From positions 124,001-188,000 of the forward strand of contig NZ_PGOI01000003.1 of NCBI RefSeq assembly GCF_002794355.1: a DNA stretch of 64,000 nt, in the 5' to 3' direction. Below the pieces are notes generated by a model that saw only the letters and a program-made list of their open reading frames with translations, ran no database searches and was not told where the DNA came from. Source of the stretch: Pseudorhodobacter sp. MZDSW-24AT (GTDB taxonomy: Bacteria; Pseudomonadota; Alphaproteobacteria; Rhodobacterales; Rhodobacteraceae). Of this stretch, positions 1 through 64,000 are shown one piece after another. Both the position numbers and the translations under genes were made by a program. How positions within the stretch are numbered: the stretch's first letter is position 1; every line of letters starts with the position of its first letter.

Positions 1-1818
1 CTGGGGCAAGGCCAAGGGCGCGATGTGCTCAAGGCGCCGCAGGCCATGTTCCTGACCCGCGATGCGCGCGGGCCTTCGCTGCAAGACATCGCGCCCGATC
101 TGCTGGACGAGCTGATCCGGCACGGCGCGGCCTGCCGGGCGCGGCTGCGCGAAGAGATGCAGATCGAATTCACCATCGAGGACGGGCGTCTGGCGGTGAT
201 CGACGCCGTCAAGGTGCAGCGCTCGGCCCGGGCGGCCTTGCGGGTGGCGGTGGCGCTGGCAACCGACGGGGTGATCCCGCGCGAAGAGGCGGTGCTGCGG
301 GTGGAGCCGCGCGCGCTTTCGGAACTCTTGCACCCGCAGGTGGACCCGCGCGGCCAGCGCGACCTGATCGCGCGCGGCATCGCCGCCAGCCCCGGCGCGG
401 CGGTGGGGCGCATCGTGTTTTCCAGCCATGCCGCGCAGGCCAGTGCCGCGCGCGGCGAGGCCTGCATTCTGGTGCGCCGCGAAACCGCGCCCGAGGATAT
501 CCGGGGCATGCATTCCTCGGCCGGGGTGCTGACCGAACGCGGCGGCGTCACCAGCCATGCGGCGGTGATCGCGCGGGGCTTGGGGTTGCCCTGCGTGGTG
601 GGCGCCGATCTGCGGCTCGACGCCCGCAACAAGCGCATCCACACCGAAGGCCGCAGCTTTGGCGAAGGCGATGTGATCACGGTGGATGGCACCACGGGGC
701 AGGTGCTGGCGGGGGCGGTGGACATGCTGGCCCCGGCGCTGGACAGCCATTTCCAGACGCTGCTGGGCTGGGCGGATGAATTCCGCGACATCGGGGTGCG
801 CGCCAATGCCGACACGCCCGCCGATGCCGCCACCGCGCGCCAGTTCGCCGCGCAAGGCATCGGGCTGTGCCGGACCGAGCATATGTTCTTTGAAGAAAAC
901 CGCCTTGTCGCCATGCGCGAGATGATCTTTGCCGACACCTCGCAAGACCGCGCGGCGGCTTTGGCGCGGCTGTTGCCGATGCAGCGCGCGGATTTCGTGC
1001 AGCTGTTTGAAATCATGGCCGGATTGCCGGTCTGCATCCGGCTGTTCGATCCGCCCTTGCACGAATTCCTGCCCCATAGCCGCGAAGGCCTGCGCGAATT
1101 GGCCGAGGCGCTGGACAAGCCCTTGTCGGAAGTCACCCGCCGGGCCGAGGCGCTGACCGAGTTCAACCCGATGCTGGGCATGCGCGGCGTGCGTCTGGGT
1201 GTGGTGCTGCCGGAAATCTACGACATGCAGGCACAGGCGATTTTCGAGGCCACGGTCGAGGTCGCGCGGCGCGGTGCTGCGGTGGTGCCCGAAATCATGA
1301 TCCCGCTGGTCAGCGCCCGGCGCGAGGTCGAATTGGTCAAGACCCGCGTGGATGCGGTGGCGGCGGCGGTGCGGGTCAAGGCCGGACAGGATTTTGCCTA
1401 TAAGCTGGGGGTGATGGTGGAAACCCCGCGCGCCGCCCTGCGCGCCGGAGAAATCGCCCAGCACGCGGCCTTTCTGTCTTTTGGCACCAATGACCTCACG
1501 CAGATGACCTATGGTCTGAGCCGGGACGATGCCGGACGTTTCATGAACACCTATGTGCAGCAGGGCGTCTTTCCCGAAGATCCGTTCCACATTCTGGACG
1601 TGGACGGGGTGGGGGAGCTTTTGCTGATCGGGGCCGAGCGCGGGCGCAAGACGCGCGCAGATCTGACCGTTTCCATTTGCGGCGAACATGGCGGGAACCC
1701 CGAATCAATCGCCTTTTGCCGCAAGGCGGGATTCGATTATGTCTCTTGCTCGCCCTATCGGGTGCCTCTGGCGCGGCTTGCGGCGGCGCATCTGGCTTTG
1801 CGGGACCGTAGTAGTTAA
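1..1818 (+). CDS. ppdK: Pyruvate, phosphate dikinase, 3' part (5' end outside window)
   Basis: Interconverts pyruvate, ATP and phosphate with phosphoenolpyruvate, AMP and pyrophosphate in the cytoplasm. The frame is open from base 1, so the ATP-grasp N-terminal part lies upstream; 605 codons remain of a family that is usually about 880 residues long. The central phosphohistidine motif ERGGVTSHAAVIARG has its catalytic His at window codon 186. The PEP/pyruvate-binding TIM barrel follows, with GIGLCRTEHMFF, MLGMRGVRLG, SFGTNDLTQMTYG and the catalytic Cys in CGEHGGNPES at codon 560. The alternative, PEP synthase or enzyme I of the PTS, is less likely because the spacing and the LCRTEHMFF motif are those of PPDK. 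A GTG at base 25 could be mistaken for a start but falls inside the domain. Confidence 0.95.
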   Translation: MGQGQGRDVLKAPQAMFLTRDARGPSLQDIAPDLLDELIRHGAACRARLREEMQIEFTIEDGRLAVIDAVKVQRSARAALRVAVALATDGVIPREEAVLRVEPRALSELLHPQVDPRGQRDLIARGIAASPGAAVGRIVFSSHAAQASAARGEACILVRRETAPEDIRGMHSSAGVLTERGGVTSHAAVIARGLGLPCVVGADLRLDARNKRIHTEGRSFGEGDVITVDGTTGQVLAGAVDMLAPALDSHFQTLLGWADEFRDIGVRANADTPADAATARQFAAQGIGLCRTEHMFFEENRLVAMREMIFADTSQDRAAALARLLPMQRADFVQLFEIMAGLPVCIRLFDPPLHEFLPHSREGLRELAEALDKPLSEVTRRAEALTEFNPMLGMRGVRLGVVLPEIYDMQAQAIFEATVEVARRGAAVVPEIMIPLVSARREVELVKTRVDAVAAAVRVKAGQDFAYKLGVMVETPRAALRAGEIAQHAAFLSFGTNDLTQMTYGLSRDDAGRFMNTYVQQGVFPEDPFHILDVDGVGELLLIGAERGRKTRADLTVSICGEHGGNPESIAFCRKAGFDYVSCSPYRVPLARLAAAHLALRDRSS

Positions 1819-2033
1819 CGCGAAAAACCGCACAATATCATGTGGCTGCGCGGATTTCCTCAGAAACAACTTCAAGTTTTGCGCGGAGATCCGCCGATCG
1901 GCGCCGCAAAAGCGTGATCTTTTTGCAACATGCGTGGACTCTGGCCGGGGCTGTGCCGTATGAACCGCGGCTGTCGCACATTTCCGTGAAGGCGGGACGG
2001 GCGACGCGAGGCAACAGAACGGAACAGAAGACA

Positions 2034-2735
2034 ATGCGCTTGCGACAAATCTTGGCCACGGCTGCCTGTGCAGCTCTGGCCACGGGTGGAGCGGCCTTCG
2101 CCGATGTGACGGTGAGCCAGTCCAACAGCCCGGATCTGGGTTTGGCTGAACAGATGGTGTCTTTGATGGGGGCAGAACATGCCACGGTCAAGGCAGTGCC
2201 AGAGTCGCGGCTGGCCGCGCTGGCCATGGGCCCTGCGCCCAAGGAGCAGCCAAAGGCCGAAGCTGGGGCCAAGGCGGAGGCCCAGCCGGCGGTGCCGGTG
2301 CTGATCCGCTATGAAGACAGTTTCCTTGCCGCGCAACCCGCCCCCAAGGGCGATGCGCAATGGCAATGCCTGCAACAGGCGCTGTATTTTGAATCGCGCG
2401 GCGAAAGCCTGCGCGGGCAATTCGCGGTGGCCGAGGTGATCTTGAACCGCGTCGACAGCCGGGAATATCCCAATTCGGTTTGCGGCGTGGTGAAACAGGG
2501 CGGCCGCAATGGCTGCCAGTTCAGCTATGTCTGCGACGGCTATAGCGATGTGATGCGTGACCGTCAGGCTGCCGACAAGGCCGGGCGGATCGCGGCGATC
2601 ATGATGAATGGCGCGCCGCGCGGGCTGACCGCCGGGGCGACCCATTTTCACACAAGGGCGGTGAACCCGAACTGGGCGCGGCAATTCCCGCGCACCGCCG
2701 CCATTGGCGCGCATCTCTTTTACCGCCAGCCCTGA
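2034..2735 (+). CDS. SleB/CwlJ-type cell wall hydrolase
   Basis: Predicted exported peptidoglycan hydrolase of 233 residues. The N-terminus is a signal peptide (MRLRQILATAACAALATGG then AFA). A low-complexity Ala/Lys/Glu linker leads to a Hydrolase_2 (SleB) domain from about residue 110 to the end, with the catalytic Glu120 in ALYFESRGE, followed by AEVILNRVDS, GCQFSYVCDG and GATHFHTRAVNP. The same frame is open upstream to 1842, but the ATG at 2034 gives a proper signal peptide, so it was chosen. In non-sporulating alphaproteobacteria such proteins act in envelope remodelling; the exact bond cleaved cannot be read from the sequence. It stands alone between ppdK and folB. Confidence 0.85.
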   Translation: MRLRQILATAACAALATGGAAFADVTVSQSNSPDLGLAEQMVSLMGAEHATVKAVPESRLAALAMGPAPKEQPKAEAGAKAEAQPAVPVLIRYEDSFLAAQPAPKGDAQWQCLQQALYFESRGESLRGQFAVAEVILNRVDSREYPNSVCGVVKQGGRNGCQFSYVCDGYSDVMRDRQAADKAGRIAAIMMNGAPRGLTAGATHFHTRAVNPNWARQFPRTAAIGAHLFYRQP

Positions 2736-2852
2736 GCCTGTGCTGGCCTGCCGATGTCGCAGGGGTTGCACCCGGGGTCGGGTTCGGGCAATCGGGAGCC
2801 GGGGCGCAGGGTGTAGCCTGCGCCCAATCCCTTGGGGCCGATGGGGGGCCAG

Positions 2853-3761
2853 ATGACAACCGACATCCGCCTCGCCTTTGCGCATCCGGAAGAGCGCAGC
2901 CAAGCCTCGGCCAGTGCCGATCCGCGCGACCGGATTTCCCTGCGCGATCACGTGGTCGAGGTGGACATCGGCGCGTTTCAGCAAGAACGCGGGCACAAGC
3001 AGCGCGTGATGTTCAACGTGGTGGTCGAGGTCGCGCCCGTGTCGGCGCCGCTCAATGATGATGTCGACCGCATCCTGTCTTATGACCGGATCACTTGGGC
3101 CATCGCGCATGAGCTTGCGGCAGAGCGGCTGAACCTGTTGGAAACGCTGGCCGAGCGGGTGGCCGAGCGCATTCTGGCCGAGCCGCAAGCGATGCGCGCC
3201 TTTGTGCGGATCGAAAAGCTGGACATTGGCCCCTATAGGCTGGGCGTGGAAATCGCGCGCAGCCGGGCCGAGGTGCCGTTGCGGGTGGTCGGGCAGGACG
3301 GGCTGGAAGCGGCGGTGCATCCGCTGGTGGTCTATCTGGACAATGCCAGCATCGCTGCACCCGAACTCGCCCAGCGTCTGGATGCGCTGCTGGCGCGCGG
3401 TGCGCCGCTGATTCTGGCGGTGGGCCTGCCCGACGGTCCGCGTCCGCAGACCGGCCACCGCCCGACGCAGCGGCGGGTGGATCTGCTGGCCATCGAGCAA
3501 AACGCATGGAGCCTTGCCGCGCGCGATCCGCGCTGTGTGGTGGTGGCCACCCGCACCGAGATTGATTGGGCGATCAAGCGGGGGCAATCCGTGGTCTGGG
3601 CACCGTCAAAGATGGTGCTGGACGCGGTGGATGGCCCGAAAAGCGCCGAACCGGTGGCGCTTGCGCTGTGGCTGGCCGAGGAAATGGCGGCGCGCGGGCT
3701 GATCGTTCACGGGAATGTTGCACTCCCGGCAGGAAGCCGCGTTCCCGTGGAACAAGGCTGA
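2853..3761 (+). CDS. folB: Dihydroneopterin aldolase with C-terminal extension
   Basis: Folate biosynthesis enzyme that cleaves dihydroneopterin to 6-hydroxymethyl-dihydropterin. Residues about 25-145 form the FolB domain, with DHVVEVDIGAFQQERG, LSYDRITWAI, LLETLAERVAERIL and VRIEKLDIGPYRLGVEI carrying the conserved lysine. Usual FolB is about 120 residues; here about 150 further residues follow and are not recognised as a known domain. The ATG at 2853 follows a GGGGGG run and is preferred to an in-frame TTG at 2832 or ATG at 2841. It is followed 45 bases later by folP, so the two folate genes are probably cotranscribed. The extension seems to belong to the gene, since the reading frame shows no break. 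Confidence 0.85.
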   Translation: MTTDIRLAFAHPEERSQASASADPRDRISLRDHVVEVDIGAFQQERGHKQRVMFNVVVEVAPVSAPLNDDVDRILSYDRITWAIAHELAAERLNLLETLAERVAERILAEPQAMRAFVRIEKLDIGPYRLGVEIARSRAEVPLRVVGQDGLEAAVHPLVVYLDNASIAAPELAQRLDALLARGAPLILAVGLPDGPRPQTGHRPTQRRVDLLAIEQNAWSLAARDPRCVVVATRTEIDWAIKRGQSVVWAPSKMVLDAVDGPKSAEPVALALWLAEEMAARGLIVHGNVALPAGSRVPVEQG

Positions 3762-3806
3762 GCGTCGCGCTTGCCAAGACGCAGGCGGACAGCCTAATCC
3801 GGGGGC

Positions 3807-4823
3807 ATGACATATCTGCGCCCCATCCCGATTGCCGATGCCGCCCGCCCCTCTGACGCGCTTGTTTTGGCCGGGGGCTGGTGTCGCTTTACCCATGTCG
3901 AGGTTCTGGAACGCGGGCGCGCGCCGGTGGTGCTGCCCGCGGCGGAGGCGCCGCCCAGCCTGCTGTCGCCGCTTCTGGCGCCGCGCCCGGATTTCGCCGG
4001 GCTGACGCTGGACCGCCCGCGCCTGATGGGCATTCTGAACGTGACGCCCGACAGCTTTTCCGATGGCGGCCTGTTCCTGAAGCCCGAGGCCGCGATGATG
4101 CAGGCCCGCGCGATGGCGGCGCAGGCCGATCTTCTGGACGTGGGCGGCGAAAGCACCCGGCCCGGCGCGACAGAGGTGGCGGTGGCCGAGGAAACCGCCC
4201 GCACCGCCCCGGTGATCGCGGCGCTGCGTGCGGCCGGGATCGCGCGCGCGGTCTCGATCGACACGCGCAAGGCGGCGGTGGCGCGCGCGGCGCTGAAGGC
4301 GGGGGCGGGGATCGTGAACGACGTCACCGCCTTGCAGTTCGATGCCGAGATGGCGGGCGTGGTGGCGCAAGCGGGCGTGCCGGTGATCCTGATGCATTCC
4401 ATCGCCACCCCCGCCACCATGCAGGACGCGCCCCAATATGACGATGTGCTGCTGGATGTTTATGACGCGCTGGCCGCCCGTGTGGCCGAGGCCGAGGCGG
4501 CGGGCATCGCGCGCGCCCGCATCGCGGTGGACCCCGGCATCGGCTTTGGCAAGACGCTGGCGCATAACCTTGCGCTGCTGGCCCGGCTGAGCCTGTTTCA
4601 CAGCCTTGGCCTGCCGGTGCTGCTGGGGGCCAGCCGCAAGCGGTTCATCGGCACCCTCACCGGCGAGGAAGAGGCCGCGCGGCGGATGCCCGGCAGCCTT
4701 GCCGTGGCGCTGGCGGGCGTGGCGCAAGGCGTGCAGATGATCCGGGTGCATGACGTGGCCGAGACCCGCGCCGCGCTGACCCTGTGGCAGGCGGTGACGC
4801 AGGCCGAGACGAAACCGGCATAA
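3807..4823 (+). CDS. folP: Dihydropteroate synthase
   Basis: Condenses hydroxymethyl-dihydropterin pyrophosphate with p-aminobenzoate; the target of sulfonamides. The protein is 338 residues. About 70 residues without a recognised motif come first, then the TIM-barrel signature [15 protein letters not shown] from residue 74 and [14 protein letters not shown]. Near the C-terminus lie [16 protein letters not shown] and [11 protein letters not shown], which bind phosphate and pterin. It sits between folB and glmM, 25 bases before the latter, an order common in alphaproteobacteria. Start ATG 3807 is preceded by a GGGGGC tract. Confidence 0.96.
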
Positions 4824-4848
4824 CCAGACGCAACAGAAGGGAAAACCC

Positions 4849-6192
4849 ATGACGCGCAAACTTTTCGGAACCGATGGCGTGCGGGGACGCGCCAACACCC
4901 ATCCGATGACCGCCGAGATGGCGCTGAAACTGGGGGCCGCGGCGGGCCGCTTCTTCCGCCGCGACGGCGGCTCGGCGCATCGGGTGGTGATCGGCAAGGA
5001 CACACGGCTTTCGGGCTATATGCTGGAAAACGCGCTGACGGCGGGGCTGACCAGCACCGGCATGAATGTGCTGTTGCTGGGTCCGGTGCCGACACCGGCG
5101 GTGGGGTTTCTGACCCGCAGCATGCGCGCCGATGTGGGCGTGATGATTTCCGCCAGCCACAACCCGCATGAGGACAATGGCATCAAGTTCTTTGGCCCCG
5201 ACGGCTTCAAGCTCTCGGATGAGGCCGAGGCTGAGATCGAATCCTTGGTCGCCGGAGAGATCCAGCTGGCGCAGGCCATGAACATTGGCCGCGCGCGGCG
5301 GATCGAGGACGGGCGCGGGCGCTATCAGGAATTCGTCAAGACCACCTTTCCCGCCGGGGTGCGGCTTGATGGGCTGAAGGTGGTGATCGATTGCGCCAAC
5401 GGGGCCGCCTACAAGGCCGCGCCCGAGGTGCTGTGGGAGCTTGGCGCCACAGTGGTGCCGGTGGGGGTGGCGCCCAATGGCACCAACATCAACGACCGCT
5501 GCGGCAGCACCCACACCCAGACCGCCGCCGAGGCGGTGGTGGCGCATGGGGCGGATGTGGGCATCTGTCTGGATGGCGATGCCGACCGGGTGATGATTCT
5601 GGATGAAACCGGGCGCGTGGCCGATGGCGATCAGATCATGGCGCTGATGGCGGCCCGCTGGGCCGCCGAAGGGCGGTTGCGCGGCGGGGCGCTGGTGGCA
5701 ACGGTGATGTCGAACCTTGGGCTGGAGCGGTTCTTGGCGCAGCAAGGGGTGGGTCTGGAACGCACCGCCGTGGGCGACCGCTATGTGGTCGAACGGATGC
5801 GCGCGGGCGGGTTCAATCTGGGCGGCGAACAATCGGGGCATATCGTGATGACCGATTACGCCACCACCGGCGATGGGCTGATCGCGGGCCTGCAATTTCT
5901 GGCCGAGATGGTGCGCACCGGCCAGCCCGCCAGCACGCTGGTGCGCCAGTTCGAGACAGTGCCACAACTGCTGAAGAACGTGCGGTTCTCTGCGGGCATG
6001 GCGCCGCTGGACGCGCCTTCGGTGCAGGCCGTGATTGCCGCCAATACCGCGCGGATCGCAGGCAAGGGCCGCATCCTGATCCGCAAGTCGGGGACAGAGC
6101 CGCTGATCCGGGTGATGGCGGAATGCGAGGACGAGGCGATGCTGGCGCATGTGGTGGACGAGATCGTCGGCGCCGTCGAGGCCGTGGTCTAA
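4849..6192 (+). CDS. glmM: Phosphoglucosamine mutase
   Basis: Converts glucosamine-6-phosphate to glucosamine-1-phosphate for UDP-GlcNAc, hence peptidoglycan and lipopolysaccharide. The 447-residue length is normal. The N-terminal signature [13 protein letters not shown], the phosphoserine loop [16 protein letters not shown] (active Ser103), the metal loop [12 protein letters not shown], the sugar loop GGEQSGHIV and the phosphate-binding loop [14 protein letters not shown] all appear in order. An AGAAGGGAAAACCC ribosome site precedes the ATG. A perfect 13-bp terminator stem follows at 6228-6256. Confidence 0.97.
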
Positions 6193-6227
6193 GGTCGAAG
6201 TGTCTGAAGTCAGAGGGATTTGACGAA

Positions 6228-6256
6228 AAAGGGGCGGCCCGGCGGGCCGCCCCTTT
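6228..6256. terminator. Bidirectional hairpin terminator between glmM and the BCCT gene
   Basis: A 13-bp perfect stem (AAAGGGGCGGCCC / GGGCCGCCCCTTT) with a GGC loop lies between two convergent genes. A-run and T-run flanks on either side fit use in both directions. Confidence 0.85.
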
Positions 6257-6261
6257 GACTG

Positions 6262-7965
6262 TCAGCGGGGTTCGTTCAGCAACCCGCGCACGATGGCGTA
6301 ACAGGCCGCCAACAGCACCAGCGTGAAGGGCAGGCCGGTGGACACCGCCATCGCCTGCAAGGCGCCCAGCCCGCCGCCCAGCAAAAGCGCGATCGCAAGC
6401 AGGCCTTCAAAGGTGCACCAGAACACGCGCTGCACCGTCGGCGCATTGGTCTTGCCGCCCGCGGCGATGGTGTCAATCACCAGCGAGCCCGAGTCCGAGG
6501 AGGTGACGAAGAAGATCACCACCAGAAGGATGCCGACCAGCGAGGTGATCGAGGCCAGCGGCAATTGCCCCAGCATCTGGAACAGCTGCAACTCCAGCGC
6601 CGCATCCTGCACCCCGGCAAAGCCGCCCGCCACTTGCGTGATGGCGGTGCCGCCCAAGGCTGTCATCCACAGCACCGACAGCAGGCTGGGCACGATCAGC
6701 ACCGCGATCAGGAATTCGCGCACCGTGCGTCCGCGCGACACGCGGGCGATGAACATGCCCACGAAAGGCGACCAGCTGATCCACCACGCCCAGTAAAAGG
6801 CGGTCCAGCCTGCCATGAAGTTGGTGTCATCGCGGCCAAAGGGGTTGGCCAGCGCGGGAAGATGCTGGCCATAGGCGCCCAGATTGGTGAAGAATCCCGT
6901 GAAGATATCGGCGGTCGGCCCAAGCGCGATGACAAAGATCAACAGCGCCGCCGCAAGGCCCATGTTCACCTCGGACAGGATTTTCACCCCGCCATCCAGC
7001 CCCCGGATCACCGAGACAATTGCGATCAGCGTGATGACGATGATCAGAAGGATCAGCCGGGAATCGGATTGACCAAAGCCGAACAGGAAGTCGAGCCCCG
7101 CCGCCGCCTGCTGCGCGCCGATGCCAAGCGAGGTGGCAAGGCCGAAGATGGTGGCGAAGATGGCCAGAATATCGACGATATCGCCCCGCCAGCCCCAGAT
7201 CTTTTCGCCAAAGATCGGGTAAAAGGCCGAGCGCAGGGTCAGCGGCAGACCTTTGTTATAGGCAAACAGCGCCAGTGACAGCGCGACGATGGCATAAATC
7301 GCCCAAGGGTGCAGGCCCCAGTGGAAGATGGTGGCCGCCATGCCCAAGCGCACCGCGGCTTCGGCATCGCCTTCGGCGCCGCCCAAGGGCGCCCAGTCGG
7401 TGCGGGCTCCGGCCGCATCCGTGGTGACGCCGCCCAAGGCCGCCGTGTAATGCGACAGCGGCTCTGACACGCCGTAGAACATCAGGCCAATGCCCATCCC
7501 GGCGGCAAACAGCATCGAGAACCAGCCGACATAGCCGTAATCCGGGGTTGCCTCTGGCCCGCCCAGCCGGATCTTGCCCAAGGGGGAGACGATGAGGCCA
7601 AGGCAGAGCAGAACGAAGATGTTGCCCGAGAGCAGGAAGAACCAGCCCAGATTGCCCGTCAGCCAGTCGCGCAGGCCCAGAAAAAACGGCTCGGCGGTGT
7701 TCTGAAAGGCGAGTGTCAGGATGGTGAAGGCGATCACGCCCAAGGCCGAGACAGAGAATACCTTCTGGTGAAAGTCGAATTCCAGCACATAGCGGGGGGC
7801 CACATTGTGCTGGCCGATTTCATAATCGGTTTCGATGATCTCGGTCTCGCCTTCGGGGGCGGGCACGGCTTCACCCTCTTGGGCGAGGTCGGTGAGAGGG
7901 TCGATGTGATCGGGGTCGTTTAATGCGGGATCATCGCGCGGGGGCGCGTTCTCGGGCGGAATCAT
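6262..7965 (-). CDS. BCCT family betaine/choline/carnitine-type transporter
   Basis: A 567-residue inner-membrane carrier with about 12 hydrophobic segments. Family marks are GMGIGLMFYGVSEPLSHY, the Trp-rich stretch FHWGLHPWAIYAIVAL and WWISWSPFVGMFIARVSRGR. The first 55 residues form an acidic cytoplasmic tail, unlike the long C-terminal tail of osmosensing BetT/BetP; the C-terminus here is short (RGLLNEPR). The start has a good AAGGAAAGG ribosome site. Substrate cannot be read with confidence. A glycine betaine monooxygenase-type pair about 8 kb away makes a quaternary amine plausible, which is inference. Confidence 0.9.
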   Translation of the reverse strand: MIPPENAPPRDDPALNDPDHIDPLTDLAQEGEAVPAPEGETEIIETDYEIGQHNVAPRYVLEFDFHQKVFSVSALGVIAFTILTLAFQNTAEPFFLGLRDWLTGNLGWFFLLSGNIFVLLCLGLIVSPLGKIRLGGPEATPDYGYVGWFSMLFAAGMGIGLMFYGVSEPLSHYTAALGGVTTDAAGARTDWAPLGGAEGDAEAAVRLGMAATIFHWGLHPWAIYAIVALSLALFAYNKGLPLTLRSAFYPIFGEKIWGWRGDIVDILAIFATIFGLATSLGIGAQQAAAGLDFLFGFGQSDSRLILLIIVITLIAIVSVIRGLDGGVKILSEVNMGLAAALLIFVIALGPTADIFTGFFTNLGAYGQHLPALANPFGRDDTNFMAGWTAFYWAWWISWSPFVGMFIARVSRGRTVREFLIAVLIVPSLLSVLWMTALGGTAITQVAGGFAGVQDAALELQLFQMLGQLPLASITSLVGILLVVIFFVTSSDSGSLVIDTIAAGGKTNAPTVQRVFWCTFEGLLAIALLLGGGLGALQAMAVSTGLPFTLVLLAACYAIVRGLLNEPR

Positions 7966-8435
7966 GACTGTCCTTTCCTTCGGTGGCCCACCTTAACCCG
8001 GCCAAGGGCCGCGCGTTCCGTATGGACCTCAGCGACCGGCCGCTGATGGGCCGATTTGGGGTGGCGGAAACATGCCGCGCACCCGGCGGAGGCCGCCTAG
8101 ATGACAGGAATATGATCAAATTACAACCCGGCAGCGGGCATTTTCCGGCCATCGCCCCGGAGGATCGCCCCGGACGACCCCGCGCCCCGGCTTTTAGCGG
8201 CGAGCCCTCGGCTTGATTTTCGTGCGCTTTGCCCAGTGCGCGCCGCCTGTGCAACGCGCCGCATGCGAAGGGGAACCAATCCGCGCGTGCGGGCGTTGTG
8301 ACCTCAGATCCACGTTTCACCGGCCAGCGCACCCTTTTCGTCACCGCCACTGCGCGTGCGACGGGAGGCACCTCTGCCCGACGCTCACACCGCCTCCCGC
8401 GCCCTCTGCGGGGCTTTCAACTGTAGGAGTTTCTG
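7966..8435. other. 470-bp intergenic region without a clear gene
   Basis: Lies between the divergent BCCT gene and a small plus-strand gene. Open frames here have no ribosome site or recognisable protein. It must hold promoters for both flanking genes, but no strong -35/-10 pair stands out. A TAGGAG ribosome site at the right end belongs to the small gene. Confidence 0.5.
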
Positions 8436-8639
8436 ATGACCGGAGCCCTGATTCCGTTTCTGTCGCTGCTGACGATGTTGGCGGTTCTGATCTTTGCCTT
8501 GGTCAGCAAGGCCCGGGTGGAGGAGCGCCGCCATGACCCCAACGCGCCGAAGTCGACGCTGGCACGGGATGGCAAATACGGCGGTGTCGCCTTCCTGAAG
8601 CCGCTTGCCGAGCGTCAGCGCCACCGTCTTCTGCGCTGA
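8436..8639 (+). CDS. Small single-span membrane protein, function unknown
   Basis: A 67-residue protein not recognised as a named family. Residues 4-25 (ALIPFLSLLTMLAVLIFALV) form one membrane segment, followed by a charged, basic, probably cytoplasmic tail. It has a good TAGGAG ribosome site 7 bases before its ATG and its own strong terminator at 8644-8670, which argues that it is a real, separately transcribed gene. It is convergent with ilvC. Confidence 0.6.
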   Translation: MTGALIPFLSLLTMLAVLIFALVSKARVEERRHDPNAPKSTLARDGKYGGVAFLKPLAERQRHRLLR

Positions 8640-8643
8640 TGGA

Positions 8644-8670
8644 AAAGGCCGGGGAAAACCCCCGGCCTTT
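8644..8670. terminator. Hairpin terminator after small membrane protein gene
   Basis: Perfect 11-bp stem AAAGGCCGGGG / CCCCGGCCTTT with an AAAAC loop, starting 5 bases after the stop codon. Confidence 0.85.
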
Positions 8671-8683
8671 GGCGTGTGTGTAG

Positions 8684-8703
8684 GGTGCGTGCGCGCACGC
8701 ACC
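8684..8703. repeat. 20-bp perfect palindrome downstream of ilvC
   Basis: GGTGCGTGCG followed directly by its reverse complement CGCACGCACC. It sits 15 bases beyond the ilvC stop codon and 13 bases beyond the other terminator. It looks like an extragenic palindromic element and may also serve as the ilvC terminator. Confidence 0.6.
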
Positions 8704-8718
8704 TTACGCTGATCCTGA

Positions 8719-10320
<1,602 letters not shown>

Positions 10321-10324
<4 letters not shown>

Positions 10325-10779
10325 TGGATCTGGACGATCTGGACCGCGCCTTCCTGCGCGTGCTGTCGCAAGAGGCGGGCGTCTCGGCAGGCGAGCTGGG
10401 GCGGCGCTTTGGCCTGAGCCAGCCTGCCGCCTGGCGCCGGGTGAAGCGGCTGGAAGAGGCGGGGGTGCTGGCGGGCCGCCGGGTGGAGGTGGACCGCGCC
10501 GCCTTGGGCTTTGGCGTCACGGTGTTTCTGGGGGTGAAGCTGGCCACACGGGGCCGCGTCTCGCTGGAAGATTTCGAGCGCGCGGTGCAGGCGATTCCGG
10601 AGGTGCAGGTGGTGCAGCATGTGCTGGGCCTGTTCGATTACCGCCTGCGGGTGGTGGCGCGCGACATTGCCGATTTCGAACGCGTCTTGCGGCGGCGGAT
10701 CATGACCTTGCCGGGGGTGGGCAACGTCGAGGCCAATGTGCTGTTGACCGAAGAGCGGCGGCCCGGGCCTTTGGGCTAG
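10321..10779 (+). CDS. Lrp/AsnC family transcriptional regulator (second of pair)
   Basis: A 152-residue paralogue of the gene before it, with the same layout: winged helix (LDDLDRAFLRVLSQ, FGLSQPAAWRRVKRLEEAGV) and a RAM domain from about residue 65. Identity with its neighbour is moderate, so the duplication is old. The ATGA overlap suggests coupled translation and perhaps hetero-oligomers. It is convergent with the sco genes, with 32 bases between stops and no strong terminator. Confidence 0.9.
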
Positions 10780-10811
10780 GGCCGCCGCGCACGCAGATCA
10801 AGGCGCCTGCG

Positions 10812-11405
10812 TCACTCCATCGCCTGCGCGATGCGGGCAAGCGCCGTCTCGGGCGGGCTTTGATAGGGGATATGGGTCACGAAGGCCCCTTCGGCGTTGA
10901 AGACCAGCACCGAGGAGGAATGGTCCATCGTGTAATCGCCCCCGTCCAGCGGCACCTTGCGGGCAAAGACGCGGAAGGCCTGCTGTGCCTTGAGGCTTTG
11001 CGCGGGCTCTCCCGTCACCCCCACCGCGCCGGGCAGCCAGCCAAGATACGCGGCCAGCACCTCGGGACGGTCACGCTCGGGGTCGACGCTGACCATGGAG
11101 ATGCGCAGATCTTCGGCGCGCGGGCCCAAGGCGTCGCGCCAGCCCATGATGTCGCCCAAGGTGGTGGGGCAGACATCGGGGCAATGGGTGAAGCCGAAGA
11201 ACACCAGCGAAGGCTGGCCGGTCAGGCTGTCTTGCGTGAAGGGCGCGCCGGTGGTGGTTTCCAGCCGGTAATCGCCTTGCCCGAAATCGGCAGGCACCAG
11301 TGCCGCGCTTGCGCCATCTCGCAGCAAAAGCCAGCCCGCGCCGGCACCCAAGCCTGCCACGGTCGCCAAGGCCACCGCCATCAGGATCTGCTGCGCGCGG
11401 GTCAT
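10812..11405 (-). CDS. SCO1/SenC copper chaperone, distal copy
   Basis: A 197-residue thioredoxin-fold protein anchored by one N-terminal membrane segment (ILMAVALATVAGLGAGAGWL), facing the periplasm. The copper ligands are Cys75 and Cys79 in CPDVC and His162 in MDHSSS. Sco proteins deliver copper to CuA of cytochrome oxidase or reduce its cysteines. It starts inside the stop codon of the upstream sco copy (ATGA overlap). The stretch from GQGDYRLETTTG to TTLGDIMGW is identical between the two copies, whereas the ends differ. Confidence 0.93.
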   Translation of the reverse strand: MTRAQQILMAVALATVAGLGAGAGWLLLRDGASAALVPADFGQGDYRLETTTGAPFTQDSLTGQPSLVFFGFTHCPDVCPTTLGDIMGWRDALGPRAEDLRISMVSVDPERDRPEVLAAYLGWLPGAVGVTGEPAQSLKAQQAFRVFARKVPLDGGDYTMDHSSSVLVFNAEGAFVTHIPYQSPPETALARIAQAME

Positions 11406-12019
11406 CCTTGCGTCTCAAGAAAACGGCGCAGCTTGGCCGTCACTTGCGCCGGGTCTTCCTGATAGTTGAAGATCTGGTTGTAGCGCCCTTGGGCATCAAA
11501 CAGCATCACATAGGCGCTGTGATCCATGCTGTAGCTGTCGCCCAGCGGCACCTTGCGGGCGTAGATGCGAAAGGCCGACAGTGCCTTTTGCACCTCGGCG
11601 GCCTCTCCCGTCACCCCCACCGCGCCCGGCAGCCATGACACATAGTCGCGCAGCACCTCGGCGCTGTCCCGTTCGGGGTCGACGGTCAGGAACCAGACCT
11701 TCAGGCCTTCGGCCAAGGGGCCAAGATCTTCCTGCCAGCCCATGATATCGCCCAAGGTGGTGGGGCAGACATCGGGGCAATGGGTGAAGCCAAAGAACAC
11801 CAGCGAAGGCTGACCTGTCAGGCTGTCTTGCGTGAAGGGCGCGCCGGTGGTGGTTTCCAGCCGGTAATCGCCTTGGCCCAGCGTATCGGTCACTTGAGCC
11901 TCGGTCACAAGCGTTTCGGGCGCGGGGCCGGGCATCAGTGCCCAAGTGGCGCCAAGGCCGGTGATCAGCACAAGGCCCCAAAGCGCAAGCCGCAAGCGGC
12001 GCAATGCAGGTGTCGCCAT
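11402..12019 (-). CDS. SCO1/SenC copper chaperone, proximal copy
   Basis: A 205-residue membrane-anchored thioredoxin-fold copper protein with CPDVC (Cys81, Cys85) and His167 in SMDHSAY. The membrane segment is LALWGLVLITGLGATWAL. The open frame extends upstream over the previous gene, but the ATG at 12019, one base after the PCuAC stop codon, is the natural start. In other alphaproteobacteria PCuAC and Sco cooperate in building the oxidase copper centre, and the adjacency here fits that. Its central 47 residues match the distal copy exactly. Confidence 0.93.
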   Translation of the reverse strand: MATPALRRLRLALWGLVLITGLGATWALMPGPAPETLVTEAQVTDTLGQGDYRLETTTGAPFTQDSLTGQPSLVFFGFTHCPDVCPTTLGDIMGWQEDLGPLAEGLKVWFLTVDPERDSAEVLRDYVSWLPGAVGVTGEAAEVQKALSAFRIYARKVPLGDSYSMDHSAYVMLFDAQGRYNQIFNYQEDPAQVTAKLRRFLETQG

Positions 12020-12020
12020 C

Positions 12021-12599
12021 TCAGTTTCCCGTTCCATGGCCAGCGCCGTGCCCGGTGCCATGCCCAGCACCGTGCCCGCCGTGCCCGCTGTGCCCGGCGC
12101 CATGCCCGCCTCGCGCCGATCCCGCGCCTGCGTTGATCGGGCCGATGGCAAAGGACAGCGTCACCTCTCCGGCCTGTTCAAAGCGCAAGGTGATGTCCAG
12201 CGTCTCGCCTTCCACCAAGGGCTCGGTCAGCCCCATCAGCATCAGGTGATAGCCGCCGGGGGCAAGCGCGACCGTGCTGCCCGCCGGGATCGGCAGGCCT
12301 TCGGGCCGTTCGCGCATCGTCATCACGCCGCCCTGATGCGCCATTTCATGGATCTGCACCTCGCGCCCGACCGGGGCGGTGGCGGCGATCAGGCGGTCAT
12401 CCACCGTGCCCTGATTGGTGATGGTCAGGAACGCGCCGCCGACGGGCGCGCGGGGCAGGGTGGCGCGGGTGAACGCGCCCGAAAGCTGCAACTCCCCCAC
12501 CTGCACCATGGCGAGGCCAGAGGGGCTTGGTGTTTCTGCCCAGAGCGGGGGGGCGACCAGCGCGGTGCCGATCAGGAAAGCGTGGAGCAGGTGTTTCAT
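12021..12599 (-). CDS. PCuAC periplasmic copper chaperone with His/Gly-rich tail
   Basis: A 192-residue exported copper chaperone (DUF461). After a signal peptide (MKHLLHAFLIGTALVAPPLWA) comes the cupredoxin-like domain with the copper motif: His and Met in HEMAHQGGVMTM and the distant HLM in PGGYHLMLMG. The last 30 residues consist of Gly, Ala, Thr and seven His in a GHGAGH-type pattern, an added metal-binding tail. The DNA for this tail is itself repetitive. It lies 18 bases after the CopC-CopD gene and one base before sco. Confidence 0.9.
   Translation of the reverse strand: MKHLLHAFLIGTALVAPPLWAETPSPSGLAMVQVGELQLSGAFTRATLPRAPVGGAFLTITNQGTVDDRLIAATAPVGREVQIHEMAHQGGVMTMRERPEGLPIPAGSTVALAPGGYHLMLMGLTEPLVEGETLDITLRFEQAGEVTLSFAIGPINAGAGSARGGHGAGHSGHGGHGAGHGTGHGAGHGTGN
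12024..12110. repeat. Low-complexity repeat encoding the PCuAC His/Gly tail
   Basis: Imperfect tandem units around CCATGCCC and CCGTGCCC, read on the minus strand as Gly-His-Gly units. Prone to slippage, so tail length may vary between strains. Confidence 0.7.
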
Positions 12600-12617
12600 C
12601 CTCGGGGCCTTTCGGGT

Positions 12618-14174
12618 TCAGTTGATGACAATTTCTGCACCCAGCTTCACAAGGGTGAAGCGGGTGCGCCGCAGGTCAAGCGTGAGGCTCCAGCGCCCGG
12701 GCACCGGCAGCACCAGCCCTTCCACCCGCCACAGGCCCGGCGTGCCGGGGATGGCGGTGGCGGTGCGGCTGATGCGCTCGATCCCGCGGTCGGGCAGCGA
12801 CAAGGCAAGCGTCACGGCAAAAGGGTCCACCGGCTGGCCAGTGCCATCGGTGATGAAAAGCTCGGCCGTCACCGGGCCTGCGCGGCCGGGGGTCAGCGTC
12901 AGATCGGCCATCAGCGTGTCGGAATGCAGATGGGCATAGGCCGGGGCGGCGGCGGGGGCCGCCATGGCCAGCGCGCGCGGCGGCGGGGTAAAGCGCCAGC
13001 CTGCGGTGAGTGCCAGAAGCAGCACGGCCAGCACGAGTTCGGCGTGGATGCCCCGGCGCAAGCGCTCGCGCGCCGGGGCATCCCCCGCCAGCACCGGAGC
13101 GGTCAGGCGGCGGTTCTGCACCGCCAGCGCAAGGATCAGCCCAAGCAGCGCAAGCTTGCCCGCAAGGATCGCGCCATAGGCCGAAGGCCATTGCGCCGGG
13201 TCGGCGCCCAGTTGCACCGCGGTCAGGCCCGCGCCCGACAGGGCCAGCACCGCCACCGGATAGGGAAGCGCGGCGGAAAACCGGGCAAGGGGCGCGGTGC
13301 CCCCCCGCAAGGACAGCGCCAGCGGCGCAAGCGCGCCGATCCACAGCACCGCTGCGGCCAGATGCGCAAAGACCAAGCCGCGCGTCAGCGCGCGCGGCGC
13401 CGCCGCCCCGGCATGGCCGCTGATCGCATAGGCAATCCCCAACAAGGCCAGCGCCGCAAGACTGGCCGCCAGCGCCCCGCGCGGCAGGCGCAGCGCCATC
13501 AGCGCAAGCGCCGCCGCTAGCATCGCCAGCGCCACCGAAGGGCCAAAGCTGGTGCCCCATCCGGCGGCCCAAGGCGCGCCCGTCAGCAGATCGGGCAGCG
13601 CAAGCCCCAGCGCATCCAGACCATGCAGGCCAAGGTAAAGCGGGGCCGCCAGCAGCCCCGTCTGCAAGGCCGCCGCCACTGGCCTTTGTGCAGGCGCGCC
13701 CGTGAAGGCGGCAAAGACCGCGCCGCCGATCCCAAGCACCAGCCCCGCCGTCATCGCCCAGCGCGCGGCCCAGACCGCCGCCTGCACCGCCCTGTTGCCG
13801 CTCGACATCGGGGCCACGCCGCTCTCGGCGCCCACCGAAAACACCAGCGCGCCCGCCACCGGGTGCCCATCATCCGACGCGACCCGCCACGAGAGCAGAT
13901 GCGTGCCTTGTCCCAGCGGCGGCAGCGGCAGGCTCAGAACCTGCCCGCCCGGGACGGCGGCCGTCAGATCGGTTTCGCTTCCATCCGGCGCGATCAGCCG
14001 GATCGCCAGCGGGGCCACGGGCTCGTTGAACCCGAGTGTCGCGCGGGCAGGTGCGGCCTCCAGCACGGACCTATCGGCGGGGTCGGCGCTTTGCAGCACG
14101 GCATGGGCCTGCGCAAGGCCTGCCGCCCAGAGCAAGGACAGCACAAGCGCGAAAAGGGGCAAAAGGCGGGGCAT
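12618..14174 (-). CDS. CopC-CopD fusion, copper binding and import membrane protein
   Basis: A 518-residue protein joining two normally separate partners. A signal peptide is followed by a CopC domain (residues about 20-120) beginning with HAVLQSADPADRSV and ending with the DDGHPVAGALVFSVG motif; these His residues are the copper ligands in CopC. Then come about eight membrane segments of the CopD family, and a last soluble part of about 115 residues (from LHSDTLMADLTLTPG) resembling the YcnJ/FixG-like tail. The family imports copper to supply oxidases or confer tolerance. A strong hairpin lies between it and the upstream ycnI-like gene. Start ATG 14174 gives the proper signal peptide. Confidence 0.9.
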   Translation of the reverse strand: MPRLLPLFALVLSLLWAAGLAQAHAVLQSADPADRSVLEAAPARATLGFNEPVAPLAIRLIAPDGSETDLTAAVPGGQVLSLPLPPLGQGTHLLSWRVASDDGHPVAGALVFSVGAESGVAPMSSGNRAVQAAVWAARWAMTAGLVLGIGGAVFAAFTGAPAQRPVAAALQTGLLAAPLYLGLHGLDALGLALPDLLTGAPWAAGWGTSFGPSVALAMLAAALALMALRLPRGALAASLAALALLGIAYAISGHAGAAAPRALTRGLVFAHLAAAVLWIGALAPLALSLRGGTAPLARFSAALPYPVAVLALSGAGLTAVQLGADPAQWPSAYGAILAGKLALLGLILALAVQNRRLTAPVLAGDAPARERLRRGIHAELVLAVLLLALTAGWRFTPPPRALAMAAPAAAPAYAHLHSDTLMADLTLTPGRAGPVTAELFITDGTGQPVDPFAVTLALSLPDRGIERISRTATAIPGTPGLWRVEGLVLPVPGRWSLTLDLRRTRFTLVKLGAEIVIN

Positions 14175-14203
14175 CAGGGGCACAGGCTCCGGTTCGTCAA
14201 AAG

Positions 14204-14232
14204 GGGCGGGGGCCAGACTCTGGCCCCCGCCC
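14204..14232 (-). terminator. Strong hairpin inside the copper operon
   Basis: A 12-bp perfect stem GGGCGGGGGCCA / TGGCCCCCGCCC with a 5-base loop, followed on the minus strand by CTTTTG. It lies between the ycnI-like gene and copCD, where it could act as a partial terminator or protect the upstream mRNA. Confidence 0.7.
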
Positions 14233-14242
14233 AAGGCTTGGA

Positions 14243-14767
14243 TCAATGCTGGTGCGCGTCGGCGTCGATCAGCGTGACCTTCGGGGCCGGCATCTCGGCA
14301 TTTTCCGCGCCCGTGGTGTCGATCCAGGCTTCCTCGCCCGTGGCGCATTCCTGAACCGACGGGAAGTAGAAGGTCGACCCGACCTCCAGATCCTTGCCAA
14401 AGCTGCCGCGGAAGACGAATTCATCGTAGAATTCATTGGGCAGATTGCCGCCCGACCAGATGATTTCCTTGACGCCTTCGGTCACTTCGGTGCCGTGGTT
14501 CATGAAGGGCGTCTTGTAAGGGCCGGTCACCACCTCCAGCGTCCAGCCTGCCTTGGGCATCGGCTTCACGCTGTAGAATCCCTCCGGGATCTGCACGCGC
14601 ACGGTGTGGGTGGCTTCGGTGCCGCAGCCATGCGGCACGCGCAGCACGGCCTTATAGGTCGAACCGACCTTGGCCTCCTGCACCTCCAGCGTGGCATGGG
14701 CAAAGGCCGGGGCGGCAACGGCGGTCAAAGCGGCAAGAGCGGCGGCGGGGAGAAGTTTCGTGAACAT
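14243..14767 (-). CDS. YcnI/DUF1775 copper-binding protein
   Basis: A 174-residue exported protein. A signal peptide (MFTKLLPAAALAALTAVA) ends at AFA, so the mature protein begins HATLEVQEAKVG with an N-terminal His, as in YcnI proteins where this His and a nearby Trp bind copper. DUF1775 features are RVPHGCGTEATHTVRVQIPE, KPMPKAGWTLEV and IIWSGGNLPNEFYDEF. The end DADAHQH may be another metal site. Its companion in other bacteria is YcnJ (CopC-CopD), encoded next here. Confidence 0.92.
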   Translation of the reverse strand: MFTKLLPAAALAALTAVAAPAFAHATLEVQEAKVGSTYKAVLRVPHGCGTEATHTVRVQIPEGFYSVKPMPKAGWTLEVVTGPYKTPFMNHGTEVTEGVKEIIWSGGNLPNEFYDEFVFRGSFGKDLEVGSTFYFPSVQECATGEEAWIDTTGAENAEMPAPKVTLIDADAHQH

Positions 14768-15005
14768 CGTATCGGTCTTTCTGTCTAGAAAATAAGGGTG
14801 CAAGGACACGCCCCGGCTTGGGGGCGGATCAGCGCCGCAGAGCCAGCCAAGAGGCAGGCGAACGACGAGAAAAAGGGTCAAGAACAGGCCTCGCCTGCGC
14901 CCCGGCGCGTGGCACGGGCAAGCACAGCAAAGGCAAGCACAGCGAAGGCAGCCAAAGCGCCAACGGGCCTTGCCTGCAAACGCAGGACAACCCGGATGCG
15001 CAGGC

Positions 15006-15395
15006 TCAGGCCAGCGTCGGGGGCGCGCGCGGCTGTTGGGGGGTAAAGTCTTGCGGGCGGTGCCCGGGGCGCGCGCCATCGGCAAAGCCCGGCGTGCGCG
15101 CTTCTGGCGCAAAGGCCGTGACGGCCACGACCGGCGGCGGCGGCGCCAGATCGGTCTTGCCGATCGCCTTGGCAGGGCACAGCTGAATCAGATGCTCGGC
15201 CCCGGTGTCATCCTGCGCCAAGGTCACGCAGATCGACCACGCGCCCGAAATATCCTGCCCGGCCCGCGCCATCTCGCGCAGCACGCCCGAGGTCTGGTGC
15301 AAGGGCGCCAGCAACGACAGCATCCACAGCGCCAGCACGGCAAGCGCCATGCCAGTCTCGCGTGTGATCATGCGGGTGATGCGGGTCGTGGGCAT
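15006..15395 (-). CDS. Small membrane protein heading the copper operon, DUF2946-like
   Basis: A 129-residue protein not firmly placed in a family. Residues 14-34 (MALAVLALWMLSLLAPLHQT) form one membrane segment or signal anchor; the rest is a Pro-rich periplasmic tail with two cysteines (SICVTL and QLCPAK). The arrangement recalls DUF2946 proteins, which occur with copper and TonB genes. The start has an excellent GGAGG site 4 bases before the ATG. It lies 238 bases upstream of the YcnI-like gene, the gap holding no other gene, only a short GGCAAGCACAGC tandem repeat near 14928. Confidence 0.55.
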   Translation of the reverse strand: MPTTRITRMITRETGMALAVLALWMLSLLAPLHQTSGVLREMARAGQDISGAWSICVTLAQDDTGAEHLIQLCPAKAIGKTDLAPPPPVVAVTAFAPEARTPGFADGARPGHRPQDFTPQQPRAPPTLA

Positions 15396-15484
15396 AAATC
15401 CTCCGCCGCGCATCTTATGCGGGCAGGCGGTCGCGCGCAATGCACCCCGGCCCCAAAGAGCCAAGGTGTCGCAGCCCTCACGCC

Positions 15485-16576
15485 CTAGACCTCGACGCTG
15501 ACCGCGCCGATCGGCACCGAACAACAGGCAAGGATATAGCCTTCCGCCACCTCATCCTCGGAAATGCCGCCATTGTGGACCATATGCACATCGCCCGAGA
15601 TCTTGCGGATCTTGCAGGTGCCGCACAGGCCGAAGGTGCAGCCCGAGGGGATGTTCAGCCCCGATTGCTTGGCCACCGCCAGCACCGTATCGGTCTGCGA
15701 ACAGGTGGCCTGCACCTGTGACGCCGCGAACAGGATTGACGCGCCCGTGTCGGCATCTGGCACCACATCCTCATGCACCGGCACCTCGGCCAGCGTGCGT
15801 GCGGGCGCGCCAAAGCTTTCCTGATGGTAGTGGTCCATGTTGTAGCCCAAGGACACCAGCATCTCGCGCACGCCCTGCATGAACGGCTCGGGTCCGCAGC
15901 AGAACACCTCGCGCTCCAGATAATCGGGGGCCATCAGCCCCAGCATGATCTGGCTCAGCCGCCCCTGATAGCCCGACCACGCCCGGAACGGATCGGGCTC
16001 TTCCACGGTAAAGCGCAGCCGCAGCCCCGGCACCCGGTTGGCGAATTGCTCCAGCCGCTCGCGGAAAATGATCTCGGACGGGCGGCGCGCGGCATGGACA
16101 AAGGTGATGTCCGGCATCTGCCCCGAATCCCAAGCCCATATCGTCATCGACATCATCGGCGTGATGCCGGACCCCGCCGAGATGAACAGGTATTTGGGCG
16201 CCGGATGGCGGTGAAAGCTGAAGATGCCGCTCGGGCCATAGGCCTTGATCCGCATCCCGGGCTTCAGATGATCCAGCATCCAGCGGGTGCCAATGCTGTT
16301 GGCCTGCGCCTTGACGGTCACGGAAATCGACAAGGGCCGCGATGGCGAGGACGAGATGGTATAGGTGCGCTGCACATGGCCCGCCGCCCCCTTCTTCGGG
16401 TCCACCGGCAGATCCAGCGTGATGAACTGCCCCGGCTGGTAGTCGAACCACGCGCCCGAAGGCGCGCGGAAGGTGAATGTCGCGGTGTCGGCCACATCGG
16501 GCACCACCATGGCGCATTCCAGCGGCTCGGAGTCGTCCCAAGGCTTGCCCGACCAGTTGATCTTCGCCTTCATCAT
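15485..16576 (-). CDS. gbcB: Glycine betaine monooxygenase-type reductase subunit
   Basis: A 363-residue electron-transfer flavoprotein passing electrons from NAD(P)H to the Rieske oxygenase encoded just upstream. In order it has an FAD domain (RTYTISSSPSRPL), an NAD domain (FISAGSGITPMMSM, CCGPEPFMQGVREML) and a C-terminal plant-type 2Fe-2S domain (CTFGLCGTCKIRK with a distant Cys in YILACC). This layout matches GbcB; carnitine and stachydrine oxygenase reductases look alike, so the substrate is not certain. Its ATG overlaps the stop codon of the oxygenase gene. Confidence 0.85.
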   Translation of the reverse strand: MMKAKINWSGKPWDDSEPLECAMVVPDVADTATFTFRAPSGAWFDYQPGQFITLDLPVDPKKGAAGHVQRTYTISSSPSRPLSISVTVKAQANSIGTRWMLDHLKPGMRIKAYGPSGIFSFHRHPAPKYLFISAGSGITPMMSMTIWAWDSGQMPDITFVHAARRPSEIIFRERLEQFANRVPGLRLRFTVEEPDPFRAWSGYQGRLSQIMLGLMAPDYLEREVFCCGPEPFMQGVREMLVSLGYNMDHYHQESFGAPARTLAEVPVHEDVVPDADTGASILFAASQVQATCSQTDTVLAVAKQSGLNIPSGCTFGLCGTCKIRKISGDVHMVHNGGISEDEVAEGYILACCSVPIGAVSVEV

Positions 16577-17811
16577 TTTGCCGCCTGCGCCGGGTGCGGG
16601 GCCATGCGCGCGCGCATCACATCGCAATACCAATCGACAAACTGCAACACACCCTCTTCTTGAATCGGTGAATAGGGGCCGGGCTCATAGGCGGGCGACA
16701 GGATGCCCTTCTGGTTTTCCTCCACCACCTGACGGTCTTCGTCATTGGTGGCCATCCAGACCTCGGTCAGCGTCTTGAGGTCGTAATCCACGCCTTCCAC
16801 CGCATCCTTGTGCACCAGCCAAGTGGTCGTGACCTGCGTCTCGGTCGGGCTGACGGGCAGCACCCGGAAGGTGATGGCGTGATCGCCCAGGAAATGGTTC
16901 CAGGTGTTGGGGTAGTGATACATCAGCAAACTGCCCGCATCGTTGAAGGGCATTGTCCCCATGCGCCGCGCCACCGCCGCCTTGGTTGTCATCGTATAGC
17001 TTTCGGCATTGTTCAGCAGCGGAATCCGCGCCAGCCGCCATTGAAACGCCGGGTGATGCACAAAGCGCGACGGCAGGCCTGCCGCTTCACATCGCGCCCA
17101 ATGCTCCAGAATCTCGGGGCTGGCCGAATGCGGCCCGTCCATCGCGCCGATCTTGGGATTGTCGGAAAACGTCCGGCACAGCGAAGGATGCGAGCCGCCG
17201 CAATGATAGCACTCGCGGTTGTTCTCGATCACCAGCTTCCAGTTGCCATTTTCGATGATGGTCGAGCTGTAGGCCACCTTGGCCTCTGCCAGACCCGAAG
17301 GGGCCAGATAGGTCATCGCGGTTTTCGCCAGCTCGGCAATCGGCGGCGGCACGGGGGCAAGGCAGATATAGACGACCCCGCCCAGATCCACGCAATGCAC
17401 CTTTTTCAACCCAAAGGCCGAGGCGTCGAACTCTTCGCCCATGTCGCGGGCAAAGATCAGCTTGCCCTCAAGGTCATAGGTCCATTGGTGATAAGGGCAG
17501 ACAAGGTTGGGGGTCGAGCCCGAGGCCTTGGAACACAGCCGCTGCCCGCGATGGCGGCAGACGTTGTGAAAGGCGCGGATGCGCATGTCCTTGCCGCGGA
17601 TCACCACCACCGGATAGGCGCCCACCTGCAAGGTGGCATAGGCACCGGGCTTGGCCAATTCGCAGGCGGGAACCGCGAAGAGCCATTCCTTATACCAGAT
17701 CTGTTCCAGATCGGCCTGATAGACGCCCGGATCGGCGTAAAGATCGCGCGAAAGGGAGAACCCGGACTTGCGCGACAGGAGTTCAGCGGTGATCTCGCCG
17801 TGGCTGAGCAT
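16573..17811 (-). CDS. gbcA: Rieske oxygenase, glycine betaine monooxygenase type
   Basis: A 412-residue ring-hydroxylating-type oxygenase alpha subunit expected to N-demethylate a quaternary amine. The Rieske cluster motif is CRHRGQRLC followed by CPYHQWTYDL. The mononuclear iron site is in ENNRECYHCGGSHPSL, typical of the GbcA/CntA/Stc2 group rather than of aromatic dioxygenases. The start at 17811 has a GAGGTTAAG site and MLSHGEITAELLSRK. It forms a two-gene operon with the reductase. Glycine betaine is the most likely substrate by resemblance, proline betaine or carnitine the alternatives. Confidence 0.85.
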   Translation of the reverse strand: MLSHGEITAELLSRKSGFSLSRDLYADPGVYQADLEQIWYKEWLFAVPACELAKPGAYATLQVGAYPVVVIRGKDMRIRAFHNVCRHRGQRLCSKASGSTPNLVCPYHQWTYDLEGKLIFARDMGEEFDASAFGLKKVHCVDLGGVVYICLAPVPPPIAELAKTAMTYLAPSGLAEAKVAYSSTIIENGNWKLVIENNRECYHCGGSHPSLCRTFSDNPKIGAMDGPHSASPEILEHWARCEAAGLPSRFVHHPAFQWRLARIPLLNNAESYTMTTKAAVARRMGTMPFNDAGSLLMYHYPNTWNHFLGDHAITFRVLPVSPTETQVTTTWLVHKDAVEGVDYDLKTLTEVWMATNDEDRQVVEENQKGILSPAYEPGPYSPIQEEGVLQFVDWYCDVMRARMAPHPAQAAK

Positions 17812-18118
17812 CTTAACCTCGCTTGTCCCATGCCTCCCCGCACAGGAACGGTGACTGTAGGGCAGAGCGCAACAGGGCAGGGGCCCCGTCCCGCGCCGCG
17901 GTGGCTTTGGGCAAGGCGGGTTTGCAGGCCTGTGGCCTCTGCCGTGGCCTGCGGCCCCTTGCCCGGACAGGATAGGCATGGGCAAGACATGCCGCATAGC
18001 GGCGGCGACCCTGCGGCCGCCGTTTGCGACCTTGGCCTTTGCGGCGCCGCCCGGCGCTATCCGCTTGCGCTTTGCCCAAGGCCCCGGCAAGCATGGCGCG
18101 ACCAAAAGGGAGGCCAAG
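17812..18118. other. 307-bp divergent intergenic region
   Basis: Separates the oxygenase operon from the class V aminotransferase gene. It must hold both promoters; no convincing operator was found. An in-frame extension of the plus-strand gene covers its right half, but without a ribosome site. Confidence 0.4.
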
Positions 18119-19345
18119 ATGCTGCTAGATCTGGAATTCGTGCGGAACCAGTTTCCGGCGTTCGAAAGCCCGGTGCTGTCCACGCATGCGTTTTTTGAAA
18201 ACGCCGGTGGCAGCTATCCGTGCCGTCAGGTGGTGGATCGGCTGACGCGCTTTTACACCCATCGCAAGGTCCAGCCCTATGCGCCCTATCCGTCGTCGGA
18301 ACTCGCCGGGTCCGAGATGGACGAGGCCCGCACGCGCCTTGCCGCGATGATGAACGTGACGGGGCCGGAACTGTCCTTTGGCCCGTCCACCAGCGCCAAC
18401 ACCTATGTGCTGGCCCAAGCCGTGCGCGGTTGGCTGCGCGGGGAAAATGCGGCGATTGTGGTGACGAATCAGGACCATGAGGCCAATTCCGGGGTCTGGC
18501 GGCGTCTGGCCGAAGACGGGGTCGAGGTGCGCGAATGGCAGATCGATCCGCAAACCGGCAGCCTGAACCCACAGGATCTGGCCACCCTTCTGGCCGATGG
18601 CCGCGTGCGGCTGGTGGCCTTCCCGCATTGCTCGAATGTGGTGGCCGAGATCAACGATGTGGCGGCGATCAGCGCCATGGCCCATGCCGCAGGCGCGCGC
18701 ACTGTGGTGGATGGCGTCAGCTATGCGCCGCATGGCTTTCCCGATGTGGCCGCCTTGGGCTGCGACGCCTATCTGTTTTCCGCCTACAAGACCTTTGGCC
18801 CGCATCAGGGCATCATGGTGCTGCGCGAGGCCTTCGGGATGGAGCTGCCGGGGCAGGCGCATTACTTCAATCAGTCGGTTCTTTACAAACGCCACACCCC
18901 CGCTGGCCCCGACCATGCCCAGATTGCCGCCTGCGCCGGGATGGCTGATTACATCGACGCGCTGGCCGCCCAGCATGGGATCGACGGCGACGCCGCCACC
19001 CGCAACCGCGCCGTGCATGATCTGATGCGCGCGGCCGAGGTGGCGGTGATCGCGCCCTTGCTCGATTACCTTGCCGCCCGCAATGATCTGCGCCTGATCG
19101 GCCCCCGGGCGGCGGCCTTGCGCGCGCCCACGGTGGCGGTGGCGCTCGACCGTCCGGCGCTGCCGGTGGCGCAGGCGCTGGGCCGCGATGGCATCGCCTG
19201 CGGGGGCGGCGATTTCTACGCCGTCCGCCCGCTCACCGCGATGGGCGTGCCGCTCGATCAGGGCGTCTTGCGCATGAGTGCTGCGCATTACACCAGCCCG
19301 GCCGAGGTGACCCGCCTGATCGCCGCCTTGGACCGCGCGCTGTGA
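18119..19345 (+). CDS. PLP-dependent class V aminotransferase / cysteine desulfurase-like enzyme
   Basis: A 408-residue fold-type I PLP enzyme. Seen are an N-terminal FENAGGSYPCRQVVDRL, the PLP-phosphate segment FGPSTSANTYVLAQAV, QDHEANSGVWRRL, VVDGVSYAPHGFPDV and the Schiff-base lysine in FSAYKTFGPHQG. This subgroup (often called cysteine desulfurase-like) includes enzymes of unknown substrate; no catalytic-loop cysteine typical of IscS is evident. The ATG at 18119 follows an AGGGAGG site and is preferred to the longer frame from 17978. It is divergent from the gbcA-like gene; a functional link is only possible. Confidence 0.8.
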   Translation: MLLDLEFVRNQFPAFESPVLSTHAFFENAGGSYPCRQVVDRLTRFYTHRKVQPYAPYPSSELAGSEMDEARTRLAAMMNVTGPELSFGPSTSANTYVLAQAVRGWLRGENAAIVVTNQDHEANSGVWRRLAEDGVEVREWQIDPQTGSLNPQDLATLLADGRVRLVAFPHCSNVVAEINDVAAISAMAHAAGARTVVDGVSYAPHGFPDVAALGCDAYLFSAYKTFGPHQGIMVLREAFGMELPGQAHYFNQSVLYKRHTPAGPDHAQIAACAGMADYIDALAAQHGIDGDAATRNRAVHDLMRAAEVAVIAPLLDYLAARNDLRLIGPRAAALRAPTVAVALDRPALPVAQALGRDGIACGGGDFYAVRPLTAMGVPLDQGVLRMSAAHYTSPAEVTRLIAALDRAL

Positions 19346-19390
19346 TCTGTGCGCGGCGGCCCATTGCCGGAGACGGGCAGGGCGCTAAAA

Positions 19391-19400
19391 GTAAACAAAA
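19391..19400 (+). repeat. GTAAACAAAA box upstream of photolyase
   Basis: The same 10 bases recur at 20910-20919 upstream of cfa. Role unknown; possibly an activator or bending site shared by two stress genes. Confidence 0.35.
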
Positions 19401-19413
19401 ATCTTTCGCCGGG

Positions 19414-19442
19414 TGATCCGAAAGGGCCGCCCGGCCGTATCC
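19414..19442 (+). promoter_or_regulatory. Possible RpoE-type promoter of phr
   Basis: TGATCC, then 17 bases, then GTATCC, ending 31 bases before the photolyase start. TGATCC is the -35 element I recall for Rhodobacter RpoE (singlet oxygen) promoters; the -10 match is less certain. Confidence 0.45.
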
Positions 19443-19473
19443 ACCCCAGACCACAAGAGAGCGCGCCCGCCTG

Positions 19474-20886
19474 ATGACCAACACGCCCTTGATCCTCTGG
19501 CTGCGCCGCGATCTGCGCGTGTTGGATTCGCCGATGCTCGACGCGGCGGCCCGCACGGGCCGCCCGCTGATCCCGGTGTTCATTCTCGACCCCGAAACCG
19601 AAAGCCTTGGCGCCGCGCCGAAATGGCGGCTGGGGCTGGGGATCGCGGCATTTGCAAAGACGCTGGAAGGCTTGGGCGCGCGGCTGATCCTGCGCCGTGG
19701 CCCCGCGCTTGACGTGTTGCAGGCGCTGATCAAGGAAACCGGGGCCGATGCCGTCTGGTGGCACCGGCTCTATGATCCCGATGCGGTGGCCCGTGACAAG
19801 AAGGTCAAGGCCGCGCTGAAAGAGCAGGGCCTTGCCCCGCGCAGCTTTGGCGGCCACCTCTTGTTTGAACCTTGGGAGGTGGAAACCGGCACCGGCGGCT
19901 TTTACCGCGTCTACACCCCGTTCTGGAAAGCGGTGCGCGGCCGTGATGTCGCAGCCCCGCTTCCCGCGCCCAAAGACCTCATCGCCCCGAAGGACTGGCC
20001 CGAGAGTGAGGATCTGGCCGACTGGCAGATGGGGGCCGCCATGCGCCGGGGCGCCGAAATCGTGGCCCGCCACATCCATGTGGGCGAGGCCAAGGCCTTG
20101 GCGCGGCTTGACCGTTTCATCGAAGACCGCATCGCCGATTACGCCGATGCCCGCGACCTTCCGGCCGTCGATGGCACTTCGGGCCTGTCGGAAAACCTCA
20201 CCTATGGCGAGATCGGGCCGCGCACCGTCTGGGCCGCAGGCTCGCGCGCGCTGCACGAGGGCGCCGCCGGGGCCGAGACCTTTCTCAAGGAACTGGTCTG
20301 GCGCGAATTTGCCTACCATCTGATGCACCACACGCCGCAGATCACCCATGCCAACTGGAAGCCCGAATGGGATGATTTCCCATGGAAGGATGACAACAAG
20401 ACCGCCGAAATCTGGCGGCGCGGCCTGACGGGTGAACCCTTTGTCGATGCCGCCATGCGTGAGATGTATGTGACCGGACGGATGCACAACCGCGCCCGCA
20501 TGATTGCGGCCAGCTATCTGACCAAGCATCTGATGACGCATTGGAAAATCGGCCTGCACTGGTTCGCCGACTGTCTGGTGGACTGGGACCCGGCCGCCAA
20601 TGCGATGGGCTGGCAATGGGCCGCAGGGTCGGGCCCTGATGCCGCCCCTTTCTTTCGCATCTTCAACCCGGCCACACAGGTGGAAAAATTCGACCCCAAG
20701 GCCGAATACCGCCACCGCTTCATCGCGGAACTTGCGCGCAAGCCGGGGCGGGATGCCCTGTCTTATTTCGACGCGGTGCCCAAATCTTGGGCGCTGGACC
20801 CGGGCCGCCCCTATCCCAAGCCGCTGGTCGATCTGGCAGAGGGGCGCAAGATTGCCCTTGCGGCCTATGCCGACCGAAACTCTTGA
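19474..20886 (+). CDS. phrB: Deoxyribodipyrimidine photolyase
   Basis: A 470-residue DNA repair flavoprotein that splits cyclobutane pyrimidine dimers with blue light. The N-terminal antenna domain starts LILWLRRDLRVLDSPML. The C-terminal FAD domain has GLSENLTYGEIGPRTVW, FLKELVWREFAYHLM, TGRMHNRARMIAASYLTKHL and DWDPAANAMGWQWAAGSG, the last two holding FAD and electron-transfer tryptophans. It is followed by cfa and trgAB. In R. sphaeroides photolyase and cfaA belong to the RpoE/ChrR singlet-oxygen regulon, so shared stress control is likely here too. Confidence 0.95.
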   Translation: MTNTPLILWLRRDLRVLDSPMLDAAARTGRPLIPVFILDPETESLGAAPKWRLGLGIAAFAKTLEGLGARLILRRGPALDVLQALIKETGADAVWWHRLYDPDAVARDKKVKAALKEQGLAPRSFGGHLLFEPWEVETGTGGFYRVYTPFWKAVRGRDVAAPLPAPKDLIAPKDWPESEDLADWQMGAAMRRGAEIVARHIHVGEAKALARLDRFIEDRIADYADARDLPAVDGTSGLSENLTYGEIGPRTVWAAGSRALHEGAAGAETFLKELVWREFAYHLMHHTPQITHANWKPEWDDFPWKDDNKTAEIWRRGLTGEPFVDAAMREMYVTGRMHNRARMIAASYLTKHLMTHWKIGLHWFADCLVDWDPAANAMGWQWAAGSGPDAAPFFRIFNPATQVEKFDPKAEYRHRFIAELARKPGRDALSYFDAVPKSWALDPGRPYPKPLVDLAEGRKIALAAYADRNS

Positions 20887-20909
20887 GCCCGCGTTGCGTA
20901 TCTGAAACT

Positions 20910-20919
20910 GTAAACAAAA
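20910..20919 (+). repeat. GTAAACAAAA box upstream of cfa
   Basis: Second copy of the 10-base sequence found upstream of the photolyase gene, 25 bases before the cfa start. A GTATCT just upstream (20898-20903) could be a -10-like element. Confidence 0.35.
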
Positions 20920-20944
20920 GACGACAGTTCCCCGGGGAGGGAAG

Positions 20945-22159
20945 ATGGAATTTCTGACGACGACCAAAGGCCAGACCAATCTGCCGCGCTATTTCTCTCA
21001 GGCCTTCGCCGTGGCCAGCAAGTTGGGTGAGGGGCGGCTGGATTTCGTGTTGCCCGATGGCCGCCGCTTCCGGCTTGAAGGCGCGCAGCCCGGCCCGGTG
21101 GCGGAAATCGCGATCCACAACGACGAGTTGTTCGCCCGCATGATCCGCGAAGGCGATCTGGGATTTTGTGATGCCTATCTGGATGGCTGGTGGTCCAGCC
21201 CCGATTTGCAGGCCTTTCTGGATCTGGTGCAGATGCCCTCGAACAACCCGGTGCAAGATGGCTTTCCGGGCCTTGGCCTTGTGCGCGCTTTTGAAAAGCT
21301 GCGCTTCTGGCTGCAATCCAATTCCAAGCGGCAAGCGAAAAAGAACATTCATGCCCATTACGATCTGGGGAATGATTTCTACCGTCTTTGGCTGGACGAC
21401 AGCATGACCTATTCCAGCGCCCTGTTCCACTCGGGGCAGGAAAGTCTGGAAAAGGCGCAAGAGCAGAAATACGCCTCGATGGTCGATCAGATGGGCGCGC
21501 AACCGGGGGAGCACGTGCTGGAAATCGGCTGCGGCTGGGGTGGCTTTGCCGAATATGCCGCCGCCAAGCGCGGCCTGCGCGTCACCGCACTGACCATTTC
21601 GCAAGCGCAATACGATTACGCGGTGGATCGCATGGCCCGCGCAGGCCTGACCGATCGGGTCGAGATCAAGTTGCAGGATTACCGCGATGAACGCGGGCTG
21701 TATGACGGCATCGCCAGCATCGAGATGTTCGAAGCCGTGGGCGAACGCTACTGGCCGACCTATTTCAACACCTTGCGCGACCGGCTGAAACCGGGCCGCC
21801 ATGCCACGCTGCAAATCATCACCGTGCCCGATCACCGCTGGCCGGTGTATAAGCGCGGGGTGGATTTCATCCAGAAATACATCTTCCCGGGCGGTATGCT
21901 GCCCGCGCCGTTTCGCCTGAAGGAAGAGGTGGAACGCGCAGGCCTGCGGCTGAAAACCTCGATCGAATTTGGCGAAAGCTACAGCCAGACCCTGCGCCGC
22001 TGGCATGAGGTGTTCAACGAACGCTGGGATGATGTGGCGCGTCAGGGCTTTGACGACCGCTTCCGCCGGATGTGGAACTTCTACCTTGCCTCTTGCGCCG
22101 GAGCCTTCCGCGGCGGAAACTGTGATGTGACCCAAATCACGGTGACGCGCCCGGCCTGA
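20945..22159 (+). CDS. cfa: Cyclopropane-fatty-acyl-phospholipid synthase
   Basis: A 404-residue SAM-dependent enzyme that adds a methylene bridge to unsaturated acyl chains of membrane phospholipids. The SAM motif is VLEIGCGWGGFAEYAA; other marks are HYDLGNDFYRLWLDDSMTYS, SIEMFEAVGERYW and FIQKYIFPGGMLP. The length is normal. A GGGGAGGG site precedes the ATG. It follows phr by 58 bases. In R. sphaeroides CfaA has been tied to the singlet-oxygen response through RpoE-ChrR, which the gene order here echoes. Confidence 0.95.
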   Translation: MEFLTTTKGQTNLPRYFSQAFAVASKLGEGRLDFVLPDGRRFRLEGAQPGPVAEIAIHNDELFARMIREGDLGFCDAYLDGWWSSPDLQAFLDLVQMPSNNPVQDGFPGLGLVRAFEKLRFWLQSNSKRQAKKNIHAHYDLGNDFYRLWLDDSMTYSSALFHSGQESLEKAQEQKYASMVDQMGAQPGEHVLEIGCGWGGFAEYAAAKRGLRVTALTISQAQYDYAVDRMARAGLTDRVEIKLQDYRDERGLYDGIASIEMFEAVGERYWPTYFNTLRDRLKPGRHATLQIITVPDHRWPVYKRGVDFIQKYIFPGGMLPAPFRLKEEVERAGLRLKTSIEFGESYSQTLRRWHEVFNERWDDVARQGFDDRFRRMWNFYLASCAGAFRGGNCDVTQITVTRPA

Positions 22160-22183
22160 TCCGGCGCGGGAAAAGGACGCGCG

Positions 22184-22630
22184 ATGCCCACCGCCGCAAA
22201 ACTGGTTGCCGCCTTTGCCTTCGCGCTGGTGTCGGCCATTGCTGTCCATGTCTACGCGCAATCGCTGTCCGAAGCGCAGCCGCTTGAGACACTCTATCTT
22301 GTCAGCATCGCGGTGGGGGTGCTGTGCGGCTGGCGGATCATGGGGGGCGCGGCCAAGCGCGCCCGCGGCGGGGTCGAGGCGATGGCCACCGGCGTGCGCA
22401 CGACGTTGACGATTGTGGTCAGCGTGGTGCTGATCTTTGCCTGCGCCGACATGCTCGACCGCGCGATGCGAGGCCGCTACAAGACGCCGCTGGATGCGTT
22501 TCTGGGGGTGTTCGAACAGGCGCTCGCCTTGCTGCCGTCGCTCGCCCGCCCCGATCTGGTGGGGGTGCTGTTGCTCGGCGGGCTGGTCTCGGGGGCGATC
22601 ACCTATGCCGCCGGGCGGCGTTGGCCCTGA
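22184..22630 (+). CDS. trgA: TrgA family tellurite-resistance-associated membrane protein
   Basis: A 148-residue inner-membrane protein with four hydrophobic segments (starting near residues 5, 36, 68 and 126). It is named TrgA because of its pattern (KLVAAFAFALVSAIAVHVYA, LYLVSIAVGVLCGWRIMGG) and because a TrgB/NUDIX gene follows 40 bases later, the pair described in R. sphaeroides tellurite resistance. Its biochemical role is unknown. It lies 24 bases after cfa, so it is probably in the same operon. Confidence 0.8.
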   Translation: MPTAAKLVAAFAFALVSAIAVHVYAQSLSEAQPLETLYLVSIAVGVLCGWRIMGGAAKRARGGVEAMATGVRTTLTIVVSVVLIFACADMLDRAMRGRYKTPLDAFLGVFEQALALLPSLARPDLVGVLLLGGLVSGAITYAAGRRWP

Positions 22631-22670
22631 TCGCTGTGAACCGCCCTGACCTTTCCGGAAAGAAACGCTG

Positions 22671-23795
22671 ATGTCCCTTGTCTTCCTGTGTGGTCCGCTG
22701 TGCCACCGCCCGCTTCTGGCGGCCATTCTGGGGCCGGATCTGGCCGAGGCGCTGTCCTTCGATCCGGCCAGCGCACGCGGGCAGGCGGCCCATCTGGTCG
22801 ATGCACCCGGCGCCTGCGCGCTGCGCCCCTGTCCGGGCGCACAGGTCGACGGCGCGCTGGTCGCCATGCCGCCCGAGGCTGCGGCGCGGCTCGCCTTCTA
22901 CGCCCGCGCGCTGGGCCTTGTCCGCCGCCGCCTGCAGGCGCGCACCGCGCAAGGCCGCCACCCCGCCATCGCCTACAGCCTTCCCGCCGCCGAAAGCGCG
23001 GGCGCCCCGCCGTGGGACGCAGACCTCTGGCGGGCCGATCACGCGGCCCTCGCGGTGGAAACCGCGACCGAGGTGATGGGCGCCATGGGCCACTTGTCCC
23101 CCGCCCGCGTGCAGGCGCGCCTTGGCCCGCTGATGGTGCGCGCCGCCAGCCGCCTGCGCGCCCGCACAGGCCCGGCCCCCCATGCCTTGCGCCGCGCGCC
23201 CGACACCATCGTCGTCCACGCCCGTCGCCAGCCCTATGCGCAGTTCTTCGCGGTCGAGGAATATGACCTCTCTTTCCGCCGCTTCGACGGGCGCATGAGC
23301 CCGGTGGTCACCCGCGCGGCCTTCATCTCGGGCGATGCCGTCACCGTGCTGCCCTATGACCCGATCCGCGACCGGGTGCTCTTGGTGGAACAAATGCGCG
23401 TCGCCCCCTTCGTGCGCGGCGACCGCCACCCGTGGCAGCTCGAGGCCATCGCCGGTCGCATCGACCCGGGCGAAACCCCCGAAGCGGCCGCCCGCCGCGA
23501 GGCGGTAGAGGAGTCCGGCCTCACCTTGGGCGCCTTGCTGCCGGTGGCCAACACCTACCCGTCACCGGGCGCCAAGACAGAGTTCCTCTACTCCTATGTC
23601 GCCCTGACCGACCTGCCCGATGGCAGTGCCGGTGTCTTCGGCGTCGCGCATGAGGCCGAAGACATCCGCGGCCACCTGATCGGGCTGGATCAGGCCTTGG
23701 CCTTGGTGGACAGCGGCGAAATCGCCACCGCCCCCTTGGTGCTCACCCTGTTCTGGCTGCACCGCGAACGCGCGCGGCTAAAGGCCCAAGGCTGA
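22671..23795 (+). CDS. trgB: TrgB, gamma-glutamylcyclotransferase-like plus NUDIX hydrolase
   Basis: A 374-residue two-domain protein. Residues 1-125 resemble the AIG2/gamma-glutamylcyclotransferase fold (MSLVFLCGPLCHRPLLAAIL). Residues about 195-370 form a NUDIX domain with the full box GRIDPGETPEAAARREAVEE followed by SGL, and the ADP-ribose pyrophosphatase-like neighbour VAHEAEDI. It probably hydrolyses a nucleoside diphosphate sugar. TrgB was named from tellurite resistance in R. sphaeroides, where cysK is also involved; cysK in this window is about 16 kb away. It is convergent with the next gene, with 18 bases between. Confidence 0.85.
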   Translation: MSLVFLCGPLCHRPLLAAILGPDLAEALSFDPASARGQAAHLVDAPGACALRPCPGAQVDGALVAMPPEAAARLAFYARALGLVRRRLQARTAQGRHPAIAYSLPAAESAGAPPWDADLWRADHAALAVETATEVMGAMGHLSPARVQARLGPLMVRAASRLRARTGPAPHALRRAPDTIVVHARRQPYAQFFAVEEYDLSFRRFDGRMSPVVTRAAFISGDAVTVLPYDPIRDRVLLVEQMRVAPFVRGDRHPWQLEAIAGRIDPGETPEAAARREAVEESGLTLGALLPVANTYPSPGAKTEFLYSYVALTDLPDGSAGVFGVAHEAEDIRGHLIGLDQALALVDSGEIATAPLVLTLFWLHRERARLKAQG

Positions 23796-23813
23796 CCCCG
23801 CCCCGCCGCAAAC

Positions 23814-24983
23814 CTAAAGGTTCAGCTTGACCCAAGCCGCATTGCGCGCCGAAGACCGCACGCAAGCATCGACAAAGGCCACGCCTTCCAGCCCTTCCTT
23901 GAGGCCCGGGAAGGTCACCGCCGAGTCCAGCGCGGTGCCGTCGCGCCGGGCGATGATGGCGCGGGCGGCCTCGGCATAGATGTTGGCGAAACCTTCCAGA
24001 TAGCCTTCGGGATGGCCCGAGGGGATGCGGCTCACTCGGGCCGCTTCGGGCCCCGCGCCGGCGCCATTGCGGGTCAGGCGGTATTTCGGCTGGCCCAGCG
24101 GCCCGACCCACAGCGCATTCGGGTTCTCCTGCTCCCATTCGATCCCCGCCTTGGTGCCATAGATCCGCAGGCGCAGCCCGTTTTCCTGCCCCGCGGCCAC
24201 TTGGGAACACCAGAGCATCCCGCGCGCGCCGCCCTTATAGCGCAGCATCACATGCGCATTGTCATCCACCCGCCGCCCCGGCACGAACGCCTGCAGATCG
24301 GCGGCCAGTTCCTCGACCCTCAACCCGCTGACGAACCCTGCAAGGTTGAAGGCATGGGTGCCGATATCCCCGGTGCTGCCGCCGGCGCCCGAGCGCGCAG
24401 GATCAGTGCGCCAGCCCGCCTGTTTCTGCCCGGTCTCCTCCACCGGTTCGGCCAGCCAGTCCTGCGCATATTCCACCTGCACCAGCCGGATCTCGCCCAA
24501 CTCCCCCGCCGCCACCATCGCCGCCGCCTGCCGGATCATCGGATAGCCGGTGTAATTATGGGTCAGCGCAAACACCACGCCCGAGGCCTCTGCCGCGCGT
24601 GCCAGTTTCTTCGCCTCGGCCAATGTATGGGTCAGCGGCTTGTCGCAGATCACATGAATGCCGCGCTTGAGGAATTGCAGCGCCACCGGCGCATGCATGT
24701 GGTTCGGCGTCACGATCGCCACTGCCTCGATCCCATCCTTGCGCCGCGCTTCCTTGGCCGCCATCTCGGCAAAGCTCGCATAGGCCCGCGGCACCCCCAG
24801 ATCGGCGGCCGAGGCGAGCGACTTTTCCGCATCCGACGAAAAACACCCCGCCACCAGCTCATACTGGTCGTCGATCCGCGCCGCGATCCGGTGCACCGCC
24901 CCGATGAACGCATCGCGTCCGCCGCCCACCATGCCCAATCTGATCCGCGGTGCCCGCGCCACATGTGCCGCTGTGATGGCCAT
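23814..24983 (-). CDS. Gfo/Idh/MocA family sugar dehydrogenase (first)
   Basis: A 389-residue NAD(P)-dependent oxidoreductase acting on a sugar, inositol or glycoside. The Rossmann motif is RLGMVGGGRDAFIGAV, the cofactor/catalytic lysine is in HVICDKPLTHTL (DKP instead of the usual EKP), and the substrate His lies in TGDIGTHAFNLAGF. The start at 24983 has an AGGAGGG site; the alternative ATG at 25004 lies in a repeat element. It is last in a minus-strand unit with a LacI regulator and a TIM-barrel enzyme. The exact substrate is not readable. Confidence 0.88.
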   Translation of the reverse strand: MAITAAHVARAPRIRLGMVGGGRDAFIGAVHRIAARIDDQYELVAGCFSSDAEKSLASAADLGVPRAYASFAEMAAKEARRKDGIEAVAIVTPNHMHAPVALQFLKRGIHVICDKPLTHTLAEAKKLARAAEASGVVFALTHNYTGYPMIRQAAAMVAAGELGEIRLVQVEYAQDWLAEPVEETGQKQAGWRTDPARSGAGGSTGDIGTHAFNLAGFVSGLRVEELAADLQAFVPGRRVDDNAHVMLRYKGGARGMLWCSQVAAGQENGLRLRIYGTKAGIEWEQENPNALWVGPLGQPKYRLTRNGAGAGPEAARVSRIPSGHPEGYLEGFANIYAEAARAIIARRDGTALDSAVTFPGLKEGLEGVAFVDACVRSSARNAAWVKLNL

Positions 24984-24997
24984 GTCCTGCCCTCCTG

Positions 24998-25048
24998 CTG
25001 TCATCTGTTCTCAAATATCCCGGGGTCCGGGGCAGAGCCCCGGTCCGC
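24998..25048. repeat. Rhodobacteral intergenic repeat, copy 1
   Basis: Read on the minus strand: a GC hairpin (CCGGGGC-TCT-GCCCCGG), then GGACCCCGGGATATTTG and AACAGATGACAG. The same sequence with small changes occurs at 35991-36046. Both copies lie just 3' of a sugar gene and probably serve as terminators or mRNA-end structures. Confidence 0.7.
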
Positions 25049-25052
25049 CCGC

Positions 25053-26108
25053 TCAGTCCAGTCCCAGCATCCGCCGGTTCGCGGCCCGGTCGGTGCCGGC
25101 CCCCGCGAAATCGTCAAACGCCTTTTCCGTCACCCGGATCATATGCGCCCGCACGAAATCGGCGCCTTCCCGAGCGCCATCCTCGGGGTGCTTCAGGCAG
25201 CATTCCCATTCCACCACCGCCCAGCCGTCAAAGCCATATTGCGTCAGCTTCGAGAAAATGCCGCCGAAATCCACCTGACCATCGCCGAGGCTGCGGAAGC
25301 GCCCGGCGCGGTTGACCCAAGACTGAAAGCCGCCATACACCCCTTGCCGCCCTGTCGGATTCAATTCGGCATCCTTGACATGGAACATGCGGATGCGCGC
25401 GTGATAGATGTCGATATGCTCCAGATAATCCAGATGCTGCAACACGTAATGGCTCGGATCATACAGCATGTTGGCGCGCGGGTGGCCTTTCACCCGGTCA
25501 AGGAACATCTCGAAGCTGATCCCATCGTGCAAATCCTCGCCCGGGTGGATCTCATAGCACAGATCCACGCCGCAGTCTTCGGCATGGTCAAGGATCGGCG
25601 CCCAGCGCTCGGCCAGCGCGTCAAAGGCCTCTTCCACCAGCCCCGCCGGGCGCTGCGGCCATGGATAGACATATGGCCATGCGAGCGCGCCGGAAAACGT
25701 CGCCTGCGCGGTCAGCCCCAGATGCTTTGACGCGGTCAGCGCCTTTTTCACCTGATCCACCGCCCAGTCCTGCCGCGCCTTCGGATTGCCGCGCACCGCT
25801 TCCGCCGCAAAGCCGTCAAAGGCCGCGTCATAGGCCGGATGCACCGCCACCAATTGCCCTTGCAGATGGGTGGACAGCTCGGTGATGGCGATGCCATTGG
25901 CGGCCGCCACGCCCGCGATCTCGTCGCAATAGTCCTTGGAGGTGGCGGCCTTGTCCAGATCGAACAGCCGCGCGTCCCAGCTTGGGATCTGCACCCCGAC
26001 ATAGCCGCAATCGGCGGCCCATTTCGTGATGCTGTCCCAGCTGTTGAAAGGCGCGGTGTCGCCTGCGAATTGCGCCAGAAACAGCGCCGGTCCCTTGATC
26101 GCCTTCAT
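25053..26108 (-). CDS. Sugar phosphate isomerase/epimerase-type TIM barrel (first)
   Basis: A 351-residue protein of the xylose isomerase-like TIM-barrel superfamily. Probable metal ligands are Glu in LCYEIHPGED, Asp/His in MLYDPSHYV, the HVKDAEL motif and Glu in VVEWECCL. Members isomerise, epimerise or eliminate sugars and keto-sugars. Its ATG overlaps the stop codon of the LacI gene, and the Gfo/Idh/MocA gene follows after the repeat element. The pairing suggests that the two enzymes work on successive intermediates. Confidence 0.85.
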   Translation of the reverse strand: MKAIKGPALFLAQFAGDTAPFNSWDSITKWAADCGYVGVQIPSWDARLFDLDKAATSKDYCDEIAGVAAANGIAITELSTHLQGQLVAVHPAYDAAFDGFAAEAVRGNPKARQDWAVDQVKKALTASKHLGLTAQATFSGALAWPYVYPWPQRPAGLVEEAFDALAERWAPILDHAEDCGVDLCYEIHPGEDLHDGISFEMFLDRVKGHPRANMLYDPSHYVLQHLDYLEHIDIYHARIRMFHVKDAELNPTGRQGVYGGFQSWVNRAGRFRSLGDGQVDFGGIFSKLTQYGFDGWAVVEWECCLKHPEDGAREGADFVRAHMIRVTEKAFDDFAGAGTDRAANRRMLGLD

Positions 26109-27178
26109 CCTGTGTCTCCCTTGCTGTCGCTGGCGCGCTCCACCCGTCCGGGCCGCTCCAGTCCCTGTTTGGCCGGGCTGTCCCGGCGTTCGATGGCGGC
26201 CACCACGGCGCGCGCCAGAAAATCGCCCGCTTGGCGCACATCTTCGTGCACCACCATGATTCCGGGGCGGAAGCGGTGCAAAAAGCGGATCGCCTCTTTC
26301 GCCACCAGATCGAAGTCGCGCCCCAGCACCATGCCCAAATGCTCGGCCGCGTTCACCGCCGCCATCGCGGCGGTGGTCGACCCGCAGAGCAAGCCATCCG
26401 GGCGCAGCGTGCTCGCTTGCAGATGCTCCACCACCGCGGCCTCGATGGCGCTGCCACCCGAATCCGAGGTGGCGGTGGTCAGCACTTCAAAGGCCAGCCC
26501 ATGCGCCCCCGCCGCCTGCACAAAGCCCGTGATCATGTGGCGCGCATAGGCATGTGTGCGCGGCGGCGGCACCAGCAAAAGCCGCTTGCGCCCGGCGGTG
26601 GCCAGCGCCTCTACGGCAAGGGCGGCAAAGCTTTCATTGTCGAAATCATAATAGCTGTGCGCGATCTCCATTTCCGTGCGGCCATGGGTGGCAAAGGGGA
26701 AATGTCGCTCGGCCATATAGCGCACGCGCGGGTCCTCGGGCTTGGTCTGGTTCAGGATCACCGCATCCGCGCTTTCGGTTTCCACCAGATAGCGGATCGG
26801 GTCCATCGGGTCCTGATCGGGAAAGAAGGGGGTGACGATCAAGTGATAGGCGGTGCCGCGCAAGGCATTGGCGATGGAATAGATCAACTGGGACGTGTGG
26901 TTCATCACATCCGCCTCGGTCGAAAGCACCAGCGCGATCACATTGGTCTTGCCGGTGCGCAAACGCACACCGGCACGGTTCGGGCGATAGCCAAGCCGGT
27001 GCGCCGCTTCCCGCACGCGCTGCTTGGTGGCCTCACCGATGTCGGGGGCATCCTTCAGCGCGCGGCTGACCGTGGCCACCGCCAGCCCGGTTTCGGCAGC
27101 GATGGTCTTGAGCGTGGGGCGCTCATGCTCCGAATCGGGCAGGGCGGCAGGGGGCGGGGCGGCGACGCTGGGGCTCAT
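26105..27178 (-). CDS. LacI family transcriptional regulator of the first sugar locus
   Basis: A 357-residue repressor-type regulator. The helix-turn-helix is PTLKTIAAETGLAVATVSRA with the hinge YRPNRAGVRLRTGKT, followed by the periplasmic-binding-protein-like sensor domain. About 20 variable residues precede the HTH. It is divergent from the binding protein gene and first in its own unit (ATGA overlap with the TIM-barrel gene). The paired palindromes at 27449-27486 are its likely operators. The inducer is presumably the transported sugar or a product. Confidence 0.92.
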   Translation of the reverse strand: MSPSVAAPPPAALPDSEHERPTLKTIAAETGLAVATVSRALKDAPDIGEATKQRVREAAHRLGYRPNRAGVRLRTGKTNVIALVLSTEADVMNHTSQLIYSIANALRGTAYHLIVTPFFPDQDPMDPIRYLVETESADAVILNQTKPEDPRVRYMAERHFPFATHGRTEMEIAHSYYDFDNESFAALAVEALATAGRKRLLLVPPPRTHAYARHMITGFVQAAGAHGLAFEVLTTATSDSGGSAIEAAVVEHLQASTLRPDGLLCGSTTAAMAAVNAAEHLGMVLGRDFDLVAKEAIRFLHRFRPGIMVVHEDVRQAGDFLARAVVAAIERRDSPAKQGLERPGRVERASDSKGDTG

Positions 27179-27410
27179 GAGGTTTCTCCGCTGCGGCGAA
27201 TCGGCTGGGCCGGACGCCTGCGCGACTCGGCCGGATGCGCGCCTGCTGCACCTGCAAAATGGGTGCCCGGCGTGCCGGGCACAAAGGCCTTGCATCTCGG
27301 GCGATTAGGCAGGGTGCGGCACTGCGGCATTTCACTCTCGTATCGGGTTGGGCCGGGCGGGTCGAGGCCAGAATGACCGGGTCCTGACAGCGCATTGAAC
27401 GCCATGCAGC

Positions 27411-27418
27411 AACCGGTT
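27411..27418. promoter_or_regulatory. AACCGGTT palindrome, possible second LacI operator
   Basis: An 8-bp perfect palindrome of the kind bound by many LacI proteins, 38 bases upstream of the main operator. Short, so only suggestive. Confidence 0.35.
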
Positions 27419-27448
27419 CACAAGCGAAAAGAAAGCTTGATCGGTAAA

Positions 27449-27464
27449 TCTATAACGTTATAGA
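27449..27464. promoter_or_regulatory. LacI-type operator, perfect 16-bp palindrome
   Basis: TCTATAACGTTATAGA with the central CG typical of LacI sites, in the divergent region between the lacI gene and the binding protein gene, 35 bases before the latter's ATG. Confidence 0.75.
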
Positions 27465-27468
27465 AATT

Positions 27469-27484
27469 ACTATAACGATTTAGA
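27469..27484. promoter_or_regulatory. Second, imperfect copy of the LacI-type operator
   Basis: ACTATAACGATTTAGA repeats the CTATAACG half-site exactly 20 bases downstream of the first copy, the other half being degenerate. It lies immediately before the ribosome site of the binding protein gene, fitting repression by roadblock. Confidence 0.6.
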
Positions 27485-27499
27485 AACTGGGAGGACTGC

Positions 27500-28729
27500 A
27501 TGAGAACCTTGAAACTGGCCTCGGCGCTTGTGGCGTCGGTGGCCCTGCCTGCGACGGCTTTCGCCACTGATCTTGAGGTCACCCATTGGTGGACCAGCGG
27601 CGGGGAGGCCGCTGCCGTCGCCGAACTCGCCAAGGCGTTTGACGCGGGCGGGGACAAATGGGTCGACGGCGCCATTGCCGGTGGCGGGTCCACCGCGCGG
27701 CCCATCATGATCAGCCGGATCACCGGCGGCGATCCGATGGGAGCCACCCAATTCAACCACGGCCAGCAGGCGCTGGAACTGGTCGAGGCGGGGCTGATGC
27801 TGGACCTCACCGATGTGGCCGAGGCCGAGGGCTGGAAGGAAAAGGTGTTCCCGCCCTCGCTCCTTGACGCCTGCACGGTGGAGGGTCGCATCTATTGTGC
27901 GCCTGTGAACATCCACTCCCCCGAATGGCTGTGGTTGTCGAACAAGGCCTATGCCGACGCGGGCATCCCGGTGCCCACCAACTGGACGGAATTCGTCGCC
28001 ACCGCCCCACAACTGGAGGCTGCAGGAAAGATCCCGCTCGCGCTTGGCAATCAGGCGTGGCAATCGAACCTTGCCTTCGGCGCCATCACGGTTGCGGTGG
28101 CGGGGCTGGACATCTGGAAACAGGTCAATGTCGACAAGAACATGGACGTGGCCGCTGGCCCGGAAATGGCCGCCGTCTTCACCGCCGTGGGCGATGCGCG
28201 CAAACTGGCCGCCAAATCCACCGTGCAAGACTGGAACCAAGCCACCAACCTTGTGATCACCGGCGAGGCCGGGGGCCAGATCATGGGTGACTGGGCGCAA
28301 GGCGAATTCCAGATCGCGGGTCAGGTCGCGGGCACCGACTACACCTGTCTGCCGGGCCTTGGCCTGAACGCCTATCTCTCGACCGGGGGCGATGCCTTCT
28401 ATTTCCCCAAGAATGACGATCCCGAGATCGAGGCCGCGCAAAAGCGCCTTGCCGCGGTGCTGGTCAGCCCCGAGGTGCAGGTGGCCTTCAATCTCAAGAA
28501 AGGCTCGCTGCCCATCCGGGGCGATGTCGATCTGGCGGCGGCCAATGACTGCATGAAGAAAGGGCTTGAAGTGCTGGCGGGCGGCAATCTGTTGCCAACC
28601 GGCGACATGACGTGGTCCCCCGATGTGGTCAAGCAGAACGAAGACCTGATGGTCGAATTCTTCAAATCCGATATGGCGCCTGAAACGGCCCATGCCCAAT
28701 GGGTCGAGAATCTGAAGTCGGGCCTGTGA
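27500..28729 (+). CDS. CUT1 sugar ABC transporter, substrate-binding protein
   Basis: A 409-residue periplasmic protein. A signal peptide (MRTLKLASALVASVALPATAF) ends at AFA. The mature start LEVTHWWTSGGEAAAVAELA is typical of glucose/mannose-type (GtsA-like) or oligosaccharide-binding proteins of family 1. Trp-rich segments (SPEWLWLSNK, ALGNQAWQSN, QDWNQATNL) probably stack against sugars. A CTGGGAGGAC site precedes the ATG. It begins the operon, right after the LacI operators. The neighbouring GH2 gene suggests a mannose-containing oligosaccharide or mannoside, which is inference. Confidence 0.92.
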   Translation: MRTLKLASALVASVALPATAFATDLEVTHWWTSGGEAAAVAELAKAFDAGGDKWVDGAIAGGGSTARPIMISRITGGDPMGATQFNHGQQALELVEAGLMLDLTDVAEAEGWKEKVFPPSLLDACTVEGRIYCAPVNIHSPEWLWLSNKAYADAGIPVPTNWTEFVATAPQLEAAGKIPLALGNQAWQSNLAFGAITVAVAGLDIWKQVNVDKNMDVAAGPEMAAVFTAVGDARKLAAKSTVQDWNQATNLVITGEAGGQIMGDWAQGEFQIAGQVAGTDYTCLPGLGLNAYLSTGGDAFYFPKNDDPEIEAAQKRLAAVLVSPEVQVAFNLKKGSLPIRGDVDLAAANDCMKKGLEVLAGGNLLPTGDMTWSPDVVKQNEDLMVEFFKSDMAPETAHAQWVENLKSGL

Positions 28730-28744
28730 TCCCGCGCTAACGGC

Positions 28745-28769
28745 CGGGCCGCCCGTGCAGGGCGGCCCG
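28745..28769 (+). other. Hairpin between binding protein and permease genes
   Basis: A 10-bp perfect stem CGGGCCGCCC / GGGCGGCCCG with a GTGCA loop and no T-run. Typical of a structure that stabilises the abundant binding-protein message over the permease part. Confidence 0.65.
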
Positions 28770-28803
28770 CACCACAGACGGCACAACAGGGGAGGGCAGG
28801 CCG

Positions 28804-29697
28804 ATGGCCAAGGCACAGCGGGCCAACCGCATGTGGCGGAACATGAACGCGAAAATCGCGGCGGTTCCAATGATACTGACAACGCTGGTGGTTTTCGTGG
28901 GCGGCACCGCCTGGACGGTGCTCTATTCCTTTACCGATTCCAAACTGCTGCCGCGCGAACGCTGGGTGGGCTTTGACCAATACGAACGGCTCTGGTCCAA
29001 CTCGCGCTGGCTCACCTCCATCGAAAACCTGATGGTCTACGGCGTCCTCAGCCTGATCTTCACCATCTCCATCGGCTTTCTGCTTGCCGTGGCAATGGAT
29101 CAGAAGATCCGCTTTGAAGACAGCTTCCGCACCATCATGCTTTACCCCTTTGCGCTGTCCTTCATCGTGACGGGCCTTGTCTGGCAATGGATCTTGAACC
29201 CCGAATTCGGCATCCAGTCCATCGTCCGCGGCCTTGGCTGGGAAAGCTTTACCTTCAACCCGCTCAACAACCCCGATCTGGTGCTCTATGGCCTGCTGAT
29301 CGCCGGGCTTTGGCAAGGCACAGGGTTCGTCATGTGCCTCATGCTCGCAGGTCTGCGCGGCATTGATGAAGATATTTGGAAAGCCGCCCGCGTCGACGGC
29401 ATCCCCACTTGGAAAACCTATCTGCTGATCATCCTGCCGATGATGCGCCCGGTGTTCATCACCACCCTCGTCATCGTCGCCGCTGGCATCATCAAGCTTT
29501 ATGATCTGGTGGTCGCGCAAACCAGCGGTGGCCCCGGCACCGCAAGCCAAGTGCCCGCCATGTATGTCTATGACTACATGTTCCAAGCCCAGAACCTTGG
29601 CCAAGGCTTTGCGGCCTCCAGCATGATGCTGCTCAGCGTGCTGATCGTGCTGATCCCATGGGCCTACCTTGAATTCGGAGGCAAGAAACATGGCTGA
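28804..29697 (+). CDS. Sugar ABC transporter permease (MalF/UgpA type)
   Basis: A 297-residue inner-membrane protein with six hydrophobic segments. The cytoplasmic EAA loop contacting the ATPase reads DEDIWKAARVDGIPTWKTYL. It starts after a GGGGAGGG site and overlaps the next permease gene by 8 bases. It pairs with the following permease to form the channel. Confidence 0.93.
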   Translation: MAKAQRANRMWRNMNAKIAAVPMILTTLVVFVGGTAWTVLYSFTDSKLLPRERWVGFDQYERLWSNSRWLTSIENLMVYGVLSLIFTISIGFLLAVAMDQKIRFEDSFRTIMLYPFALSFIVTGLVWQWILNPEFGIQSIVRGLGWESFTFNPLNNPDLVLYGLLIAGLWQGTGFVMCLMLAGLRGIDEDIWKAARVDGIPTWKTYLLIILPMMRPVFITTLVIVAAGIIKLYDLVVAQTSGGPGTASQVPAMYVYDYMFQAQNLGQGFAASSMMLLSVLIVLIPWAYLEFGGKKHG

Positions 29698-30604
29698 CCT
29701 CACCGCCACCTACAGCCGCAGCGATGCCGAACCGCGCGGTGCCAAGCCCAAACGCGCGCTCTCGGGCCGCAACATCATGATCTATGGCACGCTGCTGGTC
29801 TTCAGCGTCTATTACCTCTTGCCGCTCTGGGTCATGGTGATGACCAGTCTCAAGGGGATGCCCGAAATCCGCATGGGCAATATCTTTGCCCCGCCCGTGG
29901 AAATCACCTTTGAACCATGGGTCAAGGCGTGGTCACAGGCCTGCACCGGGCTCAATTGCGATGGCCTGTCGCGCGGCTTCTGGAATTCGGTCACCATCCT
30001 GATCCCTTCGGTGATCCTGTCCATCGCGGTGGCAAGCGTGAATGGCTACGCGCTGACCTTCTGGAAGTTCAAAGGGTCTGACATCTTCTTCACCATCCTG
30101 ATCTTCGGGGCCTTCATCCCCTATCAGGTGATGCTCTATCCCATCGTCATCCTCTTGCGCGAAATGGGGCTTTATGGCTCGCTCTGGGGGCTGGTGCTGG
30201 TGCACACCATCTTTGGCATGCCCATCCTGACGCTGCTCTTCCGCAACTACTTCTCCACCATCCCCGAAGAGCTGTTCAAGGCCGCCCGTGTCGATGGCGC
30301 AGGCTTCTGGGCGATCTACGCCAAGATCCTGATGCCGATGAGCCTGCCGATCTTCGTGGTGGCGATCATCCTCCAAGTCACTGGAATCTGGAACGATTTC
30401 CTGTTTGGCGTGGTCTACACCAAACCCGATCTGTACCCGATGACCGTGCAGCTCAACAACATCGTCAACTCGGTGCAGGGGGTCAAGGAATACAACGTCA
30501 ACATGGCCGCCACCTTGCTCACCGGGCTGGTGCCACTCTTCATCTACTTCATCTCCGGCAAATTGTTTGTTCGCGGCATCGCCGCCGGTGCTGTGAAAGG
30601 CTGA
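29690..30604 (+). CDS. Sugar ABC transporter permease (MalG/UgpE type)
   Basis: A 304-residue inner-membrane protein with six hydrophobic segments after a basic cytoplasmic N-terminus of about 35 residues. The EAA loop is PEELFKAARVDGAGFWAIYA. The ATG at 29690 follows a GGAGGCAAG site within the end of the preceding permease gene and is chosen over the longer frame from 29669. Confidence 0.93.
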   Translation: MADLTATYSRSDAEPRGAKPKRALSGRNIMIYGTLLVFSVYYLLPLWVMVMTSLKGMPEIRMGNIFAPPVEITFEPWVKAWSQACTGLNCDGLSRGFWNSVTILIPSVILSIAVASVNGYALTFWKFKGSDIFFTILIFGAFIPYQVMLYPIVILLREMGLYGSLWGLVLVHTIFGMPILTLLFRNYFSTIPEELFKAARVDGAGFWAIYAKILMPMSLPIFVVAIILQVTGIWNDFLFGVVYTKPDLYPMTVQLNNIVNSVQGVKEYNVNMAATLLTGLVPLFIYFISGKLFVRGIAAGAVKG

Positions 30605-30612
30605 TCTGCAAC

Positions 30613-31692
30613 ATGACCAACTCGATTGAAGTCAAGGACCTCACGCTGAACTTCGGCGCGGTCTCTGTTCTGAAAAATATGAACCTGAACGTGGCCGAAG
30701 GCGAATTCGTGGTGCTGCTGGGGCCTTCGGGCTGTGGCAAATCCACCTTGCTCAACTGCCTTGCGGGATTGCTGGAAATCACCGACGGGCAGATCTTCAT
30801 CAAAGGCAAGAACGTGACATGGGCCGAGCCGAGCGCGCGCGGCATCGGCATGGTGTTTCAGTCCTATGCGCTTTACCCGCAAATGACGGTGCGCGGGAAC
30901 CTGTCCTTTGGCCTGAAGAACGCCGGTGTCGCGCGGGACGAGATTGACCGCCGCGTTGCCCGCGCCGCCGAAATCCTGCAAATCGGCCCGCTCTTGGACC
31001 GCAAGCCCGCCGCGCTGTCGGGGGGGCAACGGCAGCGGGTCGCCATTGGCCGCGCGCTGGTGCGCGATGTGGATGTCTTCCTCTTTGACGAACCCTTGTC
31101 CAACCTGGATGCCAAACTGCGCTCGGAACTGCGGGTGGAAATCAAGCGTCTGCACGCGCAGTTGAAAAACACCATGGTCTATGTGACCCATGACCAGATC
31201 GAGGCGCTGACGCTGGCCGACCGCATCGCGGTGATGCGCGGCGGCATCATCCAGCAACTGGCCGCCCCGCAAGAGATCTATAACCGTCCGGCCAACCTCT
31301 TTGTCGCAGGCTTCATCGGCAGCCCGTCGATGAACTTCCTGCCCGGGGCCACGGTCGATGGCGGGAACGCCTTTCGCAAGGGCGATGTGACGCTCTCGCT
31401 CGCGGGCTACGAAGGCGGGCGGGTGGGCGCGCGCGACAAGGTGATCCTGGGCCTGCGCCCCGAACATCTGGGGGTGCAGGACCATGCCGAACCGGGCCTC
31501 ACGATCCCGGCGATGGTGGAACTGGATGAACCCATGGGCGCGGATTCGCTGGTCTGGCTTCAGGCGGCGGGGACGCAAGTTTCGGTCCGCGTGCCGGTCG
31601 AACGCCGGATGACCCCCGGCACCCAGGTGCATCTGCGGGTGGATATGGCCAAGGCGAGCCTGTTTGACGCGGGCAGCGAGACAAGGATCTGA
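30613..31692 (+). CDS. Sugar ABC transporter ATP-binding protein (UgpC/MalK type)
   Basis: A 359-residue ATPase energising the sugar importer. Walker A is LLGPSGCGKST, the signature is ALSGGQRQRVAIGRALV, Walker B is VFLFDEPLSNLDA and the switch His is in VYVTHDQIEALT. The C-terminal TOBE region (from about 240) includes ILGLRPEHLGVQ. It lies 8 bases after the permease gene and 5 bases before the GH2 gene, completing a CUT1 transporter. Confidence 0.95.
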   Translation: MTNSIEVKDLTLNFGAVSVLKNMNLNVAEGEFVVLLGPSGCGKSTLLNCLAGLLEITDGQIFIKGKNVTWAEPSARGIGMVFQSYALYPQMTVRGNLSFGLKNAGVARDEIDRRVARAAEILQIGPLLDRKPAALSGGQRQRVAIGRALVRDVDVFLFDEPLSNLDAKLRSELRVEIKRLHAQLKNTMVYVTHDQIEALTLADRIAVMRGGIIQQLAAPQEIYNRPANLFVAGFIGSPSMNFLPGATVDGGNAFRKGDVTLSLAGYEGGRVGARDKVILGLRPEHLGVQDHAEPGLTIPAMVELDEPMGADSLVWLQAAGTQVSVRVPVERRMTPGTQVHLRVDMAKASLFDAGSETRI

Positions 31693-31697
31693 CAGCC

Positions 31698-34070
31698 ATG
31701 GATCTGGCAGGCATCTGGCGTCTCAGCGATGAGGCGGGGGAATATGACGTGCCTTTCGCGCTCCCCGGCGACGGGATCAGCGCGCTGCACGCGGCGGGGG
31801 CAATCCCCGACCCGTATTGGGGGCAGAACGAATACGGCCTGCGCTGGATCGCCGACCGCGACTGGACCGCAAGCCGCAGCTTTGACCATGACGGCTCAGA
31901 CGCCGAGCTGGTGCTCGACGGCCTTGATACCGTGGCCGAGCTGCGGCTGAACGGGATGCCCGTGCTCCACGCCGCCAACGCCCACCGCCGCTGGCGGGTG
32001 CCGGTGGCGGGCCTGCTGCGGGCAGGCGAAAACCGCATCGAGATCACCTTCCGCTCGGTCGTCCGCGAAGGCGCCGCGCGCGCCGCCGCCCAGCCCTTTC
32101 CCATCCCCTACCACCAGCCCAATTGCCCGATCCCCCACGGCAACATGCTGCGCAAACCGCAATGCGATTTTGGCTGGGACTGGAACATCGCGCTGCCCAG
32201 CTTTGGCCTCTGGGGCCGCATCGCGCTTGACCCCACCGGCCCGCGCATCGGCGACATCCTGATCGACCAGCGCCACAGCCCGGGGCTCGCGGAAGTCACC
32301 TGCCGCATCGCCACCACCGAAGCCGAGGCCACCGCCACGCTTTGCGGCCAAACCGCCACCGCGCCCAGCATTGACGGCACCGCCACCCTCACCTTGCGCA
32401 TCGCCAACCCCGATCTGTGGTGGCCCGCAGGGCAGGGCGCGCAGACGCTCCACATCCTCACCGTCACCTCTGGCCCCGCCACCGCCACCCGCCGCATCGG
32501 CCTGCGCGATCTGCGCCTGATCTCCGAACCCGATGCCGCCGGGCGCAGCTTTGCCTTCCACGTCAACCGCCGCCCGGTCTTTGCCAAAGGCGCCAACTGG
32601 ATTCCCGCCGACGCGCTGCATGGCCGCATCACGCCCGCGCACACCCGCGCCTTGCTGCAATCGGCCAAGGACGCGCATATGAACATGATCCGCGTCTGGG
32701 GCGGCGGGCGCTATGAACCTGGCTGGTTCTATGACCTTTGCGACGAGCTGGGCCTGATGGTCTGGCAGGATTTCATGTTCGCCTGCCACCTCTACCCTTC
32801 CACTCCCGACTTCCTTGCCGAAGTCGAGGCCGAGGTGCGCGATGTCACCGCGCGGCTCAACCACCACGCCTGCATCGCGCTGTGGTGCGGCGACAATGAA
32901 CTCATCGGCGCGCTCACCTGGTTTGACGAATCCCGCCGCGACCGCGACCGCTACCTCGTCAATTACGACCGCCTCAACCGCACCATCGAGTCCGCCCTGC
33001 GCGAGACGCTGCCGCAAGCCAACTGGTGGCCTTCCAGCCCCAGCCCCGGCCCGATGGCCTTTGGCGATGCCTGGCATGACGATTCCTCGGGCGACATGCA
33101 TTTCTGGAGCGTCTGGCACGAGGGCCGCGATTTTGATCATTACCGCGCCGTGAAACCGCGCTTTTGCAGCGAATTCGGCTTTCAATCCTATCCGTCGCTG
33201 TCGGCCATCGCCCGCTTTGCCGACCCGCAAGACTGGAACATCGCCGCCCCGGTGATGGAAAGCCACCAGAAGAACGCGGGCGGCAATGCCCGCATCGCGG
33301 AAACCCTGTTCCGCACCTTTCGCTTTCCGGTGGATTTCCCCCATTTCGTCTACCTGTCCCAAGTGCAGCAAGGCCTTGCCATCCACACCGCCGTCACCGC
33401 CTGGCGCGCGCTGAAACCGCATTGCATGGGCACGCTCTACTGGCAGCTGAACGACACTTGGCCGGTGTGCTCATGGTCAAGTCTGGACCATGGCGGCAAC
33501 TGGAAGCTGTTGCACCATATGGCGCGGCGCTTCTTTGCCCCGGTCACCGTCATCGCCCTGCCAGAAGGCGACAGCATCACGCTCAAGGGCGTGAACGACA
33601 CCGGGCATGACCTGCCGATCACCCTGCAGGTGCAGGCGATCGACATGGCAGGCCGCCGCCGCCCGCTGGTGGTGACCGAGGCCAACCTGTGCCCCAAGGG
33701 CGCCACGCCTTGCACCGTGATCGACCGCGCGCAGCTGCGCCCCGATGAAATCCTGCATTGGCACTGGTCCGACGGGGCCGAGGCCACGGGCGAAGACCTT
33801 TTCGCCCCGCAGCCGTGGAAGGCCTATGCGCTGCGCCCGCCGCAGATCACCCAGACCGTTGCGCGAAAGGGGCAGGACTGGGACATCACGCTCAGCGCCC
33901 AGACGCTTGCCCCCTTCACCGCACTTGAATCCGATGTGCCGGGGCAGTTTTCCGACAATGCATTTCCGCTGATCCCCGGCGCTCCGCGCGTGATCCGCTT
34001 CACCACCGCTGCTCCGGGCAGACCGCAATTCACCCTGCGCCACCTGCACGCGGCCACCTATGGCACCTGA
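31698..34070 (+). CDS. Glycoside hydrolase family 2, beta-mannosidase-like
   Basis: A 790-residue enzyme without signal peptide, so it acts on imported sugar in the cytoplasm. GH2 layout: N-terminal jelly roll (residues 1-165), immunoglobulin-like domain (about 170-270), catalytic TIM barrel (about 275-610), C-terminal beta domains. The acid/base is Glu401 in LWCGDNELIG and the nucleophile Glu492 in RFCSEFGFQSYPS. Beta-mannosidase traits are KPQCDFGWDWN near residue 157 and RVWGGGRYEPGWFYDLCDE. Release of beta-linked mannose is the best guess; other beta-glycosides cannot be excluded. Confidence 0.9.
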   Translation: MDLAGIWRLSDEAGEYDVPFALPGDGISALHAAGAIPDPYWGQNEYGLRWIADRDWTASRSFDHDGSDAELVLDGLDTVAELRLNGMPVLHAANAHRRWRVPVAGLLRAGENRIEITFRSVVREGAARAAAQPFPIPYHQPNCPIPHGNMLRKPQCDFGWDWNIALPSFGLWGRIALDPTGPRIGDILIDQRHSPGLAEVTCRIATTEAEATATLCGQTATAPSIDGTATLTLRIANPDLWWPAGQGAQTLHILTVTSGPATATRRIGLRDLRLISEPDAAGRSFAFHVNRRPVFAKGANWIPADALHGRITPAHTRALLQSAKDAHMNMIRVWGGGRYEPGWFYDLCDELGLMVWQDFMFACHLYPSTPDFLAEVEAEVRDVTARLNHHACIALWCGDNELIGALTWFDESRRDRDRYLVNYDRLNRTIESALRETLPQANWWPSSPSPGPMAFGDAWHDDSSGDMHFWSVWHEGRDFDHYRAVKPRFCSEFGFQSYPSLSAIARFADPQDWNIAAPVMESHQKNAGGNARIAETLFRTFRFPVDFPHFVYLSQVQQGLAIHTAVTAWRALKPHCMGTLYWQLNDTWPVCSWSSLDHGGNWKLLHHMARRFFAPVTVIALPEGDSITLKGVNDTGHDLPITLQVQAIDMAGRRRPLVVTEANLCPKGATPCTVIDRAQLRPDEILHWHWSDGAEATGEDLFAPQPWKAYALRPPQITQTVARKGQDWDITLSAQTLAPFTALESDVPGQFSDNAFPLIPGAPRVIRFTTAAPGRPQFTLRHLHAATYGT

Positions 34071-34084
34071 AAGGACCTCTCCGC

Positions 34085-34834
34085 ATGTTCTCTTATCAAC
34101 TCTATTCCTCGCGCAACTTCCCGCCCATGTCCGCCACGTTTGAGATGCTGGCCGAGGCGGGCTATACGGCGGTCGAAGGCTATGGCGCGCTTTATGCCGA
34201 TGATGCCGCGGTCGAGGCGACCAAGGCCGGGCTGGCCGCCACCGGCCTGACCATGCCCACCGGGCATTTCAGCCTTCAGATGCTGGAAAACGAAGTGCCC
34301 AAGGTGCTGGCCATCGCCCGCGCGCTGAAGATGGAAAAGCTCTACTGCCCCTTCGTCATGCCGGATGAGCGCCCCACCACCGGGCAAGGCTGGCACGATT
34401 TTGGCGCGCGGCTGGAGAAGGCGGCACAGGTCTACCGCGCCGAAGGCTATGGCTTTGGCTGGCACAACCATGATTTCGAATTCCGCCCCACCGCCGATGG
34501 CGCCATCCCGCAAGAGGAAATCTTCAACGGCGGCCCGCATCTGGAATGGGAAATGGATGTGGCTTGGGTGATCCGGGGCGGGGCCGACCCGCTGGCATGG
34601 ATCGAACGCTACAGCGACCGCATCACCGCCGCCCATGTCAAGGACATCGCCCCCGCAGGCGAGAACGCAGCCGAAGATGGCTGGGCCGATGTCGGCCACG
34701 GCACTGTGGACTGGCCCGCCATCATGGCCGCCTTGCGCGGCATCGGCGTGCGGCATTTCGTGATGGAACATGACAACCCATCCGATCACGCGCGCTTCGC
34801 CACCCGCGCCATCGCATCCGCCAAGGGGTTCTGA
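34085..34834 (+). CDS. Sugar phosphate isomerase/epimerase-type TIM barrel (second)
   Basis: A 249-residue short member of the xylose isomerase-like superfamily. Metal and active-site candidates are in GFGWHNHDFEF, LEWEMDVAWVI, AAHVKDIAP and VMEHDNPSDH. It resembles enzymes annotated as hydroxypyruvate isomerase or 3-keto-sugar enzymes; the real substrate is unknown. It has an AAAGGA ribosome site and lies 2 bases before a second Gfo/Idh/MocA gene, repeating the pairing seen on the minus strand. Confidence 0.85.
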   Translation: MFSYQLYSSRNFPPMSATFEMLAEAGYTAVEGYGALYADDAAVEATKAGLAATGLTMPTGHFSLQMLENEVPKVLAIARALKMEKLYCPFVMPDERPTTGQGWHDFGARLEKAAQVYRAEGYGFGWHNHDFEFRPTADGAIPQEEIFNGGPHLEWEMDVAWVIRGGADPLAWIERYSDRITAAHVKDIAPAGENAAEDGWADVGHGTVDWPAIMAALRGIGVRHFVMEHDNPSDHARFATRAIASAKGF

Positions 34835-34836
34835 AC

Positions 34837-35970
34837 ATGGCAAATCTGGGGTTGGGCATCATCGGATGCGGCAATATCTCGACCAGCTATCTGCGGCTGG
34901 CACCCTTGTTCAAAGGCTTGGACGTGCGCGCCGTGGCCGATGTGAACATGGCCGCGGCAACCGCCCGCGCGGCCGAGTTCAACGTGAAGGCGCAATCGGT
35001 CGATGACCTTCTGGCCAATCCGGATGTGGATGTGGTCATCAACCTGACCATACCCGACGCGCATTTCGCGGTGACAAAGCGCATTCTGGAGGCGGGCAAA
35101 CACGCCTATTCCGAAAAGCCGCTGGTGCTCTCGCTCGAGCAAGGCGAGACCTTGCGCGCCCTTGCCGCGTCCAAGGGGCTGGCGGTGGGCTGCGCGCCCG
35201 ACACCTTTCTGGGCGGCGCGCACCAACAGGCGCGCGCCCTGCTGGATGAAGGCAAAATCGGAGAGATTACAGCCGGTTGCGCGGCGGTGTTGAACCACGG
35301 GATGGAACATTGGCACCCCAACCCCGATTTCTTCTTTCTGCCGGGTGCCGGGCCGATGCTGGACCTTGGCCCCTATTATGTGGCGAACCTGATCAACCTG
35401 CTGGGCCCGGTGCGGCGGGTGGGGGCGCTCACCAGTTCGGCGCAGGCGGAGCGCACCATTTCCAACGGTCCGCGCAACGGCGAAACCGTGCCGGTGAAGA
35501 CGCCCACCAACATCCATGCGCTGTTGGAGTTCCACAGCGGCGCGACGATCAACCTGTCGACAAGCTGGGATGTCTGGCACCACAAGCGCGGGCATTTCGA
35601 GCTTTATGGCACCGAAGGCACTCTTTACGTGCCCGACCCCAACTTCTTTGGCGGCGCGGTCGAGATTGGCCACAAGGACGGCAGCCTGGAGGCGGTGGCG
35701 CCTTGGGATCATCCCTTTGGCGTGCCCAATCAAGAGCATCCCAAGCATGGCGCGCTGGCGAATTACCGCACGGCGGGGCTGGCGGATATGGTGCAGGCCT
35801 TGATGGCGGGCCGCGACGCGCGCTGCTCGCTCGACCGGACGCTGCACGGGGTGGATGTGATGATGGCCTGTCTGACCTCGGGGGAAAGCGGGGGGTTCGT
35901 GACCCTGACGACCACCTGCACGCGGCCCGAGGCGCTTGGCATCAACGAGGCACGCGCGCTTCTGGCGTAG
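34837..35970 (+). CDS. Gfo/Idh/MocA family sugar dehydrogenase (second)
   Basis: A 377-residue NAD(P)-dependent oxidoreductase. The Rossmann motif is GLGIIGCGNISTSYL, the lysine motif is AYSEKPLVLSLEQG (a standard EKP), and the catalytic segment is MLDLGPYYVANLI with Tyr in place of the usual His. It ends the plus-strand operon that began at 27500. Compared with the first Gfo/Idh/MocA protein its motifs differ enough that the two probably act on different substrates or in different directions. Confidence 0.88.
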   Translation: MANLGLGIIGCGNISTSYLRLAPLFKGLDVRAVADVNMAAATARAAEFNVKAQSVDDLLANPDVDVVINLTIPDAHFAVTKRILEAGKHAYSEKPLVLSLEQGETLRALAASKGLAVGCAPDTFLGGAHQQARALLDEGKIGEITAGCAAVLNHGMEHWHPNPDFFFLPGAGPMLDLGPYYVANLINLLGPVRRVGALTSSAQAERTISNGPRNGETVPVKTPTNIHALLEFHSGATINLSTSWDVWHHKRGHFELYGTEGTLYVPDPNFFGGAVEIGHKDGSLEAVAPWDHPFGVPNQEHPKHGALANYRTAGLADMVQALMAGRDARCSLDRTLHGVDVMMACLTSGESGGFVTLTTTCTRPEALGINEARALLA

Positions 35971-35990
35971 GCGCGGCCCGGATGTCGGCA

Positions 35991-36046
35991 CCGGGGGGCT
36001 TCGCGCCCCCCGGACCCCCCGCGGGATATTTGGAAACAGATGACAG
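35991..36046. repeat. Rhodobacteral intergenic repeat, copy 2
   Basis: GC hairpin (CCGGGGGGCTTCGC / GCGCCCCCCGG region), then GGACCCCCCGCGGGATATTTG and AACAGATGACAG. It matches copy 1 at 24998-25048 in the opposite orientation and lies 20 bases beyond the dehydrogenase stop codon, where it probably ends the operon. Confidence 0.7.
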
Positions 36047-36132
36047 GCGGGCAAGGGTTAAAAATTGGTTAAAGTGGCAAAGGCAAGTCGTTGAAAAGGC
36101 TTGGATTTGCGATGTGTAACACAGGGAGCGAC

Positions 36133-37704
36133 ATGGTCCGGAACCCCATCTTGCGCGGCTTCAACCCCGACCCCAGCTTTTGCCGGGTGGGGGAGGATTA
36201 CTATATCGCCACCTCCACTTTCGAGTGGTATCCGGGGGTGCAGATCCACCACAGCCGCGACCTTGTGAACTGGCGGCTGGTGGCGCGCCCCCTCAACCGG
36301 GCGGCCATGCTGGACATGCGGGGCAACCCGGATTCGGGCGGGGTCTGGGCGCCCTGCCTGTCATGGTCGGAGGGGCGGTTCTGGCTGGTCTATACCGATG
36401 TGAAGCGGCTGGAGGGCAACTTCAAGGACGCCCACAATTACATCACCACCTGCGAGACGATCGACGGGGTGTGGTGCGACCCGTGGTATGTGAACGCCTC
36501 GGGGTTCGATCCCTCGCTGTTCCACGATCGCGACGGCCGGAAGTGGTTTGTCAACATGCGCTGGAACCACCGCTGGGCCGGGAGCGGGGTGAATGCGGCG
36601 CATGACCGGTTCGACGGGATCGAGTTGCAGGAGTGGTCGCCCGAGCGCGGGCTGTTCGGGCCGAAGCATGACATCTACGCGGGCTCGGATCTTGGCCTGA
36701 CCGAAGCGCCGCACCTGTTCTGGCGGGAAGGCTGGTATTACCTGACCACCGCCGAGGGCGGCACCGGCTATGACCATGCGGTGACGCTGGCGCGGTCGCG
36801 GCGGATCGAGGGGCCTTATGAGACGCATCCCGCCCAGCATGTGATCACCGCCCGCCACGCCCCCGATCACCCTGTGCAGCGGATGGGGCATGGGCAGTAT
36901 GTCGAAGGGCATGACGGTCGCCATTGGCACAGCTTTCTGTGCGGTCGCCCGATGCCGGGGCCGCAGGGGCCTTTCTGCGCGACGGGACGCGAGACCGGGC
37001 TGGCTGAGGTGGAATGGCGCGACGGCTGGCTGTGGTTGAAGGCGGGCGGGCAGATTGCGCCGACCGAACTCCCGCTGGCGGGCGCGCAGCGGGTTGGCTC
37101 GGTGCAGGTCTGCGACTTTCACGGACCCGACCTGCCGCTTGAGTTCCAATGGCTGCGCACGCCTTACCCGGAGCGGCTGTTCACGATGACCGGAACCTGC
37201 CTGCGGCTGACCGGTCGGGAAAGCCTTGGGTCTTGGTATGAGCAAAGCCTGATTGCCCGGCGCCAAGAAGAGAGCGCCTATACCGCGAGCGCCACCTTCC
37301 GCGCCGATCCCCCCAGCTGGCAGCAGGCGGTGGGGATGTGCACCTATTACAACCGCCACAAGTTCCATGCCGCGCTGATCACGCGGGAGGCGGGCGCGCG
37401 GGTGGTGAGCCTTGTCTCTTGCCTTGGCGACTGGCAGCGGGAACGGCTGACCTTTCACGCCCGCGTTCCATGCCCGGACGGGGAGGTCACGCTGGGGGTC
37501 CGGGTGGCCGGGGCCGCGCAGCAATTTACGCTGAACGGGCAGGACATCGGGCCAGAGCTGGACGCGTCGCTGATCTCGGACGAGGGTGGCAAGGGGGAGC
37601 ATGCGAGCTTTACCGGTGCCTTCGTCGGCGTGGTGGCGCATGATCTGACCGGGCAGGGCTGGCAGGCCGATGTGACGCGTTTCGAATATGACGACCGGAT
37701 TTGA
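36133..37704 (+). CDS. Glycoside hydrolase family 43, beta-xylosidase / arabinofuranosidase type
   Basis: A 523-residue cytoplasmic enzyme (no signal peptide). The catalytic triad of the five-bladed propeller is Asp13 in RGFNPDPSF, Asp126 in FDPSLFHD and Glu191 in GLTEAPHLFW. From about residue 325 a beta-sandwich domain of the XynB kind follows (SLGSWYEQSLIARRQEES onward). The ATG at 36133 has a GGGAG site and puts the Asp near the N-terminus as usual; an upstream ATG at 36091 is less likely. A GntR operator overlaps its stop codon. Confidence 0.88.
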   Translation: MVRNPILRGFNPDPSFCRVGEDYYIATSTFEWYPGVQIHHSRDLVNWRLVARPLNRAAMLDMRGNPDSGGVWAPCLSWSEGRFWLVYTDVKRLEGNFKDAHNYITTCETIDGVWCDPWYVNASGFDPSLFHDRDGRKWFVNMRWNHRWAGSGVNAAHDRFDGIELQEWSPERGLFGPKHDIYAGSDLGLTEAPHLFWREGWYYLTTAEGGTGYDHAVTLARSRRIEGPYETHPAQHVITARHAPDHPVQRMGHGQYVEGHDGRHWHSFLCGRPMPGPQGPFCATGRETGLAEVEWRDGWLWLKAGGQIAPTELPLAGAQRVGSVQVCDFHGPDLPLEFQWLRTPYPERLFTMTGTCLRLTGRESLGSWYEQSLIARRQEESAYTASATFRADPPSWQQAVGMCTYYNRHKFHAALITREAGARVVSLVSCLGDWQRERLTFHARVPCPDGEVTLGVRVAGAAQQFTLNGQDIGPELDASLISDEGGKGEHASFTGAFVGVVAHDLTGQGWQADVTRFEYDDRI

Positions 37705-37711
37705 TCACATC
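37698..37711. promoter_or_regulatory. GntR-type operator, copy 1
   Basis: GATTTGATCACATC, overlapping the GH43 stop codon and 54 bases before the GntR gene. It shares the TTTGATCA core with two sites upstream of the aminotransferase gene, so autoregulation is likely. Confidence 0.65.
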
Positions 37712-37764
37712 TTGATTGCGGCGCCGAACCCGTCATAAGGGGACAGTGTGAGGGGGCAGGCCTG

Positions 37765-38424
37765 ATGGACGCGGAGAACCGGAAGATTCCCACCCATGAG
37801 GTGACCTACGCGCGGTTGCGCGACATGATCCTGTTCGGGCATCTGGAGCCCGGTTCTGCCGTGACCATTCAAGGGCTGATCTCGGATCTGGGCGCAGGGA
37901 TGACCCCGGTCCGAGAGGCGATCCGGCGGCTGACGGCGGAAGGCGCGCTGGAGCCGCAGGGCAACCGCCGGGTGGCGGTCCCGGGGATGACAATGCCGGT
38001 GCTGGAGCAGGTGGCCTTTGCCCGGATGACGATCGAGCCGAAACTGGCCGAGATGGCGGCGGCACATTTGTCACCCGCGCTGATCGACCAGTTGCAGGCG
38101 CTGGACAACAGCGTGGACAGCGCGATCCGCGCCGGGGACATACCGGGATATTTGCAAGCCAATCACGCGTTCCACTTCTGTCTGTATGGAGCGTCGGGCG
38201 CGCCGGTTCTGGTGGATATGGCGCAGTCGATGTGGCTGCGCTTTGGTCCTTCGCTGCGGGTGGTCTGCACGCGGTTTGGCAGCGATGCCTTGCCTGACCG
38301 CCATGTGGAGGCATTGGCCGCGATGCGCGCGGGCGCTGCGGGAGGCCTGCGTGAGGCGATTGAGCGCGATATCGCGCAAGGCGTGGATCAGGTGAAACTG
38401 GCCTTGGCTCAGGGCGGGATCTGA
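37765..38424 (+). CDS. GntR family (FCD type) transcriptional regulator
   Basis: A 219-residue regulator. A winged helix at residues 10-70 (TYARLRDMILFGHLEPGS, GAGMTPVREAIRRLTAEGAL) is followed by an all-helical FCD ligand domain. Its probable sites are three near-identical GATTTGATCA-type palindromes, one before its own gene and two before the aminotransferase gene. It therefore probably senses the amine substrate or product of that enzyme and is not tied to the sugar genes upstream. Confidence 0.92.
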   Translation: MDAENRKIPTHEVTYARLRDMILFGHLEPGSAVTIQGLISDLGAGMTPVREAIRRLTAEGALEPQGNRRVAVPGMTMPVLEQVAFARMTIEPKLAEMAAAHLSPALIDQLQALDNSVDSAIRAGDIPGYLQANHAFHFCLYGASGAPVLVDMAQSMWLRFGPSLRVVCTRFGSDALPDRHVEALAAMRAGAAGGLREAIERDIAQGVDQVKLALAQGGI

Positions 38425-38457
38425 GAAGCAAGGGCCCTGCCTGTCTCTGCGTGTAAA

Positions 38458-38471
38458 AATTTGATCAAATT
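38458..38471. promoter_or_regulatory. GntR-type operator, copy 2 (perfect palindrome)
   Basis: AATTTGATCAAATT, a perfect 14-bp palindrome in the intergenic region before the class III aminotransferase gene. Confidence 0.7.
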
Positions 38472-38486
38472 CCTTGCTCCGCGCCA

Positions 38487-38500
38487 GATTTGATCATATC
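38487..38500. promoter_or_regulatory. GntR-type operator, copy 3
   Basis: GATTTGATCATATC, one mismatch from a perfect palindrome, centred 29 bases after copy 2 (nearly three helical turns) and 47 bases before the aminotransferase start. Confidence 0.7.
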
Positions 38501-38547
38501 TTCGGTGCAAGCCGGGGCTTGGATGTCCTGCAGCAACACGAAAGGGC

Positions 38548-39948
38548 ATGGCCATGAACATGATCACCAACCATCTGCCGACCGCCGAGCTTCAGGCCTT
38601 GGATGCGGCCCATCACATGCATCCTTTCACGGATTCCAACGGGCTTGCCGCCAAAGGTGCGCGGGTGATCACGCGTGGCAAGGGCGTTTGGCTGACCGAT
38701 TCCGAAGGCAACCAGATCATCGACGGCATGGCGGGCCTGTGGTGCGTGAACATCGGCTATGGTCGCAAGGAACTGGCCGAGGTTGCGGCGCGGCAAATGG
38801 AAGAGTTGGCCTATTACAACACCTTCTTTCAGACGACCCATGTGCCGGCCATCGCGCTGGCCGCCAAGATCGCGGAACTGGCCCCCGGTGATCTAAACCA
38901 CGTGTTCTTCGCGGGTTCGGGATCTGAGGCCAATGACACCAACATCCGTCTTGTGCGGCGCTATTGGGATGTCAAAGGCCAGCCTGAGCGGCGGATCATC
39001 ATCAGCCGCAAGAATGGCTATCACGGGTCAACCATGGGCGGCGGCAGCCTTGGCGGCATGGCGCCGATCCACGCGCATGGCGGCAAGATCGACGGGATCG
39101 TGCACATCGACCAGCCCTATTGGTGGGGCGAAGGCGGCGACATGGACGAGGGCGAATTCGGCCTTGAGCGGGCGCGTCAGCTGGAAGACAAGATCCTTGA
39201 ACTGGGGGCCGACAAGGTCGCGGCCTTCATCGGCGAGCCGGTGCAGGGCGCGGGCGGGGTGATCATTCCCCCGGCAACCTATTGGCCGGAAATCCAGCGC
39301 ATTTGCGACAAATACGGCATCCTCTTCATCGCGGATGAAGTGATCACCGGCTTTGGCCGCACCGGCAACTGGTTCGGCAGCCAGACCTTTGGCATCAAGC
39401 CCCATATCATGACCATCGCCAAGGGCCTGTCCTCGGGCTATCAGCCCATCGGCGGGTCGATCATCTGTGATGAGGTGGCGGCGACGGTGGCGGAAGGCGG
39501 CGAGTTCTTCCATGGCTACACCTACAGCGGCCATCCGGTGGCGGCGGCGGTGGCGCTGGAAAATCTGCGCATCCTGCAAGAAGAGCATATCGTCGAACAC
39601 GTCCGCAACGTGGCGCATCCCTACCTCAAAGAGCGCTGGGCGGCACTGACCGATCATCCTTTGGTGGGGGAGGCGAAGCTTTCTGGACTGATGGGGTCCA
39701 TCGCCCTGACGCCGGACAAGGCCAAGCGCGCAAAGTTCGCAGGCGAGCAGGGCACGGTGGGCTTTCGCTGCCGTGAACGCTGCTTTGCCAACAATCTGAT
39801 CATGCGCCATGTTGGCGACCGGATGATCATTGCGCCGCCTTTGGTGATCACGCCGTCCGAAATCGACATTCTGATCGACCGCGCCCGGACCAGCCTTGAC
39901 GAATGCTATGCCGGGCTCAAGGCGGACGGACTTCTCGTCGCGGGCTGA
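38548..39948 (+). CDS. Class III aminotransferase, omega-amino acid / polyamine:pyruvate type
   Basis: A 466-residue PLP enzyme that moves a terminal amino group to a keto acid such as pyruvate. Seen are HMHPFTDSNGLAAKG at the N-terminus, FFAGSGSEANDTNIRL, NGYHGSTMGG, the PLP-binding Asp in FIADEVITGFGRTG and the Schiff-base Lys in TIAKGLSSGYQPIGG. The pattern is that of putrescine:pyruvate (SpuC) or taurine/beta-alanine:pyruvate enzymes; which one cannot be settled. Two ATGs (38548, 38554) are possible. It is probably controlled by the GntR protein encoded upstream and ends with a strong terminator. Confidence 0.88.
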   Translation: MAMNMITNHLPTAELQALDAAHHMHPFTDSNGLAAKGARVITRGKGVWLTDSEGNQIIDGMAGLWCVNIGYGRKELAEVAARQMEELAYYNTFFQTTHVPAIALAAKIAELAPGDLNHVFFAGSGSEANDTNIRLVRRYWDVKGQPERRIIISRKNGYHGSTMGGGSLGGMAPIHAHGGKIDGIVHIDQPYWWGEGGDMDEGEFGLERARQLEDKILELGADKVAAFIGEPVQGAGGVIIPPATYWPEIQRICDKYGILFIADEVITGFGRTGNWFGSQTFGIKPHIMTIAKGLSSGYQPIGGSIICDEVAATVAEGGEFFHGYTYSGHPVAAAVALENLRILQEEHIVEHVRNVAHPYLKERWAALTDHPLVGEAKLSGLMGSIALTPDKAKRAKFAGEQGTVGFRCRERCFANNLIMRHVGDRMIIAPPLVITPSEIDILIDRARTSLDECYAGLKADGLLVAG

Positions 39949-40017
39949 CCTTCGGAGAAAGCCGCATCAGGCTTGCACCTTTCCCAAATACTCCCGCCGG
40001 AGGCATCCCCGGCCTGC

Positions 40018-40049
40018 ACAGCGCGCGGCCTCCTTTGGTCGCGCGCTGT
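40018..40049 (+). terminator. Hairpin terminator after the aminotransferase gene
   Basis: A 13-bp stem ACAGCGCGCGGCC / GGTCGCGCGCTGT (one G-T pair) with a 6-base loop, followed by TCGCTTTCCC. Confidence 0.75.
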
Positions 40050-40136
40050 TCGCTTTCCCGTCAGCGCGGGCGCACCCCTGCTTGAGATTGGCCGCTGACT
40101 TGCCTACACAGGACACAAAGGACAAGAGGGCTGATC

Positions 40137-41171
40137 ATGCGTATCCATTCCGATCTTGCTGACACCATCGGCAACACCCCGTTGCTGAAACTCAAGCGCG
40201 CGTCCGAGATGACGGGCTGCACCATCTTGGGCAAATGCGAGTTTCTCAATCCGGGCCAGTCGGTCAAGGACCGCGCGGCGCTTTACATCATTCGCGATGC
40301 GGTGGCGCGCGGGGCATTGAAGCCTGGCGGGACCATTGTGGAAGGCACCGCTGGCAACACTGGGATCGGCCTTGCTTTGGTGGGGGCCTCGATGGGGTTC
40401 AAGACGGTGATCGTGATCCCGGAAACCCAGAGCCAAGAAAAGAAGGACATGCTGCGGCTGGCGGGCGCCGAGCTGGTGCAGGTGCCCGCAGCCCCGTACA
40501 AGAACCCGAACAATTACGTGCGCTATTCCGGACGTCTGGCGGAAGCCTTGGCGCGGACCGAACCCAATGGCGCGATCTGGGCCAATCAGTTTGACAATGT
40601 GGCCAACCGTCTGGCGCATATCGAAACCACGGGACCCGAGATCTGGGAGCAGACCGGTGGCAAGGTCGATGGTTTTATCTGTGCGGTTGGCTCGGGTGGC
40701 ACGCTTGCCGGGGTGGGCATGGCCTTGCAGCCCAAGGGCGTGAAGATCGGTCTGGCCGATCCCGAAGGCGCCGCGCTGCACGCGTTTTATACCACCGGAA
40801 AGTTGGAAAGCCCGGGCAACAGCATCACCGAAGGCATCGGACAAGGGCGGATCACCGCCAATCTTGAAGGCTTTACCCCCGATTTCAGCTATCGCATTCC
40901 GGATGCCGAGGCGTTGCCTTTGGTCTTTGACATGCTGGAGGACGAGGGCATCTGCTTGGGCGGGTCGTCGGGGATCAACATTGCGGGTGCGATCCGGATG
41001 GCGCAGCAGATGGGGCCGGGACATACGATCGTGACCATCCTGTGCGACTACGGCAATCGCTATCAGTCCAAGCTCTACAATCCAGCCTTCCTGCGCGAAA
41101 AGGGCCTACCGGTCCCGGCTTGGTTGGAGGCCGCGCCGAAATCCTTGCCCAGCGTGTTTGAAGACGCATGA
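40137..41171 (+). CDS. cysK: Cysteine synthase A
   Basis: A 344-residue PLP enzyme making cysteine from O-acetylserine and sulfide. The lysine is in NPGQSVKDRAALYI; the substrate loop is GTAGNTGIGLALVG; the glycine-rich phosphate cup is CAVGSGGTLAGVGM; and the C-terminal Ser is in CLGGSSGINIAGA. The length is slightly above that of typical CysK. Start ATG 40137 follows GGACAAGAGGG. It overlaps the mscS-type gene by 4 bases. In R. sphaeroides cysK lies with trgAB; here they are separate. Confidence 0.93.
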   Translation: MRIHSDLADTIGNTPLLKLKRASEMTGCTILGKCEFLNPGQSVKDRAALYIIRDAVARGALKPGGTIVEGTAGNTGIGLALVGASMGFKTVIVIPETQSQEKKDMLRLAGAELVQVPAAPYKNPNNYVRYSGRLAEALARTEPNGAIWANQFDNVANRLAHIETTGPEIWEQTGGKVDGFICAVGSGGTLAGVGMALQPKGVKIGLADPEGAALHAFYTTGKLESPGNSITEGIGQGRITANLEGFTPDFSYRIPDAEALPLVFDMLEDEGICLGGSSGINIAGAIRMAQQMGPGHTIVTILCDYGNRYQSKLYNPAFLREKGLPVPAWLEAAPKSLPSVFEDA

Positions 41172-43756
41172 GGATGCGCCGTGATGTGACCCGCCTGCGC
41201 GCCTTTCTGGGCGCGCTGATTTTGCTGCTGTTGCCTGCGCTTGCCTTGGCGCAGGCGGGCGGTGCAGAGCAAGGTGCGCAAACGCGGCCAGTCATTGGCC
41301 AAGGTGTTGGCGGAGCCGTGCAAACACCGCCCCCATCGGCCGCGCCGCAGGCACAGGAAGGGTCAGAGCTGGATTACGCCGCTTGGGAACAAGTGGCGGA
41401 ACAGGCCGAGGCTGCCTTGGCCGACCCGAGCGCACCCGCCGTGGGGCTGGATGTGTTGCGCGCGCAGCTTGTGGAATGGCGCGCGGCCTTGCTTTTGGCG
41501 CAGAACACCAATTCCTCGCGCATTGCAACACTGCGGCAGCAGATCTCGGCCCTCGGGCCGGCGCCCGAGGAAGGGCAGACCGAGGCCGAAGAGATTGCCG
41601 CGCGCCGGTCTGCCTTGAACGAGCAACTTGCCCGACTCCAGGCCCCGGGCATCGCGGCAGAAGAAGCCTATCGCCGTGCGGACGGTCTGATCTCGGAGAT
41701 CGACCGCACCTTGCGGGAGCGGCAGGCGGATGAGCTTTTGCAGCTGTTTCCATCGCCGCTGAACCCTGCCAATTGGCCCGAAGCGGTGCGTGTGGCGACG
41801 GGCGTGTTGTCGGGCATCTGGGCCGAGACACAGCGACGCTGGGCTGCGCCGACCGCGCATGAGACGCTGGTGAACAACCTGCCTGCCATCCTGTTCCTGC
41901 TGCTGTTCAGCGTGGTGCTGATCTGGCGCGGGCGACCGCTGGTGGAAAGTGTGGTTGATCGGATCAACAAGCGGTGGTCGGCCCGTGGCGTGCGGGTGGG
42001 CACCCTTGTCCTGTCGCTTGGGCAGATCGTGGTGCCGACCTTGGGCGTGATGGCATTGTCCCATGCGCTAAGCCTGACGGGCATGTTCGGCATCGTGGGA
42101 AATGTCTTGCTGGATGCCCTTCCTGGCGCAGGCTTGCTGTTGTTCACCGCGATCTGGCTCGGGGGGCAACTCTTTCCGCATGACTATGACTTTCTGCCCT
42201 TGCCGCTGAGCCCGGAGGCGCGGGCGGAGGGCAGGTTCCTGACCGCGCTTTACGGCGTCGTTTTGGCACTTGAGGCGCTGCGGCTGTCGATCTTCGATCA
42301 GCAGGCGCTTTCCGAGACGGCACGCGCCGTGCTGGCCTTCCCGGCCATTCTTGTGGCCGCAGTGCTTTTGGTGCGTATCGGACGCCTCATACGGCTGACG
42401 GTCACTGCCGACGCGATCGGCGATGACGAGGTCGGGTTTCGCAATCGGATCATTTCCCTATTGGGGCGCGGCGCCATCCTGATCGGCTTCTTGGCACCGG
42501 TGCTGGGAGCGATCGGATATGTTCCGGCGGCGGCGGCTTTGGTCTTTCCGGCGGCGACCTCTTTGGCCTTGCTGGGTCTTCTCTACATCCTGCAGGTTGT
42601 GGTGACCGATGTATATGCGGTGATCACCCGCAACGAGGACGGCGCGCGCAATGCGCTGGTGCCCGTGCTGGTGGGCTTTGGTCTGGTGCTGGCGGCTCTG
42701 CCGGTTTTCGCGTTGATCTGGGGCGCGCGGGTGGCGGATCTGACCGAGATCTGGACGCGCCTGCGTGAAGGGTTCACGGTGGGCGAAACCCGGATTTCGC
42801 CCACGAATTTTCTGTTTTTTGCCGTGCTGTTCGGTGTGGGCATCACCGTGACGCGCCTGTTTCAGGGCGCGTTGCGGGGGTCGATCCTGCCGCGGACATC
42901 CCTTGACCAAGGCGCGCGCAATGCGCTTGTTTCGGGTGTTGGCTATGTGGGAATCTTTCTGGCGGGATTGATCGCGATCAATTCCGCCGGGATCGACCTG
43001 TCCGGGCTGGCGATTGTTGCCGGTGCCTTGTCGGTCGGCATCGGTTTCGGCTTGCAGAACATCGTGTCGAACTTCGTGTCTGGCATCATTCTGCTCATCG
43101 AGCGTCCGGTGAGCGAGGGCGACTGGATCGAGGTGGGAGGCGTGCAGGGCACCGTGCGGTCGATCTCGGTGCGATCAACGCGCATCCAGACCTTTGACCG
43201 CACCGATGTGATCGTGCCGAATACCGATCTGGTGGCGGGGCGCGTGACGAACTGGACGCGCTACAACCTGTCAGGCCGTCTGATCGTGCCGGTTGGCGTC
43301 GCCTATGGCTCGGACACCCGCAAGGTGACGCGGATCTTGCAAGAGATCGCAGAGGCACAGCCATTGGCCATTCTGAACCCGCCGCCGATGGTGGTGTTCA
43401 TGGCCTTCGGGGCGGATTCGCTGAACTTTGAAATCCGCATCATCTTGCGCGATGTCAATTTTTCACTGTCGGTGCGGAGCGAGATCAACCATCAGATCGC
43501 ACAGCGCTTTGCCGAGGAAGGCATTGAGATTCCGTTTGCCCAATCGGATGTGACGCTGCGCAATGCCGCCGAGATTGCCGATCTGTTGCGTCAGCTTCCG
43601 GGCGTGCAAGGCGCTGGCATGACCGAAAACGCGCTGCCCGCGAATGCGTCTGCGCGGCAATTGGAGGCCCGCCCCGAAGGACCATTGCCGCGTGACCAAT
43701 TCCCGGGCGAAGGGATGACGGAGCCATCGCCCGGCACGCAGAAATCTGGAGATTAG
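41168..43756 (+). CDS. Large MscS-family mechanosensitive channel with DUF3772
   Basis: An 862-residue inner-membrane protein. A signal peptide (ends ALALAQAGG) and a periplasmic, partly coiled DUF3772 domain (about 65-190) come first, then about ten membrane segments. The MscS core follows: pore helix GALSVGIGFGLQNIVSNF, beta domain ERPVSEGDWIEVGGVQGTV and RTDVIVPNTDLVAGRVTNW, and a C-terminal cytoplasmic part that ends with a disordered tail. Such channels release solutes on hypo-osmotic shock. It starts inside the cysK stop codon and is followed 3 bases later by alaX. Confidence 0.92.
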   Translation: MRMRRDVTRLRAFLGALILLLLPALALAQAGGAEQGAQTRPVIGQGVGGAVQTPPPSAAPQAQEGSELDYAAWEQVAEQAEAALADPSAPAVGLDVLRAQLVEWRAALLLAQNTNSSRIATLRQQISALGPAPEEGQTEAEEIAARRSALNEQLARLQAPGIAAEEAYRRADGLISEIDRTLRERQADELLQLFPSPLNPANWPEAVRVATGVLSGIWAETQRRWAAPTAHETLVNNLPAILFLLLFSVVLIWRGRPLVESVVDRINKRWSARGVRVGTLVLSLGQIVVPTLGVMALSHALSLTGMFGIVGNVLLDALPGAGLLLFTAIWLGGQLFPHDYDFLPLPLSPEARAEGRFLTALYGVVLALEALRLSIFDQQALSETARAVLAFPAILVAAVLLVRIGRLIRLTVTADAIGDDEVGFRNRIISLLGRGAILIGFLAPVLGAIGYVPAAAALVFPAATSLALLGLLYILQVVVTDVYAVITRNEDGARNALVPVLVGFGLVLAALPVFALIWGARVADLTEIWTRLREGFTVGETRISPTNFLFFAVLFGVGITVTRLFQGALRGSILPRTSLDQGARNALVSGVGYVGIFLAGLIAINSAGIDLSGLAIVAGALSVGIGFGLQNIVSNFVSGIILLIERPVSEGDWIEVGGVQGTVRSISVRSTRIQTFDRTDVIVPNTDLVAGRVTNWTRYNLSGRLIVPVGVAYGSDTRKVTRILQEIAEAQPLAILNPPPMVVFMAFGADSLNFEIRIILRDVNFSLSVRSEINHQIAQRFAEEGIEIPFAQSDVTLRNAAEIADLLRQLPGVQGAGMTENALPANASARQLEARPEGPLPRDQFPGEGMTEPSPGTQKSGD

Positions 43757-43759
43757 ACG

Positions 43760-44479
43760 ATGACCGAGGCCGTCTTCCGCACGGATGCCTATGCCCAGCA
43801 AATCGCGTCACGGGTGACCGGGCACACCCCCGAGGGGGGGATCTTGGTGGATCGGTCGGTGTTCTATCCGACGGGTGGCGGACAACCGGGCGACAATGGT
43901 TGGGTCGAATGGGCCGGTGGACGCCTGACGATTGCGACCGCGGTCAAGGTTGAGGGGGGGCAGATTGCACTGGTTCCGGCCGAACCCTTGGCATTGCCCC
44001 CGGTCGGCACCGAGCTGTTCCAGCGTCTGGATTGGGCGCGGCGTCACCGGCACATGCGGATGCACACCGCCCTGCACCTTTTGTCGGTGGTCATCCCGCT
44101 GCCCGTGACCGGTGGCCAGATCGGGGCAGAGCGGGGGCGTCTGGATTTTGACATGCCAGATCCGCCAGCCGATCTGGAGCAGCTGACGCGCGCCTTGAAC
44201 GCCCTGATTGGCCGGGATCTGCCCGTGAGCGATGACTGGATCACGGATGCCGAACTGCGTGCCAACCCGGGCTTGGTGAAAACACTGTCGGTGATGCCGC
44301 CCATGGGGCAGGGGCGTGTGCGCTTGGTCAGAATCGGCGCGGGACCGGATCAGGTTGATGTGCAACCCTGTGGCGGGACCCACGTGGCGCGCACCGGAGA
44401 AATCGGGCGCGTCGACATTTCCAAGATCGAGAAAAAAGGGCGACAGAACCGGCGTGTCACCGTGACACTGACGGCCTGA
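43760..44479 (+). CDS. alaX: Alanyl-tRNA editing protein AlaX
   Basis: A 239-residue stand-alone editing domain related to the C-terminal part of alanyl-tRNA synthetase; it removes serine or glycine wrongly attached to tRNA-Ala. The zinc site is HTALH in RMRMHTALHLLSVV together with QPCGGTHVARTGEIG. The GGG segment YPTGGGQPGDNG is present. It is translated right after mscS (3-base gap) and is convergent with the XRE-type regulator gene. Confidence 0.93.
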   Translation: MTEAVFRTDAYAQQIASRVTGHTPEGGILVDRSVFYPTGGGQPGDNGWVEWAGGRLTIATAVKVEGGQIALVPAEPLALPPVGTELFQRLDWARRHRHMRMHTALHLLSVVIPLPVTGGQIGAERGRLDFDMPDPPADLEQLTRALNALIGRDLPVSDDWITDAELRANPGLVKTLSVMPPMGQGRVRLVRIGAGPDQVDVQPCGGTHVARTGEIGRVDISKIEKKGRQNRRVTVTLTA

Positions 44480-44484
44480 GCCGT

Positions 44485-45282
44485 TCAGAGCCTGTCTGGC
44501 ACCCGGTTCAGGGCCGTCTGTATATGCGGCGCGAGCGATTGCAGCGGCTGCGTTCCGCAAGCGCGGGCGGCTGACAGCCGGCTGCTGCAGCTGTTTTCAA
44601 CGCGCTGCATCACGATCGCGGTCAGCCGATTGGCCTCGGGCAGGCGGCGGCGGGTGACGAAGGAGATTCCGCTGTAATAATCGGGCATGGCATCAAGGCC
44701 ATATTCGAAATAGGTCACGTTCATCTGATCGTTATAGGGTGTGCGTGACATCAGCGCGAAACCATCGAATTGCTGGAACAATTGCCCTTCATATCCGGTG
44801 GAGCGTGCATGGCGCTTGGTGCCGCTGCGGATGGCCACATCGTGAATGTCATAGCCTTTCCACAGCTTCTCATTGCCCTTGCGAAAGATCCGCGCCATGC
44901 CGCAATAGGCCCGTTCCGGTTGGCGAAAGGATTTGCGCCAGTAGCGATAAATGCCATCCGGCAGCAGGTAGTGGTCAAAGGGGCGTTTGGTGTCGATGGT
45001 CAGGCGCGCGGGTGCGGGGGCGTCGGAACCAACGGGCTGGGCAGGCGGATCGAGACGGTGGAGCAGGATGTTTGCATCGACGCCGAAATGGGTGCAGATC
45101 CGGAACAGCACATCGGGGCGTGGGAAGGCCGCCCCCGAGAGATAGCGGTTGAATTGCGTGCGGTTGACCCCGATGGTTCGGCACAAGGCGCTGATCGAAG
45201 GCGAGGACTGGGACATCTGGCGCAGATTGTCTCCCAGAATCATCCGGAGGTCTGCCGGGTTGGGTGAGGCGCGTCGTGTCAT
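44485..45282 (-). CDS. XRE-type helix-turn-helix regulator
   Basis: A 265-residue protein. The first 75 residues form a lambda-repressor-like HTH (ISALCRTIGVNRTQFNRYLS, RPDVLFRICTHFGVDANILL). The rest, about 190 residues, is a domain I cannot name with conserved aromatic patches (LLPDGIYRYWRKSF, AYCGMARIFRKGNEKLWKGY), perhaps a ligand sensor. Start ATG 45282 is chosen; a TTG at 45366 would add 28 residues. It is divergent from the small OB-fold-like gene, which it might control. Confidence 0.8.
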   Translation of the reverse strand: MTRRASPNPADLRMILGDNLRQMSQSSPSISALCRTIGVNRTQFNRYLSGAAFPRPDVLFRICTHFGVDANILLHRLDPPAQPVGSDAPAPARLTIDTKRPFDHYLLPDGIYRYWRKSFRQPERAYCGMARIFRKGNEKLWKGYDIHDVAIRSGTKRHARSTGYEGQLFQQFDGFALMSRTPYNDQMNVTYFEYGLDAMPDYYSGISFVTRRRLPEANRLTAIVMQRVENSCSSRLSAARACGTQPLQSLAPHIQTALNRVPDRL

Positions 45283-45487
45283 CTGGTGATCCGGTCCTGC
45301 GCTGAACCCGCGATCGTCACAACAGCGGGACGCGAAATTGATGCCAAAGCGCGTCACGTCCTGCAAGTCTTGATGTTGTTCAGCGTCAGCGCTGACACAG
45401 AAGATGCACTGTTTGCAAGTCGGTCAGAGGCCTAGATTTCAAGGGCCGGGCCTGCGGGGGCGCGCCCGGAATAGGGGAGAGAGTCGG

Positions 45488-45796
45488 ATGCTCATGCAGG
45501 GCGTTGTGATCTGGTATTCTCGTCAAGATTTCCGCGCCATCATCTGGTGCGATGATTCCCGGGATCTGGGACTGGCACGCGGGCCGACCGCTTGGCGCAA
45601 TCCGATGATCGAAGTCGAAGTCGGGGATGCAGTGGCGTTTCGGGCCGAAAAGCGGGGGGGCGAGCGCCAGTGTCGGGACATTCACCTGATCGAGACGCAG
45701 GCAGCTCCATCCTTGACCGCAACGATGCTGACCAAAATGCATCCCGTGCCGGTTTCCCGAATTCCCCTCTTGCATCTTTGTTCCAGTCGCGATTAA
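45488..45796 (+). CDS. Small OB-fold-like (cold-shock-like) protein, function unknown
   Basis: A 102-residue protein with a strong GGGGAGAG site before its ATG. Residues 3-60 have the rhythm of a cold-shock domain: GVVIWYSRQDFRAIIWCDD at the start and VEVGDAVAFRAEKRGGERQC near the end, comparable to the closing strands of CspA. The aromatic RNP motifs of true cold-shock proteins are not complete, so nucleic-acid binding is only possible. It ends 11 bases before the tRNA-Ser gene. The C-terminal 30 residues look disordered. Confidence 0.55.
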   Translation: MLMQGVVIWYSRQDFRAIIWCDDSRDLGLARGPTAWRNPMIEVEVGDAVAFRAEKRGGERQCRDIHLIETQAAPSLTATMLTKMHPVPVSRIPLLHLCSSRD

Positions 45797-45807
45797 GACA
45801 CCGCCAC

Positions 45808-45897
45808 GGACAGTTGGCCGAGTGGTCGAAGGCGCACGCCTGGAAAGTGTGTAGGCGGGGAACCGTCTCGAGGGTTCGAATCCCTCACTGTCCGCCA
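45808..45897 (+). tRNA. tRNA-Ser (anticodon GGA)
   Basis: A 90-base class II tRNA. The acceptor stem is GGACAGT / ACTGTCC with discriminator G and encoded CCA at the end. The D arm is TGGCCGAGTGGTCGAAGGC; the anticodon loop CTGGAAA has GGA at 45842-45844; a long variable arm (GCGGGGAACCGTC) is typical of serine; the T arm is GGGTTCGAATCCC. Confidence 0.97.
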
Positions 45898-46258
45898 TTA
45901 TCCTTGAAAACAATTGCGTTTCTTTTCTGCACAGGGGAATGGCCTGCCGTGAGGGACGTGCTGTGGCGTGGCTTCGCTCTGACGCGCGTGGTGTGCGGGG
46001 AACGCGTGCTGGTTGATTTCTTCTGGGGTCATTCCGTGACGTGTCTTCATTCAACGGGAACTCGGTCGCGCGAGGCATCGACGTGTTGGCCTGTGACAGA
46101 GCGGGGCGGTGCGAAAGCCCGGGGCGGTTTTAAGGCGTGAACGCGGCTTGCCGACCCGGAGGTGTTGCGAGCCTGCGGTGTGGATGTGGTTGCACCGCAA
46201 GCGCAGGCTTTAAAGGCGGCTTGGCATCGGCTTTGGGGGCGAAGACGGCGCCTGAGCG
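45898..46258. other. 361-bp region between tRNA-Ser and lacI without a clear gene
   Basis: No open frame with a ribosome site or familiar protein. It contains a nested inverted repeat at 46171-46208 (GCCTGCG / CGCAGGC around GCGGTG / CACCGC), which may end the lacI transcript. No direct repeat of the tRNA 3' end was found in the window, so there is no sign of an integrated island. Confidence 0.45.
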
Positions 46259-47326
46259 TCAACCTGCGTTTTGCGGCAATCGGTCGGGTGCCGGGCCGCA
46301 AGACTGACGTTCCACGAGGCGGCAGGCCAGTTCTATGCGGCGGGCGGGCATGTGGGTGCCCAAGGTCAGGTCGCGCAGCAGATCGACAGCGGCGGCGCCG
46401 ATGTGTTGCATCGGAATTTCCAAGGCGGTCAAAGGCGGAGAGAAGAAGGCGCCCTGTGCAAGACCATCCATGCCCAGCACCGAGACATCCTGTGGCACCG
46501 CAATTCCCAAAGTGGCAAGGCCCTGCAGCGCGCCCAAGGCAAGGCTGTCGCTGGCGCAGAGAACGGCGGTAAAATCCAACCCTTTGGAGTCGACACGCTT
46601 TCGCAAGGCCTCGGATGCGCGGTCGGGGAGCCAGTCGGAGAGATCGATCTGAAGCTGTGGGTCTAGGACAGCGCCGCCCGCCGTCATGCGGTCCCGCCAG
46701 CCTTCGACCCGCCGCTCGATTGTGCGGCGGCCACGGTGGCTGAGGAAGAGAATGCGGCGATGGCCAAGCCGCATCAGGTAATCGGTGGCCATGGCGGCGG
46801 CAGCACGGTTGGAAGGTGCCACAGACGACAGCCGCATCAGCGGATCGTCCCCATTCACCAGCACCACCGGCTTGGGAAAGTGCCGGGCGGCGGCAAGCAT
46901 GTCTTCGTCATCCAGCGTCAGGAACAACAGACCCGCGACACGGGGATCGGCTGCCGCTTCGGCAAGCGCCTCACGTTCTTGCGCGGTGGAGGTGATGGCT
47001 TGGGTCACCAGTTCAGCCCGCAAGAGGCGCACCCGCTCTTCGATGCCCTGCATCACATTCAGGGTGAATTGGCTGCGGGCGTAATCCTCCATCGCGGCAG
47101 GGCTGGCGAGGATCAGAAGGCGTTGGCCTGCGAGGGTGGAGGGCAGGGTGTAGCGGAACTCCTGCGCCTTGCGCTGGATCTTTTCGACGAGTTCGGGGCG
47201 GACCCCCGGCGCACCGGAGAGCGCGCGCGAGACAGTGGCCACGGAGACGCCGCAGGCGGTTGCCAGATCATCGAGGCGTATTCTGCGGCTGGGCTTGCCG
47301 CTTTTGCCAGAGGGAACAGTGCGCAT
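46259..47326 (-). CDS. LacI family transcriptional regulator of the uronide locus
   Basis: A 355-residue regulator. The HTH is RLDDLATACGVSVATVSRAL followed by the GAPGVRPELVEKIQ hinge region, then a sugar-sensing domain of the PBP type. The ATG at 47326 has an AGGAAAG site; a TTG start at 47362 is less likely. It is divergent from the GH105 gene, whose upstream region contains two inverted repeats. It most likely represses the GH105-kduI-transporter operon and responds to a uronide intermediate. Confidence 0.92.
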   Translation of the reverse strand: MRTVPSGKSGKPSRRIRLDDLATACGVSVATVSRALSGAPGVRPELVEKIQRKAQEFRYTLPSTLAGQRLLILASPAAMEDYARSQFTLNVMQGIEERVRLLRAELVTQAITSTAQEREALAEAAADPRVAGLLFLTLDDEDMLAAARHFPKPVVLVNGDDPLMRLSSVAPSNRAAAAMATDYLMRLGHRRILFLSHRGRRTIERRVEGWRDRMTAGGAVLDPQLQIDLSDWLPDRASEALRKRVDSKGLDFTAVLCASDSLALGALQGLATLGIAVPQDVSVLGMDGLAQGAFFSPPLTALEIPMQHIGAAAVDLLRDLTLGTHMPARRIELACRLVERQSCGPAPDRLPQNAG

Positions 47327-47356
47327 GAGAGGGGCTTTCCTGAATGACGTTTCATT

Positions 47357-47393
47357 CTGCAAAAAACTTTCATCTTGTGCAAATTTTTTGCAG
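47357..47393. promoter_or_regulatory. Inverted repeat between lacI and GH105 genes
   Basis: CTGCAAAAAA and TTTTTTGCAG, perfect 10-bp arms 17 bases apart. It may hold two regulator half-sites or a promoter-overlapping operator. Confidence 0.5.
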
Positions 47394-47401
47394 TGCCATG
47401 A

Positions 47402-47418
47402 TTTGAGAACGGCTCAAA
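47402..47418. promoter_or_regulatory. Possible LacI operator before GH105
   Basis: TTTGAG-AACGG-CTCAAA, 6-bp arms around 5 bases, 21 bases before the GH105 start. Confidence 0.45.
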
Positions 47419-47439
47419 AAGCGGGCTCAAGGGGGGAAG

Positions 47440-48540
47440 ATGCGACCACAGGCGGACCTGATCCGGCAGAAGCTGGGGCAATTGGTGCGGGGTTTGACCG
47501 ACCTGCGCCATGAAGGCCAGTTTGACGAGCCCAATCTTGACGGGACGGCAGGGGATTACATCAGCTTTGACAGTTGGGAATGGCCTCAGGGCGTGGGGCT
47601 GTATGGGCTGGCGCAGCTGTGGCGGCGGCATCGTGACCCCGCGCTGCAAGCGTTGCTGGAAGCGTGGTATGCACGGCAGTTGGACCAAGGTTTGCCTGCG
47701 CTGAACATCAACACCACGGCGCCGATGCTGGCCTTGTCGCTTTTGTGGGGCGAGACGAGAGATCCGCGCTGGCAACCTGTGCTGGACGATTGGGCGAACC
47801 GCTTGATGCGCGATGCGCCACGCACCACCGAGGGCGGCTTTCAGCATGACGTGTCTGACAAGATGAACCCGGGGGAGTTGTGGGATGACACGCTGTTCAT
47901 GGCGGGCCTGTTTCTGGCGCGCTATGGGCAGGCTTCGGGGCGGCAGGAGCTGGTGGATGAGGCGATCCGGCAGTTTCTGGTGCATGCCCGCTATCTGTCA
48001 GATCCCCAGACGGGGCTGTGGTTCCATGGCTGGACCTTTGAGGGGAGGCATAATTTTGCCCGTGCCCGCTGGGCGCGCGGCAATGCGTGGGTCACGGCCT
48101 GCATTCTGGATTTGTTCGAGATTCCGGGCCTGCCGGGCTCCGTGCGGCTTTACCTGACCGAGGTGCTGCGTGCGCAGGTGGAGGCTTTGTTGCCGTTGCA
48201 GACCCCATCGGGTGCGTGGCGCACTTTGCTGGACGATCCCACCAGCTATGAAGAGATCAGCGCGACGGCGGGTTTTGCCTATGGGCTGCTGAAGGCGGCC
48301 GGGCAGGGCATCGGCGGCGCCGATTGGGCCGAGGCCGGATGGCGGGGCGTGGCGGCAGTCTTGGCCAACATCGACGCTGCGGGCACCGTGCAGAACGTGT
48401 CTTATGGCACGCGCATGGGGCCGGACTTGCAGTTTTACCGCGATATTCCGCTGCAGCCGACAGGATACGGGCAGGCCTTGGCGATCCTGTGTCTGGTGGA
48501 GGCAGAAGGCCAGTTGGACGCAAAAGGAGCGGCGGCATGA
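47440..48540 (+). CDS. Glycoside hydrolase family 105, unsaturated uronyl hydrolase
   Basis: A 366-residue cytoplasmic (alpha/alpha)6 enzyme that removes the 4,5-unsaturated uronic acid from the non-reducing end of oligosaccharides left by pectate or rhamnogalacturonan lyases. Family traits are WEWPQGVGLYGLAQLWRR, the catalytic Asp in ELWDDTLFMAGLFLARYG, GLWFHGW and ARWARGNAWVTACIL. It lacks a signal peptide, so it acts after uptake. Its stop codon overlaps the kduI start. Confidence 0.9.
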   Translation: MRPQADLIRQKLGQLVRGLTDLRHEGQFDEPNLDGTAGDYISFDSWEWPQGVGLYGLAQLWRRHRDPALQALLEAWYARQLDQGLPALNINTTAPMLALSLLWGETRDPRWQPVLDDWANRLMRDAPRTTEGGFQHDVSDKMNPGELWDDTLFMAGLFLARYGQASGRQELVDEAIRQFLVHARYLSDPQTGLWFHGWTFEGRHNFARARWARGNAWVTACILDLFEIPGLPGSVRLYLTEVLRAQVEALLPLQTPSGAWRTLLDDPTSYEEISATAGFAYGLLKAAGQGIGGADWAEAGWRGVAAVLANIDAAGTVQNVSYGTRMGPDLQFYRDIPLQPTGYGQALAILCLVEAEGQLDAKGAAA

Positions 48541-49370
48541 TGGATGTGCGCTATGGCGGCAATCCCGCCGATGTGATGACCGCCACCACCGATCGCTTGC
48601 GCGCCGATTACATGGTGGAAGGGGCCTTTACGCCCGGTGCCTTGCGGCTGACCTATACCCATGTGGACCGGATGATCTTGGGCGGCGCGGTGCCGACCGA
48701 TGCGCCGCTGAGCTTTGGCGATGGGGCTGAACTGGGCACGGCGTTTTTCTTTTCCGACCGCGAGGGCGGCTTGGCCAATCTGGGCGGGCCGGGCGTGGTG
48801 GTGGTGGATGGCACCGACTATGCGATGGAGAACCGCGATATCCTGTATATCGGTCGCGGGGCGCAGCGGGTGGAGATGCGCAGCGTGGACGCCGCGCATC
48901 CGGCGTGGTTTTACCTGAATTCGGTGCCTGCGGGCGCAGATCACCCCACCCGGCTGATCCGCCGCGATCAGGCCAAGCACATCACTTTGGGGGACCCGGC
49001 CAAGGCGAATGTGCGCAGTCTTGCGATGTATATCCACCCCGAGGTCTCGCCTTCATGCCTTTTGCTTATGGGCATCACCGATCCGGCCCCGGGAAGCATC
49101 TGGAACACGATGCCGCCGCATCTGCATGAACGCCGCATGGAGGCCTATTGTTATTTCGACATGGGCGCCGAGGATCGCGTGATGCATTTCATGGGCCGCC
49201 CGGACGCCACGCGGCATATGGTGATTGCCAATGGCGATATGGTGCTGTCCCCGGCATGGTCCATTCACATGGGGGCGGGCACCGGGCCCTATGCCTTTGT
49301 CTGGGGCATGACCGGCGAAAATCAGGCCTATACCGACTTTACCCCCGTTCCCATCTCTTCGCTTAGGTAA
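48537..49370 (+). CDS. kduI: 5-dehydro-4-deoxy-D-glucuronate isomerase
   Basis: A 277-residue cupin-like enzyme isomerising the keto-uronate released from unsaturated uronides to 3-deoxy-D-glycero-2,5-hexodiulosonate. Visible are LTYTHVDRMILGGAVP, FFFSDREGG and the zinc site in NTMPPHLHERRMEAYCYF, with a later His in WSIHMGAGTGPYAFVWGM. Length and sequence are those of KduI. Translation is coupled to GH105 (ATGA). The next enzyme of the route, KduD, is not in the window. Confidence 0.95.
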   Translation: MMDVRYGGNPADVMTATTDRLRADYMVEGAFTPGALRLTYTHVDRMILGGAVPTDAPLSFGDGAELGTAFFFSDREGGLANLGGPGVVVVDGTDYAMENRDILYIGRGAQRVEMRSVDAAHPAWFYLNSVPAGADHPTRLIRRDQAKHITLGDPAKANVRSLAMYIHPEVSPSCLLLMGITDPAPGSIWNTMPPHLHERRMEAYCYFDMGAEDRVMHFMGRPDATRHMVIANGDMVLSPAWSIHMGAGTGPYAFVWGMTGENQAYTDFTPVPISSLR

Positions 49371-49379
49371 GCATCTGAC

Positions 49380-51854
49380 ATGCAAGGCTTTCTGTCCCAT
49401 CCCCTGACTTCTGGCGCGGCCCTTGGCTATTGGCGTCTGGGCTCCACGCTTGAGGCGCGCTTCGATTTGCCCGACATGCCCATGAAGGGGGAGATGGACC
49501 CGTTCTTTTTTCTGACCAAGGACAAGAACTTCATCCCGCATGAATATCCCTGCCGCACCCAGTTTGCGGCGGATCGCCGGGATCAGCGGCCCGACGTGAC
49601 TGGGCGCTTTGAAGGGGCGCGGAACTGGTTGCCTTTCGGCTCGCCCCGGTTGGATTTGTCGGGATTCTGGTTCCGGCCGACCCATATTGCGACTTGGGCG
49701 GAGACGGTGATCCGGACCAAAGCGGCAGGCACGGCGCGGCTGCGACTGCGCACCTGTGGTGGCGCAGTGCTGTTTGTGAACGGCACGGAAGTGGGCTGGA
49801 TGGCGCCCTATAAGCGCAATGCCGAAACCTCGGCCGAATTTCAGGTCGCACTGCACGCGGGCGATAACGCGGTGCAGGTGTTCTTTGACGATCTGGCTGA
49901 GCGGGATGCGCGCTATTACATCCAGCTGGATTGGGTGGAGGGGCCAGAGGCCGAGGCGGGTATTCCCACCGCCTGCACCACGGAGCGTGCCCGTGCGATG
50001 GAGACGGCGCTGGCCACCATGCACTTTGACCAACCTGCCTATACCGGCGGTGAGGTGTCTTTGGTGCTGCCGCAACCGATGCCGATGGCTGTGGAGGTGG
50101 CGATCCGGGTCGAGGGCGATTTCATGTCGCATCATCCGGCGGCGTTGCACCGCAAGCTGGACGCGGGGGCGGCGCGTTTGGTCATAGACCGCGCAGAGAA
50201 CTTGCCGGGCGATTTTCGACATTTCATTCCCACGCTGACGGCCGATGGCTTTGCCGCCACCCGCACTTTCGGGGTGGAGGTATGTGATCTGGCCGCACAA
50301 GGCACGGCGCCTGCGACCTTGGAGTCGCGGATTGACGAGGCGCTGACATGGGTGGCCACGCGGGCCGAGCCTGACACGGTGGCGGCACTGGCACGGCTGG
50401 CGCAGGGGCTGTCTGGCCCTGAAACCGAAGCGATGATCGACGCGACCCTCCCCGCGATCGAGGATTGCTGGGATTGCGCCGATTTCGCGCTGGTGCCGCT
50501 GCTTTGGGGGCGCACCCGGTTTGGGCATTTGCTGTCTGACCGGGTGCGCGACCGGATTGACGCGGCCATTCTGGGCTATCGTTACTGGATGGACGAGCCG
50601 GGCAACGACGTGCAGTGGTATTTCAGCGAAAACCACGCGCTGCTGTTTCACACCTCGGCCTATCTGGCGGGGCATTTGTTGCCCGAAGCCACCTTCCGCC
50701 GGTCGGGGCGCACAGGCGCCGAACAATCGGCAGTGGGGCGCGACAGGGTGCGGGCCTGGCTTGACCATTTCGAGGCATGGGAGATGGCCGAGTTCAACTC
50801 GGCCCCCTATTTCCCGATTGATCTGAAGGGTTTGACTGCGCTTTACGCGCTTTCCCCCGATGCCGACATCCGCGACCGCGCAGGCCGCGCCGTCGTGCGG
50901 CTGGTCGAGGTGGTCGCCAATTCGGCGCATCATGGGGTGATCACGGCGGCGCAGGGGCGCAGCTATGAGCACACTTTGCGCGCCGGGCGCACGCTGGAGC
51001 TTTCGGCCATCACCCGGATGCTGTGGGGCATGGGCAGTTTTGGCGCACGGTTCCACTGCCTGCCGGGCCTTGCCTTGGCGCTGCGGGACCACGGGCTTGA
51101 ACTGGATGCCGCGCTGTCCGAACGGGCGAGCCTGCAGTCCGGGGAGCAGGAATGGGCGTTTGCGCAAGGCGAAGGGTGCTTTGCCGCGCTGTATCATGCC
51201 AAGACCCGCGATTGGGCGATGGGGTCGGCGGCGGCCTATCGCTGGTTCGACTGGGGCTATCAGGAGACCTTGCTGCATGCGCGCATGGGCACCGATCCCG
51301 ATGCGCAAATCTGGATCAATCATCCGGGCGAGGTCATCCATTCGGGCTACGGACGCCCGTCCTATTGGGGCGGATCGGCTTCGGTGCCGCGCGTGCAGCA
51401 ATACCGTGGTCTGGCCTTGGTCTGGTTTGACGGTCAACCCGAGCAGCCCGATTTCACCCATTGCTGGTTTCCGGGACTTGCGTTTGATTACAGTCTGTTG
51501 AAAGGTGATCTTGCAGCGGCGACTGCAGGAGAAGGAGGCCTGTTGATCCGTGCGTCGGGTCCGCTGGAGATGGTGGCCGAAGGGCCGACGGCGGGCTGCG
51601 AGTTGCGACTGGCAGGGCGACAAGGCTGGTGGATCGTGCGGATGGGCCGCGCTGCGCAGGGGCTGGACGCTTACGTAACGCAATATGCGAAACTTACCCC
51701 TGACGCCTTGGCCGATGCCCGTGCTACGGTCACGGTGGAAGATCCAGACTACGGCCCGGTCATGTTCCATGCCGATGGCCGGATTGAGGCAGAGGGGCGC
51801 ACAGTCAACCCGAAGGAATGGACGGTCGCAGGGCACAGAACCCTGCACCGCTGA
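49380..51854 (+). CDS. Unassigned 824-residue cytoplasmic protein of the uronide locus, probable carbohydrate-active enzyme
   Basis: I do not recognise the family. There is no signal peptide, so it should act in the cytoplasm. Residues about 85-200 look like a beta-sandwich carbohydrate module (LSGFWFRPTHIATWAET, RLRLRTCGGAVLFVNGTEVG, NAVQVFFDDLAERDARYY), as found before the barrel in rhamnosidases. Residues about 310-660 are helical with repeated pairs suggesting an (alpha/alpha)n toroid: NDVQWYFSENHALLFHTSAY, YFPIDLKGLTALYAL, QGRSYEHTLRAGRTLEL, WFDWGYQETLLHARMG. A beta-rich end (700-824) follows. This three-part plan resembles polysaccharide lyases and GH families with toroid domains. It lies between kduI (9-base gap) and the transporter, so a role in cutting the imported oligosaccharide is likely. 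Confidence 0.7.
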   Translation: MQGFLSHPLTSGAALGYWRLGSTLEARFDLPDMPMKGEMDPFFFLTKDKNFIPHEYPCRTQFAADRRDQRPDVTGRFEGARNWLPFGSPRLDLSGFWFRPTHIATWAETVIRTKAAGTARLRLRTCGGAVLFVNGTEVGWMAPYKRNAETSAEFQVALHAGDNAVQVFFDDLAERDARYYIQLDWVEGPEAEAGIPTACTTERARAMETALATMHFDQPAYTGGEVSLVLPQPMPMAVEVAIRVEGDFMSHHPAALHRKLDAGAARLVIDRAENLPGDFRHFIPTLTADGFAATRTFGVEVCDLAAQGTAPATLESRIDEALTWVATRAEPDTVAALARLAQGLSGPETEAMIDATLPAIEDCWDCADFALVPLLWGRTRFGHLLSDRVRDRIDAAILGYRYWMDEPGNDVQWYFSENHALLFHTSAYLAGHLLPEATFRRSGRTGAEQSAVGRDRVRAWLDHFEAWEMAEFNSAPYFPIDLKGLTALYALSPDADIRDRAGRAVVRLVEVVANSAHHGVITAAQGRSYEHTLRAGRTLELSAITRMLWGMGSFGARFHCLPGLALALRDHGLELDAALSERASLQSGEQEWAFAQGEGCFAALYHAKTRDWAMGSAAAYRWFDWGYQETLLHARMGTDPDAQIWINHPGEVIHSGYGRPSYWGGSASVPRVQQYRGLALVWFDGQPEQPDFTHCWFPGLAFDYSLLKGDLAAATAGEGGLLIRASGPLEMVAEGPTAGCELRLAGRQGWWIVRMGRAAQGLDAYVTQYAKLTPDALADARATVTVEDPDYGPVMFHADGRIEAEGRTVNPKEWTVAGHRTLHR

Positions 51855-51858
51855 AGAC

Positions 51859-51879
51859 GCCCCGGCGGGAGGCCGGGGC
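51859..51879 (+). other. Hairpin upstream of the second binding protein gene
   Basis: An 8-bp perfect stem GCCCCGGC / GCCGGGGC with a 5-base loop, no T-run. It may protect the downstream binding-protein message or mark a processing site. Confidence 0.6.
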
Positions 51880-51899
51880 ACAATGGAGGAGGAAAACAC

Positions 51900-53162
51900 A
51901 TGAAGAAAACAATGATCGTGCTGGCTCTTGGGGCCAGCCTGATGGCCACGACGGCCCTTGCCGGGGACGTGCGGCTGATGTGGTATTCGGATGGGGTCGA
52001 GGGCGAGGTGATGAAAGACCTTGTCGCGCGCTTCAACGCCGACAATCCGGGCATCAATCTGATTCTGGACGAGGTCGCCTATAAGGTCGTCCAAGAGCAG
52101 TTGCAGATCCAGCTGGAGGCAGGATCGGGCCCCGATATCGCGCGCGTCACCAACATCAAGACGCTGGCGCCGCATTGGCTGGACCTCACCCCGCATCTGT
52201 CGGATGCTGAGTATTGGCGCACCAACTTTGGCGCCCATGCGGACTGGATGCGCGAAGATGGCAGCGATGCGATCACCGGCTTCATGACGCAGTTGACGCT
52301 GACGGGTGGCTTTGCCAACTCGACCCTGTTCGAGCAGGCGGGCGTGGCGCTGCCGGGCGAAGGCGCGACCTGGGACGATTGGGTGAACGCGGCGGATCAG
52401 GTGGCGAAATCGCAAGGCACGGCGGCGGCCTTTGCCATCGACCGCTCGGGCCACCGGATCTCGGGGCCGAATGTGTCTTATGGCGCGAATTACATTGGGG
52501 CCGATGGCCTGCCTGCACCCGTGGATGAAGGCACCAAGGCCTTTGCCGAAAAGCTTGTGAACTGGGTTGAAGGCGGGCAGATGCTGCGCGACACTTGGGT
52601 TGCGGCCTCGGGGTCTACCTACCGCGCGGCGGCAGATGACTTCATCAACGCGGCGATCCCGTTCTATTATTCGGGAAGCTGGCAAATTGCCAACCTGTCC
52701 ACCAAGATTGGCGACGGTTTCGACTGGGTCGCCACTGGTTCGCCCTGCGGCACGGCCGGATGCTCGGGGCTGGCGGGGGGCGCGGCCTTGGTTGCGGTGA
52801 AATACACGCAGAACGCCGAGGAAGTGGCCAAGGTCATGGAGTATTTCGCGCGTGAGGACATCGTGAAAGAGTTCTCGGAACGCACGCTGTTCCTGCCCGC
52901 TCATGCCGGGGTCGCTGCCGCGGGCAATCTGAACTGGCAGACCGAGGATGACAACGTCAAGGCTGCGCTGGATGCTTATGTCGCGGCGGCGGCCGAGACC
53001 TTGCCGGCAGCGGATGCCTTGCCCGCGTGGAAATGGGCCTCGCCCGTTTACGGCGCGCTGGTGAACCGCATCAGCCAAGTGATGGCAGGCGAATTGACGC
53101 TGGAAGATGCCTATGCGCGCATCGACCAGGACATCGCCGAACAGGTCGCGGCGGCGCAGTAA
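51900..53162 (+). CDS. CUT1 ABC transporter substrate-binding protein, uronide-type oligosaccharide
   Basis: A 420-residue periplasmic protein with a signal peptide (MKKTMIVLALGASLMATTALA). The family 1 fold shows VRLMWYSDGVEGEVMKDLVA, QLQIQLEAGSGPDIARV and FYYSGSWQIANL. A Cys pair (SPCGTAGCSG) probably forms a disulfide. An AGGAGGAAAAC ribosome site precedes the ATG, one of the strongest in the window. Context points to oligogalacturonides or rhamnogalacturonan fragments, comparable to TogB; that is inference. Confidence 0.92.
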   Translation: MKKTMIVLALGASLMATTALAGDVRLMWYSDGVEGEVMKDLVARFNADNPGINLILDEVAYKVVQEQLQIQLEAGSGPDIARVTNIKTLAPHWLDLTPHLSDAEYWRTNFGAHADWMREDGSDAITGFMTQLTLTGGFANSTLFEQAGVALPGEGATWDDWVNAADQVAKSQGTAAAFAIDRSGHRISGPNVSYGANYIGADGLPAPVDEGTKAFAEKLVNWVEGGQMLRDTWVAASGSTYRAAADDFINAAIPFYYSGSWQIANLSTKIGDGFDWVATGSPCGTAGCSGLAGGAALVAVKYTQNAEEVAKVMEYFAREDIVKEFSERTLFLPAHAGVAAAGNLNWQTEDDNVKAALDAYVAAAAETLPAADALPAWKWASPVYGALVNRISQVMAGELTLEDAYARIDQDIAEQVAAAQ

Positions 53163-53165
53163 GCC

Positions 53166-54179
53166 ATGACCGGGGTCAAGGGAATGTTGGGGGCCGTGGT
53201 GACGGCCCCCCTGGTCGCGCTCGCCCGTGTGCTGGAGGTGCCGTTGCGCCTGTGGCAGCGGCTGACGGGGCAGGGCGGCATGGTGGCGTTTTTCCTGCTG
53301 CCAAACATGGCGATCTTCACGCTGTTCGTCCTGCTGCCGCTGGTCATCAACATCGCCTATTCGATGACGACCGGCGCGGCCCTTTTCCTGCCCGAACGCA
53401 CCTATGTGGGGGCAGCGCAGTATGAACGTTTGCTGCGCTGCACCGATTACACCAATCTGATGACCTGTCAGGAAGATCAGTTCTGGATTGCCTTGCGCAA
53501 CACCGGCACCTTTGTGGTGCTGCAGGTGACGCTGCTGATTGTGGCCGCGACCATCACCGCGCTGATCCTGAACCGGGCGCTGCGTGCGCTCAGCTTCTGG
53601 CGGGCTGTGTTTTTCTTCCCGGTGCTGTTGTCGCCGGTGGTGGTGGGGCTGATCTGGCGCTGGATCCTTGACCGCAATGGGGTGCTGAATGCCGCACTTG
53701 TGGGCATGGGGATGGACCCGGTGAACTGGCTTTTGGAGCGCAATTATGCGTTCTCTGCCGCCATCGGAGTCACCATCTGGGCGCATCTGGGGTTCTTTGC
53801 GCTGATCCTGCTGGCCGGATTGCAGGCGATCCCGCGTGATCTTTACGAGGCCGCCGAGATGGACGGCACCAAGCCTGCGCGCGTGTTCTGGCGGATCACC
53901 TTGCCGCTTCTGATGCCCAACATGCTGGTCGTCATCGTGCTGGCGCTGATCCGTGCGGTGCAGGTGTTTGACGAGGCCTATGTGCTGACCGGCGGTGGTC
54001 CGGGCACGGCCACGCTGTTCCTGACGCAGTATATCTATGAAGTGGGCTTTGCCTCCTTGCTTAAAAACCCGGGCCTTGCGGCGGCGGCGTCGATCCTGAT
54101 GGGGGGCGTGCTGATTGTGCTGACCCTGTTGCAACTGGCGCTTGGCAAACGCAACGAGCGGAAAGGACGCCTGAAATGA
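53166..54179 (+). CDS. Sugar ABC transporter permease (TogM/MalF type)
   Basis: A 337-residue inner-membrane protein with six main hydrophobic segments after a cytoplasmic N-terminus of about 35 residues. A periplasmic insertion after the first segment (RTYVGAAQYERLLRCTDYTN and the following residues) is longer than in the first transporter and contains two Cys. The EAA loop is PRDLYEAAEMDGTKPARVFW. It starts 3 bases after the binding protein gene and overlaps the next permease (ATGA). Confidence 0.93.
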   Translation: MTGVKGMLGAVVTAPLVALARVLEVPLRLWQRLTGQGGMVAFFLLPNMAIFTLFVLLPLVINIAYSMTTGAALFLPERTYVGAAQYERLLRCTDYTNLMTCQEDQFWIALRNTGTFVVLQVTLLIVAATITALILNRALRALSFWRAVFFFPVLLSPVVVGLIWRWILDRNGVLNAALVGMGMDPVNWLLERNYAFSAAIGVTIWAHLGFFALILLAGLQAIPRDLYEAAEMDGTKPARVFWRITLPLLMPNMLVVIVLALIRAVQVFDEAYVLTGGGPGTATLFLTQYIYEVGFASLLKNPGLAAAASILMGGVLIVLTLLQLALGKRNERKGRLK

Positions 54180-55225
54180 GCCGTGCACTGGCCTTTCTGA
54201 CCCGGCGCAAAGGCGGCGACGCCTGGGACTGGACGGATGTTTTCACCTTCCTGTGGCTGGGATCTGCGGTGTTCATCATGTTCGGCCCGGCCTTGTGGTT
54301 GGTGCTGTCGTCCTTCAAATCGCCTGCCCAGCTTGCGGAATTTCCGCCGACCCTTTTGCCCTATGAGGCGCAGACGGTGGTGGTTGAGGGTTTTGACCGC
54401 CCCTTGCCTCTGTTTTCGGTGACGGATGAGGCGGGGACCCGCACTTTGGCCGAGGTGCGCCGCGTGGGCACCGTGGCCCAGATGGTGGACCCGGAAAACC
54501 CGGGCGAAGTGCAGCGCGTGAACATTGCCAACCGCACCCCCGTTCGTGAGGTTGGGTTTTCTTGGGGCAACTACCTCGACCCGTTCCTGCGCTTTGACTT
54601 TCTGAACTACACCAAGAATTCGATCTTTGTGACCGGGGTGGCCACCTTGATCACCTTGCTCACCAATTCGATGGCGGCCTTTGCGCTGTCGAAATACGAA
54701 TTCCGGGGGCGGGGCTTTGTGGTGGTGCTGATCATCGCCACGCTGATGATCCCGCTGTCGGTGATCCTTGTGCCACTGTATTCCATCGTGTCGGGGGTGG
54801 GGCTGATCAACTCGCTGTGGGGGGTGATCCTGCCCACGGTGGCCACGCCCACAGGGGTGTTCTTGCTGCGGCAATACATGCTGACGATCCCCGATGAGCT
54901 GCTGGAGGCGGCGCGGATGGACCATGCCAGCGAATGGCAGATCTATTGGCGGATCGTGCTGCCGCTGACCGCACCTGCCTTGGCTGTTCTGGCGATCTTC
55001 TCGGTGGTCTGGCGCTGGAACGATTTCCTGTGGCCCTTGATCGTGCTGAGCCGGCAAGAGGTTTACACGCTGCAAGTTGGCCTGAATGCTTATGCCGGAG
55101 AGCTGAACGTGCAGTGGCACTATCTGCTGGCGATGACCGTCATCACCATGATCCCGGTCGTTCTGGTCTTTATCTTCCTGCAACGGTTCATCACGGCGGG
55201 CATCGCCGGGACCGGGTTGAAATAA
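54176..55225 (+). CDS. Sugar ABC transporter permease (TogN/MalG type)
   Basis: A 349-residue inner-membrane protein. The first membrane segment is followed by a periplasmic insertion of about 90 residues (KSPAQLAEFPPTLLPYEAQT to GFSWGNYLDPFLRF), found in permeases for larger oligosaccharides. Five further segments follow, with the EAA loop PDELLEAARMDHASEWQIYW. The ATGA overlap with the preceding gene implies coupled translation. Confidence 0.93.
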   Translation: MSRALAFLTRRKGGDAWDWTDVFTFLWLGSAVFIMFGPALWLVLSSFKSPAQLAEFPPTLLPYEAQTVVVEGFDRPLPLFSVTDEAGTRTLAEVRRVGTVAQMVDPENPGEVQRVNIANRTPVREVGFSWGNYLDPFLRFDFLNYTKNSIFVTGVATLITLLTNSMAAFALSKYEFRGRGFVVVLIIATLMIPLSVILVPLYSIVSGVGLINSLWGVILPTVATPTGVFLLRQYMLTIPDELLEAARMDHASEWQIYWRIVLPLTAPALAVLAIFSVVWRWNDFLWPLIVLSRQEVYTLQVGLNAYAGELNVQWHYLLAMTVITMIPVVLVFIFLQRFITAGIAGTGLK

Positions 55226-55235
55226 GGGGTCCGTC

Positions 55236-56291
55236 ATGGGTCGCATACAGTTGCACGACATCCGCAAGAGCTTTGGCGCCGTCGATGTGCTCAAGGGCAT
55301 CGATCTGACCATCAACGAAGGCGAGCTTGTGGTGTTCGTCGGCCCTTCAGGCTGTGGGAAGTCCACGCTTTTGCGGATGATCGCAGGCTTGGACAAGCCC
55401 AGTTCGGGGCGGATCGAGATTGACGGGGTGGATGTGACCCCACGCTCGGCCGCCGATCGCGGGCTTGCCATGGTATTTCAGTCCTATGCGCTTTACCCGC
55501 ATATGACGGTGCGCGCGAACATGGCCTTTGGCCTGCAAAACACCAATATGCCCAAGCCCGAGATCGACGCCCGCATCAGTGAGGCCGCGCGGATGTTGGA
55601 GATCGAGCCGCTGCTGGACCGCAGGCCGGGCCAGCTTTCGGGCGGGCAGCGGCAGCGGGTGGCCATTGGCCGCGCCATCGTGCGGCGCCCGACGGCCTTT
55701 TTGCTGGATGAGCCGCTGTCGAACCTGGATGCCGAGCTGCGCGTGTCGATGCGGGCCGAGCTTTCGGCTTTGCATGATCGGCTGGGCGCCACGATGATCC
55801 ATGTGACACATGATCAGGTCGAAGCGATGACGATGGCAGACCGCATCGTGGTGTTGCGGGCGGGCAAGGTGGAGCAGGTGGATACACCGCTGAACCTGTT
55901 CAACCGTCCGGCCAATCTGTTCGTAGCGGGCTTTATCGGCGCGCCGGGGATGAACCTGTGGGCTGGGCAGGCGAAGGATGGGGCTGTGCAGTTGGACAGC
56001 GGCGCGCGCTTGCCCTTGCCTTCGGGCGTGACAGTGCCGGAGGGCTCGGTCACGCTTGGCATCCGCCCGCAACATCTGCGCCCGATGGCCGGTGGCCCGG
56101 TCCGGGCCGAGGTGCGGCTGATCGAGGCCTTGGGGCCGGAAAGCGTGGTGCATGGCGATATGGGCGCGGGCGGCACACTGTTGGCGGTGCTTGCCGGGCA
56201 GCCGGATCTGGCACGCGGCACGGTGATCGAGCTGGGCTATGATCCGCAGATGGCGCATGTCTTTGGCGCCGATGGCCAGCGGCTGGCCTAG
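55236..56291 (+). CDS. Sugar ABC transporter ATP-binding protein (UgpC/MalK type)
   Basis: A 351-residue ATPase. Walker A is FVGPSGCGKSTLL, the signature is LSGGQRQRVAIGRAIV, Walker B is AFLLDEPLSNLDAE and the switch His is in IHVTHDQVEAMT. The TOBE part includes TLGIRPQHLRPM. It ends the plus-strand operon; its TAG stop shares four bases (CTAG) with the stop codon of the convergent hydrolase gene. Confidence 0.95.
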   Translation: MGRIQLHDIRKSFGAVDVLKGIDLTINEGELVVFVGPSGCGKSTLLRMIAGLDKPSSGRIEIDGVDVTPRSAADRGLAMVFQSYALYPHMTVRANMAFGLQNTNMPKPEIDARISEAARMLEIEPLLDRRPGQLSGGQRQRVAIGRAIVRRPTAFLLDEPLSNLDAELRVSMRAELSALHDRLGATMIHVTHDQVEAMTMADRIVVLRAGKVEQVDTPLNLFNRPANLFVAGFIGAPGMNLWAGQAKDGAVQLDSGARLPLPSGVTVPEGSVTLGIRPQHLRPMAGGPVRAEVRLIEALGPESVVHGDMGAGGTLLAVLAGQPDLARGTVIELGYDPQMAHVFGADGQRLA

Positions 56292-57181
56292 GCCAAAGCC
56301 TGCGCCATGAAATCGAGCATTGCGTGGTGCATGGCTTGGGTTTCGACATGGCCCGAGGTCGGTTCCCGGTGAAGCATCAGGCGCCCGCCCTTTGCGGCGT
56401 AAGCGCCCTGCACCTGTTCCAACGCAGGATCCGCGGCCTTGGGCGGGGTGAGGGGATCGAGGTCACCCAGACCGATGAACTGCGCGCGCGGGGCGATCAG
56501 CCCTGCGATTTCCCCATTTGACGCGCGGGCAAGCAGTCCGGGCACGGTCAGGTAGATGCCATGCAGATCATGCTGGCCCATGGCGATCAGGTGTCGGTAA
56601 TCTGCAAAGCAGCATTCATGCGCCACGGCGCGCAGACGGGGTTCAATCGCTCCAAGCCAATAGGCCAATGTCGCCCCCATCGACAGGCCGAAAACCCCAA
56701 GCCGATCGGGCTGCACGTCGGGATGCCGGGACAGCCAATCCACCGCCGCCAGATTTTCGGCCAGCATCTGCCCCGCGAGCGAGCGACCTTCCCACAGAAG
56801 TGCCTTGGTCGCGGCGCTTTCGCTGACGTCCGCGCGGCTGCCAAAGCAAGGCATGTCGAGGCAGAGTGAGGCGATGCCGCGCGCGGCCAAGGCAGGGCCG
56901 GTGGCGGCGAAGAGGGCGGGGCGGCCGTGGATCATTTCCGCCGCGCCGATGTCATAGCGGTTGCCATGGGCATGAATGATCAGAACGGCGGGGGTGGGCC
57001 GCTGTTGGCCGACAGGCCGACACCAGAAACCACGAAACCGGGTTTCGCCCAAGCTGACCGCCAGTTCCTCTGCCCGGCAGTTTGGGGTGTCGACGACGGT
57101 GGCCCCCGCGTGTGAGGTGAGTGGGGGCACTGGCAGGGCCAAGCCGAAAGCAGAGAGGAGGTCTTGGCGCGTGAGGGGCAT
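56288..57181 (-). CDS. Alpha/beta hydrolase, dienelactone hydrolase/esterase type
   Basis: A 297-residue serine hydrolase. The oxyanion loop is IIHAHGNRYDIG, the nucleophile Ser is in VFGLSMGATLAYW, the acid is probably in FIGLGDLDPLTPP, and the His in PTSGHVETQAMHH. The first 30 residues are not clearly a signal peptide. It could be a deacetylase for acetylated pectin fragments, given the adjacent operon, but it is on the opposite strand and the substrate is unknown. The stop codon overlaps that of the ATPase gene. Confidence 0.8.
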   Translation of the reverse strand: MPLTRQDLLSAFGLALPVPPLTSHAGATVVDTPNCRAEELAVSLGETRFRGFWCRPVGQQRPTPAVLIIHAHGNRYDIGAAEMIHGRPALFAATGPALAARGIASLCLDMPCFGSRADVSESAATKALLWEGRSLAGQMLAENLAAVDWLSRHPDVQPDRLGVFGLSMGATLAYWLGAIEPRLRAVAHECCFADYRHLIAMGQHDLHGIYLTVPGLLARASNGEIAGLIAPRAQFIGLGDLDPLTPPKAADPALEQVQGAYAAKGGRLMLHREPTSGHVETQAMHHAMLDFMAQALA

Positions 57182-57323
57182 GGCATAACCAACGTGGCGG
57201 GATGGCCGGCAGAGTGACCGACTGAACAGCGGCGGTCCAGCGACAAGTTGCTGCGCGGCGTGGATCTGTTCTGGACGGCCCTTTAATTACTTACTATAAA
57301 ACTCAGGTTATTGGAGCGCGCCT

Positions 57324-57731
57324 ATGTTCGCCATCGCAAAGACCTCTTTCCCAGACTCTCGGACCGTCGATGTTCCGGTGGCCATCGCGGCACTGCGACG
57401 GTTGGCGCCGCGGTGTCAGGCAGGGGCTCGGCTGGATCTGTTTCGGGCCTGCGCGATGCTTTCAACCCGTGCCGAAGTGGCCTCGCAGGCCTTTGCCGAG
57501 GCCTTTCTGCGCGGTCTGGCGGTGGCCTTGGGCCGGGCGCCCGTGCTGCACCAGCCTAACGCGCTGGAACTGTCTTTTGATGAGGCATGGATTTCAAGTC
57601 TGCTCGCGGCTGCGCGGCGCGGCGATCAGAGCAGTGTTCACTTCTTGCTGGCCTCGCGATTGCCGCGCCATGTCTGGCGCCAGATCGGCTGGCTGGCGGC
57701 TCAGGTTGCGCGCCGGTCAGACCGCTTGTGA
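57324..57731 (+). CDS. Protein of unknown function, 135 residues
   Basis: Not recognised. It is mostly helical, Ala/Leu/Arg-rich, with no membrane segment or signal peptide and two Cys (PRCQAG, FRACAML). A weak GGAG site precedes the ATG, and an AT-rich stretch (TTTAATTACTTACTATAAAA) at about 57282-57301 could contain its promoter. It stands between the alpha/beta hydrolase and dps, and ends 17 bases before the Irr box. Confidence 0.55.
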   Translation: MFAIAKTSFPDSRTVDVPVAIAALRRLAPRCQAGARLDLFRACAMLSTRAEVASQAFAEAFLRGLAVALGRAPVLHQPNALELSFDEAWISSLLAAARRGDQSSVHFLLASRLPRHVWRQIGWLAAQVARRSDRL

Positions 57732-57748
57732 CCGAGTGATTTTGTCAG

Positions 57749-57767
57749 TTTTAGAATTATTCTAAAA
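57749..57767. promoter_or_regulatory. Irr-type iron control element (ICE box) upstream of dps
   Basis: TTTTAGAA-TTA-TTCTAAAA, a perfect 19-bp palindrome with the TTAGAA...TTCTAA pattern of alphaproteobacterial Irr boxes. It lies 110 bases before the Dps start and fits repression of iron storage when iron is low. Confidence 0.75.
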
Positions 57768-57877
57768 AGGGGCTTGCCCCGCCTGCGCTGTGCCCCTACC
57801 TTGTGTTGGCGGGCAGCCAGCCGACGTGCCAGCCAGATCCGCCCCAGAATTCCGTATCCATTTTCAGGAGGTCAGGC

Positions 57878-58348
57878 ATGGCGCAAGCTTCAGCCCAAAT
57901 CAGCCCATCCGCACGCGAAGCCGTGTGCGAAGCGCTTAACCAAGGCGTTGCCGAAACGGCCGTCGCCACCATGTTGGCGCAGAATTTCCATTGGAATGTA
58001 ACCGGGATGGGCTTTGGCACGCTGCACGCTCTGTTCCAGACGATCTACGAAGATCACTTCGTCGCGCAGGACGATCTGGCCGAGCGGATCAAGGCGCTGG
58101 ATGGCCACGCCGAGGGCCAGCTTTCTGCCATGCTCAAACGCTCGAAGGTGGCGGAGCATGATGGCCACGCCAAGGCCGAAGAGATGATTGCTGCGCTATT
58201 GACCGCACAAGAAACACTCGCCGCGACCATGGCGGGGATTGCCGCAGTGGCCGAGGAAAACGGTGACCTGCTGACCCAAGATCTGGCGATTTCTCGCGGA
58301 CAGACGCATGAGAAATTCGCTTGGATGCTGCGCGCGCATCTGCGCTGA
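57878..58348 (+). CDS. dps: Dps-type ferritin-like DNA protection protein
   Basis: A 156-residue protein forming a 12-subunit shell that oxidises and stores iron and shields DNA. The ferroxidase ligands are in NFHWNVTGMGFGTLHALF and YEDHFVAQDDLAERIKAL. The start at 57878 has a GGAGG site 8 bases upstream; the open frame reaches further back but into the promoter. It is likely under Irr control through the palindrome at 57749. A terminator follows at once. Confidence 0.93.
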   Translation: MAQASAQISPSAREAVCEALNQGVAETAVATMLAQNFHWNVTGMGFGTLHALFQTIYEDHFVAQDDLAERIKALDGHAEGQLSAMLKRSKVAEHDGHAKAEEMIAALLTAQETLAATMAGIAAVAEENGDLLTQDLAISRGQTHEKFAWMLRAHLR

Positions 58349-58350
58349 GC

Positions 58351-58375
58351 AAAGGCCCGCCTAGAGCGGGCTTTT
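58351..58375. terminator. Bidirectional terminator between dps and DUF1289 gene
   Basis: A 10-bp stem AAAGGCCCGC / GCGGGCTTTT (one G-T pair) with a CTAGA loop that contains the stop codon of the convergent gene. Confidence 0.75.
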
Positions 58376-58600
58376 CACATCGCGCTTTTCGCAGCGCTTC
58401 TCATAGGCGGGGGCCCAATGACGGTAGCGCCCCATGTCATTTTGTTGATGCACCAGCATGTCGATAAAGGCGCGCTGGTGCTTTTCCTTTTTGATCTTTT
58501 TGAACAGGTCTTTCTGATCTTTCGTCATCGAGCAGCCGATACAATGGCCTTCGCGCTTAAATTTGCAGACGCTGATACAGGGAGAGGGGAGTTTGCTCAT
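58361..58600 (-). CDS. DUF1289 family Cys-rich small protein
   Basis: A 79-residue cytoplasmic protein. Four cysteines in SPCISVCKFKREGHCIGCSM, with an adjoining MTKDQKDLF segment, are the DUF1289 signature and may bind a metal or Fe-S cluster. The rest is strongly basic (FKKIKKEKHQR). The function is unknown in general. It follows hemP on the same strand after 38 bases. Confidence 0.85.
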   Translation of the reverse strand: MSKLPSPCISVCKFKREGHCIGCSMTKDQKDLFKKIKKEKHQRAFIDMLVHQQNDMGRYRHWAPAYEKRCEKRDVKSPL

Positions 58601-58638
58601 GGGGTCCTTGCTGGGCGACGTTGCCCGTTTCGCTGGGG

Positions 58639-58896
58639 TTACTTGGTAAGGATCAGCTTGCCGCCCTTGGTGATGCGCAGCACATACAACTGCCCCTCAA
58701 GCGTGATATGCGCGACTGTGCCCCCTTTGGTCAGTGACAGCGCCTGATGGACGGGCGCCTGCGTCGCGTTCAGTGGCAAGGCGGTCGGAGCGGGGATGTC
58801 TTGCATCTGCGAGAGGCCTGTCGTGGGTTGCGGGGCGAGAGGATGATTTTGATAACTGATTGTTTTACTCGGAAATGTCAATTCCGAGTTTTTCAT
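58639..58896 (-). CDS. hemP: Hemin uptake protein HemP
   Basis: A small protein (85 residues from ATG 58896, or 55 from ATG 58806) with the HemP signature LSLTKGGTVAHITLEGQLY followed by LRITKGGKLILTK. HemP/HmuP proteins promote expression of heme uptake genes in several proteobacteria. The shorter start seems possible, because the first 30 codons overlap an inverted repeat and a TTGACA promoter-like sequence. It is the last gene of the heme operon, 12 bases after tonB. Confidence 0.85.
   Translation of the reverse strand: MKNSELTFPSKTISYQNHPLAPQPTTGLSQMQDIPAPTALPLNATQAPVHQALSLTKGGTVAHITLEGQLYVLRITKGGKLILTK
58867..58889 (-). promoter_or_regulatory. Inverted repeat and possible promoter before or within hemP
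   Basis: ACTCGGAA - 7 bases - TTCCGAGT. On the minus strand TTGACA lies between the arms and AGTTAT follows after 18 bases, a promoter-like pair. This would be an operator if hemP starts at 58806. Confidence 0.45.
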
Positions 58897-58908
58897 TTGG
58901 GTTTCGTG

Positions 58909-59784
58909 TCAACGTCTGCCCACAAACTCGAAGCTGAAGCGGGTGTCCGCGCCAGAGGGCGGGGGCGGGAACGGCGCAGCCCTGCGGATGTGATCGAGTG
59001 CCGCGCGTTCCAAGGAGGGATCGCCAGAAGACCGTGTGACTTGTGCCGAGGCCAAAGCGCCGGATGGCGCGACATGGAAGGCCACGACCACCGAGCCGCG
59101 TGCGGAGACGCTGGGTTTGCGGGTCCGTTCGATCTTGCGCAGTACCAACCCCGGATAGCTTGACCGTGCCGCAGTGCCCGCTTCGGCGCTTTGCGCGCCG
59201 CTGCCTTGGGATGCCGCCGTCGCTGAGGCGGTTTCCTGCCCGCTTTGGCTGCCCTTGCGCGCGTTGCGGTCGGCGTTCCCGGCGGGGGCTGCCGGGCGCG
59301 CATCGGCCCTTTGCGGTTGCTCCACTGGCTTTTCCGCGCGTTGACGCGGGCGCATGGAGGTTTCCGGCGCGTGAACCTGTGCATCTTGGGCGGCGGCGAG
59401 CGCGGGAGTTGGGACAGGCGCGACCACAGCATCGGCGACTGGGGGGGCGACGGGAGGGCTGGGGTGCGGCGATGACGACAGGCTCAGATCGGCGCTGTCA
59501 GACGCGGGCAGGTCCGGACGAGGCGCTGGGCTTGCCGACAGCGCGGCAATGGGCGGAGCGGCCGCGACGGGGACCGCAGGCGCTACCGCAGCGGTTGGTG
59601 CGGGCGCAACAGGCCGCGCCCCTTGGGCCATATCTTCAAAAGACTCGCCCAACAGGCCGAGGCTCGCACTGCCGCCGCCTTCGATGGCCATGCTGTCAGA
59701 GCGGGGGGCAATGGCGATGGCGCCTGCGGCGTGCAGCGCGCCAGAGATGCCAAGGAAGACGACAAAGGGGAGGCGGAGTTTCAT
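58909..59784 (-). CDS. tonB: TonB energy transducer
   Basis: A 291-residue protein linking ExbBD proton motive force to outer-membrane receptors. It has an N-terminal membrane anchor (LPFVVFLGISGALHAAGAIA), a long Pro/Ala-rich periplasm-spanning middle (about 50-200) and a C-terminal TonB domain (SSYPGLVLRKIERTRKPSV, LERAALDHIRRAAPFPPPP). Its ATG overlaps the stop codon of exbD. It lies between exbD and hemP in a heme operon, so it is probably dedicated to heme uptake. Confidence 0.92.
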   Translation of the reverse strand: MKLRLPFVVFLGISGALHAAGAIAIAPRSDSMAIEGGGSASLGLLGESFEDMAQGARPVAPAPTAAVAPAVPVAAAPPIAALSASPAPRPDLPASDSADLSLSSSPHPSPPVAPPVADAVVAPVPTPALAAAQDAQVHAPETSMRPRQRAEKPVEQPQRADARPAAPAGNADRNARKGSQSGQETASATAASQGSGAQSAEAGTAARSSYPGLVLRKIERTRKPSVSARGSVVVAFHVAPSGALASAQVTRSSGDPSLERAALDHIRRAAPFPPPPSGADTRFSFEFVGRR

Positions 59785-60167
59785 GGGGTCGTCCGTTCCG
59801 TCACAAGGCGCACTTCAGCGGCGCCAGCTTGGCGCAAGGCAGTGGCAATGCGCAGCAAATCGCGCGCGGGCAGATCGCGTGCCGGAACCAGCCGCAGCAC
59901 GTCGGCGCCCTCGGCAAGCCGTGCGCGCGCAAAGGTTTCGGGAGACGTCGCTTCATTGCGCCACAAAGTGCTGCCGTCAGCCCGCACGGCCAAAGCATCA
60001 TCGGGCGCGCGTGTGGCGACGGACTGTGCGTCGATCAACCGGATATCGCGGTCGACGGGGGCAGCGACCTGACCTGCCACCAAGAAAAAGATGAGCATCA
60101 GGAAGACCACGTTGATCAGCGTGATCGTTGGCTCTGCCTTTCGGCGGGGGGGCGGGGCAAGGCGCAT
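59781..60167 (-). CDS. exbD: ExbD/TolR family protein, second copy
   Basis: A 128-residue single-span protein. The membrane segment TLINVVFLMLIFFLVAGQVA lacks the usual Asp: the family position normally reads with an acidic residue near LxDxxF, and here Asn is seen in INVVF. If this copy has lost the proton-carrying Asp, the other ExbD must supply it. The periplasmic domain shows VDRDIRLIDAQS. It starts 4 bases after the first exbD stop codon. Confidence 0.88.
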   Translation of the reverse strand: MRLAPPPRRKAEPTITLINVVFLMLIFFLVAGQVAAPVDRDIRLIDAQSVATRAPDDALAVRADGSTLWRNEATSPETFARARLAEGADVLRLVPARDLPARDLLRIATALRQAGAAEVRLVTERTTP

Positions 60168-60171
60168 CCCT

Positions 60172-60552
60172 TCAGCCCCCGATCACGCGCAGGGTGATAT
60201 CTGGCAGATCGAGCAGCAGCGCCAGCACATCGACAAGCCGTTGCGATGACACTTCGGTGCTCGGCGCAAGCACCACACGCGCAGGCGCGCGGGCGGCAAG
60301 CACGGTGGGGAGGCTTGCCAGATCGACGGCTTCGGTATCAAGCATCAGCGTTTCTTCGGTCAGTCGCAGGAAGAGTGGCGCTTCGGACGCGACCGCGGCT
60401 CCGCCCGTCGCCGTGGTGAGCGGCAGATCGCCAAAGCGGGTGAAGGTGGACGAAAGCATGAAAAACAGCAGCAGGAGGAAGATCACGTCGATCAGCGAGG
60501 TCATCGACAGCGCCCTGCGCCGCCGGGGCGTGTTAAGCCGGGGCATGCACAT
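60172..60552 (-). CDS. exbD: ExbD/TolR family protein, first copy
   Basis: A 126-residue single-span protein of the ExbBD motor. The segment SMTSLIDVIFLLLLFFMLSS carries the conserved Asp used for proton flow. The periplasmic domain follows with PLTTATGGAAV. It overlaps the end of exbB by 20 bases. Two ATGs (60552, 60546) are possible; the second has the better distance from an AAGGA site. Confidence 0.92.
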   Translation of the reverse strand: MCMPRLNTPRRRRALSMTSLIDVIFLLLLFFMLSSTFTRFGDLPLTTATGGAAVASEAPLFLRLTEETLMLDTEAVDLASLPTVLAARAPARVVLAPSTEVSSQRLVDVLALLLDLPDITLRVIGG

Positions 60553-61204
60553 GATCCTTTTCGGCGCGCGCCGCTGCGGGGGGAGACATGCCGGGGCAAA
60601 GGGCCGCCTCGATCACGGTTCCCGCCATACGCCTTTCGGCGGCCATGCGCGATTCAAGCCATGCCAACAGGGCAGACACAGGCATCGCCACGGCAAGACC
60701 GGCCGCCGTGGTCATCAGCGCCACCCAGATGCCGCCCGCCAAGACGGACGGATCGACCGAGGTGCCGGCGCCCTGCATCGCGCGGAAAGCATCGATCATG
60801 CCAAGAACAGTGCCGAACAGGCCCAGAAGCGGCGCTGTCTGCGCCACGGTATCTAGAAGGCGAAACCCTTGCTCGAGCCGTGAAAGCCGCGTTTCCGCCA
60901 GCGTGTAGAGGCGGTCGCGCGTCTCGGTTGTGTTCGCGCGCAACGCCTCGGCCAGAAGGGGGGCGAGATGGCTTTGTGCGGACTCGGCGATGCCCCTTGC
61001 GCGGGGGGTCTGGCCCGCGTCATGGGCGGCGATGGCCGCTTCCAGCCCCGCATGGCGGCCGACCCCTGCGGCGCGGAACTGCCAGAGCTTCCACAGCACC
61101 ACCGCTCCGGCCAGAACGGAAAGCGCCAAGATCAGCGCGACCACGGCGCCGCCCAATTCGATCAGCCCGCGCAGGGCGTCTCGTGCTTCGATCAGATGGA
61201 TCAT
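60533..61204 (-). CDS. exbB: ExbB/TolQ/MotA family protein
   Basis: A 223-residue inner-membrane protein with three membrane segments (near residues 15, 120 and 160). The MotA/TolQ/ExbB region includes LLDTVAQTAPLLGLFGTVLG, GMIDAFRAM and GIWVALMTTAAGLAVAMP. It forms the proton channel with ExbD. Its ATG overlaps the stop codon of the small periplasmic protein gene. Confidence 0.93.
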   Translation of the reverse strand: MIHLIEARDALRGLIELGGAVVALILALSVLAGAVVLWKLWQFRAAGVGRHAGLEAAIAAHDAGQTPRARGIAESAQSHLAPLLAEALRANTTETRDRLYTLAETRLSRLEQGFRLLDTVAQTAPLLGLFGTVLGMIDAFRAMQGAGTSVDPSVLAGGIWVALMTTAAGLAVAMPVSALLAWLESRMAAERRMAGTVIEAALCPGMSPPAAARAEKDHVHAPA

Positions 61205-61608
61205 CCTGCCACCTCAATGCCGTCAACGGAGCTTGCGGGTTTCAGTGCGGCGGCACAGACGGCGGGATCGGCGCCGTCACAGGTGGCCACACCGTTCAGC
61301 AGAACCTGACCCAGATCGGGACAAGCGAGGCCCGCCACATCAAACTGCCGCACGCGCTGCCGCCCGATCGGGAGGGCCGCAAAGTCGAACAAGGTGAACT
61401 GCGCCACTTGGCCAGCTGTGGTGAACATCACGGCTTCAACCACCAATCGCGAGATGTCGATGCCAGTGCCGTTGTCTGCGACAAAGGTGAGGCGACAGGC
61501 CTCGGGCTGCGCCTCTACCGTGTTCAGCGCGATCTGAAGATCTTGTGCTTGCGCTGCGCCTGCGGTGATGGCGAAAGCCACCACCGCGCACATTCCGTGC
61601 CTTACCAT
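61201..61608 (-). CDS. Small periplasmic protein of the heme operon, function unknown
   Basis: A 135-residue exported protein with a signal peptide (MVRHGMCAVVAFAITAGAAQAQ). The mature part is beta-rich and has four Cys (EACRLTF, LACPDLG, ATCDGADPAVCAAAL) that may form two disulfides. I cannot name the family. It overlaps the receptor gene by 7 bases and exbB by 4, so it is firmly part of the heme/TonB operon; an accessory role at the receptor or for TonB is inference. Confidence 0.7.
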   Translation of the reverse strand: MVRHGMCAVVAFAITAGAAQAQDLQIALNTVEAQPEACRLTFVADNGTGIDISRLVVEAVMFTTAGQVAQFTLFDFAALPIGRQRVRQFDVAGLACPDLGQVLLNGVATCDGADPAVCAAALKPASSVDGIEVAG

Positions 61609-63710
61609 GTTATTGCCTTTGCCAAGCTGACCTTGACGGTGCGGCCGCGGCCCCGATCCGCCGAGAGGTTGTTGCGGTAATCGCGGTCGAAGACGTTTTC
61701 GACGGCGAATTGGACATCAAACCCATTGAGCGCGCCCGATTGGGGTTTGAACGAGAGAAACAGATCATGCGTCGCGTAGCCGGCGTATTCTGTGGGGGTG
61801 ATCACGCCAGTGGCTGTGCTGCGGGTGGCGGTGGTGATGCCGTCGACGAAGGTGCCGCGCCACCCGTATTCGATGTTTTGATCGGGCAGGCGGCCGCCCA
61901 AGGTCAGCGCGAGCGAGTCGGCGGGCGTGGTGGCGATGGTGTAGCCAAAATCACGGTCCTTGCCCGACACGCGCGAATAGGCAAGGCGACCGAAGACACG
62001 TTCGGCCTCATATCCCGCTTCGATTTCAGCCCCTTGGAAGCGCGCCCGCGCCAGATTGCGGTGGAAGACGGTATCTGTTGTCGCGGTGGTGGTGATCAGA
62101 TCGTCAATGCGGTTGTGAAACACCGTCGCTTTGATTTGCAGGCTGTCATCCGCCGCAAAGATTCCGCCGCGCGACCAAGCGAGGCCCAGTTCCACGTTGG
62201 TGGCGGTTTCCTTTTCCAGTGCCAGCGCCGGATCTTTGGTGGCAGACCAAGAATACAATTCATCCAGCGTAGGCAGTCGCTCCGTGCGCGCAAGCGAACC
62301 GAAAACCGACAGATCATCTGTGAGTTTGTAGAGTGCTGCAAAGGTCAGGGCGACGGCCTCATCCTTGACTTCGGTCGCCGCAGGCACGTCTGTCCCTTGT
62401 TCGCGGTTGCCAAAATCAATGCGCGCGCCCCCGATCAAGGTCAGACGATCGCCCAGCATGAGTTCTGACTGCGCATAGACGCCGATCTTGCGGTCGGTGC
62501 CTTCGGGGTGAAAGCCCAAGGGACCCGCGCTGTCGGCCACGCGGCGCTGGTTGGTGGCTTGAAATCCGAAGGTCAGGAAGTTTTCCCAGCCTGCGCCCTG
62601 CAGTGTTGCGGTATTCTCGACCTTGAGCAGCGCGGTGCGATAGGCATAGTCGACGTCGCAGAACACGTTCAGGTTGGACGCTGTGGGAAGGCAGGTTTGC
62701 GGCGTTCCGGCAAGGGTGCGGGCGTTGCGCTGGGTGACGCTGGTGTCAGACCACGCCAATTGAACCTTTGGGTTCAACCAAGCCACATCGGTTGTGGCCT
62801 GCCACTCTGCGCTGACCGTCGTGTCGGTCGTGTCGCGCTGGACGATGCCAAAAGTGTCCGCGATGACATTGCCGCCGCCGGTTTGCGACAGGGTGGCATT
62901 GTCGTCATCGCTTTCAAACCGCTGTGCCGACAGCCGCAACGTTTGCGTCTCGCCGAGACGATAGGTCCCCTTTACCAAAGTCGAAGGTGCAGAGCCGCCC
63001 GTGCCGCGCAGGGTGTTTCCTGCGCCATCCTTGTAATCATTCGATGAGCGATAGCCCAAGGCAGCAAGGAACTCGGCTCCCGGCGCGGTGCGCAGGGCGA
63101 GGATGGCGGAGCCCATCATGCCATCGCCATTGCTGTCATAGCCGAGTTTCAGCCGCGCAGCCCCGGTCTTGCCTTCGGGAATGAAATCGCCTGCGTCCTT
63201 GGTTTCAAAGTTCACGGTACCGCCGATGGCGCCAGAGCCATAAAGCACCGCCGAACCGGGACCGCGCAGCACCTCGACCCGCTTGTAAAGCTCGGGTTCT
63301 GTGAAGAAGGACCCAAGACGATATTGTTCATAGAATTTGGGCACACCGTCGACGTTGACGATGATGCGCGCCTCGCTGGCGGTCTGCTCGGTGGTGCCGA
63401 TGCCACGAATGTTGAAGGCTGTTCCCAAGGGCCGGTCCGAACCCGCGGTCTGCACACCGGGCACGTTTCGGAACATCTGGCTGATGGTCGCGGGCTGTTC
63501 GCGGTCGATGTCTTCCTGCTCGACGGCGGTCACCGCCTGCGGGGTGTCGATGGCCACCTTCTGTTGCCCCGCCCCGAGAATCAGACGGCCCAGAAACGTG
63601 CCGTTGCTTTCCTGCGCGGAAACAGGTGCGGCAATCGCAATGACGGCGGCGGTTGTCAGAAGGCGGGCAAGGCCCGGAATGGCCGTAGGCCTTTGGAAAA
63701 TTGGATACAT
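61602..63710 (-). CDS. hmuR: TonB-dependent outer membrane receptor, probable heme receptor
   Basis: A 702-residue outer-membrane gated channel. A signal peptide ends near PVSAQE. The plug domain (about 50-165) shows QPATISQMFRNVPGVQTAGS, NIRGIGTTEQTASEARI and RVEVLRGPGSAVLYGSGAIG. The 22-strand barrel follows and ends in Trp (AKAITW). The segment SLARTERLPTLDELY corresponds to the FRAP-type region of heme/hemoglobin receptors, but without the exact motif. Operon context with hemP, tonB, exbBD and divergent hmuS makes heme the probable ligand. Start ATG 63710 has a GAGGGG site. Confidence 0.9.
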   Translation of the reverse strand: MYPIFQRPTAIPGLARLLTTAAVIAIAAPVSAQESNGTFLGRLILGAGQQKVAIDTPQAVTAVEQEDIDREQPATISQMFRNVPGVQTAGSDRPLGTAFNIRGIGTTEQTASEARIIVNVDGVPKFYEQYRLGSFFTEPELYKRVEVLRGPGSAVLYGSGAIGGTVNFETKDAGDFIPEGKTGAARLKLGYDSNGDGMMGSAILALRTAPGAEFLAALGYRSSNDYKDGAGNTLRGTGGSAPSTLVKGTYRLGETQTLRLSAQRFESDDDNATLSQTGGGNVIADTFGIVQRDTTDTTVSAEWQATTDVAWLNPKVQLAWSDTSVTQRNARTLAGTPQTCLPTASNLNVFCDVDYAYRTALLKVENTATLQGAGWENFLTFGFQATNQRRVADSAGPLGFHPEGTDRKIGVYAQSELMLGDRLTLIGGARIDFGNREQGTDVPAATEVKDEAVALTFAALYKLTDDLSVFGSLARTERLPTLDELYSWSATKDPALALEKETATNVELGLAWSRGGIFAADDSLQIKATVFHNRIDDLITTTATTDTVFHRNLARARFQGAEIEAGYEAERVFGRLAYSRVSGKDRDFGYTIATTPADSLALTLGGRLPDQNIEYGWRGTFVDGITTATRSTATGVITPTEYAGYATHDLFLSFKPQSGALNGFDVQFAVENVFDRDYRNNLSADRGRGRTVKVSLAKAITW

Positions 63711-63795
63711 GCTGTCCCCTCGGTCGCGACGATAATGGTCGGCTGGCGGAACGCTGGCACCCGGCGGGATCGGCTCTTGACCCCGTTGACGACGG

Positions 63796-63824
63796 CTTCT
63801 AGATTGCCTGAGCAAATTCGTCAA
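63796..63824 (-). promoter_or_regulatory. Possible promoter of the heme receptor operon
   Basis: On the minus strand TTGACG, 17 bases, TAGAAG, ending 85 bases before the receptor start. No clear Irr or Fur palindrome was seen beside it. Confidence 0.4.
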
Positions 63825-63901
63825 GTATTGCCACGCGCCATCCAGCTGTGGGGCCAAGCCCTCGCCAGACATGCGTCTCTCCCATGTCAAAGGATGCCGT
63901 C

Positions 63902-64000
63902 ATGCTGCTTTCACCCGACCTTTCCGCCCGCATTGCCGAGGCGCGTGCCACCCACCCCAAACACCGCGAGCGTGATCTGGCTGCCGTGATTGGCATATCT
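63902..64000 (+). CDS. hmuS: Hemin-degrading factor HmuS, 5' fragment
   Basis: The first 33 codons of a gene cut off by the window end. The residues ARIAEARATHPKHRERDLAA followed by VIGIS resemble the N-terminus of HmuS/ChuS heme-degrading proteins. An AAAGGA site lies 7 bases before the ATG; an in-frame ATG at 63884 has none. The gene is divergent from the receptor, the usual place for hmuS in heme loci. Confidence 0.7.
   Translation, partial: MLLSPDLSARIAEARATHPKHRERDLAAVIGIS

Follow-up and report, generated by a model that had tools for sequence, protein, structure and literature searches.

A putative uronide dehydratase or exo-lyase of no recognised sequence family encoded beside a GH105-like hydrolase in Pseudorhodobacter

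Hydrolases of the GH105 and GH88 families are usually read as acting on the products of polysaccharide lyases, and a cell has need of a GH105 enzyme only if the unsaturated uronate stays glycosidically linked. Two described enzymes prepare such substrates by dehydration. BcGDH, which is classed in GH154, is described, in the portion of the source drawn on here, as lacking hydrolase activity and as dehydrating the non-reducing-end GlcA to yield a GH88 substrate, and genes of the GH154 type are often found beside those for GH88 or GH105 (PMC12269599). According to the same portion, ten alanine mutants of BcGDH are inactive, among them those of N176, N177, W178, F181, Y229, R285 and Y289, with Tyr289 proposed as the acid, Tyr229 as the base and Arg285 as a helper, although the authors caution that chondrosine is a poor substrate (PMC12269599). 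P29_PDnc, from ulvan breakdown, dehydrates the non-reducing-end uronate of an oligosaccharide for GH105 and, in the excerpted text, depends on Asp248, an arginine (printed as R230 and listed as R300) and Lys303, whereas Tyr306 is dispensable (PMC8511951).

Also relevant are the toroid lyases, such as GAGase VII, BcPL35, Alg17c (PL17), heparinase III, BtPL33HA, Atu3025 and chondroitin ABC lyase, which combine a toroid with an antiparallel beta domain. In BcPL35, Tyr232 and His387 lie 155 residues apart; the portion of the source used here gives H387A as inactive and Y232A as about 3-fold reduced (PMC12269599). Here we describe an 824-residue protein of Pseudorhodobacter sp. MZDSW-24AT, encoded within the 64,000 nucleotides that were analysed (hereinafter, the window), which is likely to be a beta-eliminating enzyme of the cytoplasm with, as predicted, the superfold of the toroid lyases.

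The gene and its operon

The open reading frame begins with ATG and follows the kduI stop codon (49368-49370) after a gap of 9 bases; the kduI ATG at 48537 overlaps the stop codon (48538-48540) of the GH105-like hydrolase gene, and 45 bases separate the frame from the gene for the solute-binding protein of an ABC importer (Table 1). A preliminary description of this DNA had placed the frame between kduI and a sugar importer, in one unit within a uronide operon, and had reported that the protein lacks a signal peptide. All of this is borne out by the arrangement of the adjoining genes, by the recurrence of GH105-like and KduI homologues at 76 of 79 related loci each, and by the hydropathy of the N-terminal region, in which no signal-peptide-like stretch is found (the best 12-residue value is 0.86, versus 2.34 in the neighbouring solute-binding protein).

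The interval downstream of the frame harbors a GC-rich hairpin with no long T run, which may set the expression of the enzyme genes relative to those of the importer; a similar CCCCGG hairpin occurs in 6 near relatives (compared without a shuffle control). An antisense open frame of 1711 residues (49053-54188, minus strand) crosses the gene and is, by all appearances, an artefact of GC-rich frames.

The upstream hydrolase matches PF07470 ('GH88'), and its closest PDB structures are of the GH105 type (3pmm, 3qwt and 4xuv). NCBIfam names it 'beta-galactosidase BglB', above the cut-off. We do not adopt this label, given that the PDB search led to GH105 entries or an unnamed cytoplasmic protein as the best relatives, and it may be a misannotation; a literature search on the label found nothing relevant.

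Table 1. Features of the locus, in window coordinates; homologues among the 79 loci were counted at 40% identity or more
Feature	Coordinates	Strand	Basis
LacI-family regulator, divergent	46259..47362	-	homologue in 73/79 loci
GH105-like unsaturated uronyl hydrolase (PF07470)	47440..48540	+	homologue in 76/79 loci
KduI, 5-dehydro-4-deoxy-D-glucuronate isomerase	48537..49370	+	homologue in 76/79 loci
Putative uronide 4,5-dehydratase / exo-lyase, 824 aa	49380..51854	+	ORF, models, conserved residues
Jelly roll similar to the first domain of GH2 enzymes, residues about 10-190	49407..49949	+	predicted model
(alpha/alpha) toroid, residues about 311-588	50310..51143	+	predicted models, motifs
Antiparallel beta domain, residues about 589-815	51144..51824	+	predicted models, motifs
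Hairpin, GC-rich, from the stop codon to the solute-binding protein gene	51852..51899	+	MFE -20.6 kcal/mol, z -4.67, 0/200 shuffles as stable
ABC importer solute-binding protein (SBP_bac_1)	51900..53162	+	homologue in 74/79 loci
ABC permease A	53166..54179	+	homologue in 74/79 loci
ABC permease B	54176..55225	+	homologue in 73/79 loci
ABC ATPase, UgpC/MalK type	55236..56291	+	homologue in 74/79 loci
Alpha/beta-hydrolase, possible esterase, accessory	56288..57181	-	homologue in 28/79 loci

Sequence family, spread and gene neighbours

Searches with the protein gave no matches in Pfam or among PDB sequences (E up to 10 in both), in NCBIfam (E up to 0.1) or in PADLOC (E up to 1), and a single match in PHROGs, at E 0.21; nothing usable was retrieved from PDB by phmmer or by hmmsearch with two alignments of the family. 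When the 29 sequences of an alignment of the family (the protein itself and 28 of the 33 representatives at 85% identity) were compared with Pfam one at a time, scattered weak matches appeared, the best at E 0.006 (Pentapeptide_3, 4 members), and there was no match to PF10022 or to lyase models, PF07940 included. Comparison by hhalign gave no match to DUF2264 (6 or 11 sequences; E 0.055-0.13, probability 0.5-1%) or to 14 heparinase II/III-like proteins from 25 loci (E 0.62); because the alignments were shallow (Neff about 2.2-3.8), remote homology may nevertheless exist. The earlier assignment of the protein to no recognised family thus stands, and the Pfam search suggested as a check reached no characterised family by sequence. 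A literature search by functional terms alone, the family being nameless and most subscription journals lying outside its scope, found no paper on the family.

A scan of genome contigs, of which the best 80 of 83 stretches represent 79 loci, delineated a family ranging from Pseudotabrizicola (about 90% identity) via Rhizobiales to Salinicola and Halomonas (54-55%). At 77 of these loci the alignment exceeds 700 residues, with identities of 53.7-90.3%, so the frame is more than a chance ORF. The family is present in 9 of the 398 genomes drawn from the phylum and in 11 of the 101 genomes of relatives (the Pseudorhodobacter genome counted in each), as well as in 200 plasmid records, 123 of them from Rhizobium; among the 60 of these 200 records listed with the annotation over the match, every named one is a 'hypothetical protein' or 'hypothetical conserved protein'. 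A blastn search of E. coli genomes, for which the query was a homologue taken from a different genome of the phylum, found no match. Two more divergent subfamilies are 31-32% (approximately; subfamily 2) and 27-31% (subfamily 3) identical to the protein. A haloarchaeal plasmid protein from Haladaptatus (L127:11800-13785, 661 aa), 32% identical over residues 347-582, contains the toroid and apparently the beta domain, without the N-terminal domains (jelly roll). It lies among genes for Gfo/Idh oxidoreductases; a heparinase II/III-like protein is encoded at a distance of about 8 kb, and no GH105-like gene was found within 12 kb.

Of the 76 loci that contain the GH105-like gene, 73 have it upstream on the strand of the focal gene, at a distance of less than 4.5 kb; the three loci without a match are L061, L062 and L060, whose record begins within the gene. 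Fifteen of 16 further loci also have this gene, among them all nine of subfamilies 2 and 3, the haloarchaeon being the exception (one of the loci, L099, repeats the contig of L063). By contrast, KduI is encoded near only one (L095) of the nine subfamily-2 and -3 genes examined. Of the conserved linkage to GH105 and kduI envisaged in the preliminary description, the GH105 part accordingly extends to the divergent subfamilies, whereas the kduI part applies to the main subfamily. The persistence of the GH105 linkage across divergent subfamilies suggests that the protein works with GH105 and not merely near it. A KduD-like dehydrogenase has a homologue at 36 of the 79 loci, some of which may be other enzymes because the SDR family is large.

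The composition of the unit varies. In Pseudosulfitobacter, where no further glycosidase lies alongside, it consists of the focal gene and of GH88, a TRAP importer, KduD, LacI and KduI, and in R. leguminosarum 248 of the focal gene, GH88, GH28 and an ABC importer. At L159 (subfamily 3), a GH105-like gene is accompanied by its own set of solute-binding protein, permease and ATPase genes, with no KduI match in the 18 kb covered. At L062 the focal gene and importer are present, but neither a GH105-like nor a KduI gene; an ORF upstream is, presumably, related to fructuronate reductase/mannitol dehydrogenase, which it resembles in its N-terminal sequence.

Predicted fold, invariant residues and candidate chemistry

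The predicted models agree with the layout given in the preliminary description, namely, a beta-sandwich, a helical toroid and a beta-rich end. In a Foldseek search with the whole model, GH2 enzymes lead the best 50 of 142 matches at E<=0.001, for which reason the core was folded and searched alone. All 24 chains that the core matched at E<=0.001 belong to eliminases or to an epimerase, and lyases such as Alg17c (PL17), Atu3025, GAGase VII and heparinase III are matched over two domains and 379-440 residues, so that the proposed structural comparison with toroid lyases yielded the fold anticipated for it. The GH2 family is defined by a jelly roll together with a (beta/alpha)8 barrel; membership in GH2 was rejected because only the N-terminal jelly roll of the protein is GH2-like and the core is predicted to be a toroid. 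The active-site loops are poorly modelled in the predicted structures.

The toroid carries the motifs SENHALLFH (416-424), EFNSAPYFPID (471-481) and QGRSYEH (525-531), and the beta domain INHPGE (646-651) and GRPSYWGG (658-665); both stretches singled out earlier as conserved are highly so in the 29 aligned sequences. E417, N418, H419, H424, E471, S474, Y477, D481, R527 and Y529 are invariant in all 91 sequences compared, a set that covers four divergent groups and includes many closely related sequences, and position 648 is His in 88 and Gln in three. From order and spacing, N418, H419, Y477 and H648 may be the counterparts of the lyase-type Asn/His, Tyr and beta-domain His; 171 residues separate Y477 from H648. 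Taken together, the predicted fold and the invariant residues point to beta-elimination, by a dehydratase or an exo-lyase, rather than to a glycosidase.

A uronic-acid-bearing oligosaccharide would enter through the neighbouring ABC importer (or through the TRAP importer in some relatives) and its non-reducing-end uronate would be bound by the toroid, where N418/H419 and R527 could neutralise the carboxylate and Y477, perhaps with Y529, could take the C5 proton, so that the group at C4 leaves and a 4,5-unsaturated uronide is formed. The GH105-like enzyme would then hydrolyse this product, and KduI, together with a KduD whose gene lies elsewhere in the genome, would feed the resulting 5-keto-4-deoxyuronate towards KDG. 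The likeliest leaving group is water, in which case the protein would prime saturated ends for GH105 in the manner described for BcGDH and GH88 in the part of PMC12269599 consulted; that the protein is such a uronide dehydratase we consider an even chance.

Alternatively, the protein might be a cytoplasmic exo-lyase that cuts a 1,4-linked sugar from the uronate and leaves the unsaturated uronide on a neutral sugar for GH105. The two-domain structural matches to lyases are in keeping with such activity, as are the presence of H648 in all but three sequences and the 58-residue spacing between H419 and Y477, close to 56 in Alg17c (H202, Y258) and 55 in heparinase II (H202, Y257), as derived from mutant names in PDB titles. 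However, no lyase model matches the sequence, and the replacement of H648 by Gln in three sequences makes a strict need for a lyase-type His doubtful. Moreover, an exo-lyase would require at least a trisaccharide because GH105 needs a glycosidically linked unsaturated uronate, and such a substrate is less likely for the TRAP-fed operon without further glycosidases; on this ground, dehydration is favoured over exo-lysis. The whole core matches lyases best, which counts against dehydration; weighing these points, we regard beta-elimination as likely, dehydration as evenly poised and exo-lysis as rather unlikely.

A glycoside hydrolase, for instance, a uronidase that takes off a sugar either ahead of GH105 or once GH105 has acted, is improbable. 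The GH2-like jelly roll, the co-located GH28 and GH105-like genes, the invariant E417, E471 and D481, which could serve a hydrolase, and the weak core matches to GH146 (E 0.0097) and GH127 (E 0.014) would fit such an enzyme, but every core match at E<=0.001 is to eliminases or an epimerase, and GH154 proteins were likewise first reported as hydrolases, as recounted in the portion of PMC12269599 cited here. Hence, of the 'new cytoplasmic glycosidase or lyase' originally suggested, the new sequence family, the cytoplasmic location and the toroid-lyase-like predicted fold survive, whereas a glycosidase is improbable. A uronide C5-epimerase that, like dermatan sulfate epimerase, would convert the imported uronide into an isomer for later enzymes is highly improbable, as epimerisation alone would not yield a GH105 substrate. 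A non-catalytic or regulatory uronide-binding protein, for which nothing direct speaks beyond the poorly modelled loops, is scarcely credible considering the polar cluster that is invariant throughout the four groups.

With regard to the substrate, GH28 lies beside GH105 at the two subfamily-2 loci read for GH28, which hints at galacturonides there, and a pectin-type substrate is possible for the protein itself; GH105 enzymes also serve glucuronides, according to the part of the source consulted (PMC8511951). The Pseudorhodobacter genome has one GH28, on another contig, and a KduD-like gene (74% identity) beside a KduI-like gene on contig C4, and no pectate lyase PF00544 was found in it (the control was detected); these results do not fix the substrate.

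Relation to described uronide-processing families

The closest analogy is with GH154/DUF2264 (BcGDH, 9o4u/9nwf; BT_3677), an identity of families that was checked through the match of a DUF2264 protein to 9o4u, 9nwf and 8oi4 in PDB. All 11 DUF2264 sequences compared have GRSxxY and nine have NNWxxF, motifs to which R285 and Y289 and, respectively, N176, N177, W178 and F181 of BcGDH belong (9nwf, the inactive-mutant BcGDH entry, lacks the Arg of GRSxxY), whereas the family described here has ENHxxxF...Y...GRSY, alike in order only; because hhalign found no homology, this likeness is a pattern rather than proof of common origin. The new protein also has the jelly roll and the beta domain, in contrast to about 400 residues in the solved BcGDH, although long DUF2264 proteins have a C-terminal domain of their own. 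Given the differences in exact active-site motifs and the lack of a PF10022 match or, with shallow alignments, of a profile-profile match, we reject membership in GH154. Co-location with GH88/GH105 is common to both families, and DUF2264 is similarly placed in the gene order kduI-GH88-DUF2264 of Asticcacaulis and in the pair GH88-DUF2264 of an E. coli plasmid; in three other DUF2264 plasmid regions, GH88 or kduI annotation was absent from the 3-6 kb flanks. Contig C25 of the Pseudorhodobacter genome (L145) carries a DUF2264/GH154-type gene about 3.4 kb from a PF07470 match below the family cut-off, so this genome may have two uronide-priming systems.

With the toroid lyases, the family shares the toroid and antiparallel beta domain of its predicted models, and its conserved NH...Tyr and, usually, beta-domain His may correspond to theirs; it differs in that PF07940 and other lyase models are not matched, in the replacement of that His by Gln in 3 of 91 members and in that the gene belongs to an importer operon and adjoins one for a GH105-like enzyme. 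P29_PDnc is set apart, as far as the published description drawn on here goes (PMC8511951), by its Asp/Arg/Lys set, compared with the invariant Asn/His/Tyr/Arg of this family.

The family is, then, new in sequence but probably of an enzyme kind already known, a dehydratase or exo-lyase that acts on uronides and supplies GH105. We propose, more tentatively and with slightly less than even confidence, that it is a third family of oligosaccharide 4,5-dehydratases, unrelated in sequence to the other two. It would operate in the cytoplasm, behind ABC and TRAP importers, in Alphaproteobacteria, in Salinicola/Halomonas and in further members of the phylum, and would be dedicated to turning saturated uronide ends into substrates for GH105. 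Should the family make the GH105 substrate intracellularly, saturated uronides rather than lyase products would be what many rhizobial and marine operons use, and a protein annotated as 'hypothetical' would gain a precise function that is easily assayed (A232 rise, 18-Da loss, coupled GH105 hydrolysis). Together with GH154 and P29_PDnc, which represent a small kind of enzyme of recent discovery, it would make 'dehydrate, then hydrolyse' a general alternative to uronidases. The protein fits the slot of BcGDH and P29_PDnc: it is predicted to be intracellular and to have a toroid fold, and its gene nearly always accompanies a GH105-like one, joined in the main subfamily by that for KduI.
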